Source of the DNA: Chloroflexota bacterium
GTDB lineage: Bacteria; Chloroflexota; UBA11872
DNA length: 64,000 nucleotides
NCBI GenBank assembly: GCA_022824865.1
Contig: JAJDZD010000013.1
Location: forward strand, 79,162-143,161
Reading direction: 5' to 3'
The notes beneath the pieces were generated by a model. The model did no database searches. It saw only the letters and a program-made list of their open reading frames with translations, and was not told the DNA's origin. The position numbers and the translations under genes were made by a program. This document shows, piece after piece, positions 1 through 64,000 of this stretch. Position 1 is the first letter of the stretch, and every line of letters begins with the position of its first letter.

Positions 1-291
1 AGGCTCATCGCGCCTCGAATAGCTCAACCCAAGCTCGTGCCGGGGCCGCCCAAGCGCTTCGCGCAAACGGTCGGCCTTGCCTGCTCGGTCACCGCGCTGC
101 TGTTGCACTTCGTCGCAGGGTTGTCGGTAGCGGCAGGCGTCGTCCTCGCCATACTGACCGTCTTCGCCGCGCTCGAGTCATTCCTCGGATTCTGCGCCGG
201 CTGCTTCGTCTTCAACCACCTGATTCGCTGGGGCCTGATCCCTCAGTCCGTCTGCGAAGCCTGCGTCAACTTCGACCCGACTCAACATTAG
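1..291 (+). CDS. DUF4395 family membrane protein, 5' truncated by the window edge
   Basis: The frame is open from base 1 (it reads RLIAPRIAQPKLVPGPPKRF), so the GTG at 37 in the ORF track is probably internal and the N-terminus lies outside the window. The visible part has the DUF4395 signature: a PGPPKRFAQ stretch, a hydrophobic helix, a second helix, an FCAGC cysteine pair, and a C-terminal CEAC pair. The family usually has about 130-150 residues, so roughly the last two thirds is present. It is an inner-membrane protein with conserved cysteine pairs. The family has no established reaction and I assign none. Confidence 0.75.
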   Translation, partial: RLIAPRIAQPKLVPGPPKRFAQTVGLACSVTALLLHFVAGLSVAAGVVLAILTVFAALESFLGFCAGCFVFNHLIRWGLIPQSVCEACVNFDPTQH

Positions 292-360
292 ACGGCTCTC
301 TACGAGCTTCAGCGATGCTTCTGTCAGGTTTGGACTGGGCTCGGTGTGCTGACTACAGAC

Positions 361-786
361 CTAGAGCACGCCCTTGGTCAGGATCAGGTTTCCGTAGAGG
401 CGTCGCTCACCGGTGGCCACAATTGCGAAGGCTTGGCGGGCTCGCTCGTAGAAGGCAAATCGCTCCACGCGCTCGAATCCAACCACTCCGCCGTGGGCCG
501 CCTCGGCAATACGTTGAAACTCCACCCAAATCTCGGGTTCAGCGTCGGGATCGCCGACTACGGACATTACGGCGGCCGGCTCGTCAACGTACTCGTCGAG
601 CGGCAGGAGCGAGAGGACGGCCTCGGCGGCGCGGGTTGCCGTCACGTCGTCCAAACGCACCAAACGCTTGGCGTTGGCTTCGGCCGGGAAGTTGGCGTCC
701 ACGATAGCCAGTTCGTCCCCGTGCCCCATGGCCGCGAGGATCCGCAGCAGATCCGGGCCCAGGAGCGGATCGATTCCCTTCAGCAT
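361..786 (-). CDS. fucU: L-fucose mutarotase / RbsD-FucU family sugar mutarotase
   Basis: The protein starts MLKGIDPLLGPDLLRIL, followed by the family motif MGHGDELAIVDANFPA. It ends with YGNLILTKGVL, the usual FucU tail. The family interconverts the anomers of fucose or related sugars in the cytosol, feeding sugar isomerases. I chose the ATG at 786 because it gives 141 residues, close to the family length; the ORF-track extension to 858 adds a non-conserved stretch. It is divergent from the carboxypeptidase-like gene at 915. With the rhamnose mutarotase at 23 kb it suggests deoxysugar use. Confidence 0.85.
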   Translation of the reverse strand: MLKGIDPLLGPDLLRILAAMGHGDELAIVDANFPAEANAKRLVRLDDVTATRAAEAVLSLLPLDEYVDEPAAVMSVVGDPDAEPEIWVEFQRIAEAAHGGVVGFERVERFAFYERARQAFAIVATGERRLYGNLILTKGVL

Positions 787-914
787 GGCGGTGTTCCATG
801 TGGCGGAGCGTGGCGGCATGGTGTCACACGACGGCCTTGCGAAGGTGTGATGCGCCACGGACCACGCGTGACGGTCGCGCTACGCTGAGCCGCCCTGTGG
901 AACATGAGGTGACC

Positions 915-1703
915 TTGAGGAAGCCAGCCGACTACGCCGAGATCACGGCGCGAGTTGAAGCCGCCGCCACTTTGGCAAGCCTCGAGTTGACTCGGTATCC
1001 GATTACGGAGCTTGGCTTGGATCTGTTGCGCGTCGACATTCCAGCGCGGGAACCCGCCGTGGCCCGACTCGCGGTTTTCGCCGGCACGCACGGTGATGAG
1101 CCGGCGCCGGTAGTGACGGTGCTGGAGTTCCTGGAGCAGGGCCTGTGGAAGCGGAGCCCGACGGTTGCCTTCAGCGTCTTTCCATGTCTGAATCCAACCG
1201 GCTATGACCTTGAGACGCGCGAAAACAAAGACGGGATTGACCTGAACCGACAGTTCGCGCGCGACGAAGTGCCCGAAGTCCGCACCCTGCGCGCCGCCGT
1301 GGGGAACGACACCTTCGACACCTTCGTCGACGCCCACGAAGACCCTGAGGAAGTAGGGTTTTACACCTACGCGTTCTTTAGCGACAGTTCCTGGCCGCGT
1401 CTGATCGTGGAAGCAGTGGCCGAGCATGGCCCGATCATCGACACGCCTGAGGCGGACGACCATCCTGTCGAAGGCGGGGTGGTGGCACATGGCGACGAAG
1501 AGACCCGGGACGAACGGTTTCGCGAATACATGGCGGACGGGGAATGGCCATTGCCCTTCTACTTCTATGATCGCGGGATCCGCGACTTCATGACGACCGA
1601 GACGCCGGGGATGATTGCTCTCGCCACCCGTGTAGCCATGCAACACGCCGCGCGTGACCGCCTGGTGGATCTGCTGACAGCCTCAAGGAGCGCCGACACA
1701 TGA
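915..1703 (+). CDS. M14-like zinc carboxypeptidase / AspA-AstE-type deacylase
   Basis: The protein carries a zinc-site pattern typical of M14 and succinylglutamate desuccinylase/aspartoacylase families: GTHGDEPA (His and Glu), then NPTGYDLETRENKDGIDLNRQF and a later DAHED that supplies the second histidine. Such enzymes are soluble amidohydrolases removing a C-terminal or acyl group; the substrate cannot be read from sequence. The ORF track begins at 798, but that leader is non-conserved. GAGG at 906-909 lies five bases before TTG 915, which I chose; GTG 897 and GTG 909 are alternatives. Its stop overlaps the amidohydrolase start by four bases (ATGA). Confidence 0.75.
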   Translation: MRKPADYAEITARVEAAATLASLELTRYPITELGLDLLRVDIPAREPAVARLAVFAGTHGDEPAPVVTVLEFLEQGLWKRSPTVAFSVFPCLNPTGYDLETRENKDGIDLNRQFARDEVPEVRTLRAAVGNDTFDTFVDAHEDPEEVGFYTYAFFSDSSWPRLIVEAVAEHGPIIDTPEADDHPVEGGVVAHGDEETRDERFREYMADGEWPLPFYFYDRGIRDFMTTETPGMIALATRVAMQHAARDRLVDLLTASRSADT

Positions 1704-2590
1704 CGGACACCAGTCTTCCGGTAATCGACGCTCACGCCCACGTTGGCGTGCAGAAGTTGCAGGACCACATGCCGGGCTACTGGCCGGAAGGCAAGAACGG
1801 TCAGTCCGAGGCCGACATGCTGGCCTGTATGGACGCCACCGGGGTCGACTACGCCGTGCTGCATACCTGCAACATCTGGGGCATGAAGTACGCGGCACGG
1901 ATGATTCGCGAGCACGGCGATCGCTTTATAGCCGTCATTAAGGTCGAAGGTGGGGAGGCACACCTCCCGCCCCAGTTGGCGACCATTCGGCGTCATGTGG
2001 AGGACGAAGGATTCAAGGGGCTGTATTACGACCCCTGGCCGCCGTCGGACGACGCCTTCGCCAACTTCCATGCGCCACGATTCTGGCCCGTGTGGGAACT
2101 CGTCGATCAAATGAAGCTGCCGGTCTGCACGGTGTCCTACGGCACCGATTCGCCGGACCACTTCCAGGCCCTGATCAAGCTGCTGGATGCGTGGCCAGAT
2201 CTGACGATTACGGTCGTGCACGGTCTGTACGTGGGAATGAAGGCACCGGAAGGGCTTATTGACGCGCAAGGCCGGGTGACGTTCGACCAGGGCATCGTTG
2301 ACCTGGTGAGGAACTACGACGTCAACCTCGAAGTCCTGGTCGGGTATCCGGGCGCCTGGTGGGGGCCGGACGACGTGGTGCTTCGCGCGCTTTACGACAC
2401 GTTCGGTCCGCGCAAGCTGATCTGGGGATCCGAGTTCACCAAGGCCAACGCGCTGACCCAGGAGCAAGCGCGCTCGCCGGAGTTTTACGGCAACCAGGTC
2501 AACTACCTGCGGGACCACTGCCCCTATATCCCCGACGAGGATCGGGCCTGGATCATGGGCGGGAACACGGCGCGAATCTACGGCGTATAG
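1700..2590 (+). CDS. Amidohydrolase family 2 (ACMSD/COG2159-like) metal-dependent hydrolase
   Basis: The N-terminus IDAHAHVG is the metal-binding HxH strand of the amidohydrolase TIM barrel. A later TITVVHGLYVG supplies a barrel histidine and LIWGSEF the C-terminal acidic segment; the protein ends with the N-T-A-R-I-Y-G pattern common in this family. Members hydrolyse or decarboxylate small carboxylic substrates in the cytosol. The length (296 residues) is normal. ATG 1700 overlaps the previous stop, so it is translationally coupled to the carboxypeptidase-like gene and probably acts in the same catabolic step series. Confidence 0.8.
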   Translation: MTDTSLPVIDAHAHVGVQKLQDHMPGYWPEGKNGQSEADMLACMDATGVDYAVLHTCNIWGMKYAARMIREHGDRFIAVIKVEGGEAHLPPQLATIRRHVEDEGFKGLYYDPWPPSDDAFANFHAPRFWPVWELVDQMKLPVCTVSYGTDSPDHFQALIKLLDAWPDLTITVVHGLYVGMKAPEGLIDAQGRVTFDQGIVDLVRNYDVNLEVLVGYPGAWWGPDDVVLRALYDTFGPRKLIWGSEFTKANALTQEQARSPEFYGNQVNYLRDHCPYIPDEDRAWIMGGNTARIYGV

Positions 2591-2707
2591 GCCGCGACCC
2601 GCGGCGGATCGGCTATCCGGCACCTGCCTCTGTGTAGCAGGTCTTACAGTCGACATCGACACCGCGCTGCATAGAATGCTTGGACGGCGTGGCGCAATGG
2701 TGGGCTC

Positions 2708-3127
2708 ATGCAATCGTCGAAGGCTCGACGACTCATTCGACTACTGGCTACATGTCTCTGGCTGCCGCTGGCGATCCTGGTGCTATCGGTGATTCGCTTC
2801 GGAGGCTTGCCGACCGATGGCGGCCTGGGCGGTCCACTGGCGGTTGCCGCCATGGTTGGGTCCATGGTCCTCTTCACCTGGATCGCGGCGATACCGCTGA
2901 CCGTGGCGTTGGCGCTGTTACTTCGTCGCGCACGCATCGTCGCCTACGCGTGCGGAGCGGTGCTTGGCCCGATCACGGTGTTTGGCGCGTTGATCGGCGG
3001 CCTGTTCGGGCCCATCGGCATCCTGGCCTACCCGCTGGTGTTCTCCGCTCCGGCCTGGGTCGCCCTTGGCATCACCGTCCTCGTTCAACGCAACCGAACG
3101 GACGCGCAGCCGGCAGAGAGCGCCTAG
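2708..3127 (+). CDS. Hypothetical multi-pass membrane protein
   Basis: I do not recognise a family. The 139-residue protein has a short basic N-terminus and about four hydrophobic segments (roughly residues 10-30, 43-75, 80-105 and 107-128), so it is likely an inner-membrane protein. It stands alone between the amidohydrolase and the convergent amidase. The start is the ATG at 2708, with no strong ribosome-binding site. Confidence 0.55.
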   Translation: MQSSKARRLIRLLATCLWLPLAILVLSVIRFGGLPTDGGLGGPLAVAAMVGSMVLFTWIAAIPLTVALALLLRRARIVAYACGAVLGPITVFGALIGGLFGPIGILAYPLVFSAPAWVALGITVLVQRNRTDAQPAESA

Positions 3128-3174
3128 CGCAGTCCACTCCGTCGCTGCCTGGGCCTAGTCCGCGATCGAATCAA

Positions 3175-4560
3175 CTAGGCCGGGACGACCGGTCGTCGCT
3201 CGTGGTATGCGGTGGCCTGTTGAAAGGCGTGGCCGATTTGGAGGACGGTGGCGTCGTCGTGCATGCGGCCGACGATTTGCAGGCCTACGGGTAGGCCGTC
3301 CGCAAAGCCCATCGGGATGACTAGCGCCGGATGATGCGACGAGTTGAACAACGAGGCGTGCAGGGTGTCGTTGGCGCGGGCGTCGAAGCGTTGGATGGGT
3401 TCGGCCGGATACGGATAAGCCGGGCTGAGCAGGAAATCGCGGGACTCCAGGGCAATCGAGACCGCGGTCTCGATGTCGGCGCGGGCTTCCAATCCCCGCA
3501 GGTAGTCGAAAGCCGACGCGTCGGCACCGACGTTCAGGCGTTGATGGATGGACTCGTCAATGGAACTGAAATCGCCGTCGAACATCGCGTGGATGCTGAC
3601 GTATCCCTCGGAGCGGGAAACGACCTGGGCGGCCTTTGGGTCAAGGTCTGTAGGCAGCGACCAGGTGTCGATCGCGACGCTGTGATCGCGAATGACCTGA
3701 ACCGCATCAGCGAATAGCTCGCGGATTCGCGGCTCCGCGTCGTCCGCGAAGTCCCGGACGATTCCAGCTCGATAGCCACCGATCGGGTCGTCGAGTGTGG
3801 CGGCGAAGCTGCCGGCTGGCTGTGTGACTGCGTCCGGGTCGTTCGGGTCCGGTCCGGCCATGACCTCCAGCATCAGCGCGCAGTCGGCGGCCGAACGCGT
3901 CATCGGACCGATGTGGTCGAAGTTGCGAACGAGGGGTCTGGCGCCCGTGCGGCCGACCAGACCGTGCGTTGGTTTCAGTCCGCTGATGCCGGTCATGTGC
4001 GCGGGAATCCGCACCGAACCGCCGGTGTCGGTACCCAGCGCCCCGAGAGCCATGCCCGTGGCAATGGCGGCGCCGGAACCGCCCGACGATCCACCGGGAT
4101 GCCGGGTCAGATCCCAGGGATTGCGCGTCGGCCCGAAGTGCGGGTTATCGGTGGTGATGCCGCGGGCGAGCTCGTGGGTGTTGGTCTTGCCCAGGATCAC
4201 CGCGCCGGCGTTCCGCAACTGCCGCACCACGTGGGCATCGGCATCGGGACGATGGTCGCGATACCTGATCGATCCATAAGTCGTCACCACGCCTTCGGTG
4301 TCGATGACGTCCTTAATGGCGATGGGGATTCCGTCCAACGGGCCAAGCTGCCGGTCGGCGGCGATGCGAGAGTCAGCCGCTCGCGCATCAGCTCGCGCGG
4401 AATCGGCCATGACCAACGTGTAGGCGTTGAGCGTCGGGTTGAGCCGCTCGATGCGGTCCAGCACGGCCTCGGTCAGGTCCAGCGACGACAGTTTGCCGCT
4501 GGCGAGCGCCGCCGCAGCCTCGCCGATTCCGAGATAGCCCAGATCCTGCCTGTCGGCCAT
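3175..4560 (-). CDS. Amidase-signature family enzyme (GatA-like amidase)
   Basis: This 461-residue protein carries the full amidase signature: catalytic Lys at about residue 83 (PIAIKDVID), the cis-Ser in HPGGSSGGSGAA near 158, and nucleophile Ser near 182 in TDTGGSVRIPA. The family hydrolyses carboxamides through a Ser-cisSer-Lys triad. No gatB or gatC is adjacent, so a stand-alone amidase is more likely than the tRNA amidotransferase subunit. It is transcribed leftward, divergent from the dioxygenase at 4683. Confidence 0.88.
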   Translation of the reverse strand: MADRQDLGYLGIGEAAAALASGKLSSLDLTEAVLDRIERLNPTLNAYTLVMADSARADARAADSRIAADRQLGPLDGIPIAIKDVIDTEGVVTTYGSIRYRDHRPDADAHVVRQLRNAGAVILGKTNTHELARGITTDNPHFGPTRNPWDLTRHPGGSSGGSGAAIATGMALGALGTDTGGSVRIPAHMTGISGLKPTHGLVGRTGARPLVRNFDHIGPMTRSAADCALMLEVMAGPDPNDPDAVTQPAGSFAATLDDPIGGYRAGIVRDFADDAEPRIRELFADAVQVIRDHSVAIDTWSLPTDLDPKAAQVVSRSEGYVSIHAMFDGDFSSIDESIHQRLNVGADASAFDYLRGLEARADIETAVSIALESRDFLLSPAYPYPAEPIQRFDARANDTLHASLFNSSHHPALVIPMGFADGLPVGLQIVGRMHDDATVLQIGHAFQQATAYHERRPVVPA

Positions 4561-4682
4561 TGGCGTCGCGCTCCATGCGTCCGGTGAACCGCGGCCTACG
4601 GTATCAGCCGTGGGCGGCCGTTGTTCCGTCCGCTCTGCGAGTGCCAGAATCGGCCGCCCGATGCCTGCGGATCCGAAACCCC

Positions 4683-5480
4683 ATGTCTAATCCTCATGCC
4701 GACGAACTGCTTGAGCGTGGCGTCACGCTGATCGAAGGCGTGATTCCTTCAGACGAGGTGCCCGGAATTCGTGATCGCGTCCGGGCCGACATTCTGGCCA
4801 ACAGCGACATCGACATCCCGGCGCTGGGTAAGACCTCCAACCTCCTGCGGATCAACCAGGACCTGGCCCCCTACCTGGCAGAGCCGCGGCTGACGGCCGT
4901 GCTGGACGCCACGCTTGGCCCGGGCTTTCGACTGTCGTTTTTTACGGGATTCGTGACCGGGCCGGGGCGCACGCGTGACGTCTGGCACGCCGACTGGCCA
5001 TACAACCAGGAGCACAACACGCGGATCCCAGCACCGTATCCGGACGTCCCGCTGCACTTCACCACCTTCTGGATGCTGACGGACTTCAAGGTCGAGAATG
5101 GGGCCACGATCATCGTTCCCGGCAGTCACAAGCTGAGCGACCACCCACGCGACGGTGGTCCTTATGGCGACGCGATGACGCCGCGGGGCGACGAAGAGCG
5201 GCTGATCGGTTCGGCCGGGTCGGTAGGCATCGTGGACAGCCGCATCTGGCACGCCGTGTCGCCAAATCTCACGGACCAGGACCGGGTGGCCGTCGTGATC
5301 CGCTACGCCGCCTGGTGGCTAAACCTCAATCCAACGCGCACGAGTTCACAGGAATACGATTCGGCGTATCACAAGTCGCGGATCGATGACTTGCCGGAGG
5401 ACGTGTACCTGGGCCTCCCCGCCGAGGTACAACCGCAGGTTCGCCACCTGCTGCCGCCGGGAGCGGCGGCGCTGGCGTAA
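4683..5480 (+). CDS. Phytanoyl-CoA dioxygenase (PhyH) family Fe(II)/2-oxoglutarate oxygenase
   Basis: The fold is shown by an HxD iron site (DVWHADWPYN, His about 102 and Asp about 104) and a distal histidine in RIWHAVSPN near 190, followed by the RVAVVIRY strand that would hold 2-oxoglutarate. PhyH-family proteins hydroxylate varied small molecules, so the substrate is unknown. I start at ATG 4683 (MSNPHADELL), because the upstream 41 codons of the ORF overlap the promoter side of the amidase and look non-coding. Confidence 0.85.
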   Translation: MSNPHADELLERGVTLIEGVIPSDEVPGIRDRVRADILANSDIDIPALGKTSNLLRINQDLAPYLAEPRLTAVLDATLGPGFRLSFFTGFVTGPGRTRDVWHADWPYNQEHNTRIPAPYPDVPLHFTTFWMLTDFKVENGATIIVPGSHKLSDHPRDGGPYGDAMTPRGDEERLIGSAGSVGIVDSRIWHAVSPNLTDQDRVAVVIRYAAWWLNLNPTRTSSQEYDSAYHKSRIDDLPEDVYLGLPAEVQPQVRHLLPPGAAALA

Positions 5481-5508
5481 GTCGCTCGACGCCGCCGAGG
5501 GGTCTCGC

Positions 5509-5886
5509 CTAGCCAACGGTGCCGTCGTCGCGTCGGTGCAGCATGACGGGGTTGCCGTCCAGATCGCCTACGATCGCTATTGTGCAGGTGCCGCTTTCAA
5601 ACGGCTCCACGGCGACGCTGCCGCCGGCTTCGCGAACTCTCTCGGCCATTGCGGCGACATCCTCACAGGCAAACGCCGTGGACGGGCGCATGCCGGAGTC
5701 GGGCGCAGCGATAGGGGCATCGTCCTCCACGTGCAGCGCGACTGTCGTGTCCCCCGCCTGCAGTTCGCCCCACATGCCGCCCACGCTGAAGGTTGGCGTG
5801 AGGCCCAGCACATCGCGGTAGAACGCCGTGGCCTTTTCGAGGTCGGAAACCGGGAAGTACACGTAGTCAACGCCCAGAACTTTCAT
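5509..5886 (-). CDS. VOC (glyoxalase/bleomycin-resistance) superfamily protein
   Basis: The 125-residue protein shows one full VOC module pair: YFPVSDLEKATAFYRDVLGL at the start, ELQAGDTTVALHV in the middle, then a second beta-alpha module ending DLDGNPVMLHRR. Such proteins bind a divalent metal and act on or bind small molecules. A GGGGG run lies just upstream of ATG 5886. It is divergent from another VOC gene at 6036; specific function cannot be assigned. Confidence 0.8.
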   Translation of the reverse strand: MKVLGVDYVYFPVSDLEKATAFYRDVLGLTPTFSVGGMWGELQAGDTTVALHVEDDAPIAAPDSGMRPSTAFACEDVAAMAERVREAGGSVAVEPFESGTCTIAIVGDLDGNPVMLHRRDDGTVG

Positions 5887-6035
5887 CGCATCCCCCTTGG
5901 GTTCCGCTGGAACACGCGCGATCGGACTCGCAGCTTATGCCGCCGAACACCTCGGCACTCAGGAAGGTTTGCGACGGTGCCCTGCGGGCACGGCGTTCAT
6001 CCTTGCAAATCGCAGACTCGACAGGGAGCAGGCAG

Positions 6036-6401
6036 ATGGCGAACCCCGTGGTGCACTGGGAAGTCAACGGTAAGGACGGCCCGGCGCTGCACAAGTTCTT
6101 CGGCGACCTCTTCGACTGGCAGGTCCTCACCGATAACCCAATGGGCTATGGCGTTGTCGGCGCAGACCCCGAGTGCGACAACAGCATCGGCGGCGGCATC
6201 GGCCAGACGTTCGACGGCTCGTCCGGCTTCGTCACTTTCTACGTAGAGGTTGTCGACGTCACGGCAACCCTGGAAAAGGCGGCCGGCCTGGGCCGCAAGA
6301 TCCTGATGCCCGAGACCGACGTCATGGAAAGCGTGACAATCGGCCACGTTGCCGATCCGAAAGGGCACATCATCGGCTTGCTGAAGAAGGAGTCGATGTA
6401 G
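6036..6401 (+). CDS. VOC superfamily protein
   Basis: The protein starts MANPVVHWEVNGKDGPALHKFF with an FFGDLFDWQV helix, the common opening of short single-domain VOC proteins annotated as glyoxalase-like. It ends VADPKGHIIGLLKK, the usual metal-ligand strand. A GGGAG run precedes ATG 6036, so I dropped the 33-codon extension in the ORF track. It has 121 residues and no clear operon partner. Confidence 0.8.
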   Translation: MANPVVHWEVNGKDGPALHKFFGDLFDWQVLTDNPMGYGVVGADPECDNSIGGGIGQTFDGSSGFVTFYVEVVDVTATLEKAAGLGRKILMPETDVMESVTIGHVADPKGHIIGLLKKESM

Positions 6402-6497
6402 GGGGTCTCGACGCCCTCCCGGCTTGCCTGCGAATGCGTCCGCGGCAGGGCCGTTGACGGCTAAACTGGCGTTCCGGCCGCAGGCTTGGAGGGGACC

Positions 6498-7475
6498 ATG
6501 GTTCGCGCAGCGTTCATAGGCGCAGGCCGCAGGGCCACCAGCGCGCACTATCCGGCGATCGACCGGGCCCATCGACGCGTCGAGCTGGCGGCGATGTGTG
6601 AGCTGGACGAGGATCGGCTCGCAACCACCGCCGACCAGTACGACGTCGAAGGCCGCTATAGCGATTTCCGGGAGATGCTGGAGCGGGAGACCCCCGAGGT
6701 TGTCTATGCAGTCACGAGGCCTCCCGACATTGCCGACATCGCGGTGGAAGTGCTGGCCTCCGGCGCGCATCTCTTCGTCGAGAAGCCGCCCGGTGTCGGA
6801 TCGGCGGATGCCGAGAAGATCGCTGCGGCGGCGGAGGCCAACAACCGCATCGTCTGCGTGGGTCTGCAGCGCCGTTGGACGCCGATGCTCCGCGCGGCGC
6901 GGGCGCGGGTCGAAGTCAACGGCCCTGTCATGTTGGCCAGCGCCGGCATGAGCAAGAACCTGATCGCAGACGACCAAGGCGGCCGTGTTCTCAACCGGCT
7001 CTACGAGCAGGACATTCACATGGTGGACTGGCTGCGCTGGCTCTGCGGCGGAACCTGGGACCAGGTGCTGACCCGCGGCGATGACACCTACACAGGCTGG
7101 ATGAACACCTACAACTCCATCATCCACTTCACCAATGGGGCCGTGGCGGTGCACTCGGTGACCGGCCACGCGGGGGCTCGCCACTACCGGATCGAGATGC
7201 ACGGCAACGGCGTCAGCGCCTATCTGTTGCCGCCCATCCACGGGCAGATCTACGCCGACGACCGACCGGAGCCGGAGATCATCGAAGGCCAGCCGATTCC
7301 TGGTCACCCCGGCGGAAATTTAGATGACGGAGTTGATGCGCTGCACGCCGATTTCCTGAACGCCATCGCGGAAGGCCGGCAACCGCTTACGAACATCCAT
7401 GACGTGATTCACTCGGTGCGGCTTCTGGAGGAGATCGGGCAGCTCGATCCGACCGGCCAGCCGCTGAAGACCTAG
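6498..7475 (+). CDS. Gfo/Idh/MocA family NAD(P)-dependent oxidoreductase
   Basis: An N-terminal Rossmann fold (AAFIGAGRRA) is followed by HLFVEKPPG, the family EKP motif with the catalytic-region lysine, and a C-terminal alpha/beta domain. The family oxidises or reduces sugars and inositols with NAD(P). GGAGGGG at 6488-6494 sits just before ATG 6498, favouring this start over 6486. Only nine bases separate it from the GH4 glycosidase, so both probably act on one imported glycoside or sugar acid. Confidence 0.87.
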   Translation: MVRAAFIGAGRRATSAHYPAIDRAHRRVELAAMCELDEDRLATTADQYDVEGRYSDFREMLERETPEVVYAVTRPPDIADIAVEVLASGAHLFVEKPPGVGSADAEKIAAAAEANNRIVCVGLQRRWTPMLRAARARVEVNGPVMLASAGMSKNLIADDQGGRVLNRLYEQDIHMVDWLRWLCGGTWDQVLTRGDDTYTGWMNTYNSIIHFTNGAVAVHSVTGHAGARHYRIEMHGNGVSAYLLPPIHGQIYADDRPEPEIIEGQPIPGHPGGNLDDGVDALHADFLNAIAEGRQPLTNIHDVIHSVRLLEEIGQLDPTGQPLKT

Positions 7476-7484
7476 GTTCGCGCC

Positions 7485-8963
7485 GTGGCCCTGAAGATCG
7501 CGGTGATCGGCGCCGGCAGCGTGGGCTTCACGCGCCGGCTCATGCGGGACATCCTGTCGGTTCCGGAGTTGCAGGACACGCACTTTGCGCTAACCGACAT
7601 CTCGCAACCCAACCTGGATCTGGTCACGCAGCTCTGCCAGAAGGACATCCGCACCAACAAGCTGCAGGCCCGAGTTTCGGCCACTACCGACCGCCGACAG
7701 GCCTTTCGCGATGCCGATTTCGTGATCTGCTGCGTGCGCGTGGGCGGATTAGACGCGTTCAAACTGGACGTAGAGATTCCGCTGAAGTACGGCGTGGACC
7801 AGTGCGTGGGCGACACGATCTGCGCCGGCGGGATCATGTATGCCCAGCGCACCATTCCTCAGTTGCTGGCCTTCGGCGAAGACATCCTCGACGTGGCCAA
7901 GCCGGATGCATTGCTGCTGAATTACGCCAACCCCATGGCCATGAACTGCTGGGCGCTGCTGGACCACGGCGTTAACGTGGTGGGGCTGTGCCACGGCATC
8001 GAGCACGGCTGGACCCAGATTGCCGAGGTGCTGGGCGCGGACCGACGCGAGGACGTTGACATCATCTGCGCCGGCATCAACCACCAGACCTGGTACACGC
8101 GCATCGAGCACCAGGGCCGCGAGATCGGCAGCGAGGAGTTGCTGGCGGCCTTCGAGGCGCATCCTAGATTCTCCAATACAGAGAAAGTGCGTATCGACGT
8201 GCTGCGGCGGTTCGGCTACTACTCAACCGAGTCGAACGGCCACCTGTCCGAGTACCTGCCGTGGTACCGGAAGCGTCCGGAGGAGATCGAACGCTGGATC
8301 GACCTTGCCAGTTGGGGAAACGGCGAGACCGGCGGGTATTTGAGGGTCAGTACCGAGAAGCGCAACTGGTTTGAGACGGACTTTCCCGAGTGGATGGCTG
8401 CCGACGATCCGCCGATCAGCACCGAGGACCGGTCCGACGAGCGCGGCAGCCGAATCATCGAGGCCCTGGAAACCGGCCGGCCCTACCGCGGGTTCTTCAA
8501 CGTCCGCAACGACGGCGCGATCAGCAATCTGGCCGACGACGCAATTGTGGAAGTGCCCGGGTACGTAGATGCGCTGGGTATTCACATCCCGAGAGTGGGC
8601 GATCTACCGCTGGCCTGCGCGGCCACGTGTACCGCCTCGATCGACGTGCAACGCATGGGTGCCCGCGCTGCCGCGGCCGGCGACTCCACGCTGCTGAAAC
8701 AGGCCATGCTGCACGACCCGCTGGTGGGAGCCGTGTGCGACCCGCCGGAGGTCTGGCGCATGGCGGACGAGATGCTGGTGGCGCAGGCCGAGTGGCTTCC
8801 GCAGTACGCGGACGAGATCCCCAAGGCAGTCGAGCGGCTGCAAGCACCGTCCGACGTGAAGACTCGGGACTGGCAAGGCGCCGCCCGAAAGCAGGTGCGC
8901 TCACTCGAGGAGATCCGGGAGGCCGACGAGAGACCTCCGATGCCGGTGAGCCAGCGGCGCTGA
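7485..8963 (+). CDS. melA: Glycoside hydrolase family 4 (alpha-galactosidase/6-phospho-glucosidase type)
   Basis: GH4 enzymes cleave glycosides by an NAD+- and Mn2+-dependent redox mechanism. Here the NAD loop is IGAGSVGFTR (about 8-17), a VGDTICAGG segment lies near 108-116, NYANPM near 146-151, the metal-binding CHGIEH near 169-174, and GINHQTWY near 198-204. The length, 492 residues, is a little above the family norm. The substrate (galactoside, glucuronide or other) is not decided by these motifs. GTG 7485 is used. The gene likely forms an operon with the preceding Gfo/Idh gene. Confidence 0.85.
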   Translation: MALKIAVIGAGSVGFTRRLMRDILSVPELQDTHFALTDISQPNLDLVTQLCQKDIRTNKLQARVSATTDRRQAFRDADFVICCVRVGGLDAFKLDVEIPLKYGVDQCVGDTICAGGIMYAQRTIPQLLAFGEDILDVAKPDALLLNYANPMAMNCWALLDHGVNVVGLCHGIEHGWTQIAEVLGADRREDVDIICAGINHQTWYTRIEHQGREIGSEELLAAFEAHPRFSNTEKVRIDVLRRFGYYSTESNGHLSEYLPWYRKRPEEIERWIDLASWGNGETGGYLRVSTEKRNWFETDFPEWMAADDPPISTEDRSDERGSRIIEALETGRPYRGFFNVRNDGAISNLADDAIVEVPGYVDALGIHIPRVGDLPLACAATCTASIDVQRMGARAAAAGDSTLLKQAMLHDPLVGAVCDPPEVWRMADEMLVAQAEWLPQYADEIPKAVERLQAPSDVKTRDWQGAARKQVRSLEEIREADERPPMPVSQRR

Positions 8964-9090
8964 TCAGAGACCCCGGTGCGTCGGGGTGAGGTAGGATTTC
9001 GGCAGTGACTGGGCGGCACTCCGAGAGAGACTGCTTGCCCATGCCCATAACCTCCGCGCGAGCTATCCGCACAGAGATCCCCGGCGCGCC

Positions 9091-9414
9091 ATGAGCGCGG
9101 ACCTAGCCACGATGCTGGTGGCGACTGTGACCGTTGGCGTGAACCTGGCCGGCCCTACCCTGGCTCTTTGGCGTGGCGTGCGTACCGATATCCGCGCCAT
9201 GGAAGCGGGGCTGCGCGCCGACATCCGCGCGGTTGAAGCTAGCCTTCGTGCTGAAGACGCCGAACTTCGAGCTGATATCCGTGCTGTGCGAGCGGCTATT
9301 GACGCCGGCCGGCTGGCGCACGAGGCACTGCATGCGGCTGAGCGGCAGACTAGGGCAGACGAATGGCGCGAACTGTTGGCGACAATTGCAGGCAACCGGG
9401 AGGGCGCGCCATGA
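9091..9414 (+). CDS. Tandem-array small membrane/coiled-coil protein, copy 1
   Basis: The 107-residue protein has one N-terminal hydrophobic helix (about residues 7-28, ending LALWRG) and then a charged Ala/Arg/Glu-rich helix, predicted coiled coil, containing RADIRAVRAAIDAGR and HEALHAAERQ. It is the first of four related units in a row. Its stop overlaps the start of copy 2 as ATGA. I do not recognise a named function; the architecture would tether a coiled coil to the membrane. Confidence 0.6.
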   Translation: MSADLATMLVATVTVGVNLAGPTLALWRGVRTDIRAMEAGLRADIRAVEASLRAEDAELRADIRAVRAAIDAGRLAHEALHAAERQTRADEWRELLATIAGNREGAP

Positions 9415-9776
9415 GCGCCGAACTCGTTGCAATCCTCGCGACCGTCGTGACGGTCGGCGTCGGACTGGCCGGACTCATCGTGGCTCTCTGGCGCGACTTA
9501 CGCGCCGAGGACGCCGAGCTTAGAGCCGATATACGCGCAGTACGCGCGGCTATTGACGCTGAACGGGTGTCACACGAGGGGCTACATGCCGCGGAGCGGC
9601 AGGCCAGGGCCGAGGAACGGCGCGAACTGCTGGCGGCCATCGATGCCGACCGTGCGGCACATGAGGCATTGCATGCGGCACATGAGTCATTGCATGCGGC
9701 GGAGCGGCAGGCCAGGGCCGACGAAAAGCGCGAATTGCTGGCAGCCATTGCCGCCATCCGAGAGGGTGCGTCATGA
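9411..9776 (+). CDS. Tandem-array small membrane/coiled-coil protein, copy 2
   Basis: The start is ATG 9411 (MSAELVAILATVVTVGV); the ORF-track start at 9363 runs into copy 1. The order is hydrophobic helix, ALWRD, then the charged helix with RAEDAELRADIRAVRAAIDAER. The HAAERQARAxExRELLAAI unit is present twice, and a short HEALHAAHESLHAAERQ stretch shows further internal duplication. It overlaps copies 1 and 3 by four bases on each side, so the array is translationally coupled. Confidence 0.6.
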   Translation: MSAELVAILATVVTVGVGLAGLIVALWRDLRAEDAELRADIRAVRAAIDAERVSHEGLHAAERQARAEERRELLAAIDADRAAHEALHAAHESLHAAERQARADEKRELLAAIAAIREGAS

Positions 9777-10150
9777 GCGCCGAACTCGCCGCCATCCTTG
9801 CGACCGTAGTGACGGTCGGCGTCGGGCTGGCCGGACTAAACGTCGCACTCTGGCGCGATATGCGCGCCGAGCTTCGCGCAGTGGAAGCCAGCCTGCGTGC
9901 TGAAGATGCTGAGCTTCGATCCGACATCCGGTCCGTACGAGCGGCGATTGACGCTGAGCGCGTAGCGCATGAGACCTTACATGCCGCGGGGCAACAGGCC
10001 AGGGCCGAGGAACGACGCGAACTCCTGGCAGCGATCGACGCTGATCGCACCACGCGCGAGGCTCTCCATGCGTCGGAGCGGCAGGCGCGAGCCGACGAAC
10101 GGCGCGAACTCCTGGCGGCCATCGCAGCCATCCGAGAGGACGCCCCGTAA
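9773..10150 (+). CDS. Tandem-array small membrane/coiled-coil protein, copy 3
   Basis: The start is MSAELAAILATVVTVGVGL, nearly identical to copy 2 over the membrane helix. The coiled-coil part resembles copy 1 first (ELRAVEASLRAEDAEL) and copy 2 later (a doubled RRELLAAIDADR / RRELLAAIAAIRE unit), so this copy looks like a mosaic of its neighbours. The stop is TAA rather than the TGA used at the other junctions, which removes the ATG start of the following copy. Confidence 0.6.
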   Translation: MSAELAAILATVVTVGVGLAGLNVALWRDMRAELRAVEASLRAEDAELRSDIRSVRAAIDAERVAHETLHAAGQQARAEERRELLAAIDADRTTREALHASERQARADERRELLAAIAAIREDAP

Positions 10151-10416
10151 ACGCTGATCTCGCCGCGATCCTCGCGGCTGTTGCAACGGTAGGAATCGGA
10201 CTGGCTGGCCTTACCGTGGCGCTGTGGCGTGATGTTCGCGCGGATATTCGCGAGTTGCGTGCATCAATCGACGCGGACCGAGTCGCACACGAGGAACTTC
10301 ACGCCGCCGAACGGCAGGCACGTGAGGAAGTAGGGAGGGAACTACTCATGGCAACTGCCACTACTCTAGACGACTTAGGGAAAGCGCCACAGCACGCGCC
10401 AACGTCAGACTCCTAG
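10147..10416 (+). pseudogene. Tandem-array copy 4, lost ATG start and shortened
   Basis: Homology to copies 1-3 begins at 10147 in frame (NADLAAILAAVATVGIGLAGL, then ALWRDVRADIRE), but the position matching the ATG of the other copies reads GTA. The ATGA junction has become GTAA: copy 3 keeps a stop while copy 4 loses its start. The only conventional start in this frame is GTG 10216, after the membrane helix, giving 66 residues. The coiled coil is shorter and the C-terminus (TTLDDLGKAPQHAPTSDS) unlike the others. It is probably decayed, or expressed without a membrane anchor. Confidence 0.6.
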
Positions 10417-10478
10417 TCCCTCTTTTTGTCGGCAGGATGGGGAGAAGCTATAGGCTCTTTGCTCTTCTGGCCAGAAAT

Positions 10479-10504
10479 GCGGCGTTTTCCAGCGAGAACG
10501 CCGC
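10479..10504. terminator. Stem-loop between convergent genes, possible terminator
   Basis: A perfect eight-base stem GCGGCGTT / AACGCCGC with a ten-base loop lies between copy 4 and the convergent protease gene. There is no long T-run on either strand, so termination is plausible but unproven. Confidence 0.4.
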
Positions 10505-10522
10505 GAATCCACTCACCTTGCG

Positions 10523-11575
10523 CTAACATCTGAAGCTATACAGCATCTCATTTCTATCGTCATTGTAGTTAGACAAGAATCCATCATATACAAAAGTGGT
10601 AATATAAAATCCCCACGGCATGCGTTCAACATCGTGATGAAATGTGCAAAAGATAGTATCGCGTGTCAAGTGCTTGTGATCGACATATCTAATGGCCCAT
10701 CTGAACTCTCCAACGGCATCAAACTCTTCGAGCTCAAAATCATCCTTTGATCCAACATTATCCATCGCGTTAGACAAAACCCACTCCGCGAAGACTCTCA
10801 ACCCGGCCGCGTCGTGCTCAACCTCGCTACCCTCCAAGTCAACTGCGTCGACACGAAAACAAGCCTTGCGATCGTCGGTTTGAAATACAACTTGACCCCA
10901 GTCCTCTATCGGCAGCGGATGCCAACCCTGCGGTATGTCAAAGCTATACTCGTACACCCAATTGCGAAAAGACTCTCCAACTGATATTCCACTTTCTAGG
11001 CGCTTGATTCTATCCGTGAACTCACAGGCGTCGATTGCCAACCCAATTCCTTCTACTGCAGCCTCGCCGTGCTGATGAATCTTTGAGGAAACAATTCCCA
11101 CAACATCGCCTTCGCAATTGAGAAGTGGGCCCCCGCTAGTGCCTGGATTAATAGCGGCATCTGTCTGCAGATACGAAACTGCTCCAGAACGTCCTTTGGC
11201 CGAGATAATACCCCTCGTTATTGTGGGTGATCCTCGCAGTACTTCACCCAGAGGGTATCCGATAACTACAACATCTTCACCACGGCGTATATAGTCGGAA
11301 GTTCCTATTGGAATCGTCGGGTATAAGTCGCCTTCGACACGATCAGAAACTACCCGAATTACTGCCAAGTCAACAACATCGTCTTTACCGATCAGAATGG
11401 CACCACACTTTTGGCCACCGAGCTCTACTTCAACAAAGTGGCTGCCCCCGACTACATGGGCATTTGTCACCGCCAGCCCAGCACCGTCGTATAGGAAACC
11501 CGAGCCTGTACCAGTGGGTGTCGATATCCGAAGGACACTAGGCTCTGCTCGGCTGACGAGGTCCGAGAGGTTCAC
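10523..11575 (-). CDS. Trypsin-like (S1C/HtrA-type) serine protease with unrecognised C-terminal domain
   Basis: The N-terminal half is a chymotrypsin-fold protease: GTGSGFLYDG, catalytic His in TNAHVVGG, Asp in DVVDLAVIRV, and nucleophile Ser in NPGTSGGPLLN. No signal peptide or PDZ domain is seen. Instead the last 150 residues form an unrecognised domain (from about VYEYSFDIPQGW) rich in acidic and aromatic residues. Base composition is clearly more AT-rich than both neighbours, pointing to horizontal acquisition. It is a single gene facing the coiled-coil array. Cytosolic location is inferred from the absence of an export signal. Confidence 0.75.
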   Translation of the reverse strand: MNLSDLVSRAEPSVLRISTPTGTGSGFLYDGAGLAVTNAHVVGGSHFVEVELGGQKCGAILIGKDDVVDLAVIRVVSDRVEGDLYPTIPIGTSDYIRRGEDVVVIGYPLGEVLRGSPTITRGIISAKGRSGAVSYLQTDAAINPGTSGGPLLNCEGDVVGIVSSKIHQHGEAAVEGIGLAIDACEFTDRIKRLESGISVGESFRNWVYEYSFDIPQGWHPLPIEDWGQVVFQTDDRKACFRVDAVDLEGSEVEHDAAGLRVFAEWVLSNAMDNVGSKDDFELEEFDAVGEFRWAIRYVDHKHLTRDTIFCTFHHDVERMPWGFYITTFVYDGFLSNYNDDRNEMLYSFRC

Positions 11576-11701
11576 GTACTAGTAACCATGTCACTTTATC
11601 CTTGAGCCGCAGCGGACTTGCTGCTTGTGGGTTTGTGACGACTCCAAGCCTCAGAGCCACCGGACCTAGCCTTTAGGCCAAGGAGCATTGCCATTTGCTC
11701 A

Positions 11702-12601
11702 TTACAAACCTGCGGCGTCTGCCTTGGCGGAGACGATTTCGGCCATTTTCAGGGTGGCGGCGTCGACCATGTCGCCGTCGATGGCGATGGCGCCCAGGCC
11801 GTCGGCCAGGGCCTGTTTGTACTCGACCATGATGCGGCGGGCCTTGTCCACGTCGGCCGCGGAAGGCGAGAAGACGTCGATGGCCACGTCGATCTGGCCG
11901 GGATGGACGGCCCACTTGCCGTCGCAGCCCAGGGCCAGGGCCATTTCGCAGGACTGGCGGTAGCCCTCCAGGTTGCGGTAGTCGGCGAAGGGGCCGTCGG
12001 TGACCTGGAGGCCGGCGGCGCGGGCGGCGACGACGATGCGGTGGATGGCGTAGTGCCAGACGTGGCCCGGATAGCGTTCGCTGGCGCCGATTGAGAGGCC
12101 GCGGGCTTGGACGCTGGCAGAGTAGTCGCCGGGGCCGAAGATCAGGGACTTGAGGCGGGGGCTGGCGAAGGCGACCTGGTTGACGTTCATCATGCCTTCG
12201 GCCATCTCGATCTGGGCCTCGATGCCGATGCGGCCGATTTCCAGGCCGTTGTGCTCTTCGATCTGGGTCAGCAGCATGTCCAGCATGTAGACGTCATGCG
12301 GCTTGTTGGCCTTGGGCAGCATGATGGTGTCCAGGTACTGGCCGGCGCCTTCGACCACCTCGATCACGTCGCCGTAGAACCACTCCGTGTCGATGCCGTT
12401 GACCCGGACGCAGGCGATCTTGCCGGACCAGTCGAAGTCCTTGAGAGCCTGGACCACGACTTGGCGCGCTTCGACCTTCTGGTTGGGCGCGACGCTGTCT
12501 TCGAGGTCGAGGAAGACGTGGTCGGCGTTGCTCTGGCTGCCGCGCTCGAGCATGCGCAGGTTGGATCCGGGACTAGCGAGCTGAACGCGGCGAAGTTCCA
12601 T
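11702..12601 (-). CDS. HpcH/HpaI aldolase / CitE-like (malyl-CoA or citramalyl-CoA type) lyase
   Basis: The protein matches CitE-like lyases: SPGSNLRMLERG, then FLDLEDSVAPNQK with the acidic metal ligands, CVRVNGIDTEW, IEAQIEMAEGM, FGPGDYSAS and KWAVHPGQIDVA. Family members cleave or form (S)-malyl-, methylmalyl- or citramalyl-CoA with Mg2+. The length, 299 residues, fits a single-domain lyase. It lies 50 bases downstream of the aldehyde dehydrogenase on the same strand and may share its transcript. Exact substrate is open. Confidence 0.82.
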   Translation of the reverse strand: MELRRVQLASPGSNLRMLERGSQSNADHVFLDLEDSVAPNQKVEARQVVVQALKDFDWSGKIACVRVNGIDTEWFYGDVIEVVEGAGQYLDTIMLPKANKPHDVYMLDMLLTQIEEHNGLEIGRIGIEAQIEMAEGMMNVNQVAFASPRLKSLIFGPGDYSASVQARGLSIGASERYPGHVWHYAIHRIVVAARAAGLQVTDGPFADYRNLEGYRQSCEMALALGCDGKWAVHPGQIDVAIDVFSPSAADVDKARRIMVEYKQALADGLGAIAIDGDMVDAATLKMAEIVSAKADAAGL

Positions 12602-12651
12602 CAGGTTTCCCTCCTCGGGGAGTGCGGCGAGGTGCCGGCGTGGGGCCGGGC

Positions 12652-14106
12652 TTAGTTGTCCTCCAGGTTCACGACCAGCAGCTTGGGCTCGGTCATTTCC
12701 TCGATTGCGTATTTCAGGCCTTCGCGCCCGAAGCCGGATCGCTTGACGCCACCGTAGGGCATGTGGTCCACCCGCCAGCGGTTGGTGTCGTTGACGATCA
12801 GGCCGCCGACCTCGATGTCGCGGTAGGCGCGTTCGATGATGCGGATGTCGTTGGTGAAGATACCCGCCTGCAGGCCATAGTCGGAATCGTTGACCAAGTC
12901 GATTGCCTCGTCGATCGAGTCGTAGGCGATGACGGCGATTACGGGGCCGAATACCTCATCGCGCACGATGCGCATGCCGTTGTCGGCGTTGGCGACGATG
13001 GTGGGTTCGATGAAGGGGCCGTCGGCGCTGCCGCCGGTGACCACAGTGGCGCCGGCGGACTGAGCCTCGTCGAGCCAGGACATGATGCGGATGACGGCGT
13101 CGGCGTCGATCATCGGGCAGAGGGTGGTCTCGAGGTCGTTGGGGTCGCCGGGCTTGAGGTCGTCGAGTAGGGGCAGAACGGCGTTGACGAAGTCGTCGTG
13201 GACGTCGCGGTGGACGTAGACGCGCTGCACCGAAATGCAGTTCTGGCCGCTGTAGAGGAAGCCGCCGAAGGGGATGCGGGCGGCGACGGCGTCAATGTCG
13301 GCATCGTTGTGGACGATGAGGGCGCCGTTGCCGCCGAGTTCCAGGGTGACGCGCTTGAGGCCGGCGTTGGCCTTGATGCCCCAGCCGACTTCGGCGCTGC
13401 CGGTGAAGGTGACGACCTTGAAGCGGTCGTCGCGGACCAGGGATTCGGCCTGGGCACCGGCCATGGGCAGCACGGAGACCGAGCCGTCGGGAAAGCCGGC
13501 CTCGTGGGCCAGTTCGGCCAGGCTGAGGGTGGTCAGCGGGGTCTTGCTGGCGGGCTTGATGACGATGCTGTTGCCGGCGGCGAAGGCGGGGCCGAGCTTG
13601 TGGGCGGCCAGCAGCAGCGGGAAGTTGAACGGGGTGATGCCCAGGATGGGGCCGATGGGGAAGCGCTGGACGCGGCCGGTGCGGTCGACGCCGGTGGGGA
13701 CGGCGTCGAGGGTGAGGATTTCACCGGGGATGCGGAGAGCTTCCTCGGCGGCGCAGTGGAGGGTGGCGACGGTGCGGTCGATTTCGCCGTGGGCCTCGCT
13801 GCGGAGCTTGCCGGTTTCGTCGATGTCCTCGGCGATCAGGCGCTCGCGGTTGGCTTCCACCAGGTCGGCGAGGCGGTGGAGCAGCTCTGAGCGGCGATGG
13901 GCGGGGATGGCGCGGGTGACGTTGTGGAAGGTGTCGACGGCGAGTTGCACGGCTTGCTCGGCGACCTCGGGGGTGGCCCGATGGACGACGGCGGCAACGG
14001 TGTCGTCGTAGGGGCGGCGGACTTCCAGGAGGTCGCCGGTTTGGACGGGCCGGCCGCCCAGAATCAGGGCGCGTTCAGCCACGGGGGCGGTGGTTGCGAC
14101 AGCCAT
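12652..14106 (-). CDS. NAD(P)-dependent aldehyde dehydrogenase
   Basis: A full-length ALDH of 484 residues. It has the TPFNFPLLLAAHKLGPAFAAG region, IVIKPASKTPL cofactor site, the catalytic Glu in LELGGNG and catalytic Cys in GQNCISVQR, and ends with GYG/GGVKRSGFGREG-type elements. It most resembles the lactaldehyde / non-phosphorylating glyceraldehyde-phosphate dehydrogenase branch, but the substrate is not certain. I start at ATG 14106 (MAVATTAP). The 148-codon extension in the ORF track runs through Pro/Arg-rich translated non-coding sequence. Confidence 0.87.
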   Translation of the reverse strand: MAVATTAPVAERALILGGRPVQTGDLLEVRRPYDDTVAAVVHRATPEVAEQAVQLAVDTFHNVTRAIPAHRRSELLHRLADLVEANRERLIAEDIDETGKLRSEAHGEIDRTVATLHCAAEEALRIPGEILTLDAVPTGVDRTGRVQRFPIGPILGITPFNFPLLLAAHKLGPAFAAGNSIVIKPASKTPLTTLSLAELAHEAGFPDGSVSVLPMAGAQAESLVRDDRFKVVTFTGSAEVGWGIKANAGLKRVTLELGGNGALIVHNDADIDAVAARIPFGGFLYSGQNCISVQRVYVHRDVHDDFVNAVLPLLDDLKPGDPNDLETTLCPMIDADAVIRIMSWLDEAQSAGATVVTGGSADGPFIEPTIVANADNGMRIVRDEVFGPVIAVIAYDSIDEAIDLVNDSDYGLQAGIFTNDIRIIERAYRDIEVGGLIVNDTNRWRVDHMPYGGVKRSGFGREGLKYAIEEMTEPKLLVVNLEDN

Positions 14107-14246
14107 CAGCACATCCTTCGCGGGCCTTCGGAGTTCGAGGTGTGAGTGTAGCGGTCGGGCGGGGCGGGGCCGGGTGGCGGGGGTGCGGCGGGAGGGTCGA
14201 ATCGGAGTGGTCTGGGGGGTGCTGGGAAGGGCGCCTCGCGCGCAAT

Positions 14247-14270
14247 AAGAGTTTTTTCCAAAAAACTCTT
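14247..14270. repeat. Perfect AT-rich inverted repeat
   Basis: AAGAGTTTTTT and AAAAAACTCTT are exact reverse complements separated only by CC. It is isolated within very GC-rich sequence upstream of the aldehyde dehydrogenase. It could be an operator, or a bidirectional terminator: the T6 and A6 tracts would form the top of a hairpin. Confidence 0.6.
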
Positions 14271-14683
14271 GAGGGCGGGGGGCGTCGGTTTTGGGGTGAA
14301 TTTGGGCGGTCCGGGTGGCATAGCCACTCTTGCTGGAGTCGGTGGCGGAGGGCGCGCGGGCGGCCGACGGGGCATGGGCATTGGGATGAAGTTCGGTGGT
14401 GGGCGGGTGGACATTTCGCACGGCACGAGATGGGGACGTTGACGCATGGGTTGCGCGGGTCCGACATAGCCCGAGGGCGGGATGGTGGGGCGCCCGACGG
14501 CGGGACCGGGGCGGCGGGTGGGTGGTGGGGAATTGGGGTTGCGTGTTCATGGGGGGATGGTACTCTTTCTGAGTACCAATGGCAAGGGGCTGGGGAAGGA
14601 GTGAGCGGAGAGTAGTGAGAGGGGAAGGGGATGGGATCGGGGTCGGGGGCTAGGGGCGGGGTGCGGGCGCTGGGTTCGGGGGT

Positions 14684-14734
14684 GTGGTTCGACACGGGCC
14701 TCCGACGGACTCCGGCCCGGCTCACCACGAACGG
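14684..14734. repeat. Dispersed extragenic palindromic repeat, copy 1
   Basis: It begins GTGGTTCGACACGG, ends CCCGGCTCACCACGAACGG, and has a variable GC-rich centre. The ends are imperfect inverted repeats, and the same element occurs at 16134-16183. The ends resemble the GTTCGTGGTGAGC / GTCGAACCAC extragenic repeats seen in many environmental bacterial genomes. Confidence 0.65.
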
Positions 14735-14740
14735 TTTGGG

Positions 14741-15904
14741 TCAGCGGGCTTTTTGGTAGTCCTTGGTGGCTTTGTCGAGGGATTTGGTGCGGAGGGCCAT
14801 GAGGTTGTGGCGTTCGCGGGCGGCCCACTCCTGGGAGGCAGTGAGGTTGGTGAGGGAGTTCTGGAATTGGGGCATGACGTAGCGGGCAATCAATTCGTAG
14901 CTGTGGCGGACTTGCTGGCGGTTGCCCCACTCGGTGGCCATGATGAGCAAGCCGCCGAAGCCGCCGCTTGATTCGTCCAGCCGATGGATGGCGGCGATCA
15001 GGTCATCGGGGGTGCCGACGCACCAGGCGCCGCTGTCGACCATGTGGTCGATGAGTTGTTCGGGCGGGCCATCAAAGGTCTTTTCGAAGCCCATGGTGTC
15101 TTCGAAGTAGTCGCGCTGGAAACGGGCGGCGCCGAGGCGGGCCTGTTCGATGGCTTCGGTGCGGGATTCGGCGAGGTGGACGGGCATGACGAGGCGCCAG
15201 TCGTGGCGGTTCATGGTCTTGCCGTGCTCTTTGGCGACATCGAGGGCGATTTGCCAGAAGGAGTCGAGCTTGACGGTTTCGGAACTGCCGGGGCGGATGC
15301 CAAGCGAGAGCACCGCGGCGCCGTGTTTGCCGGCGAGTTGCATGCCGGAGGGGGACTGGGCGGCGGCAACGGCGATGGGAAAGTGGGGCTGGGTGTAGGG
15401 GCGCAGGTGGGTCATGGCGCGCTGGAGGGTGAACCACTCGGCGTGGTGGGTGATGGGTTCGGTTTCGGTCAGCAGGCGCATGATGACGCCGAGGGCCTCG
15501 TCCATGCGGGGGCGCTGGGTGAGGGGTTCGATGCCGAGCATGTAGGCATCGGACACGAGGGCGCCGGGGCCCACACCAAGCATGACGCGACCGCGGGTGA
15601 TGTGGTCGAGCTGGATCATGCGGTTGGCGACCATGAGGGGGTGGTGGTACGGAAGGCTGATGACGCCGGTGCCGAGCTTGATGTGGCGGGTGCGCTCGGC
15701 GGCGGTGGCGATGAAGAGTTCGGGGGACGAAATAGTCTCCCAGCCGGCGCTGTGGTGTTCGCCGATCCAGGCTTCGTCGTAGCCGAGATGGTCGAGCCAC
15801 TGGACGGTTTCGAGGTCGCGCTCGAGGCCGAGGGTGGGGTTTTCGCCGAGCCAGTGGAAGGGGGCCAGGAAGATTCCGAATTTCATGCGTGGGGGGAGAG
15901 GCAT
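14741..15904 (-). CDS. LLM-class F420/FMN-dependent oxidoreductase (luciferase-like)
   Basis: A luciferase-like TIM-barrel monooxygenase or oxidoreductase. It has MKFGIFLAPFHWLGENPTLG, WLDHLGYDEAWIGEHHSAGW, TGVISLPYHHPLMVANRM and GRVMLGVGPGAL, all standard in the bacterial luciferase family. It acts in the cytosol on an unknown substrate with reduced flavin. AGAGGAG lies seven bases upstream of the ATG at 15904, so I prefer that over the ATG at 15886 and the longer ORF. The length is 387 residues. It is the first gene of a leftward set with the ALDH and CitE-like genes, although 634 bases separate it from the ALDH. Confidence 0.85.
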   Translation of the reverse strand: MPLPPRMKFGIFLAPFHWLGENPTLGLERDLETVQWLDHLGYDEAWIGEHHSAGWETISSPELFIATAAERTRHIKLGTGVISLPYHHPLMVANRMIQLDHITRGRVMLGVGPGALVSDAYMLGIEPLTQRPRMDEALGVIMRLLTETEPITHHAEWFTLQRAMTHLRPYTQPHFPIAVAAAQSPSGMQLAGKHGAAVLSLGIRPGSSETVKLDSFWQIALDVAKEHGKTMNRHDWRLVMPVHLAESRTEAIEQARLGAARFQRDYFEDTMGFEKTFDGPPEQLIDHMVDSGAWCVGTPDDLIAAIHRLDESSGGFGGLLIMATEWGNRQQVRHSYELIARYVMPQFQNSLTNLTASQEWAARERHNLMALRTKSLDKATKDYQKAR

Positions 15905-16075
15905 TCGGGGGCTCCTCTGGCTGGGAAGCGGGCTGGTGGGGTTGGCGGAATGATAGAGGAAGAAGGGGAGAGTGGAGAGGGAAGAGGAGTGAGAGAAGAG
16001 TAGGAACGGGACAGGAGGGTTCGGGGGCTTGGGTGCCAGGGGTGGCAGGCGAATTTCGGGAATGTTGGTTGCTGC

Positions 16076-16108
16076 TGGGTCCCGGCCGCGGACGCCGGGA
16101 TGACGGAG
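16076..16108. repeat. Short extragenic palindrome (CCGGGATGACGGAGG type), copy 1
   Basis: TGGGTCCCGGC then GACGCCGGGATGACGG forms a short hairpin (CCGGC/GCCGG). The right half recurs at 16775-16796. It resembles the widespread CGTCATTCCCGCG-type extragenic repeats. Confidence 0.55.
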
Positions 16109-16133
16109 GGGGTTGGGTGGTGTAGTTGGGGGT

Positions 16134-16183
16134 GTGGTTCGACACGGTCCGCCGGGGACGTCGGCCCGGCTCACCACGAACGG
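16134..16183. repeat. Dispersed extragenic palindromic repeat, copy 2
   Basis: Second copy of the element at 14684-14734: identical GTGGTTCGACACGG start and GGCCCGGCTCACCACGAACGG end, with a different centre. Confidence 0.65.
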
Positions 16184-16290
16184 CGTGGGGAAAGTAAGGA
16201 GGGGGAGGGGACGCGGAGAGAGGTGGAGGGGACGGTGGAGTGGTTGGTGCGATACTTTGAATACAAGCATTCGCAGAGAGGTGCACGCCG

Positions 16291-16518
16291 GTGGCTACTT
16301 CGATTCGATTGGACGCTGAGACGGAGGCGCGGCTGAACTTTCTGGCGGCGCAGACGGGACGGTCGAAGGCGTTTTATCTGCGTGAGCTGATCGAAAATGG
16401 GTTGGCGGACCTGGAGGACTATTACCTGGCCGCCGACGTACTGGAGCGGGTCCGCAAGGGTCAGGAACCGGTGCATTCCGCCGCCGACGTGAGGGCCGAG
16501 CTTGGCCTGGACGATTGA
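16291..16518 (+). CDS. RelB/DinJ-like ribbon-helix-helix antitoxin
   Basis: The 75-residue protein begins with a ribbon-helix-helix DNA-binding motif: strand SIRLDAETEARL, helix NFLAAQTGRSKAFYLRELIENGLADL. The C-terminal tail (ADVLERVRKGQEPVHSAADVRAELGL) would wrap the toxin. Such antitoxins neutralise the partner and repress their own promoter. The GTG start is preceded by an AGAGG sequence about ten bases upstream. It overlaps the toxin gene by 17 bases, as is usual for such pairs. Confidence 0.85.
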   Translation: MATSIRLDAETEARLNFLAAQTGRSKAFYLRELIENGLADLEDYYLAADVLERVRKGQEPVHSAADVRAELGLDD

Positions 16519-16768
16519 ATACACCGAGACGGCGGGACGCGAACTGCGGAGGCTCGACCGGCAGGCGGCGCGACGGATCCTGGACTACATGGATCAGCGC
16601 GTGGCGTTGCTGGATGACCCGCGGCGGCGCGGCGCAGCCCTCACGAAGCCGCTGGGCGACTTGTGGCGATACCGGGTCGGCAGGTATCGGGTGATCTGCG
16701 ACATTCAAGACCGGGTGCTGCGAGTCCTGGTGGTGCGGGTGAGCGGCCGCGACCAGGCTTATCGCTGA
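16502..16768 (+). CDS. RelE/ParE superfamily toxin
   Basis: The 88-residue protein has the compact RelE fold signature: WTIEYTETAGRELRRLDRQAARRILDYM, then PLGDLWRYRVGRYRVICDIQDRVLRVLVVRVSGRDQAYR. RelE members cut mRNA in the ribosome, ParE members poison gyrase; the RYRVGRYRVICDI pattern is more RelE-like. TTG 16502 has a GAGGG sequence upstream inside the antitoxin gene. It forms a type II toxin-antitoxin module with the preceding gene. Confidence 0.85.
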   Translation: MAWTIEYTETAGRELRRLDRQAARRILDYMDQRVALLDDPRRRGAALTKPLGDLWRYRVGRYRVICDIQDRVLRVLVVRVSGRDQAYR

Positions 16769-16774
16769 TTAGCC

Positions 16775-16796
16775 GGACGCCGGGATGACGGAGGGG
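16775..16796. repeat. Short extragenic palindrome (CCGGGATGACGGAGG type), partial copy 2
   Basis: GGACGCCGGGATGACGGAGGGG matches the right half of the element at 16076-16108 exactly, just after the toxin stop codon. Confidence 0.5.
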
Positions 16797-16863
16797 CAGG
16801 TTCGGATAATGCCGGGAGGGTGAGGTCGGTATGACCTCGGTCCGACGGATTGGCGTTGATCGC

Positions 16864-17778
16864 ATGCCGCGTGTGGTGAAGGTGTTGGTGGCGGTCCTGG
16901 TGGTGGGCGTGACGGCGATGGGGTGCGGGCCGGAACGCGAGGATGCCGCGCCCGCAACGACGCGCGCGTGGCCGGCCAACTGGCCGGTTCCGCCGTTGCC
17001 GGTGATGTGGCTGGAGCACCCGAGCGGCTCGATCTGGGGCTCGCCCAGCCGCTACTGCTGGCACGTTGAGGACGCAGCCGATCGTGTCTGCGAGGAATTC
17101 GTCATTTGGTCTGGGGTCGATGCCTTTCCGGAGACAAAGGCAGGCAGGCCGATTCCCGTCAGGATCGAGTCGGAGACGAAGCCGGAGAAGGTGTTCGCGC
17201 AGGTGTACACGCGGCACGGGGACCTGAGGGTGGACTCTATGCAACTGGGTCCAAACTATCCCGTGCTCGAACTGGACCTGGATCCCGGGGACTACCACCT
17301 TCGCGTGATCGGGCAATGGCCATACAGCGACGCCAGCGCTCCCCTGGGTCGGCGGTACAACGAGGTCGCGTATGAGTTCGGGCTGCACGTGCCCGGTGCG
17401 GTCAAGCTGATCGGCGGGTGCGACACGACGGATATCGGCGGCGACCTGAGCATCGTGCTGCGCTCGCCGGACGACCGGATGCGCACGGCCAAGGACAGCG
17501 CCAACCGCGCCGGATGCAGATTCAATAAGCCCATCGCCGGGCTCTCGCTGACCCTGGACAACGGCACCCAGCGGTATACGGAAGTCTTCCGTTTCGACCC
17601 GCCGACGCTGAGATTCGGCCTTCCGCTGCCCGAAGACTTTGGCTCCGAGACGAGCGGCGGACCGCTGCCGCCGGGCGTCTACTCACGCCGGATCGTCGCG
17701 ATAAGCGAGGACGGGGACGAGTTGGATGTGACGACGTCTGCCGAGTTTCTGCAGACCATCACGCTGGCCGGAGGCTGA
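16864..17778 (+). CDS. Hypothetical lipoprotein
   Basis: The N-terminus is a lipoprotein signal: basic MPRVVK, hydrophobic VLVAVLVVGV, then the lipobox TAMGC. I place the start at ATG 16864 rather than 16831 for this reason. The mature 280 residues contain several cysteines (a CWHVEDAADRVC pair, and further C near the middle) and beta-rich segments, but I recognise no domain. It is exported and membrane-anchored by prediction. It follows the toxin-antitoxin pair and stands alone. Confidence 0.6.
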   Translation: MPRVVKVLVAVLVVGVTAMGCGPEREDAAPATTRAWPANWPVPPLPVMWLEHPSGSIWGSPSRYCWHVEDAADRVCEEFVIWSGVDAFPETKAGRPIPVRIESETKPEKVFAQVYTRHGDLRVDSMQLGPNYPVLELDLDPGDYHLRVIGQWPYSDASAPLGRRYNEVAYEFGLHVPGAVKLIGGCDTTDIGGDLSIVLRSPDDRMRTAKDSANRAGCRFNKPIAGLSLTLDNGTQRYTEVFRFDPPTLRFGLPLPEDFGSETSGGPLPPGVYSRRIVAISEDGDELDVTTSAEFLQTITLAGG

Positions 17779-17829
17779 CCTGTCCAGACTGAAAGCCGGC
17801 GGTAAACACGTGGGTCGAAGGGGTCCAAG

Positions 17830-18258
17830 ATGCCGATTGTGCGGATAGCGGAGCAGGCGGTGGGGGCGTGGCGGCCGGGGCAGGTGGTGCGGGAGGTTGT
17901 GGGGGAGGCGCAGGGGTCGCGGTCGGTGTCGATGCAGCATTTTGAGGTGGAGCCGGGGGCGGTGACGCCGTTGCATCGGCATGACGTGGATGAGGCGATC
18001 GTGGTGTTGCGGGGGCGGCTGCGGGTGCGGATGGAGGATGCGTGGTGGGACGCGGCGGCGGGGGACGTGTGCGTGTTTCCGGCGGATACGCCACATGGGT
18101 TTGTGGGGGCCGGGGACGGGGTGTCGGAGATCATGGTGGTGTTTCCGATTCCGGCGGCGATTACGGCGGAGCACACGACGTACCTGGAGGGCGGGCCGCC
18201 GGTGACGTGGGATGGCGGGGGAGAAGCTAGCGGCCTGGATCCAGCAGCCGAAGGCTGA
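17830..18258 (+). CDS. Cupin-domain protein
   Basis: A single cupin barrel: motif 1 is TPLHRHDVDEAIVVLRGRLRV (two His and a Glu metal site) and motif 2 AGDVCVFPADTPHGF. Small cupins bind metals and act as isomerases, dioxygenases or sensors; no substrate can be given. A rho-independent terminator follows directly. Confidence 0.8.
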   Translation: MPIVRIAEQAVGAWRPGQVVREVVGEAQGSRSVSMQHFEVEPGAVTPLHRHDVDEAIVVLRGRLRVRMEDAWWDAAAGDVCVFPADTPHGFVGAGDGVSEIMVVFPIPAAITAEHTTYLEGGPPVTWDGGGEASGLDPAAEG

Positions 18259-18262
18259 CGGA

Positions 18263-18298
18263 AGCCTCCACGGAGCGGGAGGCCTTTTTCTCTTTTTT
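18263..18298 (+). terminator. Rho-independent terminator after the cupin gene
   Basis: Stem GCCTCC / GGAGGC (18264-18269 with 18278-18283) with an eight-base loop, followed by CTTTTTCTCTTTTTT. It sits five bases after the cupin stop and separates it from the methyltransferase gene. Confidence 0.85.
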
Positions 18299-18312
18299 GG
18301 GGTTTTCAGGAG

Positions 18313-19056
18313 GTGAGGGGGATTGTGGAGGGGTATCGAGCTTCAACGTATGGGGACCGGATAGCGGGGGTGTATGACCGCTTCTATGAGCCGGTGGATG
18401 TCGAGGTGCGGATGGATGTGCTGGAAGCGCTGGCCGCGGGCGGGCGGGCGCTGGAGCTGGGGATTGGGACGGGGGAGTTTGCGCTGCCGCTGGTGGCTCG
18501 GGGGGTGGAGGTGCATGGGATCGATGTTTCGGAGGCGATGGTGGAACAACTGCGAGCCAAGGAGGGCGGGGCGGGGGTGCCGGTGACGATCGGGGACTTT
18601 GCGGACGTGGAGGTGGAGGGGACGTTTTCGTTGATCTACGTGATCAACAACACGCTGTTCATGCTGACGGAGCAGGAGGAGCAGGTCAGGTGTTTTGCGA
18701 ATGCGGCGGCGCATTTGGATGAGTCGGGGGTCTTGCTGGTGGACGCGTTTGTTCCGGACGTGACGCGGTTCGATCGGGGACAGGAGGTGCGGGCCCGGCT
18801 ACCTGACCTGGAGACGGTACGGCTGGATGTGTCAACGCATGATCCGATGCAGCAGCTGGTGGACTTCCGGCATGTCTTGCTGAGTGAAGACGGGATCCAG
18901 GTGTATCCGGCGCAGCTGCGGTATATCTGGCCGTCGGAGATGGATCTGATGGCACGACTGGCGGGGCTGCGGTTGCGGGAGCGGTGGGGCGATTGGCGGC
19001 GTGGGCGGGTTACGTCGAAGAGCCAGGGGCACGTGTCGCTTTACGAGCGGGCGTAG
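18313..19056 (+). CDS. Class I SAM-dependent methyltransferase
   Basis: Motif I is ALELGIGTGEFALPL, followed by VHGIDVSEAMVEQL (motif II acidic residue) and a SLIYVINNTLFML motif IV region. The length, 247 residues, fits small-molecule methyltransferases of the Methyltransf_25 type; the substrate is unknown. AGGAGG at 18308-18313 overlaps the listed GTG start, so GTG 18325 may be the true start. Confidence 0.82.
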   Translation: MRGIVEGYRASTYGDRIAGVYDRFYEPVDVEVRMDVLEALAAGGRALELGIGTGEFALPLVARGVEVHGIDVSEAMVEQLRAKEGGAGVPVTIGDFADVEVEGTFSLIYVINNTLFMLTEQEEQVRCFANAAAHLDESGVLLVDAFVPDVTRFDRGQEVRARLPDLETVRLDVSTHDPMQQLVDFRHVLLSEDGIQVYPAQLRYIWPSEMDLMARLAGLRLRERWGDWRRGRVTSKSQGHVSLYERA

Positions 19057-19112
19057 CGGAGATAGTGGTCAGGGCCTATCGGCCAAACCGGTCGATCAGT
19101 CGCTGCTGCGGC

Positions 19113-19442
19113 CTAGGCGCTGTGCGTGAGTTGGCCTACGTGGAGCTTGTGGAATCGGACAAGATCTGACGTTGAGTTGACTGACAGTTCGCAGGTTCTC
19201 GATGCCGTGCCATCAGGCTCAGGGTTGATGCCGAAACGATCCAGGAAGTCGCTCAGGCTTCCCGTTTCTTCGAGAAAAGCGATGTGGTCTTCGGCCATTT
19301 CCCGCAGTTCGGTGACCAGCGTGTCGAGCGACGGATCGAAGGTTGACACGCCCAGTTCGTCGCATTTGCCGACCCACACGTCGTCTTCCCGCCAGTAGCG
19401 AAGGGTTACAACCAGCGAGAGGTCGGCATCGTTACCTGTCAT
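19113..19442 (-). CDS. HicB-like antitoxin-family protein, solitary
   Basis: The N-terminal 65 residues have the HicB/DUF1902-like fold pattern: LSLVVTLRYWREDDVWVGKCDELGVST, then LDTLVTELREMAEDHIAFLEE. No HicA partner gene is next to it. The ORF track extends the frame to 19835, but that part overlaps the GPP34 gene on the other strand; ATG 19442 (MTGNDADLS) is the sensible start. The C-terminal 35 residues look unrelated to DNA-binding tails of canonical HicB. Confidence 0.6.
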   Translation of the reverse strand: MTGNDADLSLVVTLRYWREDDVWVGKCDELGVSTFDPSLDTLVTELREMAEDHIAFLEETGSLSDFLDRFGINPEPDGTASRTCELSVNSTSDLVRFHKLHVGQLTHSA

Positions 19443-19590
19443 TGCGGACTCGATTCCACGCCCAAGAGACCGCCCAGTTGCCGTGAAGCCGATTGTACCC
19501 GGCAGGTCCACGCGGTCCACGGACACGGCGTGGGGCGGGCGCGGGTATCCTGACGATAGACCAGAGTTGGCGAGGAAAGGAGCGTGGGCG

Positions 19591-20241
19591 GTGCTGAGAT
19601 TTCCTGAAGAGATCATGCTGCTGCTGCTGGACGATGAGGGCGGCGATTTCGTCCGGGTGCCGGAGTGGTCGGTGCAGTGCGCGCTGGCGGGCGCGGTGCT
19701 GATGGACCTGGCGCTGGAGAACCGGATCGACACGGACCCGAACTGGCTGACGGTGATCGACCCGACGCCGGTGGGCGACGACCTGCTGGACCCGACGCTG
19801 GAACGAATCACGCAGGCGGACGGGGAACGGGACACGAGGTTCTGGATTCAAGACATCGCCCAGCGGGCGGGCCCGATTCGCGAGCGGGTGCTGGAACGGC
19901 TGGTGGACCACGGGATCCTGCACGTGCGGGACGAGAAGTTCCTGTGGGTGTTCCAGGCGCGGCGCTACCCGGCGGTGGACGGCAAGGCCGACCGCGAGGT
20001 GAAGCTGCGGATCATGGAAGTGCTGTTCAGCGACGAGATCCCGGACCCGCGGGATATCGTGATCGTGTGCCTGGCGGAGGCCTGCGGGATTTTCCGCGAG
20101 CTGCTGTCGCGGCGGGAACTGGAGCACGTGACCGGGCGGATCGAGCAGGTGCGCAAGCTGGACCTGATTGGCCGGGAGGTTTCGCAGGCGGTCTGGGACA
20201 TCGAGACGTCCCTGGCCCTAACGATGCACCCCATGATGTAG
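19591..20241 (+). CDS. GPP34 (GOLPH3-like) family protein
   Basis: The protein opens with LRFPEEIMLLLLDDEGG and continues SVQCALAGAVLMDLALENRI, the typical GPP34 pattern also found in many actinobacterial and other bacterial proteins. GOLPH3 proteins are peripheral membrane proteins that bind phosphoinositides in eukaryotes; the bacterial role is not established. AAGGAG at 19577-19582 precedes GTG 19591 by eight bases, which fixes the start. Confidence 0.78.
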   Translation: MLRFPEEIMLLLLDDEGGDFVRVPEWSVQCALAGAVLMDLALENRIDTDPNWLTVIDPTPVGDDLLDPTLERITQADGERDTRFWIQDIAQRAGPIRERVLERLVDHGILHVRDEKFLWVFQARRYPAVDGKADREVKLRIMEVLFSDEIPDPRDIVIVCLAEACGIFRELLSRRELEHVTGRIEQVRKLDLIGREVSQAVWDIETSLALTMHPMM

Positions 20242-20413
20242 TCGCAAGCGACTCCTGCTGGGGATCGAGTTTCAGCCGGGGCGCCGTGCAACGGACCTGA
20301 GATGTCGCAGCGCGCTCCCTTATAGGCGGCAAGCGGCCGCTCGCGGCTTTTGCTATGGATCGAGTTTCAACCGGGGCTGGGGTGCTGGGGACGCGACGAA
20401 GAGTCGGGGCCGC
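20242..20413. repeat. Intergenic repeat region with a direct repeat and palindromes
   Basis: A 20-base direct repeat, GGATCGAGTTTCA(G/A)CCGGGG, occurs at 20262-20281 and 20357-20376. In front of the copies are small palindromes: AGTCGC-AA-GCGACT at 20240-20253 and GCCGC-TC-GCGGC followed by TTTTG near 20335-20352. The latter could act as a terminator for the GPP34 gene. Confidence 0.5.
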
Positions 20414-20995
20414 TTAGCAGTCGGCGCAGAGGTTAAGGGCAGCGCGCACACGGGCGATGACGGCTTCGTTGTCCACCGTGGCAAAGTCGGTCGTGTCGAT
20501 TCGGAAGAGTTCAGTGCCGCAGGTGAGCGGTCCGTAGACCAGGTACTGCTGGCGCCACTCGCGGGCCTGGGCGTCGGTACTCATTCCGGCGTCGTGTCCC
20601 GCGTGCCTTTCAGTTGTGCGGGATCGACGCATGTACCTGTGGAATGCCGTTTCGGGGTCGGCGTGGCAGTGCAGTTCGAGGACCTTGACCTCGAAGCGTT
20701 CTCGCACGCGGTCGAGCCAGCGAATCGAGTACGGACGATGAAACGCGGCCTCGGCGATGACCGATTGGCCAGCGGTGAGGTGAGTCTCGGCAGACAGATA
20801 GAAGACCGCGAAGGAAGCCGCGCCCAGCTTCTTTGACCACTCGCGGTCACCAACGCCCAAGCTGTCGAAGAGCGTCTCCTTGATGGCGTCCCGTTCGATG
20901 ACGGGGACGGGCAGGGCTTCGCCCAGGCGGCGCGCCAATACGGTCTTTCCAGTAGCCGGCGCCCCGGAAATGAGAACCAATACAGGCTTGGCCAT
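20414..20995 (-). CDS. Small P-loop kinase / AAA_33-type ATPase
   Basis: Walker A is GAPATGKT close to the N-terminus (KPVLVLISGAPATGKTVLARRLG). An acidic/Arg-rich lid segment follows (RERFEVKVLELHC ... RRSRTTERH), as in small nucleoside or sugar kinases and zeta-toxin-like kinases. The length is 193 residues. It is cytosolic and of unknown substrate. ATG 20995 (MAKPVL) is preferred over ATG 21007, four codons upstream. Confidence 0.72.
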   Translation of the reverse strand: MAKPVLVLISGAPATGKTVLARRLGEALPVPVIERDAIKETLFDSLGVGDREWSKKLGAASFAVFYLSAETHLTAGQSVIAEAAFHRPYSIRWLDRVRERFEVKVLELHCHADPETAFHRYMRRSRTTERHAGHDAGMSTDAQAREWRQQYLVYGPLTCGTELFRIDTTDFATVDNEAVIARVRAALNLCADC

Positions 20996-21103
20996 GGTGC
21001 CCGGCAACCTACGGCTGGCAAGGCGTCAATCTTGAGCCTAACCGGCGATGTGCTGCGCGCGTCACCCAAGAGGGTCCCGGGCCGCGCGCAGCATGAGCCC
21101 AAA

Positions 21104-22780
21104 CTAGGCGGTGGTGACGGCGCCCTGGCTGGCGGAGGAGACGAGGGCGGCGTATTTGGCCATGGCGCCGGTGGGGTAGCGAGGAGCCGGGGGCTGCCAG
21201 TCGGCCAGGCGCTCCTCGATCTGCTCGTCGGTGAGGTGGACGTCCAGGGTTCGATTGTCCACATCAAAGGTGATGAGGTCGCCGTCCTGGACGGCGGCGA
21301 TGGGGCCGCGGCGGAAGGCTTCGGGGGCGACGTGGCCGATCATGAAGCCGTGGGAGGCGCCGGAGAAGCGACCATCGGTCATCAGGGCGACGGAATCGCC
21401 CAGGCCGGCGCCCTGGATGGCGCCGGTGACGGCCAGCATTTCGCGCATGCCGGGGCCGCCGGCGGGGCCTTCGTTGCGGATGACGATGAAGGAGCCGGGT
21501 TCGATGTCCTGGTCGATGACGGCCTGGAAGCAGGCTTCCTCGCCGTCGAAGACGCGGGCCGGGCCGGTGAAGGTGTCGCGCTCCTGGCCGGAGACCTTGA
21601 TGACGCAGCCGTCCGGGGCCAGGTTGCCGCGCAGGATGAGGATGCCGCCGGTGGGCTTGAGGGGGTTGTCGGCGGGGTAGATGACCTGCTGGCCGGGGGT
21701 TTCCACGGCCGCGTTCGCCACCTCGCCGATGGTGCGGCCGTCGACGTAGCGCTCGTCGCCGTGGAGCAGGCCGAGCTTGTGGAGCTCGCGGGCCACGAGG
21801 GACAAACCGCCGGCCTGGAAGACATCGGTGGCGACGTAGTTCCCCCAGGGCTTGAGGTCGGCCAGGATCGGCACGCGGGCGGCGATTCGGTCGAAGTCCT
21901 CGAGTTCAAGGTCCACGCGGGCCTCGTGGGCGATGGCCATGATGTGCAGGACGGCGTTGGTGGAACCGCCGGTGGCGGCGACGGCCGAGATGGCGTTTTC
22001 GACGGACTCGCGGGTGATGATGTCGCGGGGGCGGACGTCGCGATCCAGCAGGTCCATCACCAGACGGCCGGCTTCGAAGGCGGTGTCGGCCTTGCCGCCG
22101 TCCATGGCTGGCACGACGTTAGCGCCGGGCGGGCTGATGCCCAGAAAGTCAAGCGCGGTGGCCATGGTGTTGGCGGTGAACTGGCCGCCGCAGGCGCCGG
22201 CGCCGGGGCAGGCGGCGTTCTCGATCTCCATCAGTTCGTCGGCGCTGAGCTTGCCGGCGGCGTGGGCGCCGACGCCTTCAAAGACTTCCTGGATGGTGAT
22301 GTCCTGGCCGCGGAACTTGCCGGGGGCGATGCTGCCGCTGTAGAGGGCCAGGCCGGGGATGTTCAGGCGCGCCAGGGCCATGGCGCCGGCGGGGATGGTC
22401 TTGTCGCAGCCGACGATGACGACGAGGGCGTCGAAGGAGTGGCCGATGGCGGCGACTTCGATGGAGTCGGTGATGACCTCGCGGCTGATGAGCGAGGCGC
22501 GCATGCCTTCGGTGCCCATGGAGACGCCGTCGCTAACGGAGATGGTGTTGACCTCCATGGGAGTGCCGCCGGCGGCGCGGATGCCCTCCTTGACGCGCTG
22601 AGCCATGCGCCGGTGGTTGAAGTTGCAGGGCATGGTTTCGATCCACTGGTGCGCCACGCCGACGATAGGCCGGGCCAGGTCTTCATCGGAAAACCCGATG
22701 GACTTGAGCTGGGAACGGGCCGGCGCGCGGGCCGGGCCGTCGGTCATGGCGGCGCTGTTGCGCTTGCGTGGATCGGACAT
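21104..22780 (-). CDS. ilvD: Dihydroxy-acid dehydratase
   Basis: IlvD removes water from 2,3-dihydroxy acids in valine, leucine and isoleucine synthesis using an Fe-S cluster. The sequence has CNFNHRRMAQRVKEG, the VIVGCDKTIPAGAMAL cluster motif, PGAGACGGQFTANTM, and MTDGRFSGASHGFMIGH near the end. Its 558 residues are normal for the family. AAGGA lies seven bases before the ATG. No other branched-chain biosynthesis gene is adjacent. Related sugar-acid dehydratases share this fold, but the close match to IlvD motifs favours the amino-acid role. Confidence 0.92.
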   Translation of the reverse strand: MSDPRKRNSAAMTDGPARAPARSQLKSIGFSDEDLARPIVGVAHQWIETMPCNFNHRRMAQRVKEGIRAAGGTPMEVNTISVSDGVSMGTEGMRASLISREVITDSIEVAAIGHSFDALVVIVGCDKTIPAGAMALARLNIPGLALYSGSIAPGKFRGQDITIQEVFEGVGAHAAGKLSADELMEIENAACPGAGACGGQFTANTMATALDFLGISPPGANVVPAMDGGKADTAFEAGRLVMDLLDRDVRPRDIITRESVENAISAVAATGGSTNAVLHIMAIAHEARVDLELEDFDRIAARVPILADLKPWGNYVATDVFQAGGLSLVARELHKLGLLHGDERYVDGRTIGEVANAAVETPGQQVIYPADNPLKPTGGILILRGNLAPDGCVIKVSGQERDTFTGPARVFDGEEACFQAVIDQDIEPGSFIVIRNEGPAGGPGMREMLAVTGAIQGAGLGDSVALMTDGRFSGASHGFMIGHVAPEAFRRGPIAAVQDGDLITFDVDNRTLDVHLTDEQIEERLADWQPPAPRYPTGAMAKYAALVSSASQGAVTTA

Positions 22781-22960
22781 GGAGGAGTCCTTGGGGTGTG
22801 GAGACAGTGGCCGTGTCGGGCTACATGGTGGGGGCGGAGGCGCGGGGATTCAAGGGATTAGCCGCGGTTGGTGGCTAGCGGTGAGCGGTTAGATGCCAGG
22901 GTTCGTCGCGGCGCTGCCCCAGGAGGCTCTTGTCTAGCCCAAGGTTGGTTGCGCGGAAGA

Positions 22961-22996
22961 CCCTCACCCCGACCCTCTCCCACGGGGAGAGGGGGA
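22961..22996. repeat. Extragenic hairpin (CCCTCACCCCGACCCTCTCC type)
   Basis: CCCTCTCC and GGGGAGAGGG pair around a short loop, preceded by CCCTCACCCCGA. Related hairpins occur at 60307-60370 and 61115-61158. This type of extragenic sequence is common in high-GC environmental genomes. Confidence 0.55.
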
Positions 22997-23052
22997 AAGA
23001 GCAGCCGCAATTCCTATGGCGAGGGGCCCTTTTTGCATCGGTCTTCGTGGGT

Positions 23053-23367
23053 TCAGTCCTGGTGGAAGAGTTCCTCCAGCATCTGGAGCGGGACGAGGCC
23101 GGAGGCGGTGTCGACGTCGAGGATGTCCGCGTGCTCGGCCTGCCAGCGGGCCTGGACGTCGGACTTGTCGAGGTAGGCGGAGGCGGCTTCCCAGTCCTCG
23201 CATTCCAGGAGGCCGATGGCGTGGTTCATGAAGAGGACGATGGTGAAGTTGCGGATGCCGGCTTTGGTGTTTTCGTCCTGCAATTCCTGCCAGACGGCGG
23301 CGTGGGTGCGGCGGTAGTCGTCGACCCGGTCGGGCTTGATGGGCAGAGCGAAGGCGATACGTTGCAT
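23053..23367 (-). CDS. rhaM: L-rhamnose mutarotase
   Basis: Starting at ATG 23367 the protein has 104 residues, the standard RhaM length, and shows RIAFALPIKPDRVDDYRRTHAAVWQEL, then IRNFTIVLF, LLECEDWEAA and VPLQMLEELFHQD. RhaM interconverts alpha and beta L-rhamnose in the cytosol, often as an accessory to rhamnose catabolism. No rhamnose isomerase or kinase is nearby. It is divergent from nudC. Confidence 0.88.
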   Translation of the reverse strand: MQRIAFALPIKPDRVDDYRRTHAAVWQELQDENTKAGIRNFTIVLFMNHAIGLLECEDWEAASAYLDKSDVQARWQAEHADILDVDTASGLVPLQMLEELFHQD

Positions 23368-23396
23368 GATGCGCTCCGGGAGAGACGTATGACGCC

Positions 23397-24323
23397 TTGG
23401 AGCATGCGCGGATTGCCGTGAATCGTCCACACACCTTTGCGGGAAACCCGCTGGATCGAGCGGAATACCAGCGGCGCGACGCGGACTGGCTGGAAGCACG
23501 CGAGCGGGATCCGGCGAGCCGGTTTCTTCCGCTGCGCAACCTGGACGTGCTGCTGGACGGCGAGGATCCGGCGCGGCTGGCGTGGGTGAGCAGCGCTTCG
23601 GCCGTTGGCCTGGAAGGGCCGAGGTTCCTACTGGGACTGCGAGACGGCGTGGCGCATTTCGCGCTGGACGTTAGCGACACCGAAGACGATCTGGCGTCCG
23701 GCAACGAGCGGCGCTTTGTGGATGTGCGGACGGCGGCGACGCTGCTGTCGGCGGAGGATGCGGGGATTACGGCGCAGGCGCGTTCGCAGGTGGACTGGCA
23801 CGCGCGGCACGGCTATTGCAGCGTGTGCGGAGAGCCGACCGAGGCGGTGCGGGGCGGCCAGCAGCGGACGTGCAGGAGTTGCGGGGCGGACCACTTTCCG
23901 CGGACCGACCCGGTGGTGATCGTGGTGGTGACGGACGGGAACCGTTGCCTGCTGGGACAGTCGCACGGGCGGCTGTCGCAGATGCGGATGTTCTCAGCGC
24001 TGGCGGGGTTTATGGACCAGGGGGAATCAATCGAAGAGGCGGTGCGGCGGGAGGTGTTGGAGGAGGCGGGCGTTCGGGTTGGGGAGGTGCGATATCACTC
24101 GTCGCAACCCTGGCCGTTTCCGTCGTCGCTGATGATTGGCTGTCACGCCGACGCGCTGACGACGGACTTGCGACCGGACAAGGTGGAAATGCTGTCCGTT
24201 CAGTGGTTCGAGCGGGCGACGGTACGGCGGGCGCTGGCCGGCGAGGACGACCAACTGCGGGTGCCGGCTTCCTTTGCCATCGCGCACCACCTGATCAGGG
24301 CCTGGGCGGAAGGTTTCGTCTAG
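23397..24323 (+). CDS. nudC: NAD+ diphosphatase (NADH pyrophosphatase / RNA deNADding enzyme)
   Basis: NudC hydrolyses NAD(H) and removes NAD caps from RNA. The order is an N-terminal domain, a zinc ribbon (YCSVCGE ... CRSCGADHFPRTDP, about 139-165), the Nudix box GFMDQGESIEEAVRREVLEEAG (about 203-224), and the NudC-specific SQPWPFPSSLM. The start is TTG 23397; GTG 23418 (VNRPHTFAG) is a good alternative. The last 213 bases are repeated, about 91% identical by my count and without gaps, at 26871-27083, and a more divergent homologue lies at 28044-28211. Confidence 0.88.
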   Translation: MEHARIAVNRPHTFAGNPLDRAEYQRRDADWLEARERDPASRFLPLRNLDVLLDGEDPARLAWVSSASAVGLEGPRFLLGLRDGVAHFALDVSDTEDDLASGNERRFVDVRTAATLLSAEDAGITAQARSQVDWHARHGYCSVCGEPTEAVRGGQQRTCRSCGADHFPRTDPVVIVVVTDGNRCLLGQSHGRLSQMRMFSALAGFMDQGESIEEAVRREVLEEAGVRVGEVRYHSSQPWPFPSSLMIGCHADALTTDLRPDKVEMLSVQWFERATVRRALAGEDDQLRVPASFAIAHHLIRAWAEGFV

Positions 24324-25162
24324 GACATCGGCGCTAGCGTGGAGCTAACGCTCGGACGCATCAGCCATTCATCCGAAATCCCTGTAAGTGCCCGACGGCC
24401 CCCCAGTCCGTCCGCCTCGTCCTCGCCTCGTTCCCCCCAAACGACTATCTCCGCAGTGGACAGGCCCATCCATCAGTGCTCACATCGGCAGTTTCAAGCC
24501 ACCGATGCTGCAGTGCTTGAGAATCCGCAATCTTCACCGCGCCCGTGCTCGCGCCACACTCTCGCCAAGCGCCCGATTCCCACGAGGCGTGCGGCACGGC
24601 GGGTAGCGGGCAGCAGGAGGCGGCATTCGGCTAGGTGACCTCAGCGACATTCCGGCGCTAGAGCGACGTTCGACCTCCGTTTAGTGAGCGGTTCTGTCAT
24701 TCAAGGGACGTTCGACAACGGTCACGTTGGCATCGACAGTCTCAGTGTCGCGATGGAGTACGAGGCGGTGGTGTCGAGCCATCGCGCCAATACGATGGGC
24801 CTCGGGGGCTGCCTATGGCAGCGCAGGCGAGCCTTGGCCCACGAGATCGCCGACGGGCGTGTCGTGGCGAAAAGCACGCGGGATGGAGCAGTTCGATGAT
24901 TGCCCGAAATCGCGCGGCGATACCGGCGCGGCTTTGGCCGTGGAGGCTCAAGAGCGGAGTTTTGGGTGCAGGGGTATTGGCAGTCGCAGGGCCAAGGCGA
25001 TGTGGCGAGCAGAAGCGGAGGGGCGAGGCGGCGCGACGAGAGAGTTAGGCTACTGGCTGTCGACCCGCCGCGTCATTTCGATCATGAGTTACGCAGGGGG
25101 CGCCCCCCAACGATCGCCGCATCCACTTGATGTCTTGGGGCTGATGGTGCTCCGTCAGTCGG
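24324..25162 (+). other. 839-base region without a recognisable gene
   Basis: The ORFs here are short and have no family signature or consistent codon pattern. The segment lies directly after the first nudC 3' end and before the propeller lipoprotein, so it may be the left part of inserted DNA. Confidence 0.5.
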
Positions 25163-26749
25163 GTGCGGGGCGCAGTGCCTAGCCTCTTGCTTAGAGTCTT
25201 CGTGTCGCCTTGCACAGGCAATCGGGCTCTTGTCGCCGCAATAGCAATCGTGTTGGGATTGACAGTGCTTGCATCAGGCTGCGGCATTGACGAGGAGACG
25301 TCGTCGGCCGCTGTCGAGCGGACGGAGAGGACCGAAAGCGCTGTCAGTCAAGACGAAGCGCCCAGCGAGGCGAAAGCCGACGATGGCAATGCGTCGGCGG
25401 ACGCAAGCGTTGGGAGGGGTTCGGTTTCGGCACAAACTCCCGTTGCCACAGCTCCTGTGGTCGCCGCGACACCTGACACGAGGATCGAGTCAGGTGCGGG
25501 AGCAGGCTTCAGGAACGCGCCCATGCGTGAGCCAACGTTTCCGTGCGGGCCATTCCTCGGAGGGTTCGCTAATTATTCCCACAGCATTGTGGAGTGGACA
25601 CCGGACGGATCCCGGCTGATCTTCGGTTTTCAGCACCAGCTGTGGGTTGTGGATCAGACGGGACGGGAGCTCCGGCGACTTGTGGATGCAAATCCAGGGC
25701 CGCGCCGGAAGTTTGGGTTTCGAGACGGTTTTCACGCGGATATTTCGCCGGACGGGCAGCAGGTGGTCTATACGTCGTGTGCCCATCGCAGCGACGACCC
25801 AATTCCTGCCCTTGATGGCAGTATTTATGAGGAAGGGACCCCCGCCTGGCGCGAGCGTTCCCATTTGAATTATGAATTGGCGGTGGTCGACATTGATGGT
25901 CGAGAGCCGCGGCGGCTGACGCACGATACGCGCTTTGACCACTTCCCGGCCTGGTCGCCCGATGGAACGCGAATAGCCTTTATCTCAGCGTCTGCCGATC
26001 GACGGTCCATTGACAATGACGAACTCCAGATATACCTGACGACGCCAAGCGGCGGGGGCGTACAGGTCGACGATTTGTCGGTCGGCTACGTTAGCTCGGG
26101 TCCACTGGCATGGTCACCAGACGGCGAGCGACTGGCGTATAGAAATGGCTATCTTGTATTTACAGTGAAGACTGGCTCTTATTTGACGGTCACGACTGAC
26201 ATGTCGACCACTACCTCGCTCTCGCCGTCTCCTGGTGACGTGCCGACGACGCAGCCTGATACATCCATGGTCCCCGTGTCCATGGTGACTGAGATTGGCC
26301 ACTCGGATATCGCGCCGTCGTGGTCGCCCGACGGCGAGTGGATCCTGACGGTGTCCGATGCGAGTGCAGGGTCGGCCTTCATCAGGGTGCGAGCCGACGG
26401 ACAGGCGAGCGAACCAATTGTCACGTTGTCGTCAATTGGAGTTGGGGTGCCGGTGTCCGAGGCGGCGTGGTCGCCGGACGGCTCGAAGATCGCGTTTGTT
26501 GCGGGGGGCATCTGGGTCGTTGATGCGGACGGTCGAAATGCACGCTTCTTACTTAGTGTCAGTGGTGGTCTCACACCGGCGGGGCGCGGCCATGTGGCCT
26601 GGTCGCCGGATAGCAAACAGATTGCGGCCTATTACTCCGGTGCCGGGCTGTTGTATGCGATTTCACTCGAGAACTTTGAACAGCGGCTCCTAGTGACAAA
26701 TGATGCCATGGAGGGCGTTCAGGCAGGGCAAGCGGTGCGGTCCAAGTGA
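25163..26749 (+). CDS. TolB-like WD40/PD40 beta-propeller lipoprotein
   Basis: The leader NRALVAAIAIVLGLTVLASGC is a lipoprotein signal ending in the lipobox LASGC. A Ser/Glu/Ala-rich linker follows, then a propeller with PD40 repeats: WTPDGSRLIF, ISPDGQQVVY, WSPDGTRIAF, WSPDGERLAY, WSPDGEWILT, WSPDGSKIAF and WSPDSKQIAA. The family forms six- or seven-bladed propellers used for binding in the envelope. The start is GTG 25163, but a start nearer the hydrophobic core is possible. The gene sits between two nudC 3' ends. Confidence 0.8.
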   Translation: MRGAVPSLLLRVFVSPCTGNRALVAAIAIVLGLTVLASGCGIDEETSSAAVERTERTESAVSQDEAPSEAKADDGNASADASVGRGSVSAQTPVATAPVVAATPDTRIESGAGAGFRNAPMREPTFPCGPFLGGFANYSHSIVEWTPDGSRLIFGFQHQLWVVDQTGRELRRLVDANPGPRRKFGFRDGFHADISPDGQQVVYTSCAHRSDDPIPALDGSIYEEGTPAWRERSHLNYELAVVDIDGREPRRLTHDTRFDHFPAWSPDGTRIAFISASADRRSIDNDELQIYLTTPSGGGVQVDDLSVGYVSSGPLAWSPDGERLAYRNGYLVFTVKTGSYLTVTTDMSTTTSLSPSPGDVPTTQPDTSMVPVSMVTEIGHSDIAPSWSPDGEWILTVSDASAGSAFIRVRADGQASEPIVTLSSIGVGVPVSEAAWSPDGSKIAFVAGGIWVVDADGRNARFLLSVSGGLTPAGRGHVAWSPDSKQIAAYYSGAGLLYAISLENFEQRLLVTNDAMEGVQAGQAVRSK

Positions 26750-26870
26750 CGCATGGACCGCGAGGGCCATGAGGCAGATCAGGCACACGTATCGGCACGC
26801 ATTGGACAACTTGCGGATGACGGGTTGATCAGTGCTGGGCGTTACTGCAAGGCCCAAATCGAAGAAGCCG

Positions 26871-27083
26871 TGGCCGTTTCCGTCGTCGCTGATGATCGGG
26901 TGCCACGCGGACGCGCTGACGACGGACTTGCGACCGGACAAGGTGGAGATGCTGTCCGTGCAGTGGTTCGAGCGGGCGACGGTACGGCGGGCGCTGGCCG
27001 GCGAGGACGACCAACTGCGGGTGCCGGCGTCGTTTGCGATCGCGCACCATCTGATCAGGGCGTGGGCAGAAGGCTCGGCGTGA
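26871..27083 (+). pseudogene. nudC 3'-end fragment, copy 2
   Basis: The 213 bases align without gaps to the last 213 bases of nudC (24111-24323), with about 19 mismatches by eye. Homology starts exactly at the TGGCCGTTTCC that encodes WPFPSSL and ends at the stop codon (TGA instead of TAG). It lacks the zinc ribbon and Nudix box, so it cannot be a working enzyme. An ORF from 26832 would express it with a short foreign leader. Confidence 0.85.
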
Positions 27084-27141
27084 CCGACACGCTCGTATCC
27101 CGCGGTCCAGCACGCGATTCCGCCCGCGAGCAGCGCGTTAG

Positions 27142-28026
27142 TCATGGGTCGACCGCAATGCGGAAGCCGTGGCTGGCCAGGCGGCGTGTCGGGTCGCCGC
27201 GGTAGCGACGCGACGACAGCAGCTGATCGGGGCGCAGCTTGCCGAACGACCCGCCACGCAGGATGCGTCGGTCGGATGACGCGAACCGGTCCTGGCACCA
27301 CTCGTTCACGTTGCCGCCCAAGTCGTAGAACCCATAGGCGTTCGGCGTGAATGACCCAACGGGCGACGTGAACAGATGGCCGTCGTTGAAGCCCGGGATG
27401 CACGGCAGCGGGTCGTCGATCTGTTCGATCTCGGCCGCCGTGCGGTCGGGATAGTAGTGCCGGTACTCGTGTCGGAGTTCGCGAAACGCGGCCGCGTTGC
27501 CGCGCCACTCTTCACCCTGATAGTTGCCCGCGCCGCATGGTGGCGGCCACGACTCGCCCCACGGGTAGACGCCGGCTAGCCGGCAGTCCTTGCGCGCGGG
27601 TTCGGCCGCCGGGTTCTCCAGATGCCCGATGCCGACCGCGCAGCTCCACTCGTGATCGGTCGGCAGGCGGTGGGTTCGGCCCTCGCGTTCGCTGAGCCAG
27701 GCGCAAAACGACTGCGCGTCGTACCAGCTGATGTTGCCAACCGGGTGGTCCGGGCTCTCATGCCGGAAGGATTGAGGCCCGTGGTACTGGCGGCCCATAG
27801 CGACCCAATCACTAATCCGCACTGGCCATACGCCAAGCAGCACGTCCATGCCTGGAACCGGCAGAAACTCCACGCCGAGCAACCTCCCCGCGGGCCGGTC
27901 GTGCACCTTCAAGCGAGAGTCTGTCTTCTGGCGCTGGCGTCCCGCAACGACCCCATCATCCCGCGCCGCGCCTGTGGGTTCGATTGGTTGCCTGCGCGGA
28001 TGATCCGGCGCGTTCATGACCGTCAT
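27142..28026 (-). CDS. SUMF1/FGE-sulfatase-domain protein (formylglycine-generating-enzyme-like)
   Basis: The domain is clear from GVWPVRISDWVAMG, HPVGNISWYDAQSFCAWLSEREGRTHRLPTDHEW, YPWGESW, SPVGSFTPNAYGFYDLGGNVNEWCQDRF and the C-terminal RGGSF ... RRYRGDPTRRLASHGFRI. FGE itself oxidises a sulfatase cysteine with Cu and two active-site cysteines; those are not evident here, so a binding role or another enzyme activity is as likely. The start is ATG 28026 (ATG 28017 is also possible). The first 40 residues are unusual. It is bracketed by nudC fragments 2 and 3, its start codon 18 bases from fragment 3. Confidence 0.8.
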   Translation of the reverse strand: MTVMNAPDHPRRQPIEPTGAARDDGVVAGRQRQKTDSRLKVHDRPAGRLLGVEFLPVPGMDVLLGVWPVRISDWVAMGRQYHGPQSFRHESPDHPVGNISWYDAQSFCAWLSEREGRTHRLPTDHEWSCAVGIGHLENPAAEPARKDCRLAGVYPWGESWPPPCGAGNYQGEEWRGNAAAFRELRHEYRHYYPDRTAAEIEQIDDPLPCIPGFNDGHLFTSPVGSFTPNAYGFYDLGGNVNEWCQDRFASSDRRILRGGSFGKLRPDQLLSSRRYRGDPTRRLASHGFRIAVDP

Positions 28027-28043
28027 GAATCCGCCAACCAGTG

Positions 28044-28211
28044 CTGACCGCTGACCTGCGGCCTGACGACGCGGAGCGGCAGGCCTTGCGGTGGTGTGAG
28101 CGGGCCATGGCGCCGCGGGCGCTAGCCGGCGAGAACGTCGGGCTTCGGGTGCTGGCTTCCTTTGCGATCGCAAATCATCTGATTCGAGCGTGGGTAGAGG
28201 GTTCCGCGTAG
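28044..28211 (+). pseudogene. nudC 3'-end fragment, copy 3 (divergent)
   Basis: In frame it reads LTADLRPDDAERQALRWCERA ... ALAGENVGLRVLASFAIANHLIRAWVEGSA and stop. This aligns without gaps to the end of NudC (LTTDLRPDKVEMLSVQWFERA ... LRVPASFAIAHHLIRAW). It is clearly less similar to nudC than copy 2, so it is either older or comes from a different nudC allele. No start codon or catalytic domain is present. Confidence 0.8.
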
Positions 28212-28310
28212 CCGCTAGGTCCAACCACCCAATACGCTCCATTACGTACACCCATGCGACAACAGTTCAAACGACCAAGACCTATTCGAGTTAGAGCGAC
28301 AACTGATGGT

Positions 28311-29267
28311 TCACAATCTACCATCACTTTCAATGCGCCTCAGTGCGCATATTAACTGCTCGCGTCCACGAGGTGTATGCCTATACAAAGAACGAGCCTT
28401 ACGCAGCATCCTTCCAACATCACGACCAGGTGCCAAACCAAACTCCCGCATGATATCCGCACCTGTAATCGGCAAGGGAAGATCATAATCATTCATGATT
28501 GTCTGCTCAACCAACCTGCGCGCCTCATACTCAAAATTATAGCCCGCAGACAATGATCGTATATGGCTAGACCAGCTACCGTAGTGGCTATTTCCAATTC
28601 GCTCAGCGTCCAACCACGGCTGTCCAAGATCGTGAATCACAGCCTCTACGACCTTCAGATACTCATGGAGATCATGATGCCGCTCAAGCCGCACAATCCA
28701 CTGCTCGAGGATCACTTCGCGGGAGGAGTCTTGCTCTATCATCCGAACACAAGCGTTAATACTGCTAAGAAAATGATAAGACGACTCTAAGACACCAAAT
28801 AGCGCACGCTGCCACTCCTCGTCATCACCAGGCATTGCAGAACCGCAGTGTTGAACGAACCACCTCGCGCATCGTTCCTGCAACTTCACCTCTCGAACAG
28901 ACGTCAGCGTCAAGTTGTGCTGAAGATATGTTCGCAAATCACGAATATCTCGGAAATGCCGACTGTTCCTCATCCCCTCATCCAAGCCGTAGACTTCCAA
29001 TCTGGGAACCAAGAGGCGGAAGCTCACTCGGCCCGCCTCCACATAAAACGCATATAGCCATGTAACCGTCTGATAGAATGATAGCTCTGCGTGCGACGCG
29101 TGTGGCAGTCGTACTTGCATTTGGCTAAACGCATCACGACCATCCAGCAATTGACGACTTCGATTCACCACTTCCTGGTGGAGAACCAGCAATTGATACC
29201 ACAACCCTGAACTAGCCTCAGCAACCACATGTGCCTCAATTTCTCGAACGCACTGTGGGATCAGCAA
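28311..29267 (-). CDS. HEPN-like protein with a CCA-adding-enzyme-like C-terminal segment; putative defence effector
   Basis: I know no named family for the whole 318-residue protein. Around residues 105-119 the helical N-terminal half has RDLRTYLQHN, with Arg112 and His117 in the RxxxxH spacing of HEPN ribonucleases. The C-terminus (about 264-312: LPITGADIMREFGLAPGRDVGRMLRKA ... REQLICALRR) resembles the tail domain of tRNA nucleotidyltransferases that contacts tRNA. It starts at TTG 29267, 32 bases inside the end of the large STAND-like gene, so the two are coupled. The region is low-GC. A tRNA-directed nuclease is an inference from these two motifs only. Confidence 0.6.
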   Translation of the reverse strand: MLIPQCVREIEAHVVAEASSGLWYQLLVLHQEVVNRSRQLLDGRDAFSQMQVRLPHASHAELSFYQTVTWLYAFYVEAGRVSFRLLVPRLEVYGLDEGMRNSRHFRDIRDLRTYLQHNLTLTSVREVKLQERCARWFVQHCGSAMPGDDEEWQRALFGVLESSYHFLSSINACVRMIEQDSSREVILEQWIVRLERHHDLHEYLKVVEAVIHDLGQPWLDAERIGNSHYGSWSSHIRSLSAGYNFEYEARRLVEQTIMNDYDLPLPITGADIMREFGLAPGRDVGRMLRKARSLYRHTPRGREQLICALRRIESDGRL

Positions 29268-32200
29268 TCAACCCCAAGAAGTTGAAGGCAATGTGAAACT
29301 CCCCTAGCGAGTCCCCCCGACGTATTTGCGGGCGTCGAAATTCCCGAGGTATGAACGGAATACTAGCGCTGATTTCCTCCACAAACACTCGCCCTATACG
29401 TGTATCCGAAGCTACATTCTGAACATTTCCGTGAAATGTCATCGGCCTTCCGTCAGAGTTCGCAGCGACAAAGAACTTTAGAATGCGTCGCATTCCTCTA
29501 ACCACATCAGATTGCGACTCGATTTCAGTAAACAACTGTAGACATTGTCCAGTGAAGTCAAGATGAAACATACAGATCGCCTCAAAGTATGCCAATGTTA
29601 TATCTCGATGCGACCCAAGCTCACGAAGATCCCTGATAAGGCTAAGCGCATATACCCAATCTGTACGATCGAAAGAAAGCGTCACCCGTTCGTGTTCGAA
29701 GAAGCTGAATCCAACCTTCGACTCAAACCAAAAAGTAAACAACAGATTCATACACCGAACATCTCTAGCTATTTCACGACGGTGATCTTCTAGATACTGC
29801 CATGCCATCTCCATTTCTTGGCGACTAGAGTCGAATCTCGGCAAGCCGCCACTTGATGCGCGCCGTCCAGCAATCTCCAATGCGCGAATGTAAAATCCAG
29901 AACCCGAACCCATAGATCGAAGCTCCGCAAACGCCGCCTCACTTAGCGCTTCCTCTCCCAACAAACGATAAGAGGTGTATTTCCACTGAACCAAACGCTC
30001 CCTATTGTGGGCCTCCAAGGAACTCTGATCCAGATTCTCCAGAGCATCTAGTAATTCAACAATCGCATCAGCTCTAGCCGACTCAGTCAGTACTCCGGCC
30101 TCGGCTACACGCTGTGTGCTCCAGGCCAGAACGTCAACTGGTCGATACGCATCGGCATCAAGTGCCCGAACCGTGTCAACTGCTGCGCGCAACTGAGTAT
30201 ACTCCGCACTTATGGTGCTCGACCCACGGTCAGGTGCATTAATCGAGTCGACCGTTAGAGTGCCAAATAGACTTGCTAACTCTGTAGCCACTATCATTCT
30301 CAATCGTCGATTCCTACCATCATCATCCAACACTTCCAACGCACTCGATAAGATCGCTCTAGCCTCTTCCAGAATCGTCCTCACACCTTCGGGTCGAGAG
30401 TGTTGACTCGACTGATATTGCACCCACTCTCGCAACAGATTGGCCTCCTGCAACATCAATCGCGGATTCTGAATGCCTCGCACTTCGCGAATACGCTTCA
30501 ATGTCCTGGCCAAGTCGAGAAATGTCCCGGCGAATCTTCCTCGTTCCTCTCCGGATGGGCCCACTGCTTGCAGGAGATCGATTACGAAAGCCAACTCCTC
30601 ATTCTCTTCGGGCCAGCTAATCGGACGCATGGCCTCAACAACGCGTCCAATGATCCGAGACTCCGCTTGAGCGCCTCCGACACGTGCTCTGACAATCAGA
30701 CTTGCTTCCAATCGATGACGAGCGCCGACTACAACATTTCCAGATGGATCCTCGAACGAGTCTATAAGATCAAAACCACCGAGTATGTGTGCTAGATTCG
30801 CAAGATTCGCGTTGCCACAAGCACGAGCCAAGAGTTCTATTGGGATACTTAAGCCAAATTGCGCGGGCACCATGATCGTTTCGACAAGATCCGTAACCTC
30901 CTCGAGACCGATAGACTGATCCGAAGGACCGTAAATCTCATCCAATTTGCTCGTATCTATTAGTCCCGCTGACAGAAATGCCATTGCCAATGCACTTGGC
31001 TGGCCCTCTTCAACGACAACCTTATCAACAGCTCGAATAAGCTCAGTCTCAAGCATGTCTAGCTCTTGAATAACTCCAGACGTGATTCGTGGACGTGTAG
31101 GTGGAAGCAATCTGTATAGAGCCACGAGATAGTGCGAATCCCGACTAGCCAGCAGCCGGGAATGCCGCTCGGTGACTGTGATTCCAAGTCCCCGCAAAAA
31201 GTTCCCAAATCTCCCCGCCTCACTCGCGGTCAAACGATCAGGCACTGTAATTAGACTTGGGCGGCTCCCACTAAGCTTGTAGCAGCTCCCTACGACGACC
31301 GCCTTTCTTCCGCGACTAGCCAAATAAGCCTGCAGGTCATCGTAATCAGTATCCGGTCGCATGCCATCCCAAACCACTAGCACCGCATCCGCCTCATGAT
31401 CCTCGAACCATTGGCAACACTGATCAACATCCGGATATGTCGGCTGCCGGATACCACGCTCAATGAACAACGTCGGGAATGTACGATCAAGTGCGATCCC
31501 ATATGCTAAGGAACCCAACGCTACCGTCTTTCCTGTGCCAGTTTGGCCGTGCACGACGATCGGCGCATCATCAAATGATCCGCGCTGTAATCTGGACCTT
31601 ACACGTCGTACGAGCACGTCCTCAAAATCACGACGAAACGCTAGACCTCGTGCCAAACCCGACCAAAGTGGTCTACTTCCCGATTCATATAGGAACCGTC
31701 TAAATTCCCAATACTGTGCCTCGCTAGAAAGCGTCGGCGGCTCCATCAGAACATCTTCGTCCAGTATAGTCGCAGACTGACCGACCCTGTTCCAAAGGTC
31801 TCGTGGCATTGAAACGGATCGTTTGCCGATCGTAATAACACGAGCTCCACCGTGCCACTCAGACCGCTCCCCGAGCCCAATCAACCCCCGTGAATTTCCT
31901 TGGTCTAGTGCCCATTCCAAAGTGCATTCGTGGAGAGTCACTATGTTCGAATCAACCAAGTCAGCAAGAATGGGATGTAGACGAGCGCTAGCTTCGTCAA
32001 GACCAAAATAATGCACCTGACCGGCACTAAGATCGCGAAGCACAGGATAGAATTCGGAAATGTTGAACCAGTCTGATTTACAGTCATAGGCATCAATTAC
32101 AAGTATACCGAGAGGCGTGACCATGTCTGGTATTCGCTGTGCGAGGTTTCTCGCAGTCTGCTGACGTCTCAGATGGTCTAGGCGCTGAAGTGGTGGTTGG

Positions 32201-32652
32201 TTGGCCCGCTCCACTTGATTAATAGATCCAAAAAGAAATGTACAATTCAACTCCCGCCTGCTGCGCGGATGTCTAGGAAAATATTCGTCGCTAAAGATTG
32301 GAGCAACTTCTCGCCATGGACTTCTGAATGCAGACATCCAAATTGTGTCAATCGCCGAGGAAAACACCCCGTTCCACGCGAAATCTGCCACACGTTCGAG
32401 CCAAGTAGGGGCTGAAAGTAGTCTGGCCCGCTCGGACATCCATGCCAGTGCAGAATCTCCATCCTGATGGGCTAATCCGTCAAGAATTTGGTCGTAACCC
32501 TTAGTATTGTTTACGCCACCATATTTGGTGGTTATCTGTGCCAGAAGGGGATCCGAATCAGTCTCAATGCAGAGATGTTGTTGACCCAAGAAGAGAATCG
32601 ATGGACCTGTGTTTAGCTTCTGCCAGAAAGACTCCAGCTTGGGAGATGTCAT
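29236..32652 (-). CDS. Large SIR2-like / STAND-type P-loop NTPase, putative anti-phage sensor
   Basis: The 1138 residues fall in three parts. Residues 1-260 follow the layout of SIR2-like domains (GPSILFLGQQHL, VFSSAID, CTFLFGSINQ, LGILVIDAYDCKSDWF), but the residues used for NAD hydrolysis are replaced: GAGxS, TxNxD and the HG histidine are absent. Residues 340-560 are a P-loop NTPase with Walker A GQTGTGKT (369-376) and Walker B AVLVVWDG (423-430), then winged-helix-like sequence. The rest is alpha-helical, repeat-like. This plan matches SIR2-STAND defence proteins such as the AVAST type. Low GC and no export signal. It is coupled to the HEPN-like gene. Confidence 0.65.
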   Translation of the reverse strand: MTSPKLESFWQKLNTGPSILFLGQQHLCIETDSDPLLAQITTKYGGVNNTKGYDQILDGLAHQDGDSALAWMSERARLLSAPTWLERVADFAWNGVFSSAIDTIWMSAFRSPWREVAPIFSDEYFPRHPRSRRELNCTFLFGSINQVERANQPPLQRLDHLRRQQTARNLAQRIPDMVTPLGILVIDAYDCKSDWFNISEFYPVLRDLSAGQVHYFGLDEASARLHPILADLVDSNIVTLHECTLEWALDQGNSRGLIGLGERSEWHGGARVITIGKRSVSMPRDLWNRVGQSATILDEDVLMEPPTLSSEAQYWEFRRFLYESGSRPLWSGLARGLAFRRDFEDVLVRRVRSRLQRGSFDDAPIVVHGQTGTGKTVALGSLAYGIALDRTFPTLFIERGIRQPTYPDVDQCCQWFEDHEADAVLVVWDGMRPDTDYDDLQAYLASRGRKAVVVGSCYKLSGSRPSLITVPDRLTASEAGRFGNFLRGLGITVTERHSRLLASRDSHYLVALYRLLPPTRPRITSGVIQELDMLETELIRAVDKVVVEEGQPSALAMAFLSAGLIDTSKLDEIYGPSDQSIGLEEVTDLVETIMVPAQFGLSIPIELLARACGNANLANLAHILGGFDLIDSFEDPSGNVVVGARHRLEASLIVRARVGGAQAESRIIGRVVEAMRPISWPEENEELAFVIDLLQAVGPSGEERGRFAGTFLDLARTLKRIREVRGIQNPRLMLQEANLLREWVQYQSSQHSRPEGVRTILEEARAILSSALEVLDDDGRNRRLRMIVATELASLFGTLTVDSINAPDRGSSTISAEYTQLRAAVDTVRALDADAYRPVDVLAWSTQRVAEAGVLTESARADAIVELLDALENLDQSSLEAHNRERLVQWKYTSYRLLGEEALSEAAFAELRSMGSGSGFYIRALEIAGRRASSGGLPRFDSSRQEMEMAWQYLEDHRREIARDVRCMNLLFTFWFESKVGFSFFEHERVTLSFDRTDWVYALSLIRDLRELGSHRDITLAYFEAICMFHLDFTGQCLQLFTEIESQSDVVRGMRRILKFFVAANSDGRPMTFHGNVQNVASDTRIGRVFVEEISASIPFIPREFRRPQIRRGDSLGEFHIAFNFLGLIADPTVRSRN

Positions 32653-33470
32653 CTAGACCTCGTCGGAAGATTGCTGCCACAATCGTACCTCAGTCGGAGC
32701 GTTCATGAGACACAGACGCAGGCTCGCATGGTCCGCTTCCGGCGACGGGCGGGCAGTCCAGTGTGCCAGCGGTGCCTTGGGCCCGATAGCAGCGCAGTTA
32801 GCGACAACCCGTCTGGCGTGCGACCTGCAGCGCTTGGGCGGCTACAGCTACCGACCAACCCTGCCGCAGCACGCGATTGACGCATATGTAGCATCCATTC
32901 GCATTCAGTCGCCGTCTACTATGCGCCATGGGCGCCTACTCTCGGCTGGGCTTCTTTCTGCCCTATTCCGAGACTTGAGGATCAAATCTGTTAATAAGGC
33001 TGCTGGGAAGCACGCCTAGTGACTCCAAATGGGAAGTAACCGCGATGTTCTCGACCACTCGGGGACTTTGTTTGCCATATCGCTCATAACTTGACTTAGC
33101 GCGCTCAGGGCGAGTTCAGAAGTGAGCGCGTCGGCAATGGCAGTCTCCCCCGCGACCATTGTTGCGGCCTTGGCATCGGCATGTTGAGATGTAGGTTCGC
33201 GGCGGCGAATCTCTGAATTCCCGGGCCTGTGACTGAGCGGGATTCAAACCGGCTCAGACTAGCCGGTGATTTTCTCCGCGGCATCGCTGTTCCCATCGGG
33301 GCTGGCTTGCGATGTGAATCAGTACAGAGCCTACGAACTCTCGATCGCCTGGACGGTTGGCCCAGAGCAACCTCATTCAGACACTTGGAGCCCTATAAGA
33401 TCGCCGTCACGCCAACTCGGCGGCGTGTAGATTGTGGGGTAGTTCCGAATCCACGGGCGGAGTGGTCTTC
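32653..33470. other. 818-base intergenic region
   Basis: No convincing gene. Composition returns from the low-GC island to high GC along the segment. It should contain the promoter for the transporter operon, with the island promoter on the other strand near 32660-32700. The GGGATTCAAACC near 33240 looks like the T-arm of a tRNA on the minus strand, but no full cloverleaf can be built. Confidence 0.5.
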
Positions 33471-35570
33471 GTGGTCAGAAAACTGAGCAAGCGCGCGGTG
33501 ATCCTGGTTGTCGGTTTTGCGATGGCCATGGCAGCGATGGACTGCGGAGCCGAGGCGCCGCCTCCGACCGAACGGATCGTGACCGTACCAGTCGAAGTCG
33601 AAAAGGTCGTCGAGGTCGAGCGGGTCGTGACCGTGCCGGTCGAAGTCGAGAAGATCGTCGAAGTCGAGCGGGTCGTAGAAGTGACACCGGCAGCGACGGA
33701 GGCCCCCGCCGCGACGCCGGCGGCTCCCGCCGGGCCGGCCATCTACAAGATGGGGCTGTTCGAGGATCCTATCTCGCGCAATACCTGGAACTACCTGGGC
33801 GGTCCGGCCGGGTCGGTCTGGACCGGGTACGTAATCGGCGGCTACAGCACGTCGCTGTACGGCTACTCGCCGCAGCGGTTCGACTGGGTGCCGGCGGTGG
33901 CCGACGGGCTGCCGACGCCGCTTGCCAAGGAGACGGTTGACGGAACCGAGTTCTGGACGACCGAGGTCGCGATCAAGCAGGGCGTGGAGTGGAGCGACGG
34001 TGAGCCGCTGACGGCCGACGACTTCGTGTTCACCGTGAGCACCGTGCGGGAGCTGAATCTTGGTTCCAATTGGGCATCGCTGGTGCATCCGGCCTTTGTG
34101 GACCGAGCGGAGGCGCTGGACGACCATCGACTGAAGATCTACTTCAAGTCGACCGACGCCGACGGAAACGCGCAGACGCCGGGACTGAGTATCTGGCAGT
34201 TCGGGCTGGCCTTCATGCCGATTCTGCCGGAGCACTACTGGGCGCCGGTGGTCGAGGAGGCCAGGAAGGCCGGCGAGGTTCCGCAGCAGATCGAAGCGCT
34301 GTTTGCGCACGTGCCGGACGGCGAACCCACCGCGGGGGGCCTGGAGTACAGCCAGTGGGAGCCGGGCGCTTTCTTCGAGAACACGGCCGTGCCGGACTAC
34401 TACAGCATGGGCACGATGATTAACGAGTACGCCAACGGCGCTTACGAGGCGATCAACGAGCGCATGGGCTACACGGAGGTCTACTACGGAGACCCCACGG
34501 GCGACAAAGTGCTGGAGCTTGAAGTCGGCCCGCACTTCGAGTCGGAGATCTTCAGCATCTACGGCAACCAGGACTCGGCGATCCTGGCCCTGACGAAGGG
34601 CGACATCGACTTCCTGTTCAACCCGCTGGGCCTGGAGAAGGGGTTCCTGGACCGGGTGCGGCAGACGGCGGACCTGGAGGTCGTGGAGAACCTGGACAAC
34701 GGGGTGTTCTACCTGGGGTTCAACACCCGCAAGCCGCCGATGGACAACAAGGCGTTCCGGCAGGCCGTGGCGACGGTGATCGACAAGGAATTCGTGACCC
34801 GGACCATCCTGCAGGACACGGCGATTCCCATGTACGCCATGGTCCCGGAGGGGAACGCGTTCTGGTACAACGACGAGACGGCCAAGATCGGCCAGGGCCT
34901 GGGCCGGGGCGAACGGATCGCGGCGGCCGTTGAGCTGCTGAAGGGGGCAGGGTTCACCTACGAGAAGGAGCCCGAGGTCAGCGAGGACGGCGCGTTTGTG
35001 GTCAACGGCGGTGAGGGCCTGCGGATGCCCGACGGCAGCGAAGTGCCCGAGCTTGAACTGATCGCGCCCAGCGCCGGCTACGACCCGCTGCGGTCGACCT
35101 TCGCCATCTGGATCGAACGCTGGCTGAACGACCTGGGCATTCCCACCAAGGCGCGGCTGCTCGGGTTCAACCTGATCGTGGAGAAGCTGTTCAGCGAGAC
35201 GGTGGACAAGGACCTGGACATGTGGATCCTGGGCTGGGGCTTCACGATCTTCCCCAACTACCTGGAGAACATATTCCACAGCCGTCACGCGCCCGAAAAC
35301 GAGGACGGCGGCGTGAACTGGGGCGGCTATGCAAACCCCGAGTTCGACGACCTGGCCTTCGGCTTGCTATCGGAGACGACCATCGAGGGCGCGCGTGAGA
35401 AGGCCTACCAGATGCAGGCGCTGCTGGCGGACGATCTGCCGTACGTGACGCTGTTCACCACGCCGAAGATTGACGTCTTCCGGCCTGTGAAGGTCGAATT
35501 TCCGTATACCTCGGTGCTGGGAGGAATGGCGCAGGCCCAGGGTCTGCAACACGTAGTGCTGATCAAGTAG
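33471..35570 (+). CDS. Peptide/opine-type ABC transporter substrate-binding lipoprotein (SBP family 5)
   Basis: The signal sequence KLSKRAVILVVGFAMAMAAMDCG has a lipobox-like end. Next comes a low-complexity linker with repeated VPVEVEKVVEVER units (about residues 35-65), then the family-5 solute-binding domain (for example SDGEPLTADDFVFTV, AFRQAVATVID and GWGFTIFPNYLENIFHS). It captures oligopeptides or similar solutes outside the cell for the DppBCDF-type transporter encoded downstream. GGCGGAG at 33457-33462 precedes GTG 33471 by eight bases, so I shortened the ORF. A strong stem-loop follows the gene. Confidence 0.88.
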   Translation: MVRKLSKRAVILVVGFAMAMAAMDCGAEAPPPTERIVTVPVEVEKVVEVERVVTVPVEVEKIVEVERVVEVTPAATEAPAATPAAPAGPAIYKMGLFEDPISRNTWNYLGGPAGSVWTGYVIGGYSTSLYGYSPQRFDWVPAVADGLPTPLAKETVDGTEFWTTEVAIKQGVEWSDGEPLTADDFVFTVSTVRELNLGSNWASLVHPAFVDRAEALDDHRLKIYFKSTDADGNAQTPGLSIWQFGLAFMPILPEHYWAPVVEEARKAGEVPQQIEALFAHVPDGEPTAGGLEYSQWEPGAFFENTAVPDYYSMGTMINEYANGAYEAINERMGYTEVYYGDPTGDKVLELEVGPHFESEIFSIYGNQDSAILALTKGDIDFLFNPLGLEKGFLDRVRQTADLEVVENLDNGVFYLGFNTRKPPMDNKAFRQAVATVIDKEFVTRTILQDTAIPMYAMVPEGNAFWYNDETAKIGQGLGRGERIAAAVELLKGAGFTYEKEPEVSEDGAFVVNGGEGLRMPDGSEVPELELIAPSAGYDPLRSTFAIWIERWLNDLGIPTKARLLGFNLIVEKLFSETVDKDLDMWILGWGFTIFPNYLENIFHSRHAPENEDGGVNWGGYANPEFDDLAFGLLSETTIEGAREKAYQMQALLADDLPYVTLFTTPKIDVFRPVKVEFPYTSVLGGMAQAQGLQHVVLIK

Positions 35571-35585
35571 GACCAAGCCGTACTT

Positions 35586-35618
35586 CACCGCCGGGTCTGA
35601 ACCGACGACCCGGCGGTG
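35586..35618 (+). promoter_or_regulatory. Intercistronic stem-loop after the binding-protein gene
   Basis: CACCGCCGGGTC pairs perfectly with GACCCGGCGGTG across a nine-base loop. No T-run follows, so full termination is unlikely. Such structures after binding-protein genes often stabilise the upstream message or reduce read-through, giving more binding protein than permease. Confidence 0.7.
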
Positions 35619-35649
35619 AGTGCGCAATAGGAGTTCGCAGGTAACAGGG

Positions 35650-36798
35650 ATGGCTGCTTACATCGTCAAGCGCGTTCTGCAGATTGTGCTGACGCTGTTC
35701 GTGTTCCTGACGATCGTTTTTTTCCTGGTGAACGCGCAGCCGGGCGACATCAGCCGCCTGTATGCCCTGGACCCGAACCTGCCGCCGGAGACGCGGGCAC
35801 AGATGCAGGAGCTATTCGGGGTCAACGAGCCGCTGTGGAAGCAGTACCTGGTGCATCTGAAGAACACGGTGACCGGGGACCTGGGCGTCTCGTTCAGCCT
35901 GTATCCGCGGACCGTCGCCGACGTAATCAAGGAGCGACTGCCGCGGACGCTGGTGCTGTTCCTGACGGCGACCGTGGTGTCGTTTTATCTCGGCTTCGGG
36001 CTGGGCAAGATCATCGCGTGGCGGCGGGGCGGATGGGTGGAGTACACCTCGACGCTGGGCGGGGTGACGCTCTACACGGTGTTCACGCCCTGGTTCGGCC
36101 TGATGATGATCTGGCTGTTCGCCTTCAAGGCCGGCTGGTTCCCGATCGGGAAGTTCCTGGACCCGGTGGTGTGGCAGGACGCGCCCTCGGACGCGAACTC
36201 GATCTTCAACCTGATGCTGGCGACGGCGGTGATCCTGTCGGTGATTGTGTTCGGCGTCTTTCTCGTCACGAGCAAGCGGCGGCTCGGGATGGCGCGGGTC
36301 CTGCAAGTCGGGAGCATTGCCGTGTCGGTGCTGATCGTGGTGGGCGTGTGGCTTTCGTCGGGCGTGGGCTACCTGGCCTGGGACATCGTGAAGCACATGG
36401 TTTTGCCGATTGCCACGCTGACGCTGATCAGCTTTGCCGGAACGATGCTGCTGACCCGCAACAGCATGCTGGAGGTAATCCGCGAGGACTACGTGCTGGC
36501 GGCGCGCGCCAAGGGGTTGCCGGAGAAGGCCGTGCGGGACCGGCACGTGGCGCGGAACGCGCTGCTGCCGGTGGTGACGAGCTTCGTATTCAGCCTGGCC
36601 TTCGCCATTGACGGCGGGGTGATTATCGAGTCGATCTTCTCGTGGCCCGGCATGGGGCAGACGCTGGTGGCGGCGACGGTGAGCGAAGACCTGCCGCTGG
36701 CGGTTGGGACCTTTGTGTTCGTGGGGCTGTTCGTGCTGCTGGCGCACCTGGCGGCGGACATCCTGTACGCCTACCTGGATCCGCGGGTTCGGTACTGA
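35650..36798 (+). CDS. dppB: ABC transporter permease, DppB/OppB type
   Basis: The 382-residue membrane protein begins MAAYIVKRVLQIVLTLFVFLTIVFFL, has the DppB periplasmic segment (LPPETRAQMQELFGVNEPLWKQYLVHL) and the EAA loop DYVLAARAKGLPEKAVRDRHVARNALLPVV that contacts the ATPase. About seven hydrophobic segments are visible. ATG 35650 is used. The stop overlaps the next permease start by one base (TGATG), so the genes are coupled. Confidence 0.9.
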   Translation: MAAYIVKRVLQIVLTLFVFLTIVFFLVNAQPGDISRLYALDPNLPPETRAQMQELFGVNEPLWKQYLVHLKNTVTGDLGVSFSLYPRTVADVIKERLPRTLVLFLTATVVSFYLGFGLGKIIAWRRGGWVEYTSTLGGVTLYTVFTPWFGLMMIWLFAFKAGWFPIGKFLDPVVWQDAPSDANSIFNLMLATAVILSVIVFGVFLVTSKRRLGMARVLQVGSIAVSVLIVVGVWLSSGVGYLAWDIVKHMVLPIATLTLISFAGTMLLTRNSMLEVIREDYVLAARAKGLPEKAVRDRHVARNALLPVVTSFVFSLAFAIDGGVIIESIFSWPGMGQTLVAATVSEDLPLAVGTFVFVGLFVLLAHLAADILYAYLDPRVRY

Positions 36799-37748
36799 TG
36801 GTTGTGGAGTCCGCACCCGTTTCCGATGCGCGCTCGCTATGGCGGGTGCGGCTGGGACTGGCGGCGCGCAGCCTGAAGCAGAACTGGTCGCTGTTCCTGG
36901 GGACGCGGATCGGGATCCTGGGACTGGTGATCATCTGCTTCTACATGCTGCTGGCGCTGGCGCATCCGATCCTGATGAACACGGTGTGGGACGAACGGAT
37001 CTACGACCCAGTGATCGGCTTTGCGTTTGACGAAACCGAGCAGCCGGCGCCGCCCAGCCTGAGCCACCCGCTGGGCACCGACCCGCTGGGCCGGGACATC
37101 CTGAGCCAGCTGATGTTCAGCGCGCGATCCGAGTTCCTGCTGGGGCTGCTGGCGGCGGTGGTGACGGTGTGCATTGGAACGATGGTGGGGGCTACGGCGG
37201 CGTACTTTGGCGGACTGGTCGACATGCTGCTGATGCGGCTAGCGGACATCATGATCATGATGCCGGGAATCAGCATCCTGATTGTGCTTAGCGCGCTGAT
37301 GGAGGTGGGGCACCTGGAACTGGCGCTGCTGATCGGGATCCTGTCAGGATTCGGCGGGACGGGCGTGGTGTTGAAGTCGCAGGCGTTATCGGTCGTGGTC
37401 AAGCCGTATATCGAGGCGGCGCGGACCTCGGGGGGCGGAACCCTGCACATCATCCTGGTGCACGTGGTGCCGAACCTGTTGCCGCTGTCGTTCCTCTACA
37501 TGATGTTCACCGTGACCAGCGCGATCTTTTCGGAGGCCGTCTTGAGCTTCCTGGGACTGCTGGACGTACGGATGAGCTGGGGGCTGATGATCCACACGAC
37601 CGAGTCGGCCGGCTACCTGCTGCAGGTGGGCGAGTACTGGTGGCTGATCTTCCCGGCCAGCCTGTCGATCACGCTGTTGTGCTCGTCGTTTTACCTGCTG
37701 GGGCGTTCGCTGGACGAGGTTGTGAATCCGAGGCTGCGGCGCACATGA
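36798..37748 (+). CDS. dppC: ABC transporter permease, DppC/OppC type
   Basis: It has an N-terminal cytosolic helix and first membrane segment (NWSLFLGTRIGILGLVIICFY), the HPLGTDPLGRDILSQL motif typical of DppC, and the EAA loop PYIEAARTSGGGTLHIILVHVVPNLLP. The length is 316 residues. It starts at ATG 36798 within the dppB stop and overlaps the molybdoenzyme gene by four bases (ATGA at 37745). Confidence 0.9.
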   Translation: MVVESAPVSDARSLWRVRLGLAARSLKQNWSLFLGTRIGILGLVIICFYMLLALAHPILMNTVWDERIYDPVIGFAFDETEQPAPPSLSHPLGTDPLGRDILSQLMFSARSEFLLGLLAAVVTVCIGTMVGATAAYFGGLVDMLLMRLADIMIMMPGISILIVLSALMEVGHLELALLIGILSGFGGTGVVLKSQALSVVVKPYIEAARTSGGGTLHIILVHVVPNLLPLSFLYMMFTVTSAIFSEAVLSFLGLLDVRMSWGLMIHTTESAGYLLQVGEYWWLIFPASLSITLLCSSFYLLGRSLDEVVNPRLRRT

Positions 37749-38995
37749 ACCGGTCTCCCCAGGTCGCGCGGCTCTGGGGCCTGGCGCGGCAGCACGGGAT
37801 GGACCGGCGGCGATTCTTTCAGGCGCTGACGGCTGGCGGGGCGGCGGCGGTGCTGGCGGCGTGCGTGGAGCCGCGCGATGCCGAGCAGGCTGCGGCGACC
37901 GACAGCGCGGCAAGAGCGGCATCGCCCGCGCCGGGGCCGGCCTGGTTCAAGGACACGTCGCCGTTCATCGTGCACGACGACGGGAAGAGCCTGGAAGCGC
38001 GGCTGGAGAACATGCAGGGGTTGATTACGCCGGTGCGGTACTTCTTCGTGCGCAACAACTCGGTGAGCCTGGACGTGGACGTGGAGAGTTGGCGGCTGTC
38101 AATTGAGGGCGACGCGGTTACCAGTCCGATCCAGTTGAAGTACGACGACATCCGCCAGATGCCGAGCCGCACGCTCGTTTCCTACCTGGAGTGCGCGGGG
38201 AACCACCGGGCGATGTTCGACCTGGTGAGGGGTCAGAAGGCCAAGGGGACGCAGTGGAGAACGGGCGGCGTTGGGAACGGGGAGTGGACCGGGGTCCCGC
38301 TGGGTGAGTTGCTGCGGCTGGCCGGAGTTACCGATGATGCCGCAAACGTGTTGCTGATCGGACTGGATACGGAGTCGCCAGAGGAAGGCTTCCGGCGCGT
38401 GGTGTCCGCCGAAAAGGCCCTGCACCCGGACACGTTGCTGGCCTACGGGATGAACGGAGAAGCGCTGCCACGGGATCATGGGTTTCCGCTGCGGGCGCTG
38501 ATTCCCGGCTGGGTGGGCAGCACGAACGTGAAATGGCTGGGGCGGATCGTGGTGTCGAAGAGCCCGATCTGGACGCGGAATAACACGACCTCGTACGTGC
38601 TGATCGGGGACTCGTACCGGCCGGAGGGCGAGGCCTCGGGGAAGGTGACGACGACGCAGGTGATCAAGAGCGCGCTGGCGCTGCCCTGGCCGGCCGAGTT
38701 GGAGGCCGAGACGCGACGAATCCACGGGTTTGCGCACTCGCCGGACGGGCCTATCGATCGGGTGGAGTGGAGCGTGGACTCGGGACGGACCTGGAAGCCG
38801 GTGGAGGCTCTAACGCCGCAGGTGCAGTACTCGTGGGCGCGGTTCGAGTTTGGGTGGGATCCGCGGCCGGGCGAGTACACGATCATGACGCGGGCCACGG
38901 ACGCGGTAGGGAATACGCAGCCGGAGGAGATTCCATTCAACGAGAAGGGGTACCTGTTCAACCAGCCGCTGCCGCATCCGGTGCGGGTGACCTGA
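37745..38995 (+). CDS. Tat-exported molybdopterin-dependent oxidoreductase (sulfite-oxidase/YedY-like family)
   Basis: The N-terminus has a twin-arginine signal (MDRRRFFQALTAGGAAAVLAAC), the last residues also fitting a lipobox. The Oxidored_molyb domain follows, with the molybdenum-ligand cysteine in YLECAGNHRAMF, GVPLGELLRLAGV and LPRDHGFPLRALIPGWVGSTNVKWLGRI. The C-terminus (IDRVEWSVDSGRTWK ... DAVGNTQPE) is the Mo-co dimerisation Ig-like domain. Such enzymes oxidise sulfite or reduce oxidised sulfur compounds outside the membrane. It is embedded, with overlap, in the peptide-transporter operon. The residue after Gly-Asn is His, not the common Arg. Confidence 0.85.
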   Translation: MNRSPQVARLWGLARQHGMDRRRFFQALTAGGAAAVLAACVEPRDAEQAAATDSAARAASPAPGPAWFKDTSPFIVHDDGKSLEARLENMQGLITPVRYFFVRNNSVSLDVDVESWRLSIEGDAVTSPIQLKYDDIRQMPSRTLVSYLECAGNHRAMFDLVRGQKAKGTQWRTGGVGNGEWTGVPLGELLRLAGVTDDAANVLLIGLDTESPEEGFRRVVSAEKALHPDTLLAYGMNGEALPRDHGFPLRALIPGWVGSTNVKWLGRIVVSKSPIWTRNNTTSYVLIGDSYRPEGEASGKVTTTQVIKSALALPWPAELEAETRRIHGFAHSPDGPIDRVEWSVDSGRTWKPVEALTPQVQYSWARFEFGWDPRPGEYTIMTRATDAVGNTQPEEIPFNEKGYLFNQPLPHPVRVT

Positions 38996-39023
38996 CATAG
39001 GCGAGCGGAGCGCCATAGGACAC

Positions 39024-40004
39024 ATGAGCAACCAGTCGACCTCAGCGCCCGTCCTTCGCGTCGAAGACCTGGGGATGTATTACGGGACGCGGTCGGGTGA
39101 CGTGAAGGCGGTGGACGGCGTTTCGTTTGCGGTGGGGCGCGGGGAGTCGGTTGGGCTGGTGGGGGAGTCGGGCTGTGGGAAGTCGTCCATTGCGATGACG
39201 CTGCTGAAGCTGCTGCCGGAGAACGGGCGGATCGTTGGTGGAAAGATTCTGCTGGACGGGACGGACCTGGCGCCGCTGTCGGAAGACCAGATGCGGACGC
39301 ATCGCTGGAACCGGATCGCGATGGTGTTCCAGGCGGCGATGAACTCGTTCAACCCGGTCTATACGGTCGGGGACCAGATCATCGAGGCGCTGGAGGTGCA
39401 CATCGAGACGAGTCCGGACGTGTCGATGGAGCGGGTGCGGGAGCTGTTTGAGCTGGTGAGCCTGGACCCGGGCTTCATTGGGCGCTATCCGCACGAGTAC
39501 AGCGGGGGGATGAAACAGCGGGCGGGCATCGCGATGGCGCTGGCCTGCGAGCCGGATCTGCTGATCGCGGACGAGCCGACGACGGCGCTGGACGTGATCG
39601 TGCAGGACCGCATCCTAAAGGAACTGCGGGACGTGCAGCAGGCGCTGAACATGAGCCTGATCTACATCTCGCACGACATGGCGGTGATCGCCGAGGTGAG
39701 CCACACGGTGGGGGTGATGTACGCGGGGCGGATCGTGGAGTGGGGCGAGACGGTGGATATCTTCCGGAACCCGATGCACCCGTATACGCAGACGCTGATG
39801 TCGGCGTTTCCCAGCGTGACCGGGCCGAAGCACGAACTGGCGATGCTGGGCGGCGAGCCGCCGAATCTGCTGAACCCGCCGTCGGGTTGCCGGTTCCATC
39901 CGCGGTGTCCGTACGCGACAGACGTTTGCAAGTCCGCAGAGCCGCCGAGGGTCGAGGGGTCGGATACGCACTGGGCGGCGTGCTGGCACCCGTTGGAGGC
40001 GTAG
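39024..40004 (+). CDS. dppD: Oligopeptide ABC transporter ATPase, DppD/OppD type
   Basis: Walker A is GESGCGKSS, the signature YSGGMKQR, Walker B LLIADEPTTALD, and the switch His in YISHDMAVIA. The C-terminal oligopeptide extension carries CRFHPRCPYATDVC. This is one of two cytosolic ATPases that would power the permease pair. The start is ATG 39024. It follows the molybdoenzyme by 28 bases and precedes the second ATPase by five bases. Confidence 0.92.
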   Translation: MSNQSTSAPVLRVEDLGMYYGTRSGDVKAVDGVSFAVGRGESVGLVGESGCGKSSIAMTLLKLLPENGRIVGGKILLDGTDLAPLSEDQMRTHRWNRIAMVFQAAMNSFNPVYTVGDQIIEALEVHIETSPDVSMERVRELFELVSLDPGFIGRYPHEYSGGMKQRAGIAMALACEPDLLIADEPTTALDVIVQDRILKELRDVQQALNMSLIYISHDMAVIAEVSHTVGVMYAGRIVEWGETVDIFRNPMHPYTQTLMSAFPSVTGPKHELAMLGGEPPNLLNPPSGCRFHPRCPYATDVCKSAEPPRVEGSDTHWAACWHPLEA

Positions 40005-40009
40005 GCGGC

Positions 40010-41032
40010 ATGGCTGTAGCGGACACGGGTGTTACAGAAGTCGGAACCAGGCCGCTGATCAAGGTGGAGGGGCTGGAGAAGCGGTTTCCGGTGGCCTCGC
40101 ACTGGTTCCGGCGCAGTCATAGCTCGGTGCACGCGGTGGATGGGATCTCGTTCGAGCTGGCGCGCGGGGAGAGCTTTGGCCTGGTGGGCGAGTCGGGCTG
40201 CGGCAAGACGACGACGGGTCGGCTGCTGGTGCGGCTGGCCGAGCCGACGGGCGGGCACGTGCTGTTCGACGACGGCGAGGGCGCCGCCACCGACATCACG
40301 ACGCTGCGCGGCGAGGAGCTGAAGTCCTTTCGGCGCAAGGCGCAAATGATCTTCCAGGATCCGTACGAGTCGCTGAACCCGCGGCGGACGATCTTCGACA
40401 CGGTGGCCGAGCCGCTGAAGGTCCAGGACGCCTGCCCGCCGCTGGAGCGGCTGGATCGGGTGTCGCGCATGCTGGAAATGGTGGGGCTGTCGCCGCCCGC
40501 GACCTACCTGTTCCGGTACCCGCACGAGCTGTCGGGCGGGCAACGGCAGCGGGTGGCGATCGCGCGGGCGCTGATTATCGAGCCGATCTTCGTGGTGGCC
40601 GACGAGCCGACCTCGATGCTGGACGTCTCGATCCGAACCGGCGTGATGAACCTGATGGAGAGCCTGGCGGAGCGCCTCGGCATCAGCTACCTCTATATCA
40701 CCCACGACCTGGCCGTGGCCCGCTACATGTGCTCCCGCATCGCCGTGATGTACCTCGGCAAGATCGTCGAAATGGGCGACACCGAGGCCGTCCTCCAACA
40801 CCCCAAGCACCCCTACACCCAGGCCCTCCTCTCAGCCGTCCCAATCCCTGACCCCACCGCCACCCGCGCCCCCGTCCAAATCACCGGCGGCGTCGCCACC
40901 CCCCTCGACCCACCACCCCGCTGCCGCTTCTACAGCCGCTGCCCGATTGCGGATGACTTCTGTCGCGACAACCCGCATCCGCCGCTGGAGACAAAGGGGG
41001 ATGGGCAGCGGGTGGCCTGTTACAACGCGTAA
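40010..41032 (+). CDS. dppF: Oligopeptide ABC transporter ATPase, DppF/OppF type
   Basis: Walker [10 protein letters not shown], a Q-loop region [16 protein letters not shown], signature [15 protein letters not shown], Walker [14 protein letters not shown]-loop [11 protein letters not shown], and the C-terminal [14 protein letters not shown]. Start at ATG 40010, as the ORF-track start lies inside dppD. Between roughly 40670 and 40950 the codon pattern changes abruptly from GCG/CTG/GTG-rich to GCC/CTC/CCC/ACC-rich and then back, while the protein stays intact. This suggests a recombined patch. Confidence 0.9.
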
Positions 41033-41171
41033 CAACAAATCTCAGTTTTACAATACCGCCCTGCATCTTTGGCCACTTCCTACATGAATAACCGTTTCTA
41101 AACGTTCGCTAGAATCAACATTACTCCACAATTTCATACTGCCACTACATCCGACATATCCGCGCGCCAAG

Positions 41172-41933
41172 TCAGCCGTCAAAACGATCCTGATACATTG
41201 CACACACTCGTTTATGCAGGTTCTCCATCTCGTGATGACCATCGCCTGCCTCTAGCGAACCGATATCGACTCTTGAGCAAACCCGAACGTCCATCCAAGA
41301 CATATAGTACGCATGTATTAGTACCTCGCGAATCTGTTCGTCTGGGTCGAAATGCTCACGAGTATTAGGATCGGCACTGTTGCGTAGAAACTCTTGATAG
41401 TGCTGCTCAATAATACTTACCTGACACGATTGGATCTCATCAACCGCGCGAAGGATCTTTCTGACCTGCTCTTCAAATGTGGTTGCGTGCCTGAAGTGAA
41501 CGTTGCCGTTTGCGTGTGCTATGCCATTACGATCTCGCACAAGCCTAGCGTATACTCCGATCTTTTCGTCGCCGCAGCCAATCAACCGTAGAATACGAAA
41601 GACGCTGGACTCGTTGACTTTGCTGAATGCGAACGGTGACCTGCCACGAAGTAACTGTCGCTCATCACCCTTCGAAAAACCAATAGTTGCATTGTTGAAT
41701 TCCGTTGGCAGGGAGTACCTGATCTGCCAAATCTTGAAGTAAACAAACACCATCATAACCATATGGTACGCCAGATACGCGAATTGGTACTTTAGGCTCT
41801 CGAGATTCGCCCAGAACGTATCCCAAAGAAAAGAGACGTACTCCCCCTCATCCGGGTTCATGAATGAGATCGGTAGAAACTCGCCGAGCGCAGCCGCCTC
41901 CTCTGCTAGCTCGTCCACATACAGACGGCTCAT
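41172..41933 (-). CDS. HEPN-domain protein coupled to the type I R-M system, putative RNase
   Basis: The key motif is RDRNGIAHANGNV, with Arg135, Asn136 and His140 in the RNxxxH arrangement of HEPN ribonucleases, in an all-helical context. An aromatic hydrophobic stretch (YHMVMMVFVYFKIWQIRY) lies before it. HEPN proteins are metal-independent RNases in toxin-antitoxin, abortive-infection and R-M associated systems. The start is ATG 41933, overlapping the HsdMS stop as ATGA, so it is translationally coupled. Low GC like the adjacent part of that gene. An accessory effector role is inference. Confidence 0.7.
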   Translation of the reverse strand: MSRLYVDELAEEAAALGEFLPISFMNPDEGEYVSFLWDTFWANLESLKYQFAYLAYHMVMMVFVYFKIWQIRYSLPTEFNNATIGFSKGDERQLLRGRSPFAFSKVNESSVFRILRLIGCGDEKIGVYARLVRDRNGIAHANGNVHFRHATTFEEQVRKILRAVDEIQSCQVSIIEQHYQEFLRNSADPNTREHFDPDEQIREVLIHAYYMSWMDVRVCSRVDIGSLEAGDGHHEMENLHKRVCAMYQDRFDG

Positions 41934-44482
41934 TGGTCTTCCCACACACGTGAGACAATATCTGAGACCTTCGCTTGAAAGTGCTGCACTAACTCGTAGT
42001 TCCCTCGCACATATGCCTGCTCCATCAAGACTTCGTCAACGATGGCTCGTTGAACATCAATGTCGGGTAGTGGAATCTCAAGATCGGAAAAGCGGGACTT
42101 GGAAAGCTCTCTAAATGTGCCCCCGCTTGCCCATGCAACCATAGTCGGAACCAGTCTCTTCAGTGCCAGAGCTACAAACTCCGGGAGGGCTCTATTGTGA
42201 TCTTCAATGATCACATTCTTAAACCCCTGATTGGTCGCCAATGGAACTCGGTTAATGGCGATTCTACCGATAGTCGCCCGGGACGACACTATTACTGATC
42301 CCACCGGCATAAGCTTTGCGGAAGACTCCTGTAACCCTAAATCAGTAATCGTTCGTCGAGTCGAAGTGATGTCACTGACTGTGTTACCGACCGGGATGTC
42401 CACAAGTGTTGCCCACGGCACACTGCCGTTCCAATATTCCGCGACGTTCGACCTAGGTGTCCCACCACCCTCAACACGGAACACATCCCGATCCCCAATG
42501 GACACAAGCGGCCACCGGCGATCAATAGGGACACGCGGATTGTATGCTGCGATGACTGCCCGCGCTCCATCGATCAGTGCTCCATACTCACTGATCTCTC
42601 GCATGATCTCTCTTTGCTCGTCTAGGGGTGGCAGCGGGACTGCAAATCGATAAAGCAATTTGGCGCTAAGGTTATTGATGTTTACTCCCGATATTTGGCT
42701 ACGAAGAAAGTCATTGAATCGACGGTCCCGAAGCTGATAAAATAGATAGTGAGGATCCACGACATCAGGATATGATCTCACGACACCCATAAATCCGCCA
42801 AAATAGTAGTCCATATCTTCAGCAATATACGCGACTTTCCCAATATGGTCCTTGCTTCCGCTAGCTAGGCAGATGAATATATCGAATTTTCGTAGCATTT
42901 TGTCTTGCGGAAGATTCACAGCACCAGAGATCCGCTTTACTTCTGACAAGTCAAGACTGGAAGCTTCAACGACGATGTTGTTCGCGCGAAGAATCCCGTG
43001 CCCACCTGAAGATACCTCGTCACCCCTCCGGTATGTAACACCCCGAACTAATCTGCAGATTTCACCGAGTGGCACTATTGGGTTTTTCCCACTCCTTTGA
43101 CTCGTATCTCGATACCGCTCCATACTGAGACTGTAGTCGTCCGTATCAGCTATACGGCTCTTGTCGACTATAAGGGCTGCGCCTTGATCGAGGAGGGCTG
43201 AGAGGAAGGGAGCGGGTTGTTCGTAATTCGAGCCAACGATGTGCGTAGGTATGGAGAGGTATTCTTTGAGCGCGCGGGTTGTCTGGGGCAGATCGTTTGA
43301 GTCGATTGTTCGGCGCTGGGCACCCAAGTCATAGCCGTCATTCTCAACCTTGAAGAAAGCGACTTGGCTTAAGGGTCTCGATGGGTCTCGACTCAGCATC
43401 AGAATCGAAGTTTTCACCCCGGAATAGGGTTGAAACAAACCTGCTGGCAACGAAACGACCGCCACCAGCAAGTTCTGTTCGATCAGGGCTTTGCGAAGAC
43501 TAGTGTGGGCCTTTTGGCTTTGGAAGACGATCCCTTCCGGAACTATGAGCCCGGCACGGCCTCCGTGTGCGAGGTGCTCGGCTATGTAGCCTGCAAATAG
43601 GACTTCGCTGCGACTGGACTGAACGGCAAATCGGTTGTGCGGCCGAATGCCTCCCCTTGGCGACATGAACGGTGGATTAGCAAGGATCACATCGAAGTGC
43701 TCGTTCCAGCGCTCGTCGCTGGTGAGCGTGTCGTATTCGTGGATATCGGGCTGGACGAAGCCGTGCAGATACATGTTCACCAGCGAAAGGCGCACCATGT
43801 CGGGCGAGATGTCGTACCCGGTGAAGCTCTCCGCCAGCCGGCTGCGTTCGTGGGGCGTGAGCGTGCTCTGGCCGTCCGCGTCGGTGTTGGCCCGCTGGAT
43901 GTGCTTGTAGGCGGAGATCAGAAAGCCTGCGGTGCCGCAGGCGGGGTCGAGAACGGTTTCGCCGAGCTGCGGGTTCACGATTTCAACGATGAAGTCGATG
44001 ATGTGACGAGGGGTGCGGAACTGTCCGGCATCGCCCTGGGCGCCCATGATGGAGAGCAGGTACTCGAAGGCATCGCCCAGGCGCTCCGAGTGGTCGTATT
44101 GGAACTGGTCGATGACCTTCAGAAACTCGCGCAGCGTCTCCGGGTCTCGGTAGGGGAGATAGGCGTTGTTGAAGATGTTGCGAAAAAGCGGTGGAAGGCC
44201 CGGATTCTCCGGAATCCGGTCGAGGGCTTCAGCGTAGAGGTTGAGGGTTTCGAAGCCGCCGAGTCCCGAGCGCAGCAGCTTGGGCCAGGCGTAACGTTCG
44301 AAGTCGTTCACAAAGAAGCTGCGCTGGCCGCCAAGCTCCTCGCCTCGCGCCTCGATGTCCCACATGAACTTGTAGATCAGCGCAATGGTGATCTGCTCGA
44401 CCTGCGACTTGGGGTCGGGGACCTTGCCCACGAGAATGTCGCGGGCGGTGTCGATTCGGCGGCGGGTTTCGACGTCTAGCAT
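41930..44482 (-). CDS. hsdM: Type I restriction-modification fusion: HsdM methyltransferase plus HsdS specificity domains
   Basis: Residues 1-440 are an N6-adenine methyltransferase of type I systems: helical N-domain, motif I DPACGTAGFL (179-188) and motif IV NPPF (269-272). From about residue 475 there are two HsdS target-recognition half-repeats, each with its coiled-coil end (PLGEICRLVRGVTYRRGDE ... PLPPLDEQREIM, then VSIGDRDVFRVEGGGTPRS ... IPLPDIDVQRAIVDEV). M and S are usually separate genes, so one polypeptide here would both recognise and modify DNA. The first third of the gene is GC-rich and the rest distinctly more AT-rich, with the break near 43630. HsdR is encoded upstream at 45701-48235. 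Confidence 0.85.
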   Translation of the reverse strand: MLDVETRRRIDTARDILVGKVPDPKSQVEQITIALIYKFMWDIEARGEELGGQRSFFVNDFERYAWPKLLRSGLGGFETLNLYAEALDRIPENPGLPPLFRNIFNNAYLPYRDPETLREFLKVIDQFQYDHSERLGDAFEYLLSIMGAQGDAGQFRTPRHIIDFIVEIVNPQLGETVLDPACGTAGFLISAYKHIQRANTDADGQSTLTPHERSRLAESFTGYDISPDMVRLSLVNMYLHGFVQPDIHEYDTLTSDERWNEHFDVILANPPFMSPRGGIRPHNRFAVQSSRSEVLFAGYIAEHLAHGGRAGLIVPEGIVFQSQKAHTSLRKALIEQNLLVAVVSLPAGLFQPYSGVKTSILMLSRDPSRPLSQVAFFKVENDGYDLGAQRRTIDSNDLPQTTRALKEYLSIPTHIVGSNYEQPAPFLSALLDQGAALIVDKSRIADTDDYSLSMERYRDTSQRSGKNPIVPLGEICRLVRGVTYRRGDEVSSGGHGILRANNIVVEASSLDLSEVKRISGAVNLPQDKMLRKFDIFICLASGSKDHIGKVAYIAEDMDYYFGGFMGVVRSYPDVVDPHYLFYQLRDRRFNDFLRSQISGVNINNLSAKLLYRFAVPLPPLDEQREIMREISEYGALIDGARAVIAAYNPRVPIDRRWPLVSIGDRDVFRVEGGGTPRSNVAEYWNGSVPWATLVDIPVGNTVSDITSTRRTITDLGLQESSAKLMPVGSVIVSSRATIGRIAINRVPLATNQGFKNVIIEDHNRALPEFVALALKRLVPTMVAWASGGTFRELSKSRFSDLEIPLPDIDVQRAIVDEVLMEQAYVRGNYELVQHFQAKVSDIVSRVWEDQ

Positions 44483-44503
44483 GGGGGAGTGGGGGAAGAG
44501 TTA

Positions 44504-44635
44504 TCCACGAAGGGCACGAAGTACACGAAGTGGAAGAGCGAAGGACGGAAAAGTAAAGAGAATGGTCCGCGAGATCTTGCACTTAGACACGTCAGTGAGT
44601 CCTGTTTGTCGCCCTTCGTGAACTTCGTTGATCAA
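44504..44635. repeat. Left repeat arm flanking the GxxExxY gene
   Basis: TCCACGAAGGGCACGAAG (44504-44521) continues as TACACGAAGTGG; an inverted counterpart, CCCTTCGTGAACTTCG, starts at about 44612 and runs to the stop codon of the GxxExxY gene. A matching pair is found at the other side of that gene (45017-45100). Confidence 0.6.
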
Positions 44636-45009
44636 TTGACGAACCGCTTCCATTCGAGTTTGCCGTGGCTGCCGAAGTTTAGCAGGATGCCCAGCTTGAA
44701 TCCGGTGGCCTTCAAGTAGTTGAGCGTCTGGGCTTCTTCGTTGCCGGTGAGGCGGCTAAGAGTCTTGATCTCGACGATCACTTGGTCATAGCAAACCAGA
44801 TCAGCAAAGTAGTCTCTTTTCAGCAGTTGCTCCTTGTAGCGGACTCGAATCTGCGCCTGTGCCTGGAACGGGATGTCTCTTGCCGCAAGCTCAATCTCCA
44901 TTGCTTCCTGGTACACCGCCTCGAGAAAACCCGGGCCGAGTTCACGGTGCACCTCAATAGCGGCGCCCACGATGGCGTAGGACTCTTCGCCTAGGATTAT
45001 TCCGTCCAT
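44632..45009 (-). CDS. GxxExxY family protein (PD-(D/E)XK-like fold)
   Basis: The name-giving motif is GPGFLEAVYQEAM. Preceding it is IVGAAIEVHRELG, and later VRYKEQLLKRDYFADLVCYDQVIVEIKTL and GFKLGILLNFG, the usual family blocks. The E-V-E-I-K-like strand (VIVEIK) resembles a PD-(D/E)XK nuclease core, but activity is not established. The 125-residue length is normal. Such genes are often found as isolated cassettes near repeats, as here; it interrupts the R-M operon between hsdMS and hsdR. Confidence 0.82.
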   Translation of the reverse strand: MDGIILGEESYAIVGAAIEVHRELGPGFLEAVYQEAMEIELAARDIPFQAQAQIRVRYKEQLLKRDYFADLVCYDQVIVEIKTLSRLTGNEEAQTLNYLKATGFKLGILLNFGSHGKLEWKRFVN

Positions 45010-45016
45010 TTACTTG

Positions 45017-45100
45017 TCCACGAAGGTCACTAAGTACACGAAGTCGGATAGGACACTTACATTCTCTTCATTCGTGTCCCTTCGTGCCCTTCGTGGATCA
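45017..45100. repeat. Right repeat arm flanking the GxxExxY gene
   Basis: TCCACGAAGGTCACTAAG (45017-45034) continues TACACGAAGTCGG, only eight bases outside the GxxExxY start codon. Its inverted partner TTCGTGCCCTTCGTGGATCA ends at 45100. It mirrors the left arm at 44504-44635. Confidence 0.6.
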
Positions 45101-45125
45101 CGTCTTCTTCCGCCAACGCGTTTCG

Positions 45126-45371
45126 TCACGCGGGAATCTGGAACGAGCGACCCAGGGGATGGAACTCGTCGACCTCCTGGTTGGCGAGCTTGGCGCGAAT
45201 CTGCTCGAAGCGGCTGATCGTGGCGCGCGAGTAGAGCCGCTCGCCGCAGCGCAGGCAAACATCGGCGCGGACCTTCACTGTCGCCAGGTTGACGCCGCCG
45301 CGCAAGAGTTTTTCGACGTCCTTCTCGCTCAGATCGCCGCCACAGACCGGACACTTGCCAAAGCGCTGCAT
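45126..45371 (-). CDS. YgiT-type zinc-finger protein (MqsA-like, antitoxin candidate)
   Basis: An 81-residue protein with two CxxC knuckles, CPVCGG near the start and CLRCGE in the middle, separated by VNLATVKVRAD. This is the N-terminal zinc domain of MqsA antitoxins without the helix-turn-helix part. It overlaps the preceding DUF4258 gene by one base. The pair is a common small toxin-antitoxin-like unit. Confidence 0.82.
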   Translation of the reverse strand: MQRFGKCPVCGGDLSEKDVEKLLRGGVNLATVKVRADVCLRCGERLYSRATISRFEQIRAKLANQEVDEFHPLGRSFQIPA

Positions 45372-45688
45372 TACCTCGGTCTCCTTGTTCGCCAGTTCAG
45401 CCAGCGTTCCGGATCAGGCCGGTAGACCGTAATCAGAGCCGCCCACCCGGTGTCAGAATTATATGCCCAGACGCTGTGGATCGGATCGTCGCCAGGCGTG
45501 CCCCCGTAGATCAGACAGCTCGGAAATGGCCGGTCGTCAGGGTATTCCTCAATTACTTCACCGTGGAGCACACTTGCGAACACCTCGTCGAACGAAAGGT
45601 GATCCGCCTGAGCTTCTTCGTCAGCGTGGTCGGTAATGCGTACATGATCATGGCGAATCGCCGCAATGATCGCCGCCATGAAGTCCAC
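45371..45688 (-). CDS. DUF4258 protein, toxin candidate
   Basis: A 105-residue protein with HVRITDHADEEAQADHLSFDEVFASVLHGEVIEEYPDDRPFPSCLIYG and a C-terminal VWAYNSDTGWAALITVYRPDP strand pair. DUF4258 proteins have a RelE/MqsR-like small fold and usually pair with a YgiT zinc-finger protein, as here. It lies 13 bases downstream of the hsdR stop on the same strand, so it may be co-transcribed with the R-M genes. Confidence 0.8.
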   Translation of the reverse strand: MDFMAAIIAAIRHDHVRITDHADEEAQADHLSFDEVFASVLHGEVIEEYPDDRPFPSCLIYGGTPGDDPIHSVWAYNSDTGWAALITVYRPDPERWLNWRTRRPR

Positions 45689-45700
45689 GACGAAGACTAG

Positions 45701-48235
45701 CTAGGCAATGAACTGGTTGATCGAGACGTAGTCCTTGATGTACTCGGGGATGAGAGTGCGGTATTCGTCGGGGAGCCTGATGAAGTCATTGAGCGTGAAG
45801 GTCGGGTTGGTGTCCAGGTCAGTGTACTTTTTGTCCTCGATGATTCGCCGCGTTCGTTCGTCGGCGGCATAGGCCTTGAAATAGCTGCGCAGCGCCGGCA
45901 AGGCGGCCGGCTCGCCGGGCTGACGATCGACAATGAACTTGTCAAACTCCTCGTCCAGCAACTCATCCAAAGATTTGAAGCGCTGAATGCGCCCAAAGGC
46001 GCGCTCCAAAATCTCGCGCAGTGAGATACGGCGGTCTGCATCGACGGCTTTGCGGAGTCTCGCCAGGTTGAAGTAGTCCTCGGGCTTGTCGAAGTGGTTG
46101 CGGCTGACGTGATCGACGGCCAGGTCCCACTGTTCAGCTTCCACGGCCTCGGCGACGACCGGATCCTCTCTGACCCTGTCCGCAAACCGTTCGAAGAGCA
46201 TCCGGTCGATCTTCATCCCCTGAAAGCCGATAGTCTCCTGACGAATGCTGGCCAGGGTGTCGCCACCAGCGTGTTCATACGCGCCCACGGTCTCAACTGT
46301 GTCCGCCTCGCCGCCGTTTTCGAAATTGACAGAAGTGGCGGGCAGCTTCAGTACCTCGTCGTAGTTGAAGTCCTCCTCGAAATACTCGTTGTTGCCGAAG
46401 AAGTCGAAGAGCTTGAACGCATTCTTCTCCGGGCGTCTGATGCCCTCGGCCAGATCCTTGTCGAGCAGATCGTCCCGAAAGTCATGCAGACGCGTGCCCC
46501 GGCCCTTGATCTGGATGAAGTCGGTGGGTGAGAAGACTGGACGGAACAAGCCGAGGTTCAGGATGTCCGGACAGTCGTAGCCGGTGGTCATCATGCCGAC
46601 GGTGACGCAGACGCGAGCCTTGCTGGTTCGGTAACCCGCTACCGCGTCGCTGTAGCCCAGAAGGTGATTGTTGGCGAAGTTGACGGTGAACCGCTGGGCG
46701 TCCGCCACGTGCGAGGTGACCTGCACGGCAAAGTCGGACTGGTAGTGACCCGGAAACATGTGGTCGGCAATCTCGTTAAGCGTCTGCGTCAACCGGGCGG
46801 CGTGATCCTGGCTGACGGCAAAGACGATGGACTTGCCAATCTCGCCGCTGACCGGATCGCGGAGCGCGTGTTCCAGAAAGGTCTTGCAGAACAGCTCGTT
46901 GGTCGCCTTGGAGAAGAAGCGCTTCTCGTACTCGCGCTGCGTGAAGGCCTCCTCGTGGTCTTCGCCTAAATCGTCGCTGAACTGGGCGATGAAGCCCTCT
47001 TCCGACAGGAGTTGGGTCGTCACTCCGGTGCGCGCGTCGACAACGGTGGGGTTGATGAGGATGCCGTCCTTGACTCCGTCCAGCAGCGAATACCGGAAGG
47101 TCGGCTGACCGCTCTCGCAGCCGAACGTGCGGTAGGTGTCGAGGAGTTGCCGACGCTCCGCCTCGCGAGGATCGCGAACGCCCGGGCCGAGTTCATCGAA
47201 GCCGCGCAGATAGTTGCGCGGAGTGGCAGTGAGTCCAAGCTTGTAGCCGACGAAGTGCTCGAACAGGGCGCGGGCGTTGCCGCCGATGGAGCGGTGGGCC
47301 TCGTCGGAAATGACCAAATCAAAGTCGGTTGCCGCAAGCCGCCGGTACTTGTTGTCGAACAGCAGCGACTGCACGGTGCTGACCACGATCTCGGCCGACC
47401 GCCAGTCGGTGCGGTTCTCCTTGTAGACGACCGTTCGGTAGTCACTGGATAGCAACCCCGTGAACACCTTGCGGGCCTGTTCCTCCAGTTCCAGCCGGTC
47501 CACGAGGAATAGAACGCGGCGGGCGTTTGCGGTCCGAAGGAACAGCTTGATGACCGCGGCCGCGGTGAGCGTCTTGCCGGTCCCAGTGGCCATCTCGAAA
47601 AGAAACCGGTCTGCGCCATCTCGCACCGCCCGCTGGAGTGCGTGAACCGCTCGCAACTGGTACGGACGCAGAAAGCGCAGGCCGTTAGCCCTGACGAAGT
47701 CAGCGCGCTCGTCCTTATTGCGCCACGCGGCCTCCGACGCGTAGTTGGGCCGCTGGGTCAGCACGATGTAGTCCTCGTCCACGCGCTGGTCCGCCAGACG
47801 CTTTGGATTCGGCACGAACTGCTTGTGGACGGCAATGGAGTCTGGTGGAGGGAAGACGGCGATGACCCTGGGATTGCCGTGCTCGAGGTCCCAAAGGAAG
47901 TGCAAATTGCCGTTGGAGAGAATGACGAAACGGCAATTCTGGGAGCGGGCGTACTTGCGCGCCTGCTCCTTGCCGGAAAGCGGGTGCTTGGCTTCGGCCT
48001 TGGCTTCCAGCACGACAAGGGGAAAGCCGCTCGCGTCCAGCAGCAGAAAGTCGACTACGCCACGCTTGGTTTTGATGTGCTCGAAGTTGTCGCCCATGGC
48101 GTCCAGGTCACTGGGCTCGAGGTTGACGCCGACTTCAAGCTGGATGTTGGCGGGACCTTCTGGCCCGTCGAAGAACCGCCAGCCGGCCTTTTCGAGCAGC
48201 TTGTTGATCTTGATTCGGGCGGATGCTTCGTTCAT
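45701..48235 (-). CDS. hsdR: Type I restriction endonuclease subunit R
   Basis: The 844-residue protein has the N-terminal PD-(D/E)XK nuclease (DFLLLDASGFPLVVLEAKAEAKHP), a superfamily 2 helicase/translocase with Walker A ATGTGKTLTA and DEAH box (ISDEAHRSIGG), and a second RecA-like domain (VGMMTTGYDCPDILNLGLFRP). The C-terminus is of the EcoEI R type. It translocates DNA and cuts at a distance when unmodified sites are met, together with the HsdM-S fusion protein. GC content is like that of the N-terminal part of hsdM. Confidence 0.92.
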   Translation of the reverse strand: MNEASARIKINKLLEKAGWRFFDGPEGPANIQLEVGVNLEPSDLDAMGDNFEHIKTKRGVVDFLLLDASGFPLVVLEAKAEAKHPLSGKEQARKYARSQNCRFVILSNGNLHFLWDLEHGNPRVIAVFPPPDSIAVHKQFVPNPKRLADQRVDEDYIVLTQRPNYASEAAWRNKDERADFVRANGLRFLRPYQLRAVHALQRAVRDGADRFLFEMATGTGKTLTAAAVIKLFLRTANARRVLFLVDRLELEEQARKVFTGLLSSDYRTVVYKENRTDWRSAEIVVSTVQSLLFDNKYRRLAATDFDLVISDEAHRSIGGNARALFEHFVGYKLGLTATPRNYLRGFDELGPGVRDPREAERRQLLDTYRTFGCESGQPTFRYSLLDGVKDGILINPTVVDARTGVTTQLLSEEGFIAQFSDDLGEDHEEAFTQREYEKRFFSKATNELFCKTFLEHALRDPVSGEIGKSIVFAVSQDHAARLTQTLNEIADHMFPGHYQSDFAVQVTSHVADAQRFTVNFANNHLLGYSDAVAGYRTSKARVCVTVGMMTTGYDCPDILNLGLFRPVFSPTDFIQIKGRGTRLHDFRDDLLDKDLAEGIRRPEKNAFKLFDFFGNNEYFEEDFNYDEVLKLPATSVNFENGGEADTVETVGAYEHAGGDTLASIRQETIGFQGMKIDRMLFERFADRVREDPVVAEAVEAEQWDLAVDHVSRNHFDKPEDYFNLARLRKAVDADRRISLREILERAFGRIQRFKSLDELLDEEFDKFIVDRQPGEPAALPALRSYFKAYAADERTRRIIEDKKYTDLDTNPTFTLNDFIRLPDEYRTLIPEYIKDYVSINQFIA

Positions 48236-48535
48236 CGGGGACTTTCTTTCGGTAGGAGGCTCGAACTCTTCGAGGCACGATTGAATGCGACCGGACGAAC
48301 TGGAGTAGGCGAATCCGGAACGAACTGACGGACTAAACCAGTAGATTCACGTACGCGTTCGAACGCGTCTGTGACCATCCAACACATCTGAACCCCGCCC
48401 TTTGTCGGCTCAGAGCACCCGGATGCCGACTTCACCCGACCCGCCGCGCGATGCGATCGAAGGCATCAAATCGCGAGAGGCCGAAGTCCTTAGCCGGAGC
48501 TACTTCCCAACTGGAGTAGGTTCATCCGCTGCTGG
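48236..48535. other. 300-base intergenic region between hsdR and the tRNA genes
   Basis: No gene is supported. It should carry the leftward hsdR promoter and the 3' flank of the first tRNA-Ser gene. I see no repeat of the tRNA 3' end that would mark an attachment site. Confidence 0.45.
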
Positions 48536-48631
48536 TGGCGGAGGAGGTGGGATTCGAACCCACGACCGAGGGGAGCACCCCCGGTAACCGCTTAGCAGGC
48601 GGCCGCACTAGACCAACTATGCGACTCCTCC
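48536..48631 (-). tRNA. tRNA-Ser (GCT anticodon)
   Basis: On the minus strand the acceptor stem GGAGGAG pairs with CTCCTCC, the anticodon loop CTGCTAA gives anticodon GCT (serine AGC/AGU codons), a long variable arm is present, and the T-loop is GGTTCGAATCC. The discriminator is G and CCA is encoded in the DNA, so the gene ends at 48536. Confidence 0.95.
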
Positions 48632-48658
48632 AGGCGTTGGTGAGACAGGACAGGGACT

Positions 48659-48748
48659 TGGCGGAGGGGGTGGGATTCGAACCCACGAGGCGGTTGCCCG
48701 CCTAGTGGTTTTCAAGACCACCTCCTTAAGCCACTCGGACACCCCTCC
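48659..48748 (-). tRNA. tRNA-Ser (TGA anticodon)
   Basis: On the minus strand the acceptor stem GGAGGGG pairs with CCCCTCC, the anticodon loop CTTGAAA gives TGA (serine UCA codons), and a long variable arm (GGCGGGCAACCGCC) and TTCGAATCC T-loop are present. Discriminator G and encoded CCA are seen at the 3' end. It lies 27 bases from the other tRNA-Ser gene. Confidence 0.95.
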
Positions 48749-48837
48749 AATTCACCACTGAATTATAGCCCCGCCGGGGCCGGGAATGGTCATACTCTCG
48801 ATAGGCCGCCGCACGGAGAGCCACGGGAGCGCAGACG

Positions 48838-49353
48838 ATGGGCGCGGAGCAATCCGTCAACCGGCCAGACAGCGCCCGGGCGAACCCCATCCCTCCCGAC
48901 AGCCCTGAGCCCCGCCACAGTCCGCTGCCGGACAAGGTGCTGGAGGGCATCCGGATGTTCAATGCGCGGGCGTTCTTTGAGCAGCACGAGGCGCTCGAGG
49001 AGGCCTGGCTGGCGGAGCCGGGGCCGGTGCGCGACCTTTACCGGGGGATCCTGCAGATCGGAGTGGGGTTCTACCACCTGGAGCGGCAGAACTTCCGCGG
49101 CGCGCGCAACCTGCTGACCTACGGGATGGACCGGCTGGCCCCATTTGAACCGGTCTGTCGGGGTGTGGACGTGCGGGGTCTGCGGGCGGCGGCGCTGCGG
49201 TGTCGTGACGAGTTGGAACGCCTGGGGCGGGACCGCATCGCGGAGTTCGACATGGGCCTCATTCCGCTGGTACGGGTAGATGAGTCCACGCAGGTTGCGT
49301 CCGGGCAGGGCGGGTCGCAGACTTCGGCAGCGTCAGCTAATCCGAGGGGCTAG
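48838..49353 (+). CDS. DUF309 domain protein
   Basis: The conserved core is MFNARAFFEQHEALEEAWLAEPGPVRDLYRGILQIGVGFYHLERQNFRGARNLL (about 40-95), the DUF309 helical signature with FFExHE and YRGILQ. No biochemical function is established for the family. It has 171 residues with variable N- and C-terminal tails. It ends six bases before a Gfo/Idh gene and may share its transcript. Confidence 0.82.
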   Translation: MGAEQSVNRPDSARANPIPPDSPEPRHSPLPDKVLEGIRMFNARAFFEQHEALEEAWLAEPGPVRDLYRGILQIGVGFYHLERQNFRGARNLLTYGMDRLAPFEPVCRGVDVRGLRAAALRCRDELERLGRDRIAEFDMGLIPLVRVDESTQVASGQGGSQTSAASANPRG

Positions 49354-49359
49354 CCGCCC

Positions 49360-50415
49360 ATGCCCAAGCACCTGCGCGTTGGAATCGCCGGGATCCGTCA
49401 CAGCCACACGCCCACGCTGGTCCGGCAATGGGGCGAGCTTGAGGACGCCGAGGTGGTGGCGGCGGCGGATTCATTTCCGAGCGCGCGGGCGCTGGCCAGC
49501 GACGCGTGGGGCATCCCGGCGATCTACGAGACCTGGGACGCGATGTTCGACGCCGAGGACCTGGACGTGGTGACGTCCACCCTGCCGAACACCCAGCACG
49601 CGGACATCGTGGACGCCTGCGCGGCGCGCGGGCTGCCGGTGCTGATCGAGAAGCCGATGGCGAGCTCATTGGCGGACGCCGACCGCATGGTGAAGGCGGC
49701 CGAGGGCGCGGGGATCCCGGCGCTGATCAACTGGCCGACGCTGGGGCAGACGGCATTTGAGACGGGCACAAAGCTGGTTGCGGACGGAGCGATCGGCGCG
49801 CCCAGGCAGTACGTCTTCCGGGGCGGGAACCCCATTGCCACGCGCAAGGCGGAGCAGCCCGACTGGTTCCAGTGGCTGTTCGACGCGGCGCAGGGCGGAG
49901 GGTCGTGGATCGACTACGCGGGCTACGGCGCGGCGCCGTGCCTGCTGTGGATGGGGCGGCCGCGCCGGCTGGCGGCGCGGGACGCGTCAGTTACCGAGCG
50001 CAACGCCCGGGCGGACGAAAGCGCGGCCGCGGTGCTGGAGTTTCCGCGCGGCCTGGGCCTTATCCAAACCTCGCACGTGCAGGTGGGATACCCGGGACCG
50101 CAGGGGACGATGTTGCACATCGAGGTGAGCGGCGAGACGGGCGTGCTGGTCATGACGCCGGGCGCGGATGGCGTTGAGTTGCGCATCTACGACGGCAACG
50201 AGCGGCGAGCGGGTGAACTGATCGAGTCGCCGCCGCCTGCACCCGAACGGCGCAGCGGGGTGGCCTACTTTGCGCACTGCGTCCGCGAGGGCGCGCCGGT
50301 CGACGGTCGTGGGAGCTTCCGGTTCAACCGGGAAGTTGTAGCCATCATCGACGCAGGCGTGCGCGCGCTTACCACCGGCGCATCGGTGGGCGTACCGCCG
50401 GCGCTGGACGGATAG
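49360..50415 (+). CDS. Gfo/Idh/MocA family oxidoreductase
   Basis: The Rossmann N-domain VGIAGIRHSHTPTLVRQW departs from the classic GxGxxG, reading GIRHSH at the turn. VLIEKPMASSLADADRM is the EKP motif, and the C-terminal domain follows. The variant nucleotide loop with HSH is seen in some subfamilies acting on sugars or glycolate-type substrates. The length is 351 residues. It is coupled by short gaps to DUF309 upstream (six bases) and an SDR gene downstream (11 bases). Confidence 0.82.
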   Translation: MPKHLRVGIAGIRHSHTPTLVRQWGELEDAEVVAAADSFPSARALASDAWGIPAIYETWDAMFDAEDLDVVTSTLPNTQHADIVDACAARGLPVLIEKPMASSLADADRMVKAAEGAGIPALINWPTLGQTAFETGTKLVADGAIGAPRQYVFRGGNPIATRKAEQPDWFQWLFDAAQGGGSWIDYAGYGAAPCLLWMGRPRRLAARDASVTERNARADESAAAVLEFPRGLGLIQTSHVQVGYPGPQGTMLHIEVSGETGVLVMTPGADGVELRIYDGNERRAGELIESPPPAPERRSGVAYFAHCVREGAPVDGRGSFRFNREVVAIIDAGVRALTTGASVGVPPALDG

Positions 50416-50426
50416 AGGGCGACGCG

Positions 50427-51194
50427 ATGACCGGGGCAGTCGCGATAACCGGCGCGGGCCGAGGCATCGGCCGGGCCACGGCGCTGCGGATGGCAGCCGA
50501 CGAGTGGGCCGTGGCGGTCTCCGACATTGACGGCGACTCGGCGGCGGCCGTGGCCGAGGAGATTCGAAGCGGCGGCGGAACGGCGTTTTCGGCCCGGTTG
50601 GACGTAACCGACCACGCCGCAGTCCGCTCGTGGGTCTACGAGGTCGACGACGAGCTTGGCGGACTGACGGGGGCCGTGGCCAACGCCGGGATCATGCGAG
50701 TGCAGAACTTCCTGGACCTGACACCCGAAATCTGGCGCCAGGTCATGTCCGTCAACCTGGACGGCACGTTCCACTTCGTGCATCCCGTGGCGGAGCGAAT
50801 GGCCGAACGCAAGCAGGGCAGCATCGTCATCATTGCCTCGGCCTCATCGCGCCTGCCCTCGTTCGCCACCAACGTCTACAACACCAGCAAGACGGCCCTG
50901 CACGGCTTGACGCGGGTGATGGCGATGGAACTGGGTCCGCTCAACGTTCGGGTGAACGCCGTGAGCCCCGGAGTCGTGGACACGCCGATGTGGGAGTACA
51001 TCGACCGCGAGCGGGCAAGGCTGTTGGGCAAGCAGCCGGGGGAAGTCATCGCCGAAGCAATTTCCCGGATTCCGCTGGGGCGGGTTGAAACGCCCGAGGA
51101 CGTGGCCGGGTTCGTGGCCTACCTGCTGTCGGATGCGTCGGACTACATGACCGGCCAGAACATCAGCTACGACGGCGGCTTCGTGATGCCGTAG
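50427..51194 (+). CDS. Short-chain dehydrogenase/reductase (SDR)
   Basis: Classical SDR: ITGAGRGIGRATAL NAD(P) loop, an Asp-containing VSDIDGDS turn that suggests NAD preference, VANAGI, catalytic Ser in IIASASSRLP, YNTSK for Tyr and Lys, and SPGVVDTPM. It ends LSDASDYMTGQNISYDGGFVMP. It oxidises or reduces an alcohol or ketone in the cytosol, probably in one pathway with the preceding Gfo/Idh enzyme; substrate unknown. Confidence 0.9.
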   Translation: MTGAVAITGAGRGIGRATALRMAADEWAVAVSDIDGDSAAAVAEEIRSGGGTAFSARLDVTDHAAVRSWVYEVDDELGGLTGAVANAGIMRVQNFLDLTPEIWRQVMSVNLDGTFHFVHPVAERMAERKQGSIVIIASASSRLPSFATNVYNTSKTALHGLTRVMAMELGPLNVRVNAVSPGVVDTPMWEYIDRERARLLGKQPGEVIAEAISRIPLGRVETPEDVAGFVAYLLSDASDYMTGQNISYDGGFVMP

Positions 51195-51234
51195 GCGTCT
51201 CGAAGAACCTGCCGACGTTTCCTGAGCCGTTAGA

Positions 51235-51269
51235 TATACTCGACGAGGCAGCCGCCCCCTATAGGCGGC
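51235..51269 (+). promoter_or_regulatory. Leader of the S1 gene: possible -10 box and hairpin
   Basis: TATACT at 51235-51240 is a plausible -10 element, followed by the hairpin GCCGCC / GGCGGC (51251-51256 with 51264-51269). They lie in the 106-base gap before the S1-domain gene. The hairpin would be in the 5' leader or could end the SDR transcript; there is no T-run. Confidence 0.4.
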
Positions 51270-51301
51270 GCCATCCCCAATACATCGAAAGGCATCTCCG
51301 C

Positions 51302-52654
51302 TTGAGCGCGACTCAGGACGCTGCGGCGCCAGCCGACGTCTCGGTAGCCGAACCAGAACCAGTCGTTGAACTGGAGTCGATGGAAGACCTGCTGAACGAG
51401 CCGGGCGGCGCGATGCAGGGCATATCCCGAGGCGATGTGATCGAGGGTCTGGTCGTTGGGGTCGACCCCGATGAACTGTTGATAGACATCGGGTTGAAGT
51501 CCGAGGGCGTGGTTCCGCAGCGGGAGTTGTGGGACTCGCGGTCCGAGGAGCCCAAGCCCGTCTTCAGCGTCGGCGACGTAGCGTTCGTCTACGTGGTGCG
51601 CCCGGAAGGCGACGGGCCGGCGGTACTCTCGGTACGCCGGGCGGCGCAGGAGAAAGTCTGGCGCGCCACCGAGGAACTCTTCGAGAACGGCACGATCATC
51701 GAGTCCACCGTCCAGGAATACAACAAGGGCGGCGTGCTGGTTGACGTGGGGCCGCGCGGCTTCGTGCCGCTGTCGCAGCTCACCAGCCTGCGGCGCGGGC
51801 CGGCCGACGAGACCGAAGAGGAACTCAACGCAAAGCTGTCGGAACTGGTCGAAAAGCAGATTTACGTGAAGATCATCGAGCTCGACCGGCGGCGCAACCG
51901 CCTGATTCTCTCGGAGCGGGTCGCCGAGCGCGAAATGCGCGCGCAGCGGCGCGAGGTGCTGCTGGACGAGTTGCAGGTCGGCCAGGTCCGCAAGGGCATC
52001 GTCAGCAACATTTGCAGCTTCGGCGCCTTCATTGACCTGGGCGGCGCCGACGGGCTGGCCCACATCTCCGAGCTTTCGTGGAGCCGCGTGGAGAGTCCCG
52101 AGGAAATCTTGCGGCCGGGCGAGGAAGTGGACGTCTACGTGCTGGCGCTGGACCGGGTGGACAAGAAGATCGCGCTGAGCATGCGCCGCGCCACCACCGA
52201 CCCCTGGGCCGATCTGACCTCACGCTTCCAGGAGCACGAAGTCGTCCCGGGCACAGTCACCAAGCTGGCGCCGTTTGGCGCGTTCATACGGCTGGCGGAC
52301 GGAGTCGAAGGGCTGGCGCACTCGTCGGACCTGGGCAACGCCGCGCTGCACATGGTCAACGAAGGCGACATCGGGCAGTTCCGCATCCTGAGCATCGACG
52401 CCCAGCGTCGTCGCATCCGGTTGACGCCGGTTGAGATTTACCCGCCGCCCGACGAGGACTACCTCGACGAAGAAGTCGAAGGCGAACTGGCCGCAGTGGC
52501 GGAGAGCCCTGACGCAGCCGTCGCCGAGGATTTTAACGACGCGGACGCAGCTGTCGCCGAGGACTCCGACGACGCGGATGCGGCAATCGCTACGGAATCC
52601 GACGACGTGGATGCCACAATAGAGGCGAGCGACGAGACCAAGAGCGGTTCGTAA
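51302..52654 (+). CDS. rpsA: Ribosomal protein S1-like RNA-binding protein (four S1 domains)
   Basis: Four S1/OB domains follow one another: about residues 43-113 (GDVIEGLVVGVDPDELLIDIG), 128-200 (ESTVQEYNKGGVLVDVG), 225-295 (VRKGIVSNICSFGAFIDLGGADGLAHISELSW) and 314-378 (VPGTVTKLAPFGAFIRLADGVEGLAH). They would help mRNA bind the ribosome. The last 60 residues are a strongly acidic tail with a repeated DADAAVAED-type unit. The TTG start at 51302 is uncertain; an AAAGG lies upstream. It is 29 bases from clpC. Confidence 0.88.
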   Translation: MSATQDAAAPADVSVAEPEPVVELESMEDLLNEPGGAMQGISRGDVIEGLVVGVDPDELLIDIGLKSEGVVPQRELWDSRSEEPKPVFSVGDVAFVYVVRPEGDGPAVLSVRRAAQEKVWRATEELFENGTIIESTVQEYNKGGVLVDVGPRGFVPLSQLTSLRRGPADETEEELNAKLSELVEKQIYVKIIELDRRRNRLILSERVAEREMRAQRREVLLDELQVGQVRKGIVSNICSFGAFIDLGGADGLAHISELSWSRVESPEEILRPGEEVDVYVLALDRVDKKIALSMRRATTDPWADLTSRFQEHEVVPGTVTKLAPFGAFIRLADGVEGLAHSSDLGNAALHMVNEGDIGQFRILSIDAQRRRIRLTPVEIYPPPDEDYLDEEVEGELAAVAESPDAAVAEDFNDADAAVAEDSDDADAAIATESDDVDATIEASDETKSGS

Positions 52655-52683
52655 GCTCTGGGTCGCCGCCACCGGAGGTTGCC

Positions 52684-55152
52684 GTGAACGACAGGCTCGA
52701 TAAGTTCACGGAGCGCGCCAAGAAGGTTCTGGTCTACGCGCAGGACGAGGCCACGCGCTTTAACCACAACTACATCGGCACCGAGCACCTGCTGCTGGGG
52801 CTGGTGCGCGAAGGCGAAGGCATCGCGGCGCAGGTGCTCAAGAACCTGGGCGTGGAGCTGAACAAGGTTCGCAGCGCCGTCGAGTTCATCATCGGCCGCG
52901 GCGAGCGCATGGTCGTCGGCGACATCACCCTGACGCCGCGCGCCAAGCGGGTCATTGAGCTTTCGATCGAAGAAGCCCGGCGGCTCGGTCACAACTACAT
53001 CGGCACCGAGCACCTGCTGCTGGGCCTGGTACGCGAGGGCGAAGGCATCGCCGCCGGCGTGCTGGAGAGCCTGGGCGTGAACCTGGAGAAGGTGCGCTCG
53101 CAGGTCGTACAGGTCGTCAGCCAGAGCCAGGGCGAGCGCCCGCGCGAGGCGGCAACCACCGCCCCGTCCAAGCGTTCGTCCAAGACGCCGGTCGTGGACC
53201 AGATGGGCATCGACCTCACGGCCGCCGCGCGAGCCGACAAGCTGGACCCGGTAATCGGACGGCACGACGAAGTCGAGCGCGTGATCCAGATCCTGAGCCG
53301 CCGCACCAAGAACAACCCGGCGTTGATCGGCGAGCCTGGCGTGGGCAAGACGGCCATCGTGGAGGGCTTGGCGCAGCGCATCATCGAAGGTGAAGTGCCG
53401 GACTCGCTGCGCGACCGGCGGGTGCTGACCCTGGACATGGGCACGCTGGTGGCCGGCACCAAGTACCGCGGCGAGTTCGAGGAACGCCTGAAGAAGGTGA
53501 TCGACGAGATCAAGGGCTCCACCGACTCGGTGCTGTTCATCGACGAGCTACACACGGTCGTTGGCGCCGGCGCGGCCGAAGGCGCGGTGGACGCCGCCAA
53601 CATCCTCAAACCGTCACTGGCGCGCGGCGAGCTGCAGGTGATCGGCGCAACAACCCTGGACGAGTACCGCAAGTACATCGAGCGCGACGCCGCCCTGGAA
53701 CGCCGGTTCCAGCCCGTAATGGTTCAGGAACCGTCGATCGAGGAAACCGTGGACATCCTGCGCGGCGTACGCAGCCGCTACGCCGACCACCACAACGTGG
53801 AGATCACGGACGACGCCCTGGTCGCGGCCTCCGAGCTGGCCGGCCGCTACGTCACCGACCGGTTCCTGCCGGACAAGGCGATCGACGTGATGGACGAGGC
53901 TGCCGCCCGCGTCAAGATCCGCTACGGCATGCCGCCCAAGGGGCTGCGCGAACTCGAGTCTCGCGCGGACCAGGTGGCCGCGGAGAAATCCAAGGCCATC
54001 GACGCGGAAGACTTCGAAGCCGCCAACCAGTTGCGGCAGGAAGAAGAGCAACTGCGCGGCAAGGCCAACGCCCTGCGCGAGGAATGGACCAAGTCCAACG
54101 AAGGCCAGTCGCCGCGCGTGACCGAAGAGGAAGTCGGGCAGGTCGTGTCCATGTGGACCGGCATCCCGGTCACGCGCATCCGCGAGGAGGAATCCGAGCG
54201 GCTGCTGCACATGGAAGACGAGTTGGCACGCCGCGTGGTGAGTCAGAAGGAAGCCATCGAGTCCATCTCACGCGCCGTGCGCCGCGCGCGGGCCGGCCTG
54301 AAGGACCCCCAGCGCCCGATCGGCGCGTTCATGTTCCTGGGCCCCACCGGCGTGGGCAAAACGCTGCTGGCGCGTGCGCTCGCCGACTTCATGTTCGGCA
54401 GCGAGGACTCCCTGATTCGGATCGACATGTCGGAGTACATGGAGCGCCACGCCGTATCGCGGCTGGTTGGCGCGCCGCCGGGCTACGTGGGCTACGAGGA
54501 AGGCGGCCAGTTGACAGAGGCCGTGCGCCGGCGCTCCTACGCCGTGATCCTGCTGGACGAGATCGAGAAGGCGCACCCCGAGGTCTTCAACATCCTGTTG
54601 CAACTGATGGACGACGGCAGATTGACCGACGCCAAGGGGCGGTCGGTGGACTTCCGCAACACGATCGTGATCATGACCTCCAACGTGGGCGCGCAGCACA
54701 TCAAGCGCAACGCCACCCTGGGATTCCACAGCGAGGACACATCAACCGAGGACACCTACTACCGCAACATGCGGTCCAAGGTGCTGAACGAGTTGAAGAA
54801 GGTGTTCCGGCCCGAGTTCCTCAACCGGGTCGACGCCAGCGTGGTCTTCCACGCGCTGACCCGCGCCGACGTGGCCGACATCGTGGACCTGGAACTGGCG
54901 CGCGTGCGGCTGCAACTGAGCGAGCACGACCTGGAACTTGAAGTCACCGCCGACGCCAAGGGCCTGCTGGCCGAGCAGGGCTACGACCCGGACTTCGGCG
55001 CGCGTCCGCTCCGCCGAGTCATCCAGAACCTCATCGAGGACCCGCTGGCCGAAGAACTCCTGCGCGGCGCCTTCGAGCCGGGCGCCCAGGTGATCGTGGA
55101 CAAAGATGGCGACGACGTGGCCATCACATCGCGAGAGCCGGTCGAAGCCTAG
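52684..55152 (+). CDS. clpC: ATP-dependent Clp protease ATPase subunit ClpC
   Basis: Two N-domain repeats ([21 protein letters not shown] near 27-46 and again near 103-122) are followed by the first AAA+ module (GEPGVGKT 216-223), a UVR-like middle segment ([24 protein letters not shown]), and the second AAA+ module (GPTGVGKT near 553-560) with the C-terminal D2 domain. ClpC unfolds proteins for the ClpP protease and works with adaptor proteins. The 822-residue length is normal. CGGAGG precedes GTG 52684 by six bases. No clpP or mcsAB is adjacent. Confidence 0.95.
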
Positions 55153-55304
55153 TCTTCACGTCCTTCTGACAGAACAAGGCCTGACGCTCGTACTTGTGGC
55201 GGCCTGCTCAACCGCCCAGATCCTCTAGAGCCGTCAACGCGATCGACCGAGGGGCAGCTAACACGCCTCTGTGGCTTGCCTTGCTTCTAAGCTCTTCGCA
55301 GCCT

Positions 55305-55805
55305 CTACGGTGCTCGGTGGGCTGCTTCGCCGTCTCGCCGGGACTTGCCGCCGAGTCCCAGCGTCGTCATCCAGAGTGTCACACCGACGGGAACCAGGGC
55401 CCCGGCGGCGGGCACGGGCACATGGCCGACGGCGCCGTTGGCTACCGTCCATACGCGGTCCACGACCGACATCTCCCCCCAGCGGTCCGAGTAGTCCTGA
55501 TCAATAGCGGCCGTTTCGTAGTTGTGGTCGAAGTGCCGCCAGGTGCCGAGCAGGGCGCAGAGCAGGACGAGCACGGCGACAACACGAGCGATCCGAATCG
55601 TCGCCCGTGACGTGCGAAGCACGAGCGCGGCCAGGGCCAGACCACTCAACACCACGGCTGCCCACGGCACCAACTGCCAGAAGTCTCCCCAGTGCCGTTC
55701 GTAAGCAAGCGCAACGGCGACGCTCAGGATGCTGATAACGCCGAGCAACGCCATGGCGCCCCGCAGCGTCCCGGCTACTCCCTCACCGGCGAAGGATCGA
55801 ATCAC
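55305..55805 (-). CDS. Hypothetical four-helix membrane protein
   Basis: Hydrophobic segments at about 15-35, 45-65, 70-90 and 130-150 suggest four membrane helices; the loop HFDHNYETAAIDQDYSDRWGEM is polar. I recognise no family. The GTG start at 55805 overlaps the stop of the preceding lipoprotein gene (GTGA), so the two are co-translated. Confidence 0.55.
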   Translation of the reverse strand: MIRSFAGEGVAGTLRGAMALLGVISILSVAVALAYERHWGDFWQLVPWAAVVLSGLALAALVLRTSRATIRIARVVAVLVLLCALLGTWRHFDHNYETAAIDQDYSDRWGEMSVVDRVWTVANGAVGHVPVPAAGALVPVGVTLWMTTLGLGGKSRRDGEAAHRAP

Positions 55806-56161
55806 GGCAGCTTGAGTAGCCCGATGATCGTCTCCACGACATCGGGCGCGGCGTTGTGCTCCTCGAGCCCCCGCCGAAGCTTCGCAAACTCCGGGTCGTC
55901 GGCCGGGAACGGGCGGTGGTGCTCAATATCGTGAGCCCACGCCCCGGGATTGCTGATCCCGGCCGCCGCAAGCGCCGCCTCCAACTCCTCAACGGTGGCG
56001 TTGTTGGCAGAGATCTTGCCGGCGGTGGCGGCATCGCCCGCGGCTGGCGTTGCCGGGGATGTTGCGCCGGTCGTGGAATCGCCGGAGTCCTCACCGCAGC
56101 CGGTGATCGCCACGGCGAAAGTAAGCGCAAGCAATAGTGCGATGAATCTGGGAATCCGCAT
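55802..56161 (-). CDS. Small lipoprotein with helix-hairpin-helix-like domain
   Basis: The signal RFIALLLALTFAVAITGC ends in a lipobox (AITGC). After an Ala/Thr/Ser linker comes ISANNATVEELEAALAAAGISNPGAWAHDIEHHRPFP ... LRRGLEEHNAAPDVVETIIGLL, which resembles helix-hairpin-helix segments of ComEA-like or lipoprotein-linked proteins. A surface-anchored nucleic-acid- or protein-binding role is possible but unproven. It is the first gene of a leftward two-gene operon divergent from radA. Confidence 0.6.
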   Translation of the reverse strand: MRIPRFIALLLALTFAVAITGCGEDSGDSTTGATSPATPAAGDAATAGKISANNATVEELEAALAAAGISNPGAWAHDIEHHRPFPADDPEFAKLRRGLEEHNAAPDVVETIIGLLKLP

Positions 56162-56382
56162 ATGACTGCCTCCGAAACTCGTCGACGCTGGGGGATCCGC
56201 CCGACCGCCAAAAAGCCTCCGTCTCGCCGACGGAGGATACTCCCATCCCGTTGCTCACGACATTCACGGAGCCCACGGTTATGCGCGAATCCCGAATTGC
56301 AGCGCAGGACGCAGCCTTCGACACCTGGCCCGGCTTCGCCCGGCGCTACCATTCGGGGCACCCGGTCCGAGGCTGACGTCCA

Positions 56383-57723
56383 TTGGCCAAACCCCGCCGC
56401 CTCTTCGCCTGCGCCGACTGCGGCGCCGAGCATCGGCAGTGGATGGGGCAGTGCAGTGTTTGCGGGGCCTGGAACTCGCTGGCCGAGCGGCGGGTGACGG
56501 AGGGGCCGGGCAGTTCGCGGGCGACGCCGCAGGCGGTGGCGCTGGATCAGATCGACACGTCGGCCGACGACCGCCTGCCCTCGGGCATGGGCGAAATGGA
56601 TCGGGTGCTGGGCGGCGGGCTGGTGCGCGGGTCGCTGGTGCTGCTGGCGGGCGATCCGGGCGTGGGCAAGTCCACGCTGGTGCTGCGGCTGGCGGCTGAG
56701 CTGGCGTCGCCCAGGCGTCCCTGCCTGTACGTGGCAGCGGAAGAGTCCGCGGCTCAGATTCGGATGCGCGCCGAGCGCATGGGCATCGGCGGCGACGGGC
56801 TGTTCGTGTACGCCGAGACCGCCATGGACGGCGCGCTGGCCGAGGCCGAGCGCCTGCGGGCCGGGATGCTGGTGGTGGACTCCATCCAGACCGTTCGCGC
56901 GAACGGGCTGGCCTCGGCGCCGGGCAGCGTCACGCAGGTGCGCGAGTCCACGCTGCGGCTGTTGCAATACGCCAAGGCCACCCACACGCCGGTGCTGATC
57001 GTCGGTCACGTCACCAAGGAAGGCATGGTGGCCGGGCCGCGAATGCTGGAGCACATCGTGGACGCGGTGCTGTACCTGGAAGGCGACGATCACCACGCCC
57101 ACCGGCTGCTGCGCTCGGTGAAGAACCGCTTCGGGCCCACGTTCGAGGTGGCCGTGTTTGAGATGGATGGGTCGGGCCTCCGCGAAGTGACCAATCCCTC
57201 GGCCATGCTGCTGGCGGGCCGGGACGCTACGGCGCCTGGGTCGGCAGTGGCGGTGGCGATGGAGGGCACGCGGCCGCTGCTGGTCGAAATCCAGGCCCTC
57301 GTCGCACCCACGACCTACAGCCAGCCGCGACGGCTGGCGAACGGCTTGGACCTGAATCGCCTGAACATGCTGCTGGCGGTGCTGGCGCGCCGGGCCGACG
57401 TTGGACTGTCGGCGCACGATGTCTACGTCAACGTCGTGGGCGGATTGCGCCTGCGGGAACCGGCCACCGACCTGGCCGTGGCGCTGGCGGTGGCTTCCAG
57501 CCACAGCGGCCAGCCGCTGCGCCTGGGGGCGGCGGCGGTGGGCGAGGTTGGGCTGGCCGGCGAGTTGCGCACCGTCCCGTCGGCCGCGCAGCGCGTGGAC
57601 GAAGCGGCGCGACTGGGCTTCACCCGCTGCGTGGTCCCCTCCGGAGCGCAAACCAACGGTCGTCAGACCACGGCCGTACCCGTGGCCAACCTGCGGCAGG
57701 CGTTGGACGCGGCGCTGGCGTGA
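56383..57723 (+). CDS. radA: DNA repair protein RadA (branch migration ATPase)
   Basis: RadA helps process recombination intermediates. The protein has the N-terminal zinc finger (CADC ... CSVC at residues 10-27), RecA-like ATPase with Walker A GDPGVGKST (90-98), the RadA-specific KNRFG (247-251), and the C-terminal Lon-like domain (VNVVGGLRLREPATDLAVALAVASS). The length is 446 residues. The start is TTG 56383. It overlaps ispD by four bases (GTGA). Confidence 0.93.
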   Translation: MAKPRRLFACADCGAEHRQWMGQCSVCGAWNSLAERRVTEGPGSSRATPQAVALDQIDTSADDRLPSGMGEMDRVLGGGLVRGSLVLLAGDPGVGKSTLVLRLAAELASPRRPCLYVAAEESAAQIRMRAERMGIGGDGLFVYAETAMDGALAEAERLRAGMLVVDSIQTVRANGLASAPGSVTQVRESTLRLLQYAKATHTPVLIVGHVTKEGMVAGPRMLEHIVDAVLYLEGDDHHAHRLLRSVKNRFGPTFEVAVFEMDGSGLREVTNPSAMLLAGRDATAPGSAVAVAMEGTRPLLVEIQALVAPTTYSQPRRLANGLDLNRLNMLLAVLARRADVGLSAHDVYVNVVGGLRLREPATDLAVALAVASSHSGQPLRLGAAAVGEVGLAGELRTVPSAAQRVDEAARLGFTRCVVPSGAQTNGRQTTAVPVANLRQALDAALA

Positions 57724-58421
57724 GCGCGGACGCGGTGGTGCTGGGCGCAGGATCCAGCGCCCGCATGGGCGGCGCGGACAAGCTGCTGGCGGACCTGGAA
57801 GGGGAGCCGGTGATCGTGTGCAGCCTGCGGGCCTTCGAGGCAAGTCCGGGCATCCGGTCCGTCGTGGTGACGACCTCTGGCGACAACGAGGCGAACATTC
57901 GCGAGGCGGTTGAGCAGGCCGGGTTGGCCAAGGTGCGAGCCTTCGTGCGCGGCGGCACGTCGCGGGCCGAGTCCGTGCTGCACGGTCTTCGCGCCCTTGA
58001 TAGCGAGCCGCCCGACTACGTGGCCGTGCACGATGGGGCGCGCCCGCTGGTCACACCCGCGCTGATCGAGGACGGCCTGCGAATGGCTCGGGTCTACGGC
58101 GCGGCCGTGGCCGGCGTTCCCGCTACGGACACGCTGAAGATCGTCGACCGCGATCGACTGGTCGTGCGAACACCGATACGGTCATCGATCTGGCACGCCC
58201 AGACCCCGCAGTTCGCCCGCTTTGCGGACCTGCTGGGCGCGCACGAACGGCAGACGGCCATGCTGGACCTCTACACGGACGATGTTTCGGTGTTGGAAGC
58301 TGAAGGTCTGCCGGTACGCGTGTTCGAAGGCAGCCGCGAAAACCTGAAAATCACGAGGCCCGACGACCTGGATGCGGCCTCGCGCATCCTGCGCCAGCGA
58401 CGGACAGCCGCCTCCGGGTAG
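57720..58421 (+). CDS. ispD: 2-C-methyl-D-erythritol 4-phosphate cytidylyltransferase
   Basis: IspD makes CDP-methylerythritol in the MEP isoprenoid pathway. The sequence shows the CTP-binding loop VLGAGSSARMGGADKLL, VVVTTSGDN, RGGTSRAESVLHGL, VHDGARPLVTPALI, TDTLKIVDRDRLVVRTPIRSSIWHAQTPQ and the C-terminal ENLKITRPDDLDAA. The length of 233 residues is typical. The GTG start overlaps the radA stop, so it is coupled to radA. No ispF is fused or adjacent. Confidence 0.93.
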   Translation: MSADAVVLGAGSSARMGGADKLLADLEGEPVIVCSLRAFEASPGIRSVVVTTSGDNEANIREAVEQAGLAKVRAFVRGGTSRAESVLHGLRALDSEPPDYVAVHDGARPLVTPALIEDGLRMARVYGAAVAGVPATDTLKIVDRDRLVVRTPIRSSIWHAQTPQFARFADLLGAHERQTAMLDLYTDDVSVLEAEGLPVRVFEGSRENLKITRPDDLDAASRILRQRRTAASG

Positions 58422-58514
58422 TACTGTCGCCAAGCGTCCGCCTCCGCCCCCTTACCGCCCTTCTCGTCTCGACCTCATTCTCACTTCTTGTACGTTTCCA
58501 GGAGCCTTGGATGG

Positions 58515-59290
58515 GCCAAGGTGTCTCTCAACGAATCCAACGTCTCCGAAAGAGCCGCCGGAAGAGAATCCGACGCTATGCGTCGAAGAGGTCGCGCAGC
58601 GTGCAGCTGAAGCCCGGCAGCGCGTCCAGGCCGTCCAGTACGTCGCCGTCGGTCAGCGTCGCTACGTCCCCGCCCGCGCGATGCGCGTCGACCGTGCGCG
58701 TAGCGGGATGCACCACCCAGACCAGCCGCACGCCGTAGCTGAGCCACATCAGCGCCTTGTCGTGCAGCTCCTGCCGGCTGTCGCCGGGCGAGGCCACTTC
58801 CACCGCCAAGTCGGGCGCGACCTCCGCGTAGCCGGTCACCCGCTGGTCCGGCGGAATCCTTGCGGCCGAAAAGTAGGCGATGTCCGGTTCCCGCACTGTG
58901 TCCGGGTCACGCTCCAGCCAAACCCCCGAGTCCGAGGCCGTCAGGCTGCCCAGTTTTCTGGGTTTGATGAAGCTCGCCAGCAAGAACACCAGGTTCGTGA
59001 CAATCGTGCCGTGTTCCATTCCCGTTGGCATGGTCTCGCAGAGCACCCCCCGGATCAGTTCGCCGCGCACGCCTGTGCTGGAGAGCCGGAGCAGATCGTC
59101 GGCCGTCAGCAATCGCGGCGCGGCTTCAATCACGGCCATCGCGACCTCCTGCCCAATCCGGTGTCGGTTTCCATGCTACAGCGTTGCCAGGCACCGTCGG
59201 CCATCCAACGCGGCCGGGGGATGAGCTGGGCGCAAGGCCCGCTCGGTTGCCTCGCCTCGGCGAGGCCGGCGGCGTCTGCACCGCCGGGTG
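58515..59290. repeat. Duplicated segment containing Uma2 gene, copy 1
   Basis: This segment matches 59424-60199 at a constant offset of 909 bases. It includes the 3' flank (CTCTCAACGAxxCCAACGTCTCC), the whole Uma2 gene and its upstream region with the GCGCAAGGCCCGCTC-type sequence. The gene ends are nearly identical; the middle differs. Confidence 0.75.
58576..59139 (-). CDS. Uma2/DUF820 family putative endonuclease, copy 1
   Basis: The 187-residue protein is a Uma2 family member: LLTADDLLRLSSTGVRGELIRGVLCETMP, EPDIAYFS, PDLAVEVASPGDSRQELHDKALMWLSYGVRLVWVVHPATRTVDAHR. The family has a PD-(D/E)XK-like nuclease fold (here EPD and AVEVASP contain candidate acidic residues) of unknown target and is abundant in cyanobacteria and Chloroflexota. 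It is a tandem paralogue of the gene at 59485. Confidence 0.82.
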   Translation of the reverse strand: MAVIEAAPRLLTADDLLRLSSTGVRGELIRGVLCETMPTGMEHGTIVTNLVFLLASFIKPRKLGSLTASDSGVWLERDPDTVREPDIAYFSAARIPPDQRVTGYAEVAPDLAVEVASPGDSRQELHDKALMWLSYGVRLVWVVHPATRTVDAHRAGGDVATLTDGDVLDGLDALPGFSCTLRDLFDA

Positions 59291-59484
59291 TGCGGTGTCA
59301 ATCTCTCGGGAAACCTCTGCAAGACGTCCGTCGTCCTCGAAGCTGCGGCCGCTGTTGCTCCCTCCCCCCTTCCTCCTCTCCCGTTCCGCACGAGGGTCTT
59401 CCGAGCAACCGCCGCTGGGTGTTCCAAATGAGTCTCTCAACGAGACCAACGTCTCCGAATGAGCCGCCGGAAGAGAACCCGACG
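59140..59484. other. 345-base intergenic region inside the Uma2 duplication
   Basis: No gene is supported. It contains the upstream region of copy 1 (CCTCGCCTCGGCGAGG palindrome near 59250) and the downstream flank of copy 2. The equivalent upstream sequence of copy 2 is at 60049-60200. Confidence 0.5.
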
Positions 59485-60199
59485 CTATGCGTCGAAGAGG
59501 TCGCGCAGCGTGCAGCTGAAGCCCGGCAGCGCGTCCAAGCCGTCCAGTACATCGCCTTCGGTCAGCGTGGCTACGCCCCCGCCCGCGCGATGCGCGTCGA
59601 CCGTGCGCGTAGCGGGATGCACCACCCAGACCAGCCGCACGCCGTAGCTGAGCCACATCAGCGCCTTGTCGTGCAACTCCCGCCGGCTGTCGCCGGGCGA
59701 GGCCACTTCCGCCACCAAGTCGGGAGGGGTTTCGGAATAACCCATGACCTGTTCGTCCAGCGGTGACTTCTCCGAGGCGAAAAAGGCGATGTCCGGTTCT
59801 CGCACCGTGTCCGGATCGCGCTCCAGCCACACCCCGGAGTCCGAAGCCGTAAGGATGCCCAGTCGTCGGGGCTTGACGAAGTTCCGAAGTTCGGCGGCCA
59901 GGTTTACGACAATCCGACCGTGCTCTCGTCCTGTAGGCATGGTTTCGCAGAGCACCCCCCGGATCAGTTCGCCGCGCACGCCTTGGCTGGAGAGCCGGAG
60001 CAGATCGTCGGCCGTCAGCAATCGCGGCGCGGCGTCAATCACGGCCATCGCGACCTCCTGCCCAATCCGGTGTCGGTTTCCATGCTACAGCGCTGGTACG
60101 CCCCGTCGGCCATCCAAGGCGGCCGGGTGGTGAGCTGGGCGCAAGGCCCGCTCTGTTGCCTCGCCTCGGCGAGGCCGGCGGCCCCCTCACCGCCGAGTG
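59424..60199. repeat. Duplicated segment containing Uma2 gene, copy 2
   Basis: Counterpart of 58515-59290 at an offset of 909 bases. Flanks and both gene ends are near-identical to copy 1, while the central 200 bases or so of the gene have diverged. Confidence 0.75.
59485..60048 (-). CDS. Uma2/DUF820 family putative endonuclease, copy 2
   Basis: It has the same length as copy 1 (187 residues), and its first 40 and last 70 residues are almost identical to it. Differences concentrate between about residues 40 and 115 (for example AAELRNFVKPRRLGILTASD and FFASEKSPLDEQVMGYSE). The acidic residues of the core are kept (EPDIAFF, DLVAEVASPGDSR). Function as for the family is unknown. Confidence 0.82.
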   Translation of the reverse strand: MAVIDAAPRLLTADDLLRLSSQGVRGELIRGVLCETMPTGREHGRIVVNLAAELRNFVKPRRLGILTASDSGVWLERDPDTVREPDIAFFASEKSPLDEQVMGYSETPPDLVAEVASPGDSRRELHDKALMWLSYGVRLVWVVHPATRTVDAHRAGGGVATLTEGDVLDGLDALPGFSCTLRDLFDA

Positions 60200-60501
60200 T
60201 GCGGTGGCAATCCCTTCGAGGAGCCGCCGTTCTTTCCCCTCGCCTGGGAGACCTCTGCAAAACCCGAGGGACAGGCGTCCGGTATCAATCTCCTCAAAGG
60301 GACGCGCCTCTTCACCCTCTCCAGCGGGAGAGGAGCATCCTGGCGTCTTCGCCAGAAGAAGGTGAGGGGGCTTCCGGTCGTGCGCCCCCCGGTAAGACCC
60401 CTCGGTGCACGCTCCCACGCCAGGGAACCGCGCCGAATCCTCGCCTCGGCCGGGGATAAAAACAGCTACAAACCCCAGCCTGCCGGCGCTACGGTCCCTC
60501 C
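60049..60501. other. 453-base intergenic region with extragenic hairpins
   Basis: No gene is supported. It includes the upstream part of the Uma2 duplication (to about 60200) with the GCCTCGCCTCGGCGAGGC palindrome near 60157-60175, and an extragenic hairpin element at 60307-60370. Confidence 0.5.
60307..60370. repeat. Extragenic hairpin element
   Basis: CCCTCTCC/GGGAGAGG pairing, then GGCG-TCTT-CGCC and AGAAGAAGGTGAGGGGG. The second half recurs at 61115-61158 (GGCGACTTCGCCAGAAGAAGGTGAGG). It is related to the hairpin at 22961-22996. Confidence 0.6.
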
Positions 60502-60708
60502 CTAAACCTCAACTAGGCTCGTCGAAGCCTGCGGCTCAGGTATAAAGTCGCCGCCTTCACGCAGCAACTCCAGGTGTTCGGCAACCGCCTCGCGAATCAG
60601 TGCCTCGGTTTCCGCGCGCGTATCGCCGGCCGCTACGCAGCCGGGCAGATCCGGAACATAGGCTGAAAACCCATTGCCGGTCCGCTCGATCACCGCCGCG
60701 TACTTCAT
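60502..60708 (-). CDS. hicB: HicB antitoxin
   Basis: The 68-residue protein is a HicB: MKYAAVIERTGNGFSAYVPDLPGCVAAGDTRAETEALIREAVAEHLELLRE. It lacks the C-terminal DNA-binding domain of larger HicB proteins. The start is ATG 60708, overlapping the hicA stop by four bases; the ORF-track extension lies inside hicA. It would neutralise HicA. Confidence 0.88.
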   Translation of the reverse strand: MKYAAVIERTGNGFSAYVPDLPGCVAAGDTRAETEALIREAVAEHLELLREGGDFIPEPQASTSLVEV

Positions 60709-60908
60709 CTTCGCGGCCCCCGGTCCAGATCTGCCTGCTTCAGGATGCTGTTCCACGTTCCAGGTGCGAGATCCTTGCTGAGCCTACCAGCGACCGTGAC
60801 GGTTCCAGGCTTCTCCGGGTGCCTGAAGTGCCGATGACTTCCATGTGTCCGAACGAGCCGCCAACCATCGCGTTCGATGAGGCGAATCGCGTCTCTGACC
60901 TTCGGCAC
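60705..60908 (-). CDS. hicA: HicA mRNA interferase toxin
   Basis: A 67-residue double-stranded-RNA-binding-fold toxin: VRDAIRLIERDGWRLVRTHGSHRHFRHPEKPGTVTVAGRLSKDLAPGTWNSILKQADL. The SHRHFRHP segment holds the catalytic histidine typical of HicA. It cuts mRNA when not bound by HicB. Gene order hicA-hicB on the minus strand with ATGA overlap is canonical. Confidence 0.9.
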   Translation of the reverse strand: MPKVRDAIRLIERDGWRLVRTHGSHRHFRHPEKPGTVTVAGRLSKDLAPGTWNSILKQADLDRGPRR

Positions 60909-61268
60909 CCGCCATATACACCCATCCGCCCCGGTTTACCTGACGCGGCAAGCGTACGCCAGTTGGCCCCCGGCTGGCTGGCCAACGCCACAAACTCGGC
61001 CCGCAGATCGCTCACCCGTCGCTCCGCAAACGGCACATCCCGGTCCTCCACCTCAGCACTGGATGTGTAAACCATGTCTCCGAACACGTGTAAATGGTGT
61101 CCCCGGTCTGCACAGGGGAAGAGGAGAATTTTGGCGACTTCGCCAGAAGAAGGTGAGGAGTCTTCGCGGCTAAAAACTCCAAATAACCCACGACCCGCCG
61201 CCGCGAACGTAGGTCGGATTGCCTATTTGGACGTAGGCTGAGGTGCCAGACCGGCGGGGGTGCAAGTG
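60909..61268. other. 360-base intergenic region
   Basis: A minus-strand frame (60740-61087) could encode about 115 residues, but it overlaps hicA in another frame and matches no family I know. The region also holds the extragenic hairpin at 61115-61158. Confidence 0.4.
61115..61158. repeat. Extragenic hairpin element, partial copy
   Basis: GGGGAAGAGGAGAATTTT followed by GGCGACTTCGCCAGAAGAAGGTGAGG, matching the second half of the element at 60307-60370. Confidence 0.6.
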
Positions 61269-62258
61269 ATGAAGACTGACAAGGCGAACGAGTTCCGACA
61301 GGCCGCCGACCGGGCGCTGGATTTCCTGGCTGCCCACGTTGACGACGACGGCCGCAGTCGCATCGACCCCAACGACCCGGGGCTGCACTTCAAGCTGCCC
61401 TACGTGTTCGCGTACGGCGACCGTCGCGCGCTGGCGTTGAAGGTGCTGGATCACATCGAGCGCCACCTGCTGGCGGCCGACGGGTCGTTTCAGGACGACC
61501 GGTTCAACGGCCCCGCCAGCGCCTTTCTCTACCAGGCCGGCTGGCTGGCCTGGAGCAGCGCGGCGTTGGGGCGCTTTGACCTGGCGCGGCAAGTCGCGCG
61601 GCGAGCAATCCAGGAACAGGATCCCGAGTTGGGCGGCTTCTGGAACGAGACCCACCAGGGCCGCGAGCAGGGGGTACTCAACAGTTCATCCGCCGCCGCC
61701 GGCTGCGCCGCCGCCGGGGAACTGGAGGCCGCCGAACTGGCCGCCGGCTTCATGGAACGCCTGATTGAACTCCAACCGGAACCGGATCGCCGCTTCCACT
61801 TTGGGCTGTACGCCAATGGCGAGGTCATCACCGACTCGGACGCTGAGACCGGCCGAAACTACTTTGACCTCGACGGTCCCTGCCGTCCGGCCATGTTCGC
61901 CACCGCAATCGCGGGTCTGACCTGGCTGGGCCGCCAAACAGGCGACGACCGGCACTTCGACCTGGCCCGCGCCTATGCAGACGTGATCCTGTCGCACTCG
62001 GGCCGGCCGTGGGACTCGCCGTTCGCCTCCAAGACCGGCTGGGCGGTCCTGCAACTCAACGTCAACCGACCCGATCCCGCGCTCACCGACTACGCCGTGT
62101 CCGTCGGCCAGCGCTTCCTGCAACTCCAGCAGTCGGACGGCAGCGTGGACCTCACCGTCTGGCCGGGCATGGAAGCCGGCGCCCCCCTACCCCTCCGCCT
62201 CGGCAACCTCTGCGACTGGTCCCTGACCGCCGTCGACCTCGCCAACGGCGCCGCCTAA
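61269..62258 (+). CDS. Hypothetical protein with alpha/alpha-barrel-like helical repeats
   Basis: The 329-residue protein is all-helical, with repeated paired helices and GxF/Y turns (ALDFLAAHVDDDGR, HLLAADGSFQDDRFNG, FLYQAGWLAWSSAALGRFDLARQVARRA, FQLQQSDGSVDL-like end). This resembles six-hairpin alpha/alpha toroids of glycosidases or terpene-cyclase-like proteins. No catalytic residues can be assigned. GGGGG at 61256-61260 supports ATG 61269. The last 100 bases are more C-rich than the rest of the gene. Confidence 0.6.
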   Translation: MKTDKANEFRQAADRALDFLAAHVDDDGRSRIDPNDPGLHFKLPYVFAYGDRRALALKVLDHIERHLLAADGSFQDDRFNGPASAFLYQAGWLAWSSAALGRFDLARQVARRAIQEQDPELGGFWNETHQGREQGVLNSSSAAAGCAAAGELEAAELAAGFMERLIELQPEPDRRFHFGLYANGEVITDSDAETGRNYFDLDGPCRPAMFATAIAGLTWLGRQTGDDRHFDLARAYADVILSHSGRPWDSPFASKTGWAVLQLNVNRPDPALTDYAVSVGQRFLQLQQSDGSVDLTVWPGMEAGAPLPLRLGNLCDWSLTAVDLANGAA

Positions 62259-62282
62259 CCGACCGTCACAGACTCCTGTAGG

Positions 62283-62301
62283 GGTGCCCCTTGTGGGCAC
62301 C
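62283..62301. repeat. Extragenic hairpin after the helical-repeat gene
   Basis: GGTGCCC and GGGCACC pair over a five-base loop (CTTGT). No T-run follows. GCGGGCACCCTTGCCC at 62339-62354 is a related inverted motif. It lies between convergent genes. Confidence 0.5.
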
Positions 62302-62448
62302 TATGGCTCGGTTTCGGGATATCACTCGATTCATGTGCGGGCACCCTTGCCCATTTGCCTATTGCATGCTTTCCGAGACATCCACGACATCATGCTCAAT
62401 CCGCTCGTCCCGCATGTGCGGCTGTGACCGCGCGTCGGACTGCTGGAC

Positions 62449-63825
62449 TCAGGTCGCGTCCGTTCGCTGATGCCGGCCGATGTACCCGACGACGACAACT
62501 CTCCGGTCCTTATCCCAGGCAAACGCGATTCTGATCATCTTCCGTGGGTCGCCGCTGCCTCTTCCAATGTGCTCGTCCAGCCAGTAGGTCGTGCCGTTCA
62601 CCTTCGTCGTGTAGTGATCGGGGTACTTGCCCTTTGCCGTATCGCTTTGTTTGGGTTTGTACCACAATCCGCACGCCTCGCGACTCGCCTCATCAAAGCC
62701 GTCAACTCCATCGAATCCATTGCACCGGGAGTCGTAGTACTCGGTTGCCAACCATTCAAACGCCTTCCACACCGACGTTATGTCTTCGAAGCTTGGATTC
62801 TTCTCGGATTTCGAATTCAGCGCAAAAAGCAGCCGGTCTTCAAACGATTGGCCCGCCAGCTCGACCGCCGTCTTGATATCCGGAATCTCTTCTCCATTGG
62901 CGTCTGGCGATTGAATTGGCCCGGATTCCGCTCGGCGCATGGCGACGTAGGCTGATTGCAGAGATCTGTAGTTTTGCTTGCTCTCATACAGCTTTCGACG
63001 TAGTCCATCCTCCCGTTCCTTCAGGCTCTGCGTATCCAGCTGTAACGCCTTGACCTGCTGCTCGAATTCCTGTCGTTCGGCTTCCACCTTCTCGTGCTTG
63101 TCCTTGAGTGCGGCATAGTCCGCCTGCAAAGCAGCCTGAACGGTGTCCCGCTTGCCGGCCACGGAAGCCGGATCCACAGAGTCGGCGCTGTCTGTCCGTA
63201 CCTCGGATGCAACGCTGGGGCGCGCCGTTGCAGCATCCCTGTCTTCTCCCGGGCCGTCGGTATCGGCGTGCCCAGGCGTCTCACCCTCGGGCGGCGCCGT
63301 ATCGTCATCTGGGTCCCAGTCGCCGGACATCTGCCCGTCGATCTGCTCGACAAGGGACAGGATCTGCGGCTCGAGTTCCGACCGCTTCGCGCGTCGGGCG
63401 TCCTCTTCGCTCCGGGTAGGCGCCTGAATTCGAATCTGACAGTACTCGAGCAACAATGCGCCCAGCTCTTCAACGGCCTGCTGCGTCTTGGAAAGATCAG
63501 CCAGATTGGATGTGTCTGTCGCCGACCATGCGTCGATGTCAACCTCCAGGTACCTCAGCTCGTCCAGGAAGTTATCTCTGATATATCCGATGGCTTCCGC
63601 GAACGCCGCCGTCAGCGCCTGCTCCGCCTCCCGCTCCTTCGCCTGCCTGATTTCTCTGAATTCACCAATAAAGTTCTCAGCCTCTTGCCATTCCGGCGCA
63701 TCGGGCGGCAACTGTTTGAGGTATTCGATCCAATGCGGAAAGAGGCTGCCTTCCGGCAGAACGGCCTCATCGTCCAAGTCGTCTGGCGGCGGCACCGGAA
63801 TGTTCCCGGATACGCAGCACAACAT
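62449..63825 (-). CDS. Long coiled-coil protein with RelE-like C-terminal segment
   Basis: I know no family for the full protein. The first 150 residues are helical and acidic, the middle (about 170-210) is a low-complexity acidic linker, and residues 220-300 form a coiled coil (ALKDKHEKVEAERQEFEQQVKAL). The last 120 residues (FEDRLLFALNSKSEKNPSFEDI ... YWLDEHIGRGSGDPRKMIRIAFAWDKDRRVVVVGYIGRHQ) resemble RelE/Gp49-like toxin folds. I chose ATG 63825, after the upstream gene; the frame is open to 63933 and the start is uncertain. Slightly lower GC than the neighbours. Confidence 0.5.
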   Translation of the reverse strand: MLCCVSGNIPVPPPDDLDDEAVLPEGSLFPHWIEYLKQLPPDAPEWQEAENFIGEFREIRQAKEREAEQALTAAFAEAIGYIRDNFLDELRYLEVDIDAWSATDTSNLADLSKTQQAVEELGALLLEYCQIRIQAPTRSEEDARRAKRSELEPQILSLVEQIDGQMSGDWDPDDDTAPPEGETPGHADTDGPGEDRDAATARPSVASEVRTDSADSVDPASVAGKRDTVQAALQADYAALKDKHEKVEAERQEFEQQVKALQLDTQSLKEREDGLRRKLYESKQNYRSLQSAYVAMRRAESGPIQSPDANGEEIPDIKTAVELAGQSFEDRLLFALNSKSEKNPSFEDITSVWKAFEWLATEYYDSRCNGFDGVDGFDEASREACGLWYKPKQSDTAKGKYPDHYTTKVNGTTYWLDEHIGRGSGDPRKMIRIAFAWDKDRRVVVVGYIGRHQRTDAT

Positions 63826-63877
63826 CAATGCTACGTCTTCCGCAAGGTATCTATCGTTTCGGGGCTTATAGCGATGG

Positions 63878-64000
63878 CTAGCCAGCGGGCCGCTGGTCGT
63901 CGTCCGGCGCTGACGGGGTGAGCAAGGCCACAAGCCAGTCGGGTTCGGGCGGATTCAGCCAGCGCAACCCGTCGGGGCCGCGTACGCACACGATGGAAGC
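63878..64000 (-). CDS. Unknown protein, 5' truncated by the window edge
   Basis: Reading the minus strand from base 64000 gives an open frame ASIVCVRGPDGLRWLNPPEP ... that ends at TAG 63878-63880. Only the last 40 residues are visible, and no family is recognised. It directly precedes the coiled-coil gene and probably shares its transcript. Confidence 0.4.
   Translation of the reverse strand, partial: ASIVCVRGPDGLRWLNPPEPDWLVALLTPSAPDDDQRPAG

Follow-up and report, generated by a model that had tools for sequence, protein, structure and literature searches.

A conserved HEPN RNase-like gene behind hsdMS encodes a candidate second-line effector of a type I-like restriction-modification operon

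A gene for a HEPN RNase-like protein directly follows a fused hsdM-hsdS (hsdMS) gene in the DNA analyzed here, a stretch of 64,000 nucleotides from a Chloroflexota bacterium that we refer to as the window. Because the same gene pair recurs in distant bacteria, the HEPN protein probably serves the restriction system as an integral backup weapon. In particular, the reading that we favor, with moderate confidence, is that the protein is an abortive-infection RNase that would be held silent by the restriction-modification (R-M) complex of a mobile type I-like operon and would be freed or switched on when that complex is blocked. That R-M-linked HEPN proteins serve as second-line or failsafe effectors is a general proposal made in 2013 (PMC3710099), and such a mechanism is a reasonable one for the protein studied here.

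The operon in the window

The original prediction was of a fused HsdM-HsdS gene followed by a HEPN gene with an ATGA overlap, and open reading frames with this arrangement are indeed present, the ATG of the HEPN gene and the TGA of hsdMS sharing bases. The unit extends past 41172-44482 to include hsdR (48235..45701). Along the minus strand, the unit runs from hsdR through the DUF4258 and YgiT-type genes and the GxxExxY gene to hsdMS and the HEPN gene:

45701..48235, minus strand: hsdR, with which the operon begins; its 844-aa product has an HSDR_N-type endonuclease domain and an SF2 helicase
45371..45688, minus strand: DUF4258 protein, paired with the YgiT-type gene and, judged by its position, toxin-like
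45126..45371, minus strand: YgiT/MqsA-type zinc-finger protein, antitoxin-like, between hsdR and hsdMS
44632..45009, minus strand: GxxExxY protein (PDDEXK_3), between hsdR and hsdMS
41930..44482, minus strand: fused HsdM-HsdS gene; the 850-aa product joins an N6 methylase domain to two target-recognition halves
41172..41933, minus strand: gene for the HEPN RNase-like protein of 253 aa, with the motif R135-N136-x3-H140

All of the type I R-M functions are present in this operon (HSDR_N_2, ResIII, N6_Mtase and two Methylase_S matches), with M and S forming one chain. HsdMS matched N6_Mtase at 1.6e-51 and Methylase_S at 2.7e-30, the latter over two stretches, and its methylase motifs DPACGTAG and NPPF are intact. 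(Note that the HEPN protein is 253 aa long when counted from the ATG and 257 aa long from an upstream GTG, the start given by the ORF lister.) The DUF4258, YgiT-type and GxxExxY genes occur between hsdR and hsdMS in the window only and in 0 related loci; because the related HsdR genes lie directly before hsdMS, the three small genes of the window are local insertions. The GxxExxY gene is probably a later insertion outside the core, and the YgiT-type and DUF4258 genes, a toxin-antitoxin-like pair, also lie outside it.

Within the class to which the window belongs, the HEPN gene was found in 1 of 41 genomes and was absent from the 40 others, an occurrence that suggests mobility. The GC content of the HEPN gene is 49%, compared with 63% for the window.

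The HEPN protein and its candidate active site

Taken alone, the RNGIAH motif is weak evidence for a HEPN protein, given that RN...H arises by chance in 3.4% of shuffled versions of the window protein and Rx4-6H in 91% of them. The fit of this motif to RNxxxH that had been predicted (R135-N136-G-I-A-H140, in the same numbering) is nevertheless real because the motif is conserved: all 35 aligned homologues have R135 and H140, and 34 of them keep N136. R135 is the sole invariant residue among the 20 arginines of the protein, the next best being kept in 18 of 35, and of its 10 histidines only H57 and H140 are invariant. The other polar residues invariant in all 35 homologues are N43, H57, E108 and E203. 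An N-terminal histidine has been proposed for the active sites of AbiV and AF0298, and H57 may likewise contribute to the active site here. The protein has the pattern that marks catalytic-type HEPN domains, namely Rx4-6H with a polar residue after the arginine. Counting against the reading that we favor is the acidic pI of the family (4.6-5.5), which is atypical for a general RNA binder.

In profile searches, HEPN_RiboL-PSP of Pfam was matched by 30 of the 35 homologues (best 6.9e-6) and HEPN_Swt1 or HEPN_MAE_28990 by some of them; the window protein alone (P0001) gave no significant Pfam HEPN match. Matches of homologues to the CARF-HEPN and HamB models of PADLOC were weak, and we take them as hints only. 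A PDB sequence search with the window protein was empty, a PHROGs search found nothing, and the sole PDB match of the HEPN profile, ribosomal S3Ae (0.04), was judged to be due to chance.

The AlphaFold model (pLDDT 92 for the whole protein and 91 for the core) predicts an all-helical protein with a HEPN core at approximately residues 16-190 and a C-terminal helical part. In this model the motif lies at the end of helix 122-139, where a loop starts, which is its placement in HEPN domains (PMC3710099); in catalytic-type HEPN folds this is the end of helix 3. When the core model was compared with the PDB, the first 13 matches listed were nearly all HEPN proteins (Z 7.9-4.8), among them AF_0298, SO_3166, HepT, MtlR and Csm6, with 2hsb at Z 7.9, 5yep at 7.1, 1wwp and 7bxo at 7.0 and 4nqf at 6.5; helical bundles may give fortuitous Z scores of up to ~13, and what counts is how coherent the match list is. 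With the model of all 253 aa, Foldseek found no match that was significant, and its VIA list was headed by GPCRs, with the HEPN protein 1wwp fifth, which trimming to the core cured. Thus the invariant R135 and H140, the Pfam matches of 30 of 35 homologues, though not of the window protein itself, and the PDB matches of the core, the model of which shows a HEPN fold, support the assignment of the protein as HEPN.

Recurrence of the gene pair and co-inheritance with the enzyme core

Using tblastn, we found relatives of the HEPN protein on a Paracoccus plasmid (47.6% identity) and on a scaffold from the gut that is catalogued as phage (27%). Single-sequence scans with the window protein found no relatives in genome contigs or viral contigs; a search with an alignment of the window protein and these two relatives found 34 loci in genome contigs and 1 in viral contigs. 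In total ~42 loci from several phyla were collected (Proteobacteria, Planctomycetota, Acidobacteria, Actinomycetes and Clostridia, with single contigs assigned to other groups; the assignment of short metagenome contigs, L017 and L037, is uncertain). The original prediction had proposed looking for HEPN genes next to hsdM/hsdS in other genomes, and these loci reveal a neighborhood that is conserved across phyla and across two R-M architectures. Architecture A, hsdR-hsdMS-HEPN, occurs in Alpha- and Gammaproteobacteria, Planctomycetota, Acidobacteria, Actinomycetes and others; its HsdR homologues stand directly before hsdMS and, where complete, are 56-69% identical to the window HsdR. Architecture B, found in Clostridia and others, has a single-chain gene for PD-(D/E)XK, N6 methylase (NMPY motif) and S regions, followed by the HEPN gene, and its loci gave no match to the window HsdR. 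Wherever the junction could be measured in the first collections (34 of 34), the HEPN start falls at -3 to +10, counted in bases from the end of the hsdMS-type stop codon; 12 junctions have the ATGA overlap and the others start at approximately +2 to +10.

Sets of genomes from single orders gave a similar picture, although from few positives. The HEPN gene and HsdR (E<=1e-100) co-occurred in the same 2 of 397 genomes of one alphaproteobacterial order (few positives), and both strong single-chain matches in a Clostridia order carry HEPN (again few). HEPN was present in 5 of 394 genomes of another set. Among the few HsdR matches in two more orders, the intact loci have HEPN, except for L068, which has a 948-aa TrlF-like gene in its place. 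(Note that L059, L062 and L066, all with HEPN, are the same loci as L012, L014 and L009, respectively; L067 has HEPN and a broken hsdR, and L069 and L070 are decayed.)

Several individual loci have features of their own. L043 holds a HEPN remnant (1501-2241) that is 5'-truncated and has an in-frame stop, with no adjoining MS gene and with an integrase fragment upstream. The HEPN gene of L036 (~7980-8763) is apparently frameshifted beside an intact single-chain MS gene, and the viral contig L056 carries a single-chain PD-(D/E)XK-M-S relative (5941-8313; 47%) without HEPN, followed by an antirepressor-like gene. In L066 (4320-5369; Loktanella), the HEPN stop shares 4 bases with a further gene of 349 aa. 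In L003, genes that are RhuM-like by eye (2-1006 and 7890-8666) lie on either side of the single-chain R-M-S gene and HEPN; RhuM has been described near PrrC-type R-M loci (PMC3710099).

The patchy occurrence of HEPN (2 of 397 and 5 of 394 genomes, and none of the 40 other genomes in the class to which the window belongs), its carriage on a plasmid and the position of a candidate toxin beside its putative silencer would each fit a HEPN-HsdMS pair that is chiefly an addiction module, in which loss of the R-M locus would leave HEPN to kill the cell, thereby stabilizing the mobile unit, and in which phage defense would be secondary. R-M systems, however, can already be addictive by themselves, and the accessory genes found behind hsdMS are anti-phage genes. 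We consider this explanation unlikely.

Across 15 architecture-A loci, the pairwise identity of HEPN correlated with that of M (r = 0.88; Mantel, 0 of 9,999 permutations) and with that of HsdR (r = 0.92), and the mean identity of the S parts was 32%. In several pairs of loci, M and HEPN are ~90% identical and S just 23-37%. HEPN identity thus tracks M and R while S is swapped, and HEPN is tied to the enzyme core rather than to the recognized sequence. Moreover, dN/dS values of 0.06-0.14 among alphaproteobacterial copies reveal purifying selection on HEPN.

Strict co-inheritance with M and R, together with the near-constant presence of HEPN beside hsdMS or the single-chain R-M-S gene, might also be expected of an obligatory structural or allosteric subunit that contributes to assembly or to control of DNA translocation and has no role as a defense RNase. 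The invariant catalytic residues argue otherwise, as do the existence of the hsdR-hsdMS platform without HEPN but with a TrlF-type gene, the single-chain relative without HEPN in L056 and the intact MS gene that accompanies a frameshifted HEPN in L036. A purely structural subunit is therefore rather unlikely. The same tight co-evolution, and a short constant junction retained across two R-M architectures, are difficult to reconcile with an independent Abi RNase that would sense phage directly, sharing the operon for regulation and mobility without contacting the R-M proteins. Many defense genes do cluster without physical interaction, and L014, L050 and L051 have other genes or a gap between MS and HEPN; nonetheless, we regard an independent RNase as improbable.

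For a HEPN RNase silenced by the R-M complex, the reading that we favor, we infer complex formation, silencing, a trigger, cleavage of an RNA target and suicide. HsdR-HsdMS would methylate self DNA and cut unmodified phage DNA. Translation of HEPN would directly follow that of HsdMS, being coupled or closely linked to it, and the protein would bind a conserved part of the complex (M, or a conserved S-region) that keeps it inactive. If an anti-restriction protein blocked the complex, if the complex became locked on phage DNA, or if restriction were overwhelmed, HEPN would be released or switched on, RNA would be cut through R135 and H140, probably with N136 and perhaps with H57, and growth would stop before phage release. 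Counting against this mechanism, the HEPN protein was found to have no sensor or ATPase domain that would explain switching.

Known systems and the position behind hsdMS

EcoprrI, a type Ic R-M system, keeps the anticodon nuclease PrrC silent, and Stp of phage T4 activates it (PMC2610378). The parallel with PrrC that was originally drawn stands as a functional likeness: in each case the gene for an RNase of the HEPN superfamily, in our case a putative RNase and putative latent second-line effector, lies in a type I R-M locus (PMC3710099, PMC2610378), here with hsdR and hsdMS upstream of HEPN. The likeness does not extend to the proteins themselves. PrrC carries an ABC ATPase domain at its N terminus, whereas the HEPN protein has 253 aa and no ATPase match in Pfam, NCBIfam or PADLOC. 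The putative triad of PrrC, Arg320-Glu324-His356 (PMC2610378), is also spaced differently; the HEPN protein has a compact R-N-x3-H site with no Glu at R135+4 (position 139 is Ala), and its gene is coupled to a fused hsdMS.

The R-M-linked HEPN families of Anantharaman et al. (2013), which comprise at least 16 clades (AbiU2, AbiJ solos, ApeA, Ymh, DUF4145 and others; PMC3710099), resemble the family described here in that their genes lie inside R-M operons and have the same proposed failsafe role. They differ in that no Pfam or NCBIfam model is significant for the window protein, the nearest being HEPN_RiboL-PSP by way of the homologues, although an unnamed listing in the additional files of that paper is possible. 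The DUF499/Hma system (BREX-related type-1 BR) likewise pairs a HEPN backup RNase with methyltransferase-helicase defense (PMC12839542), but there HEPN is fused to an AAA ATPase, whereas here it stands alone and the only core ATPase is the HsdR helicase. Two further candidates were rejected. No MNT match was found among the operon proteins scanned, as a type II HEPN-MNT toxin-antitoxin pair would have, and for MADS, HsdMS scored 96.5 against a MAD2 cut-off of 720 and 32 against a MAD5 cut-off of 400, with only MAD3 and MAD4 occurring, in L014.

No description of this HEPN family was found in the literature searched, which included few subscription journals, and the family appears to be unnamed in Pfam, NCBIfam, PADLOC and that literature. 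Whereas the idea is known, what appears to be new is the stand-alone HEPN protein, its fixed coupling to hsdMS, the two-gene form with a single-chain R-M-S protein and the exchange with a TrlF-type gene.

On plasmids of E. coli and other enterobacteria, the nearest hsdR (62.6% identical) is followed by hsdMS and then, in the place of HEPN, by a gene for a TrlF-family ATPase. This TrlF/Ppl-like protein, which passed the score cut-off for TrlF and fell short of that for the anti-phage protein Ppl, shares with HEPN its position behind hsdR and hsdMS but is a 951-aa AAA-like ATPase with no detected relation to HEPN. In L057 (8986-16534; E. coli plasmid pL37-4) the hsdR-hsdMS-TrlF/Ppl-like operon lies beside the IncF genes finO and repA. 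Of 5,426 E. coli complete genomes, 80 have near-identical copies of the TrlF-form locus, which are carried by plasmids; it is the sole form of the queried locus there, and no further effector swap at that locus was found among these genomes.

Elsewhere, genes are added to HEPN rather than replacing it. MAD3 and MAD4 homologues, above cut-offs, lie between hsdMS and HEPN in L014 (6035-7938), suggesting that parts of MADS are exchangeable modules. In L050 (9367-14646), a gene with an AbiTii domain precedes a HEPN gene whose product bears zinc ribbons at its C terminus, and a gene for a SIR2-domain protein of 1014 aa (the C-terminal part of which looks PIWI-like by eye) comes after it, and in L051 (8081-12585) a zinc-ribbon HEPN lies 385 bases past hsdMS, beside HamA and a helicase (Hachiman-like). 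A tentative extension, to which we give rather less than even weight, is that hsdR-hsdMS might serve generally as a sensor platform whose effector slot can be refilled, by HEPN in most lineages and by a TrlF/Ppl-like ATPase elsewhere, with MAD3-MAD4, AbiTii or SIR2 sometimes added; the single-chain PD-(D/E)XK-M-S protein with HEPN might then be a two-protein minimal version.

Many R-M-linked HEPN families have been put forward as suicidal RNases coupled to restriction, yet beyond E. coli PrrC none had been characterized according to a 2022 paper (PMC9296519). The HEPN family is short, has no ATPase domain and has a near-fixed junction and a two-gene form, so that silencing and release are testable with few parts; the TrlF-type gene at the same position on E. 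coli plasmids provides another case, one that could be tested in a laboratory host. If hsdR-hsdMS is indeed such a platform, then failure of restriction would be converted into different cell-stopping outputs through the swap of one downstream gene.
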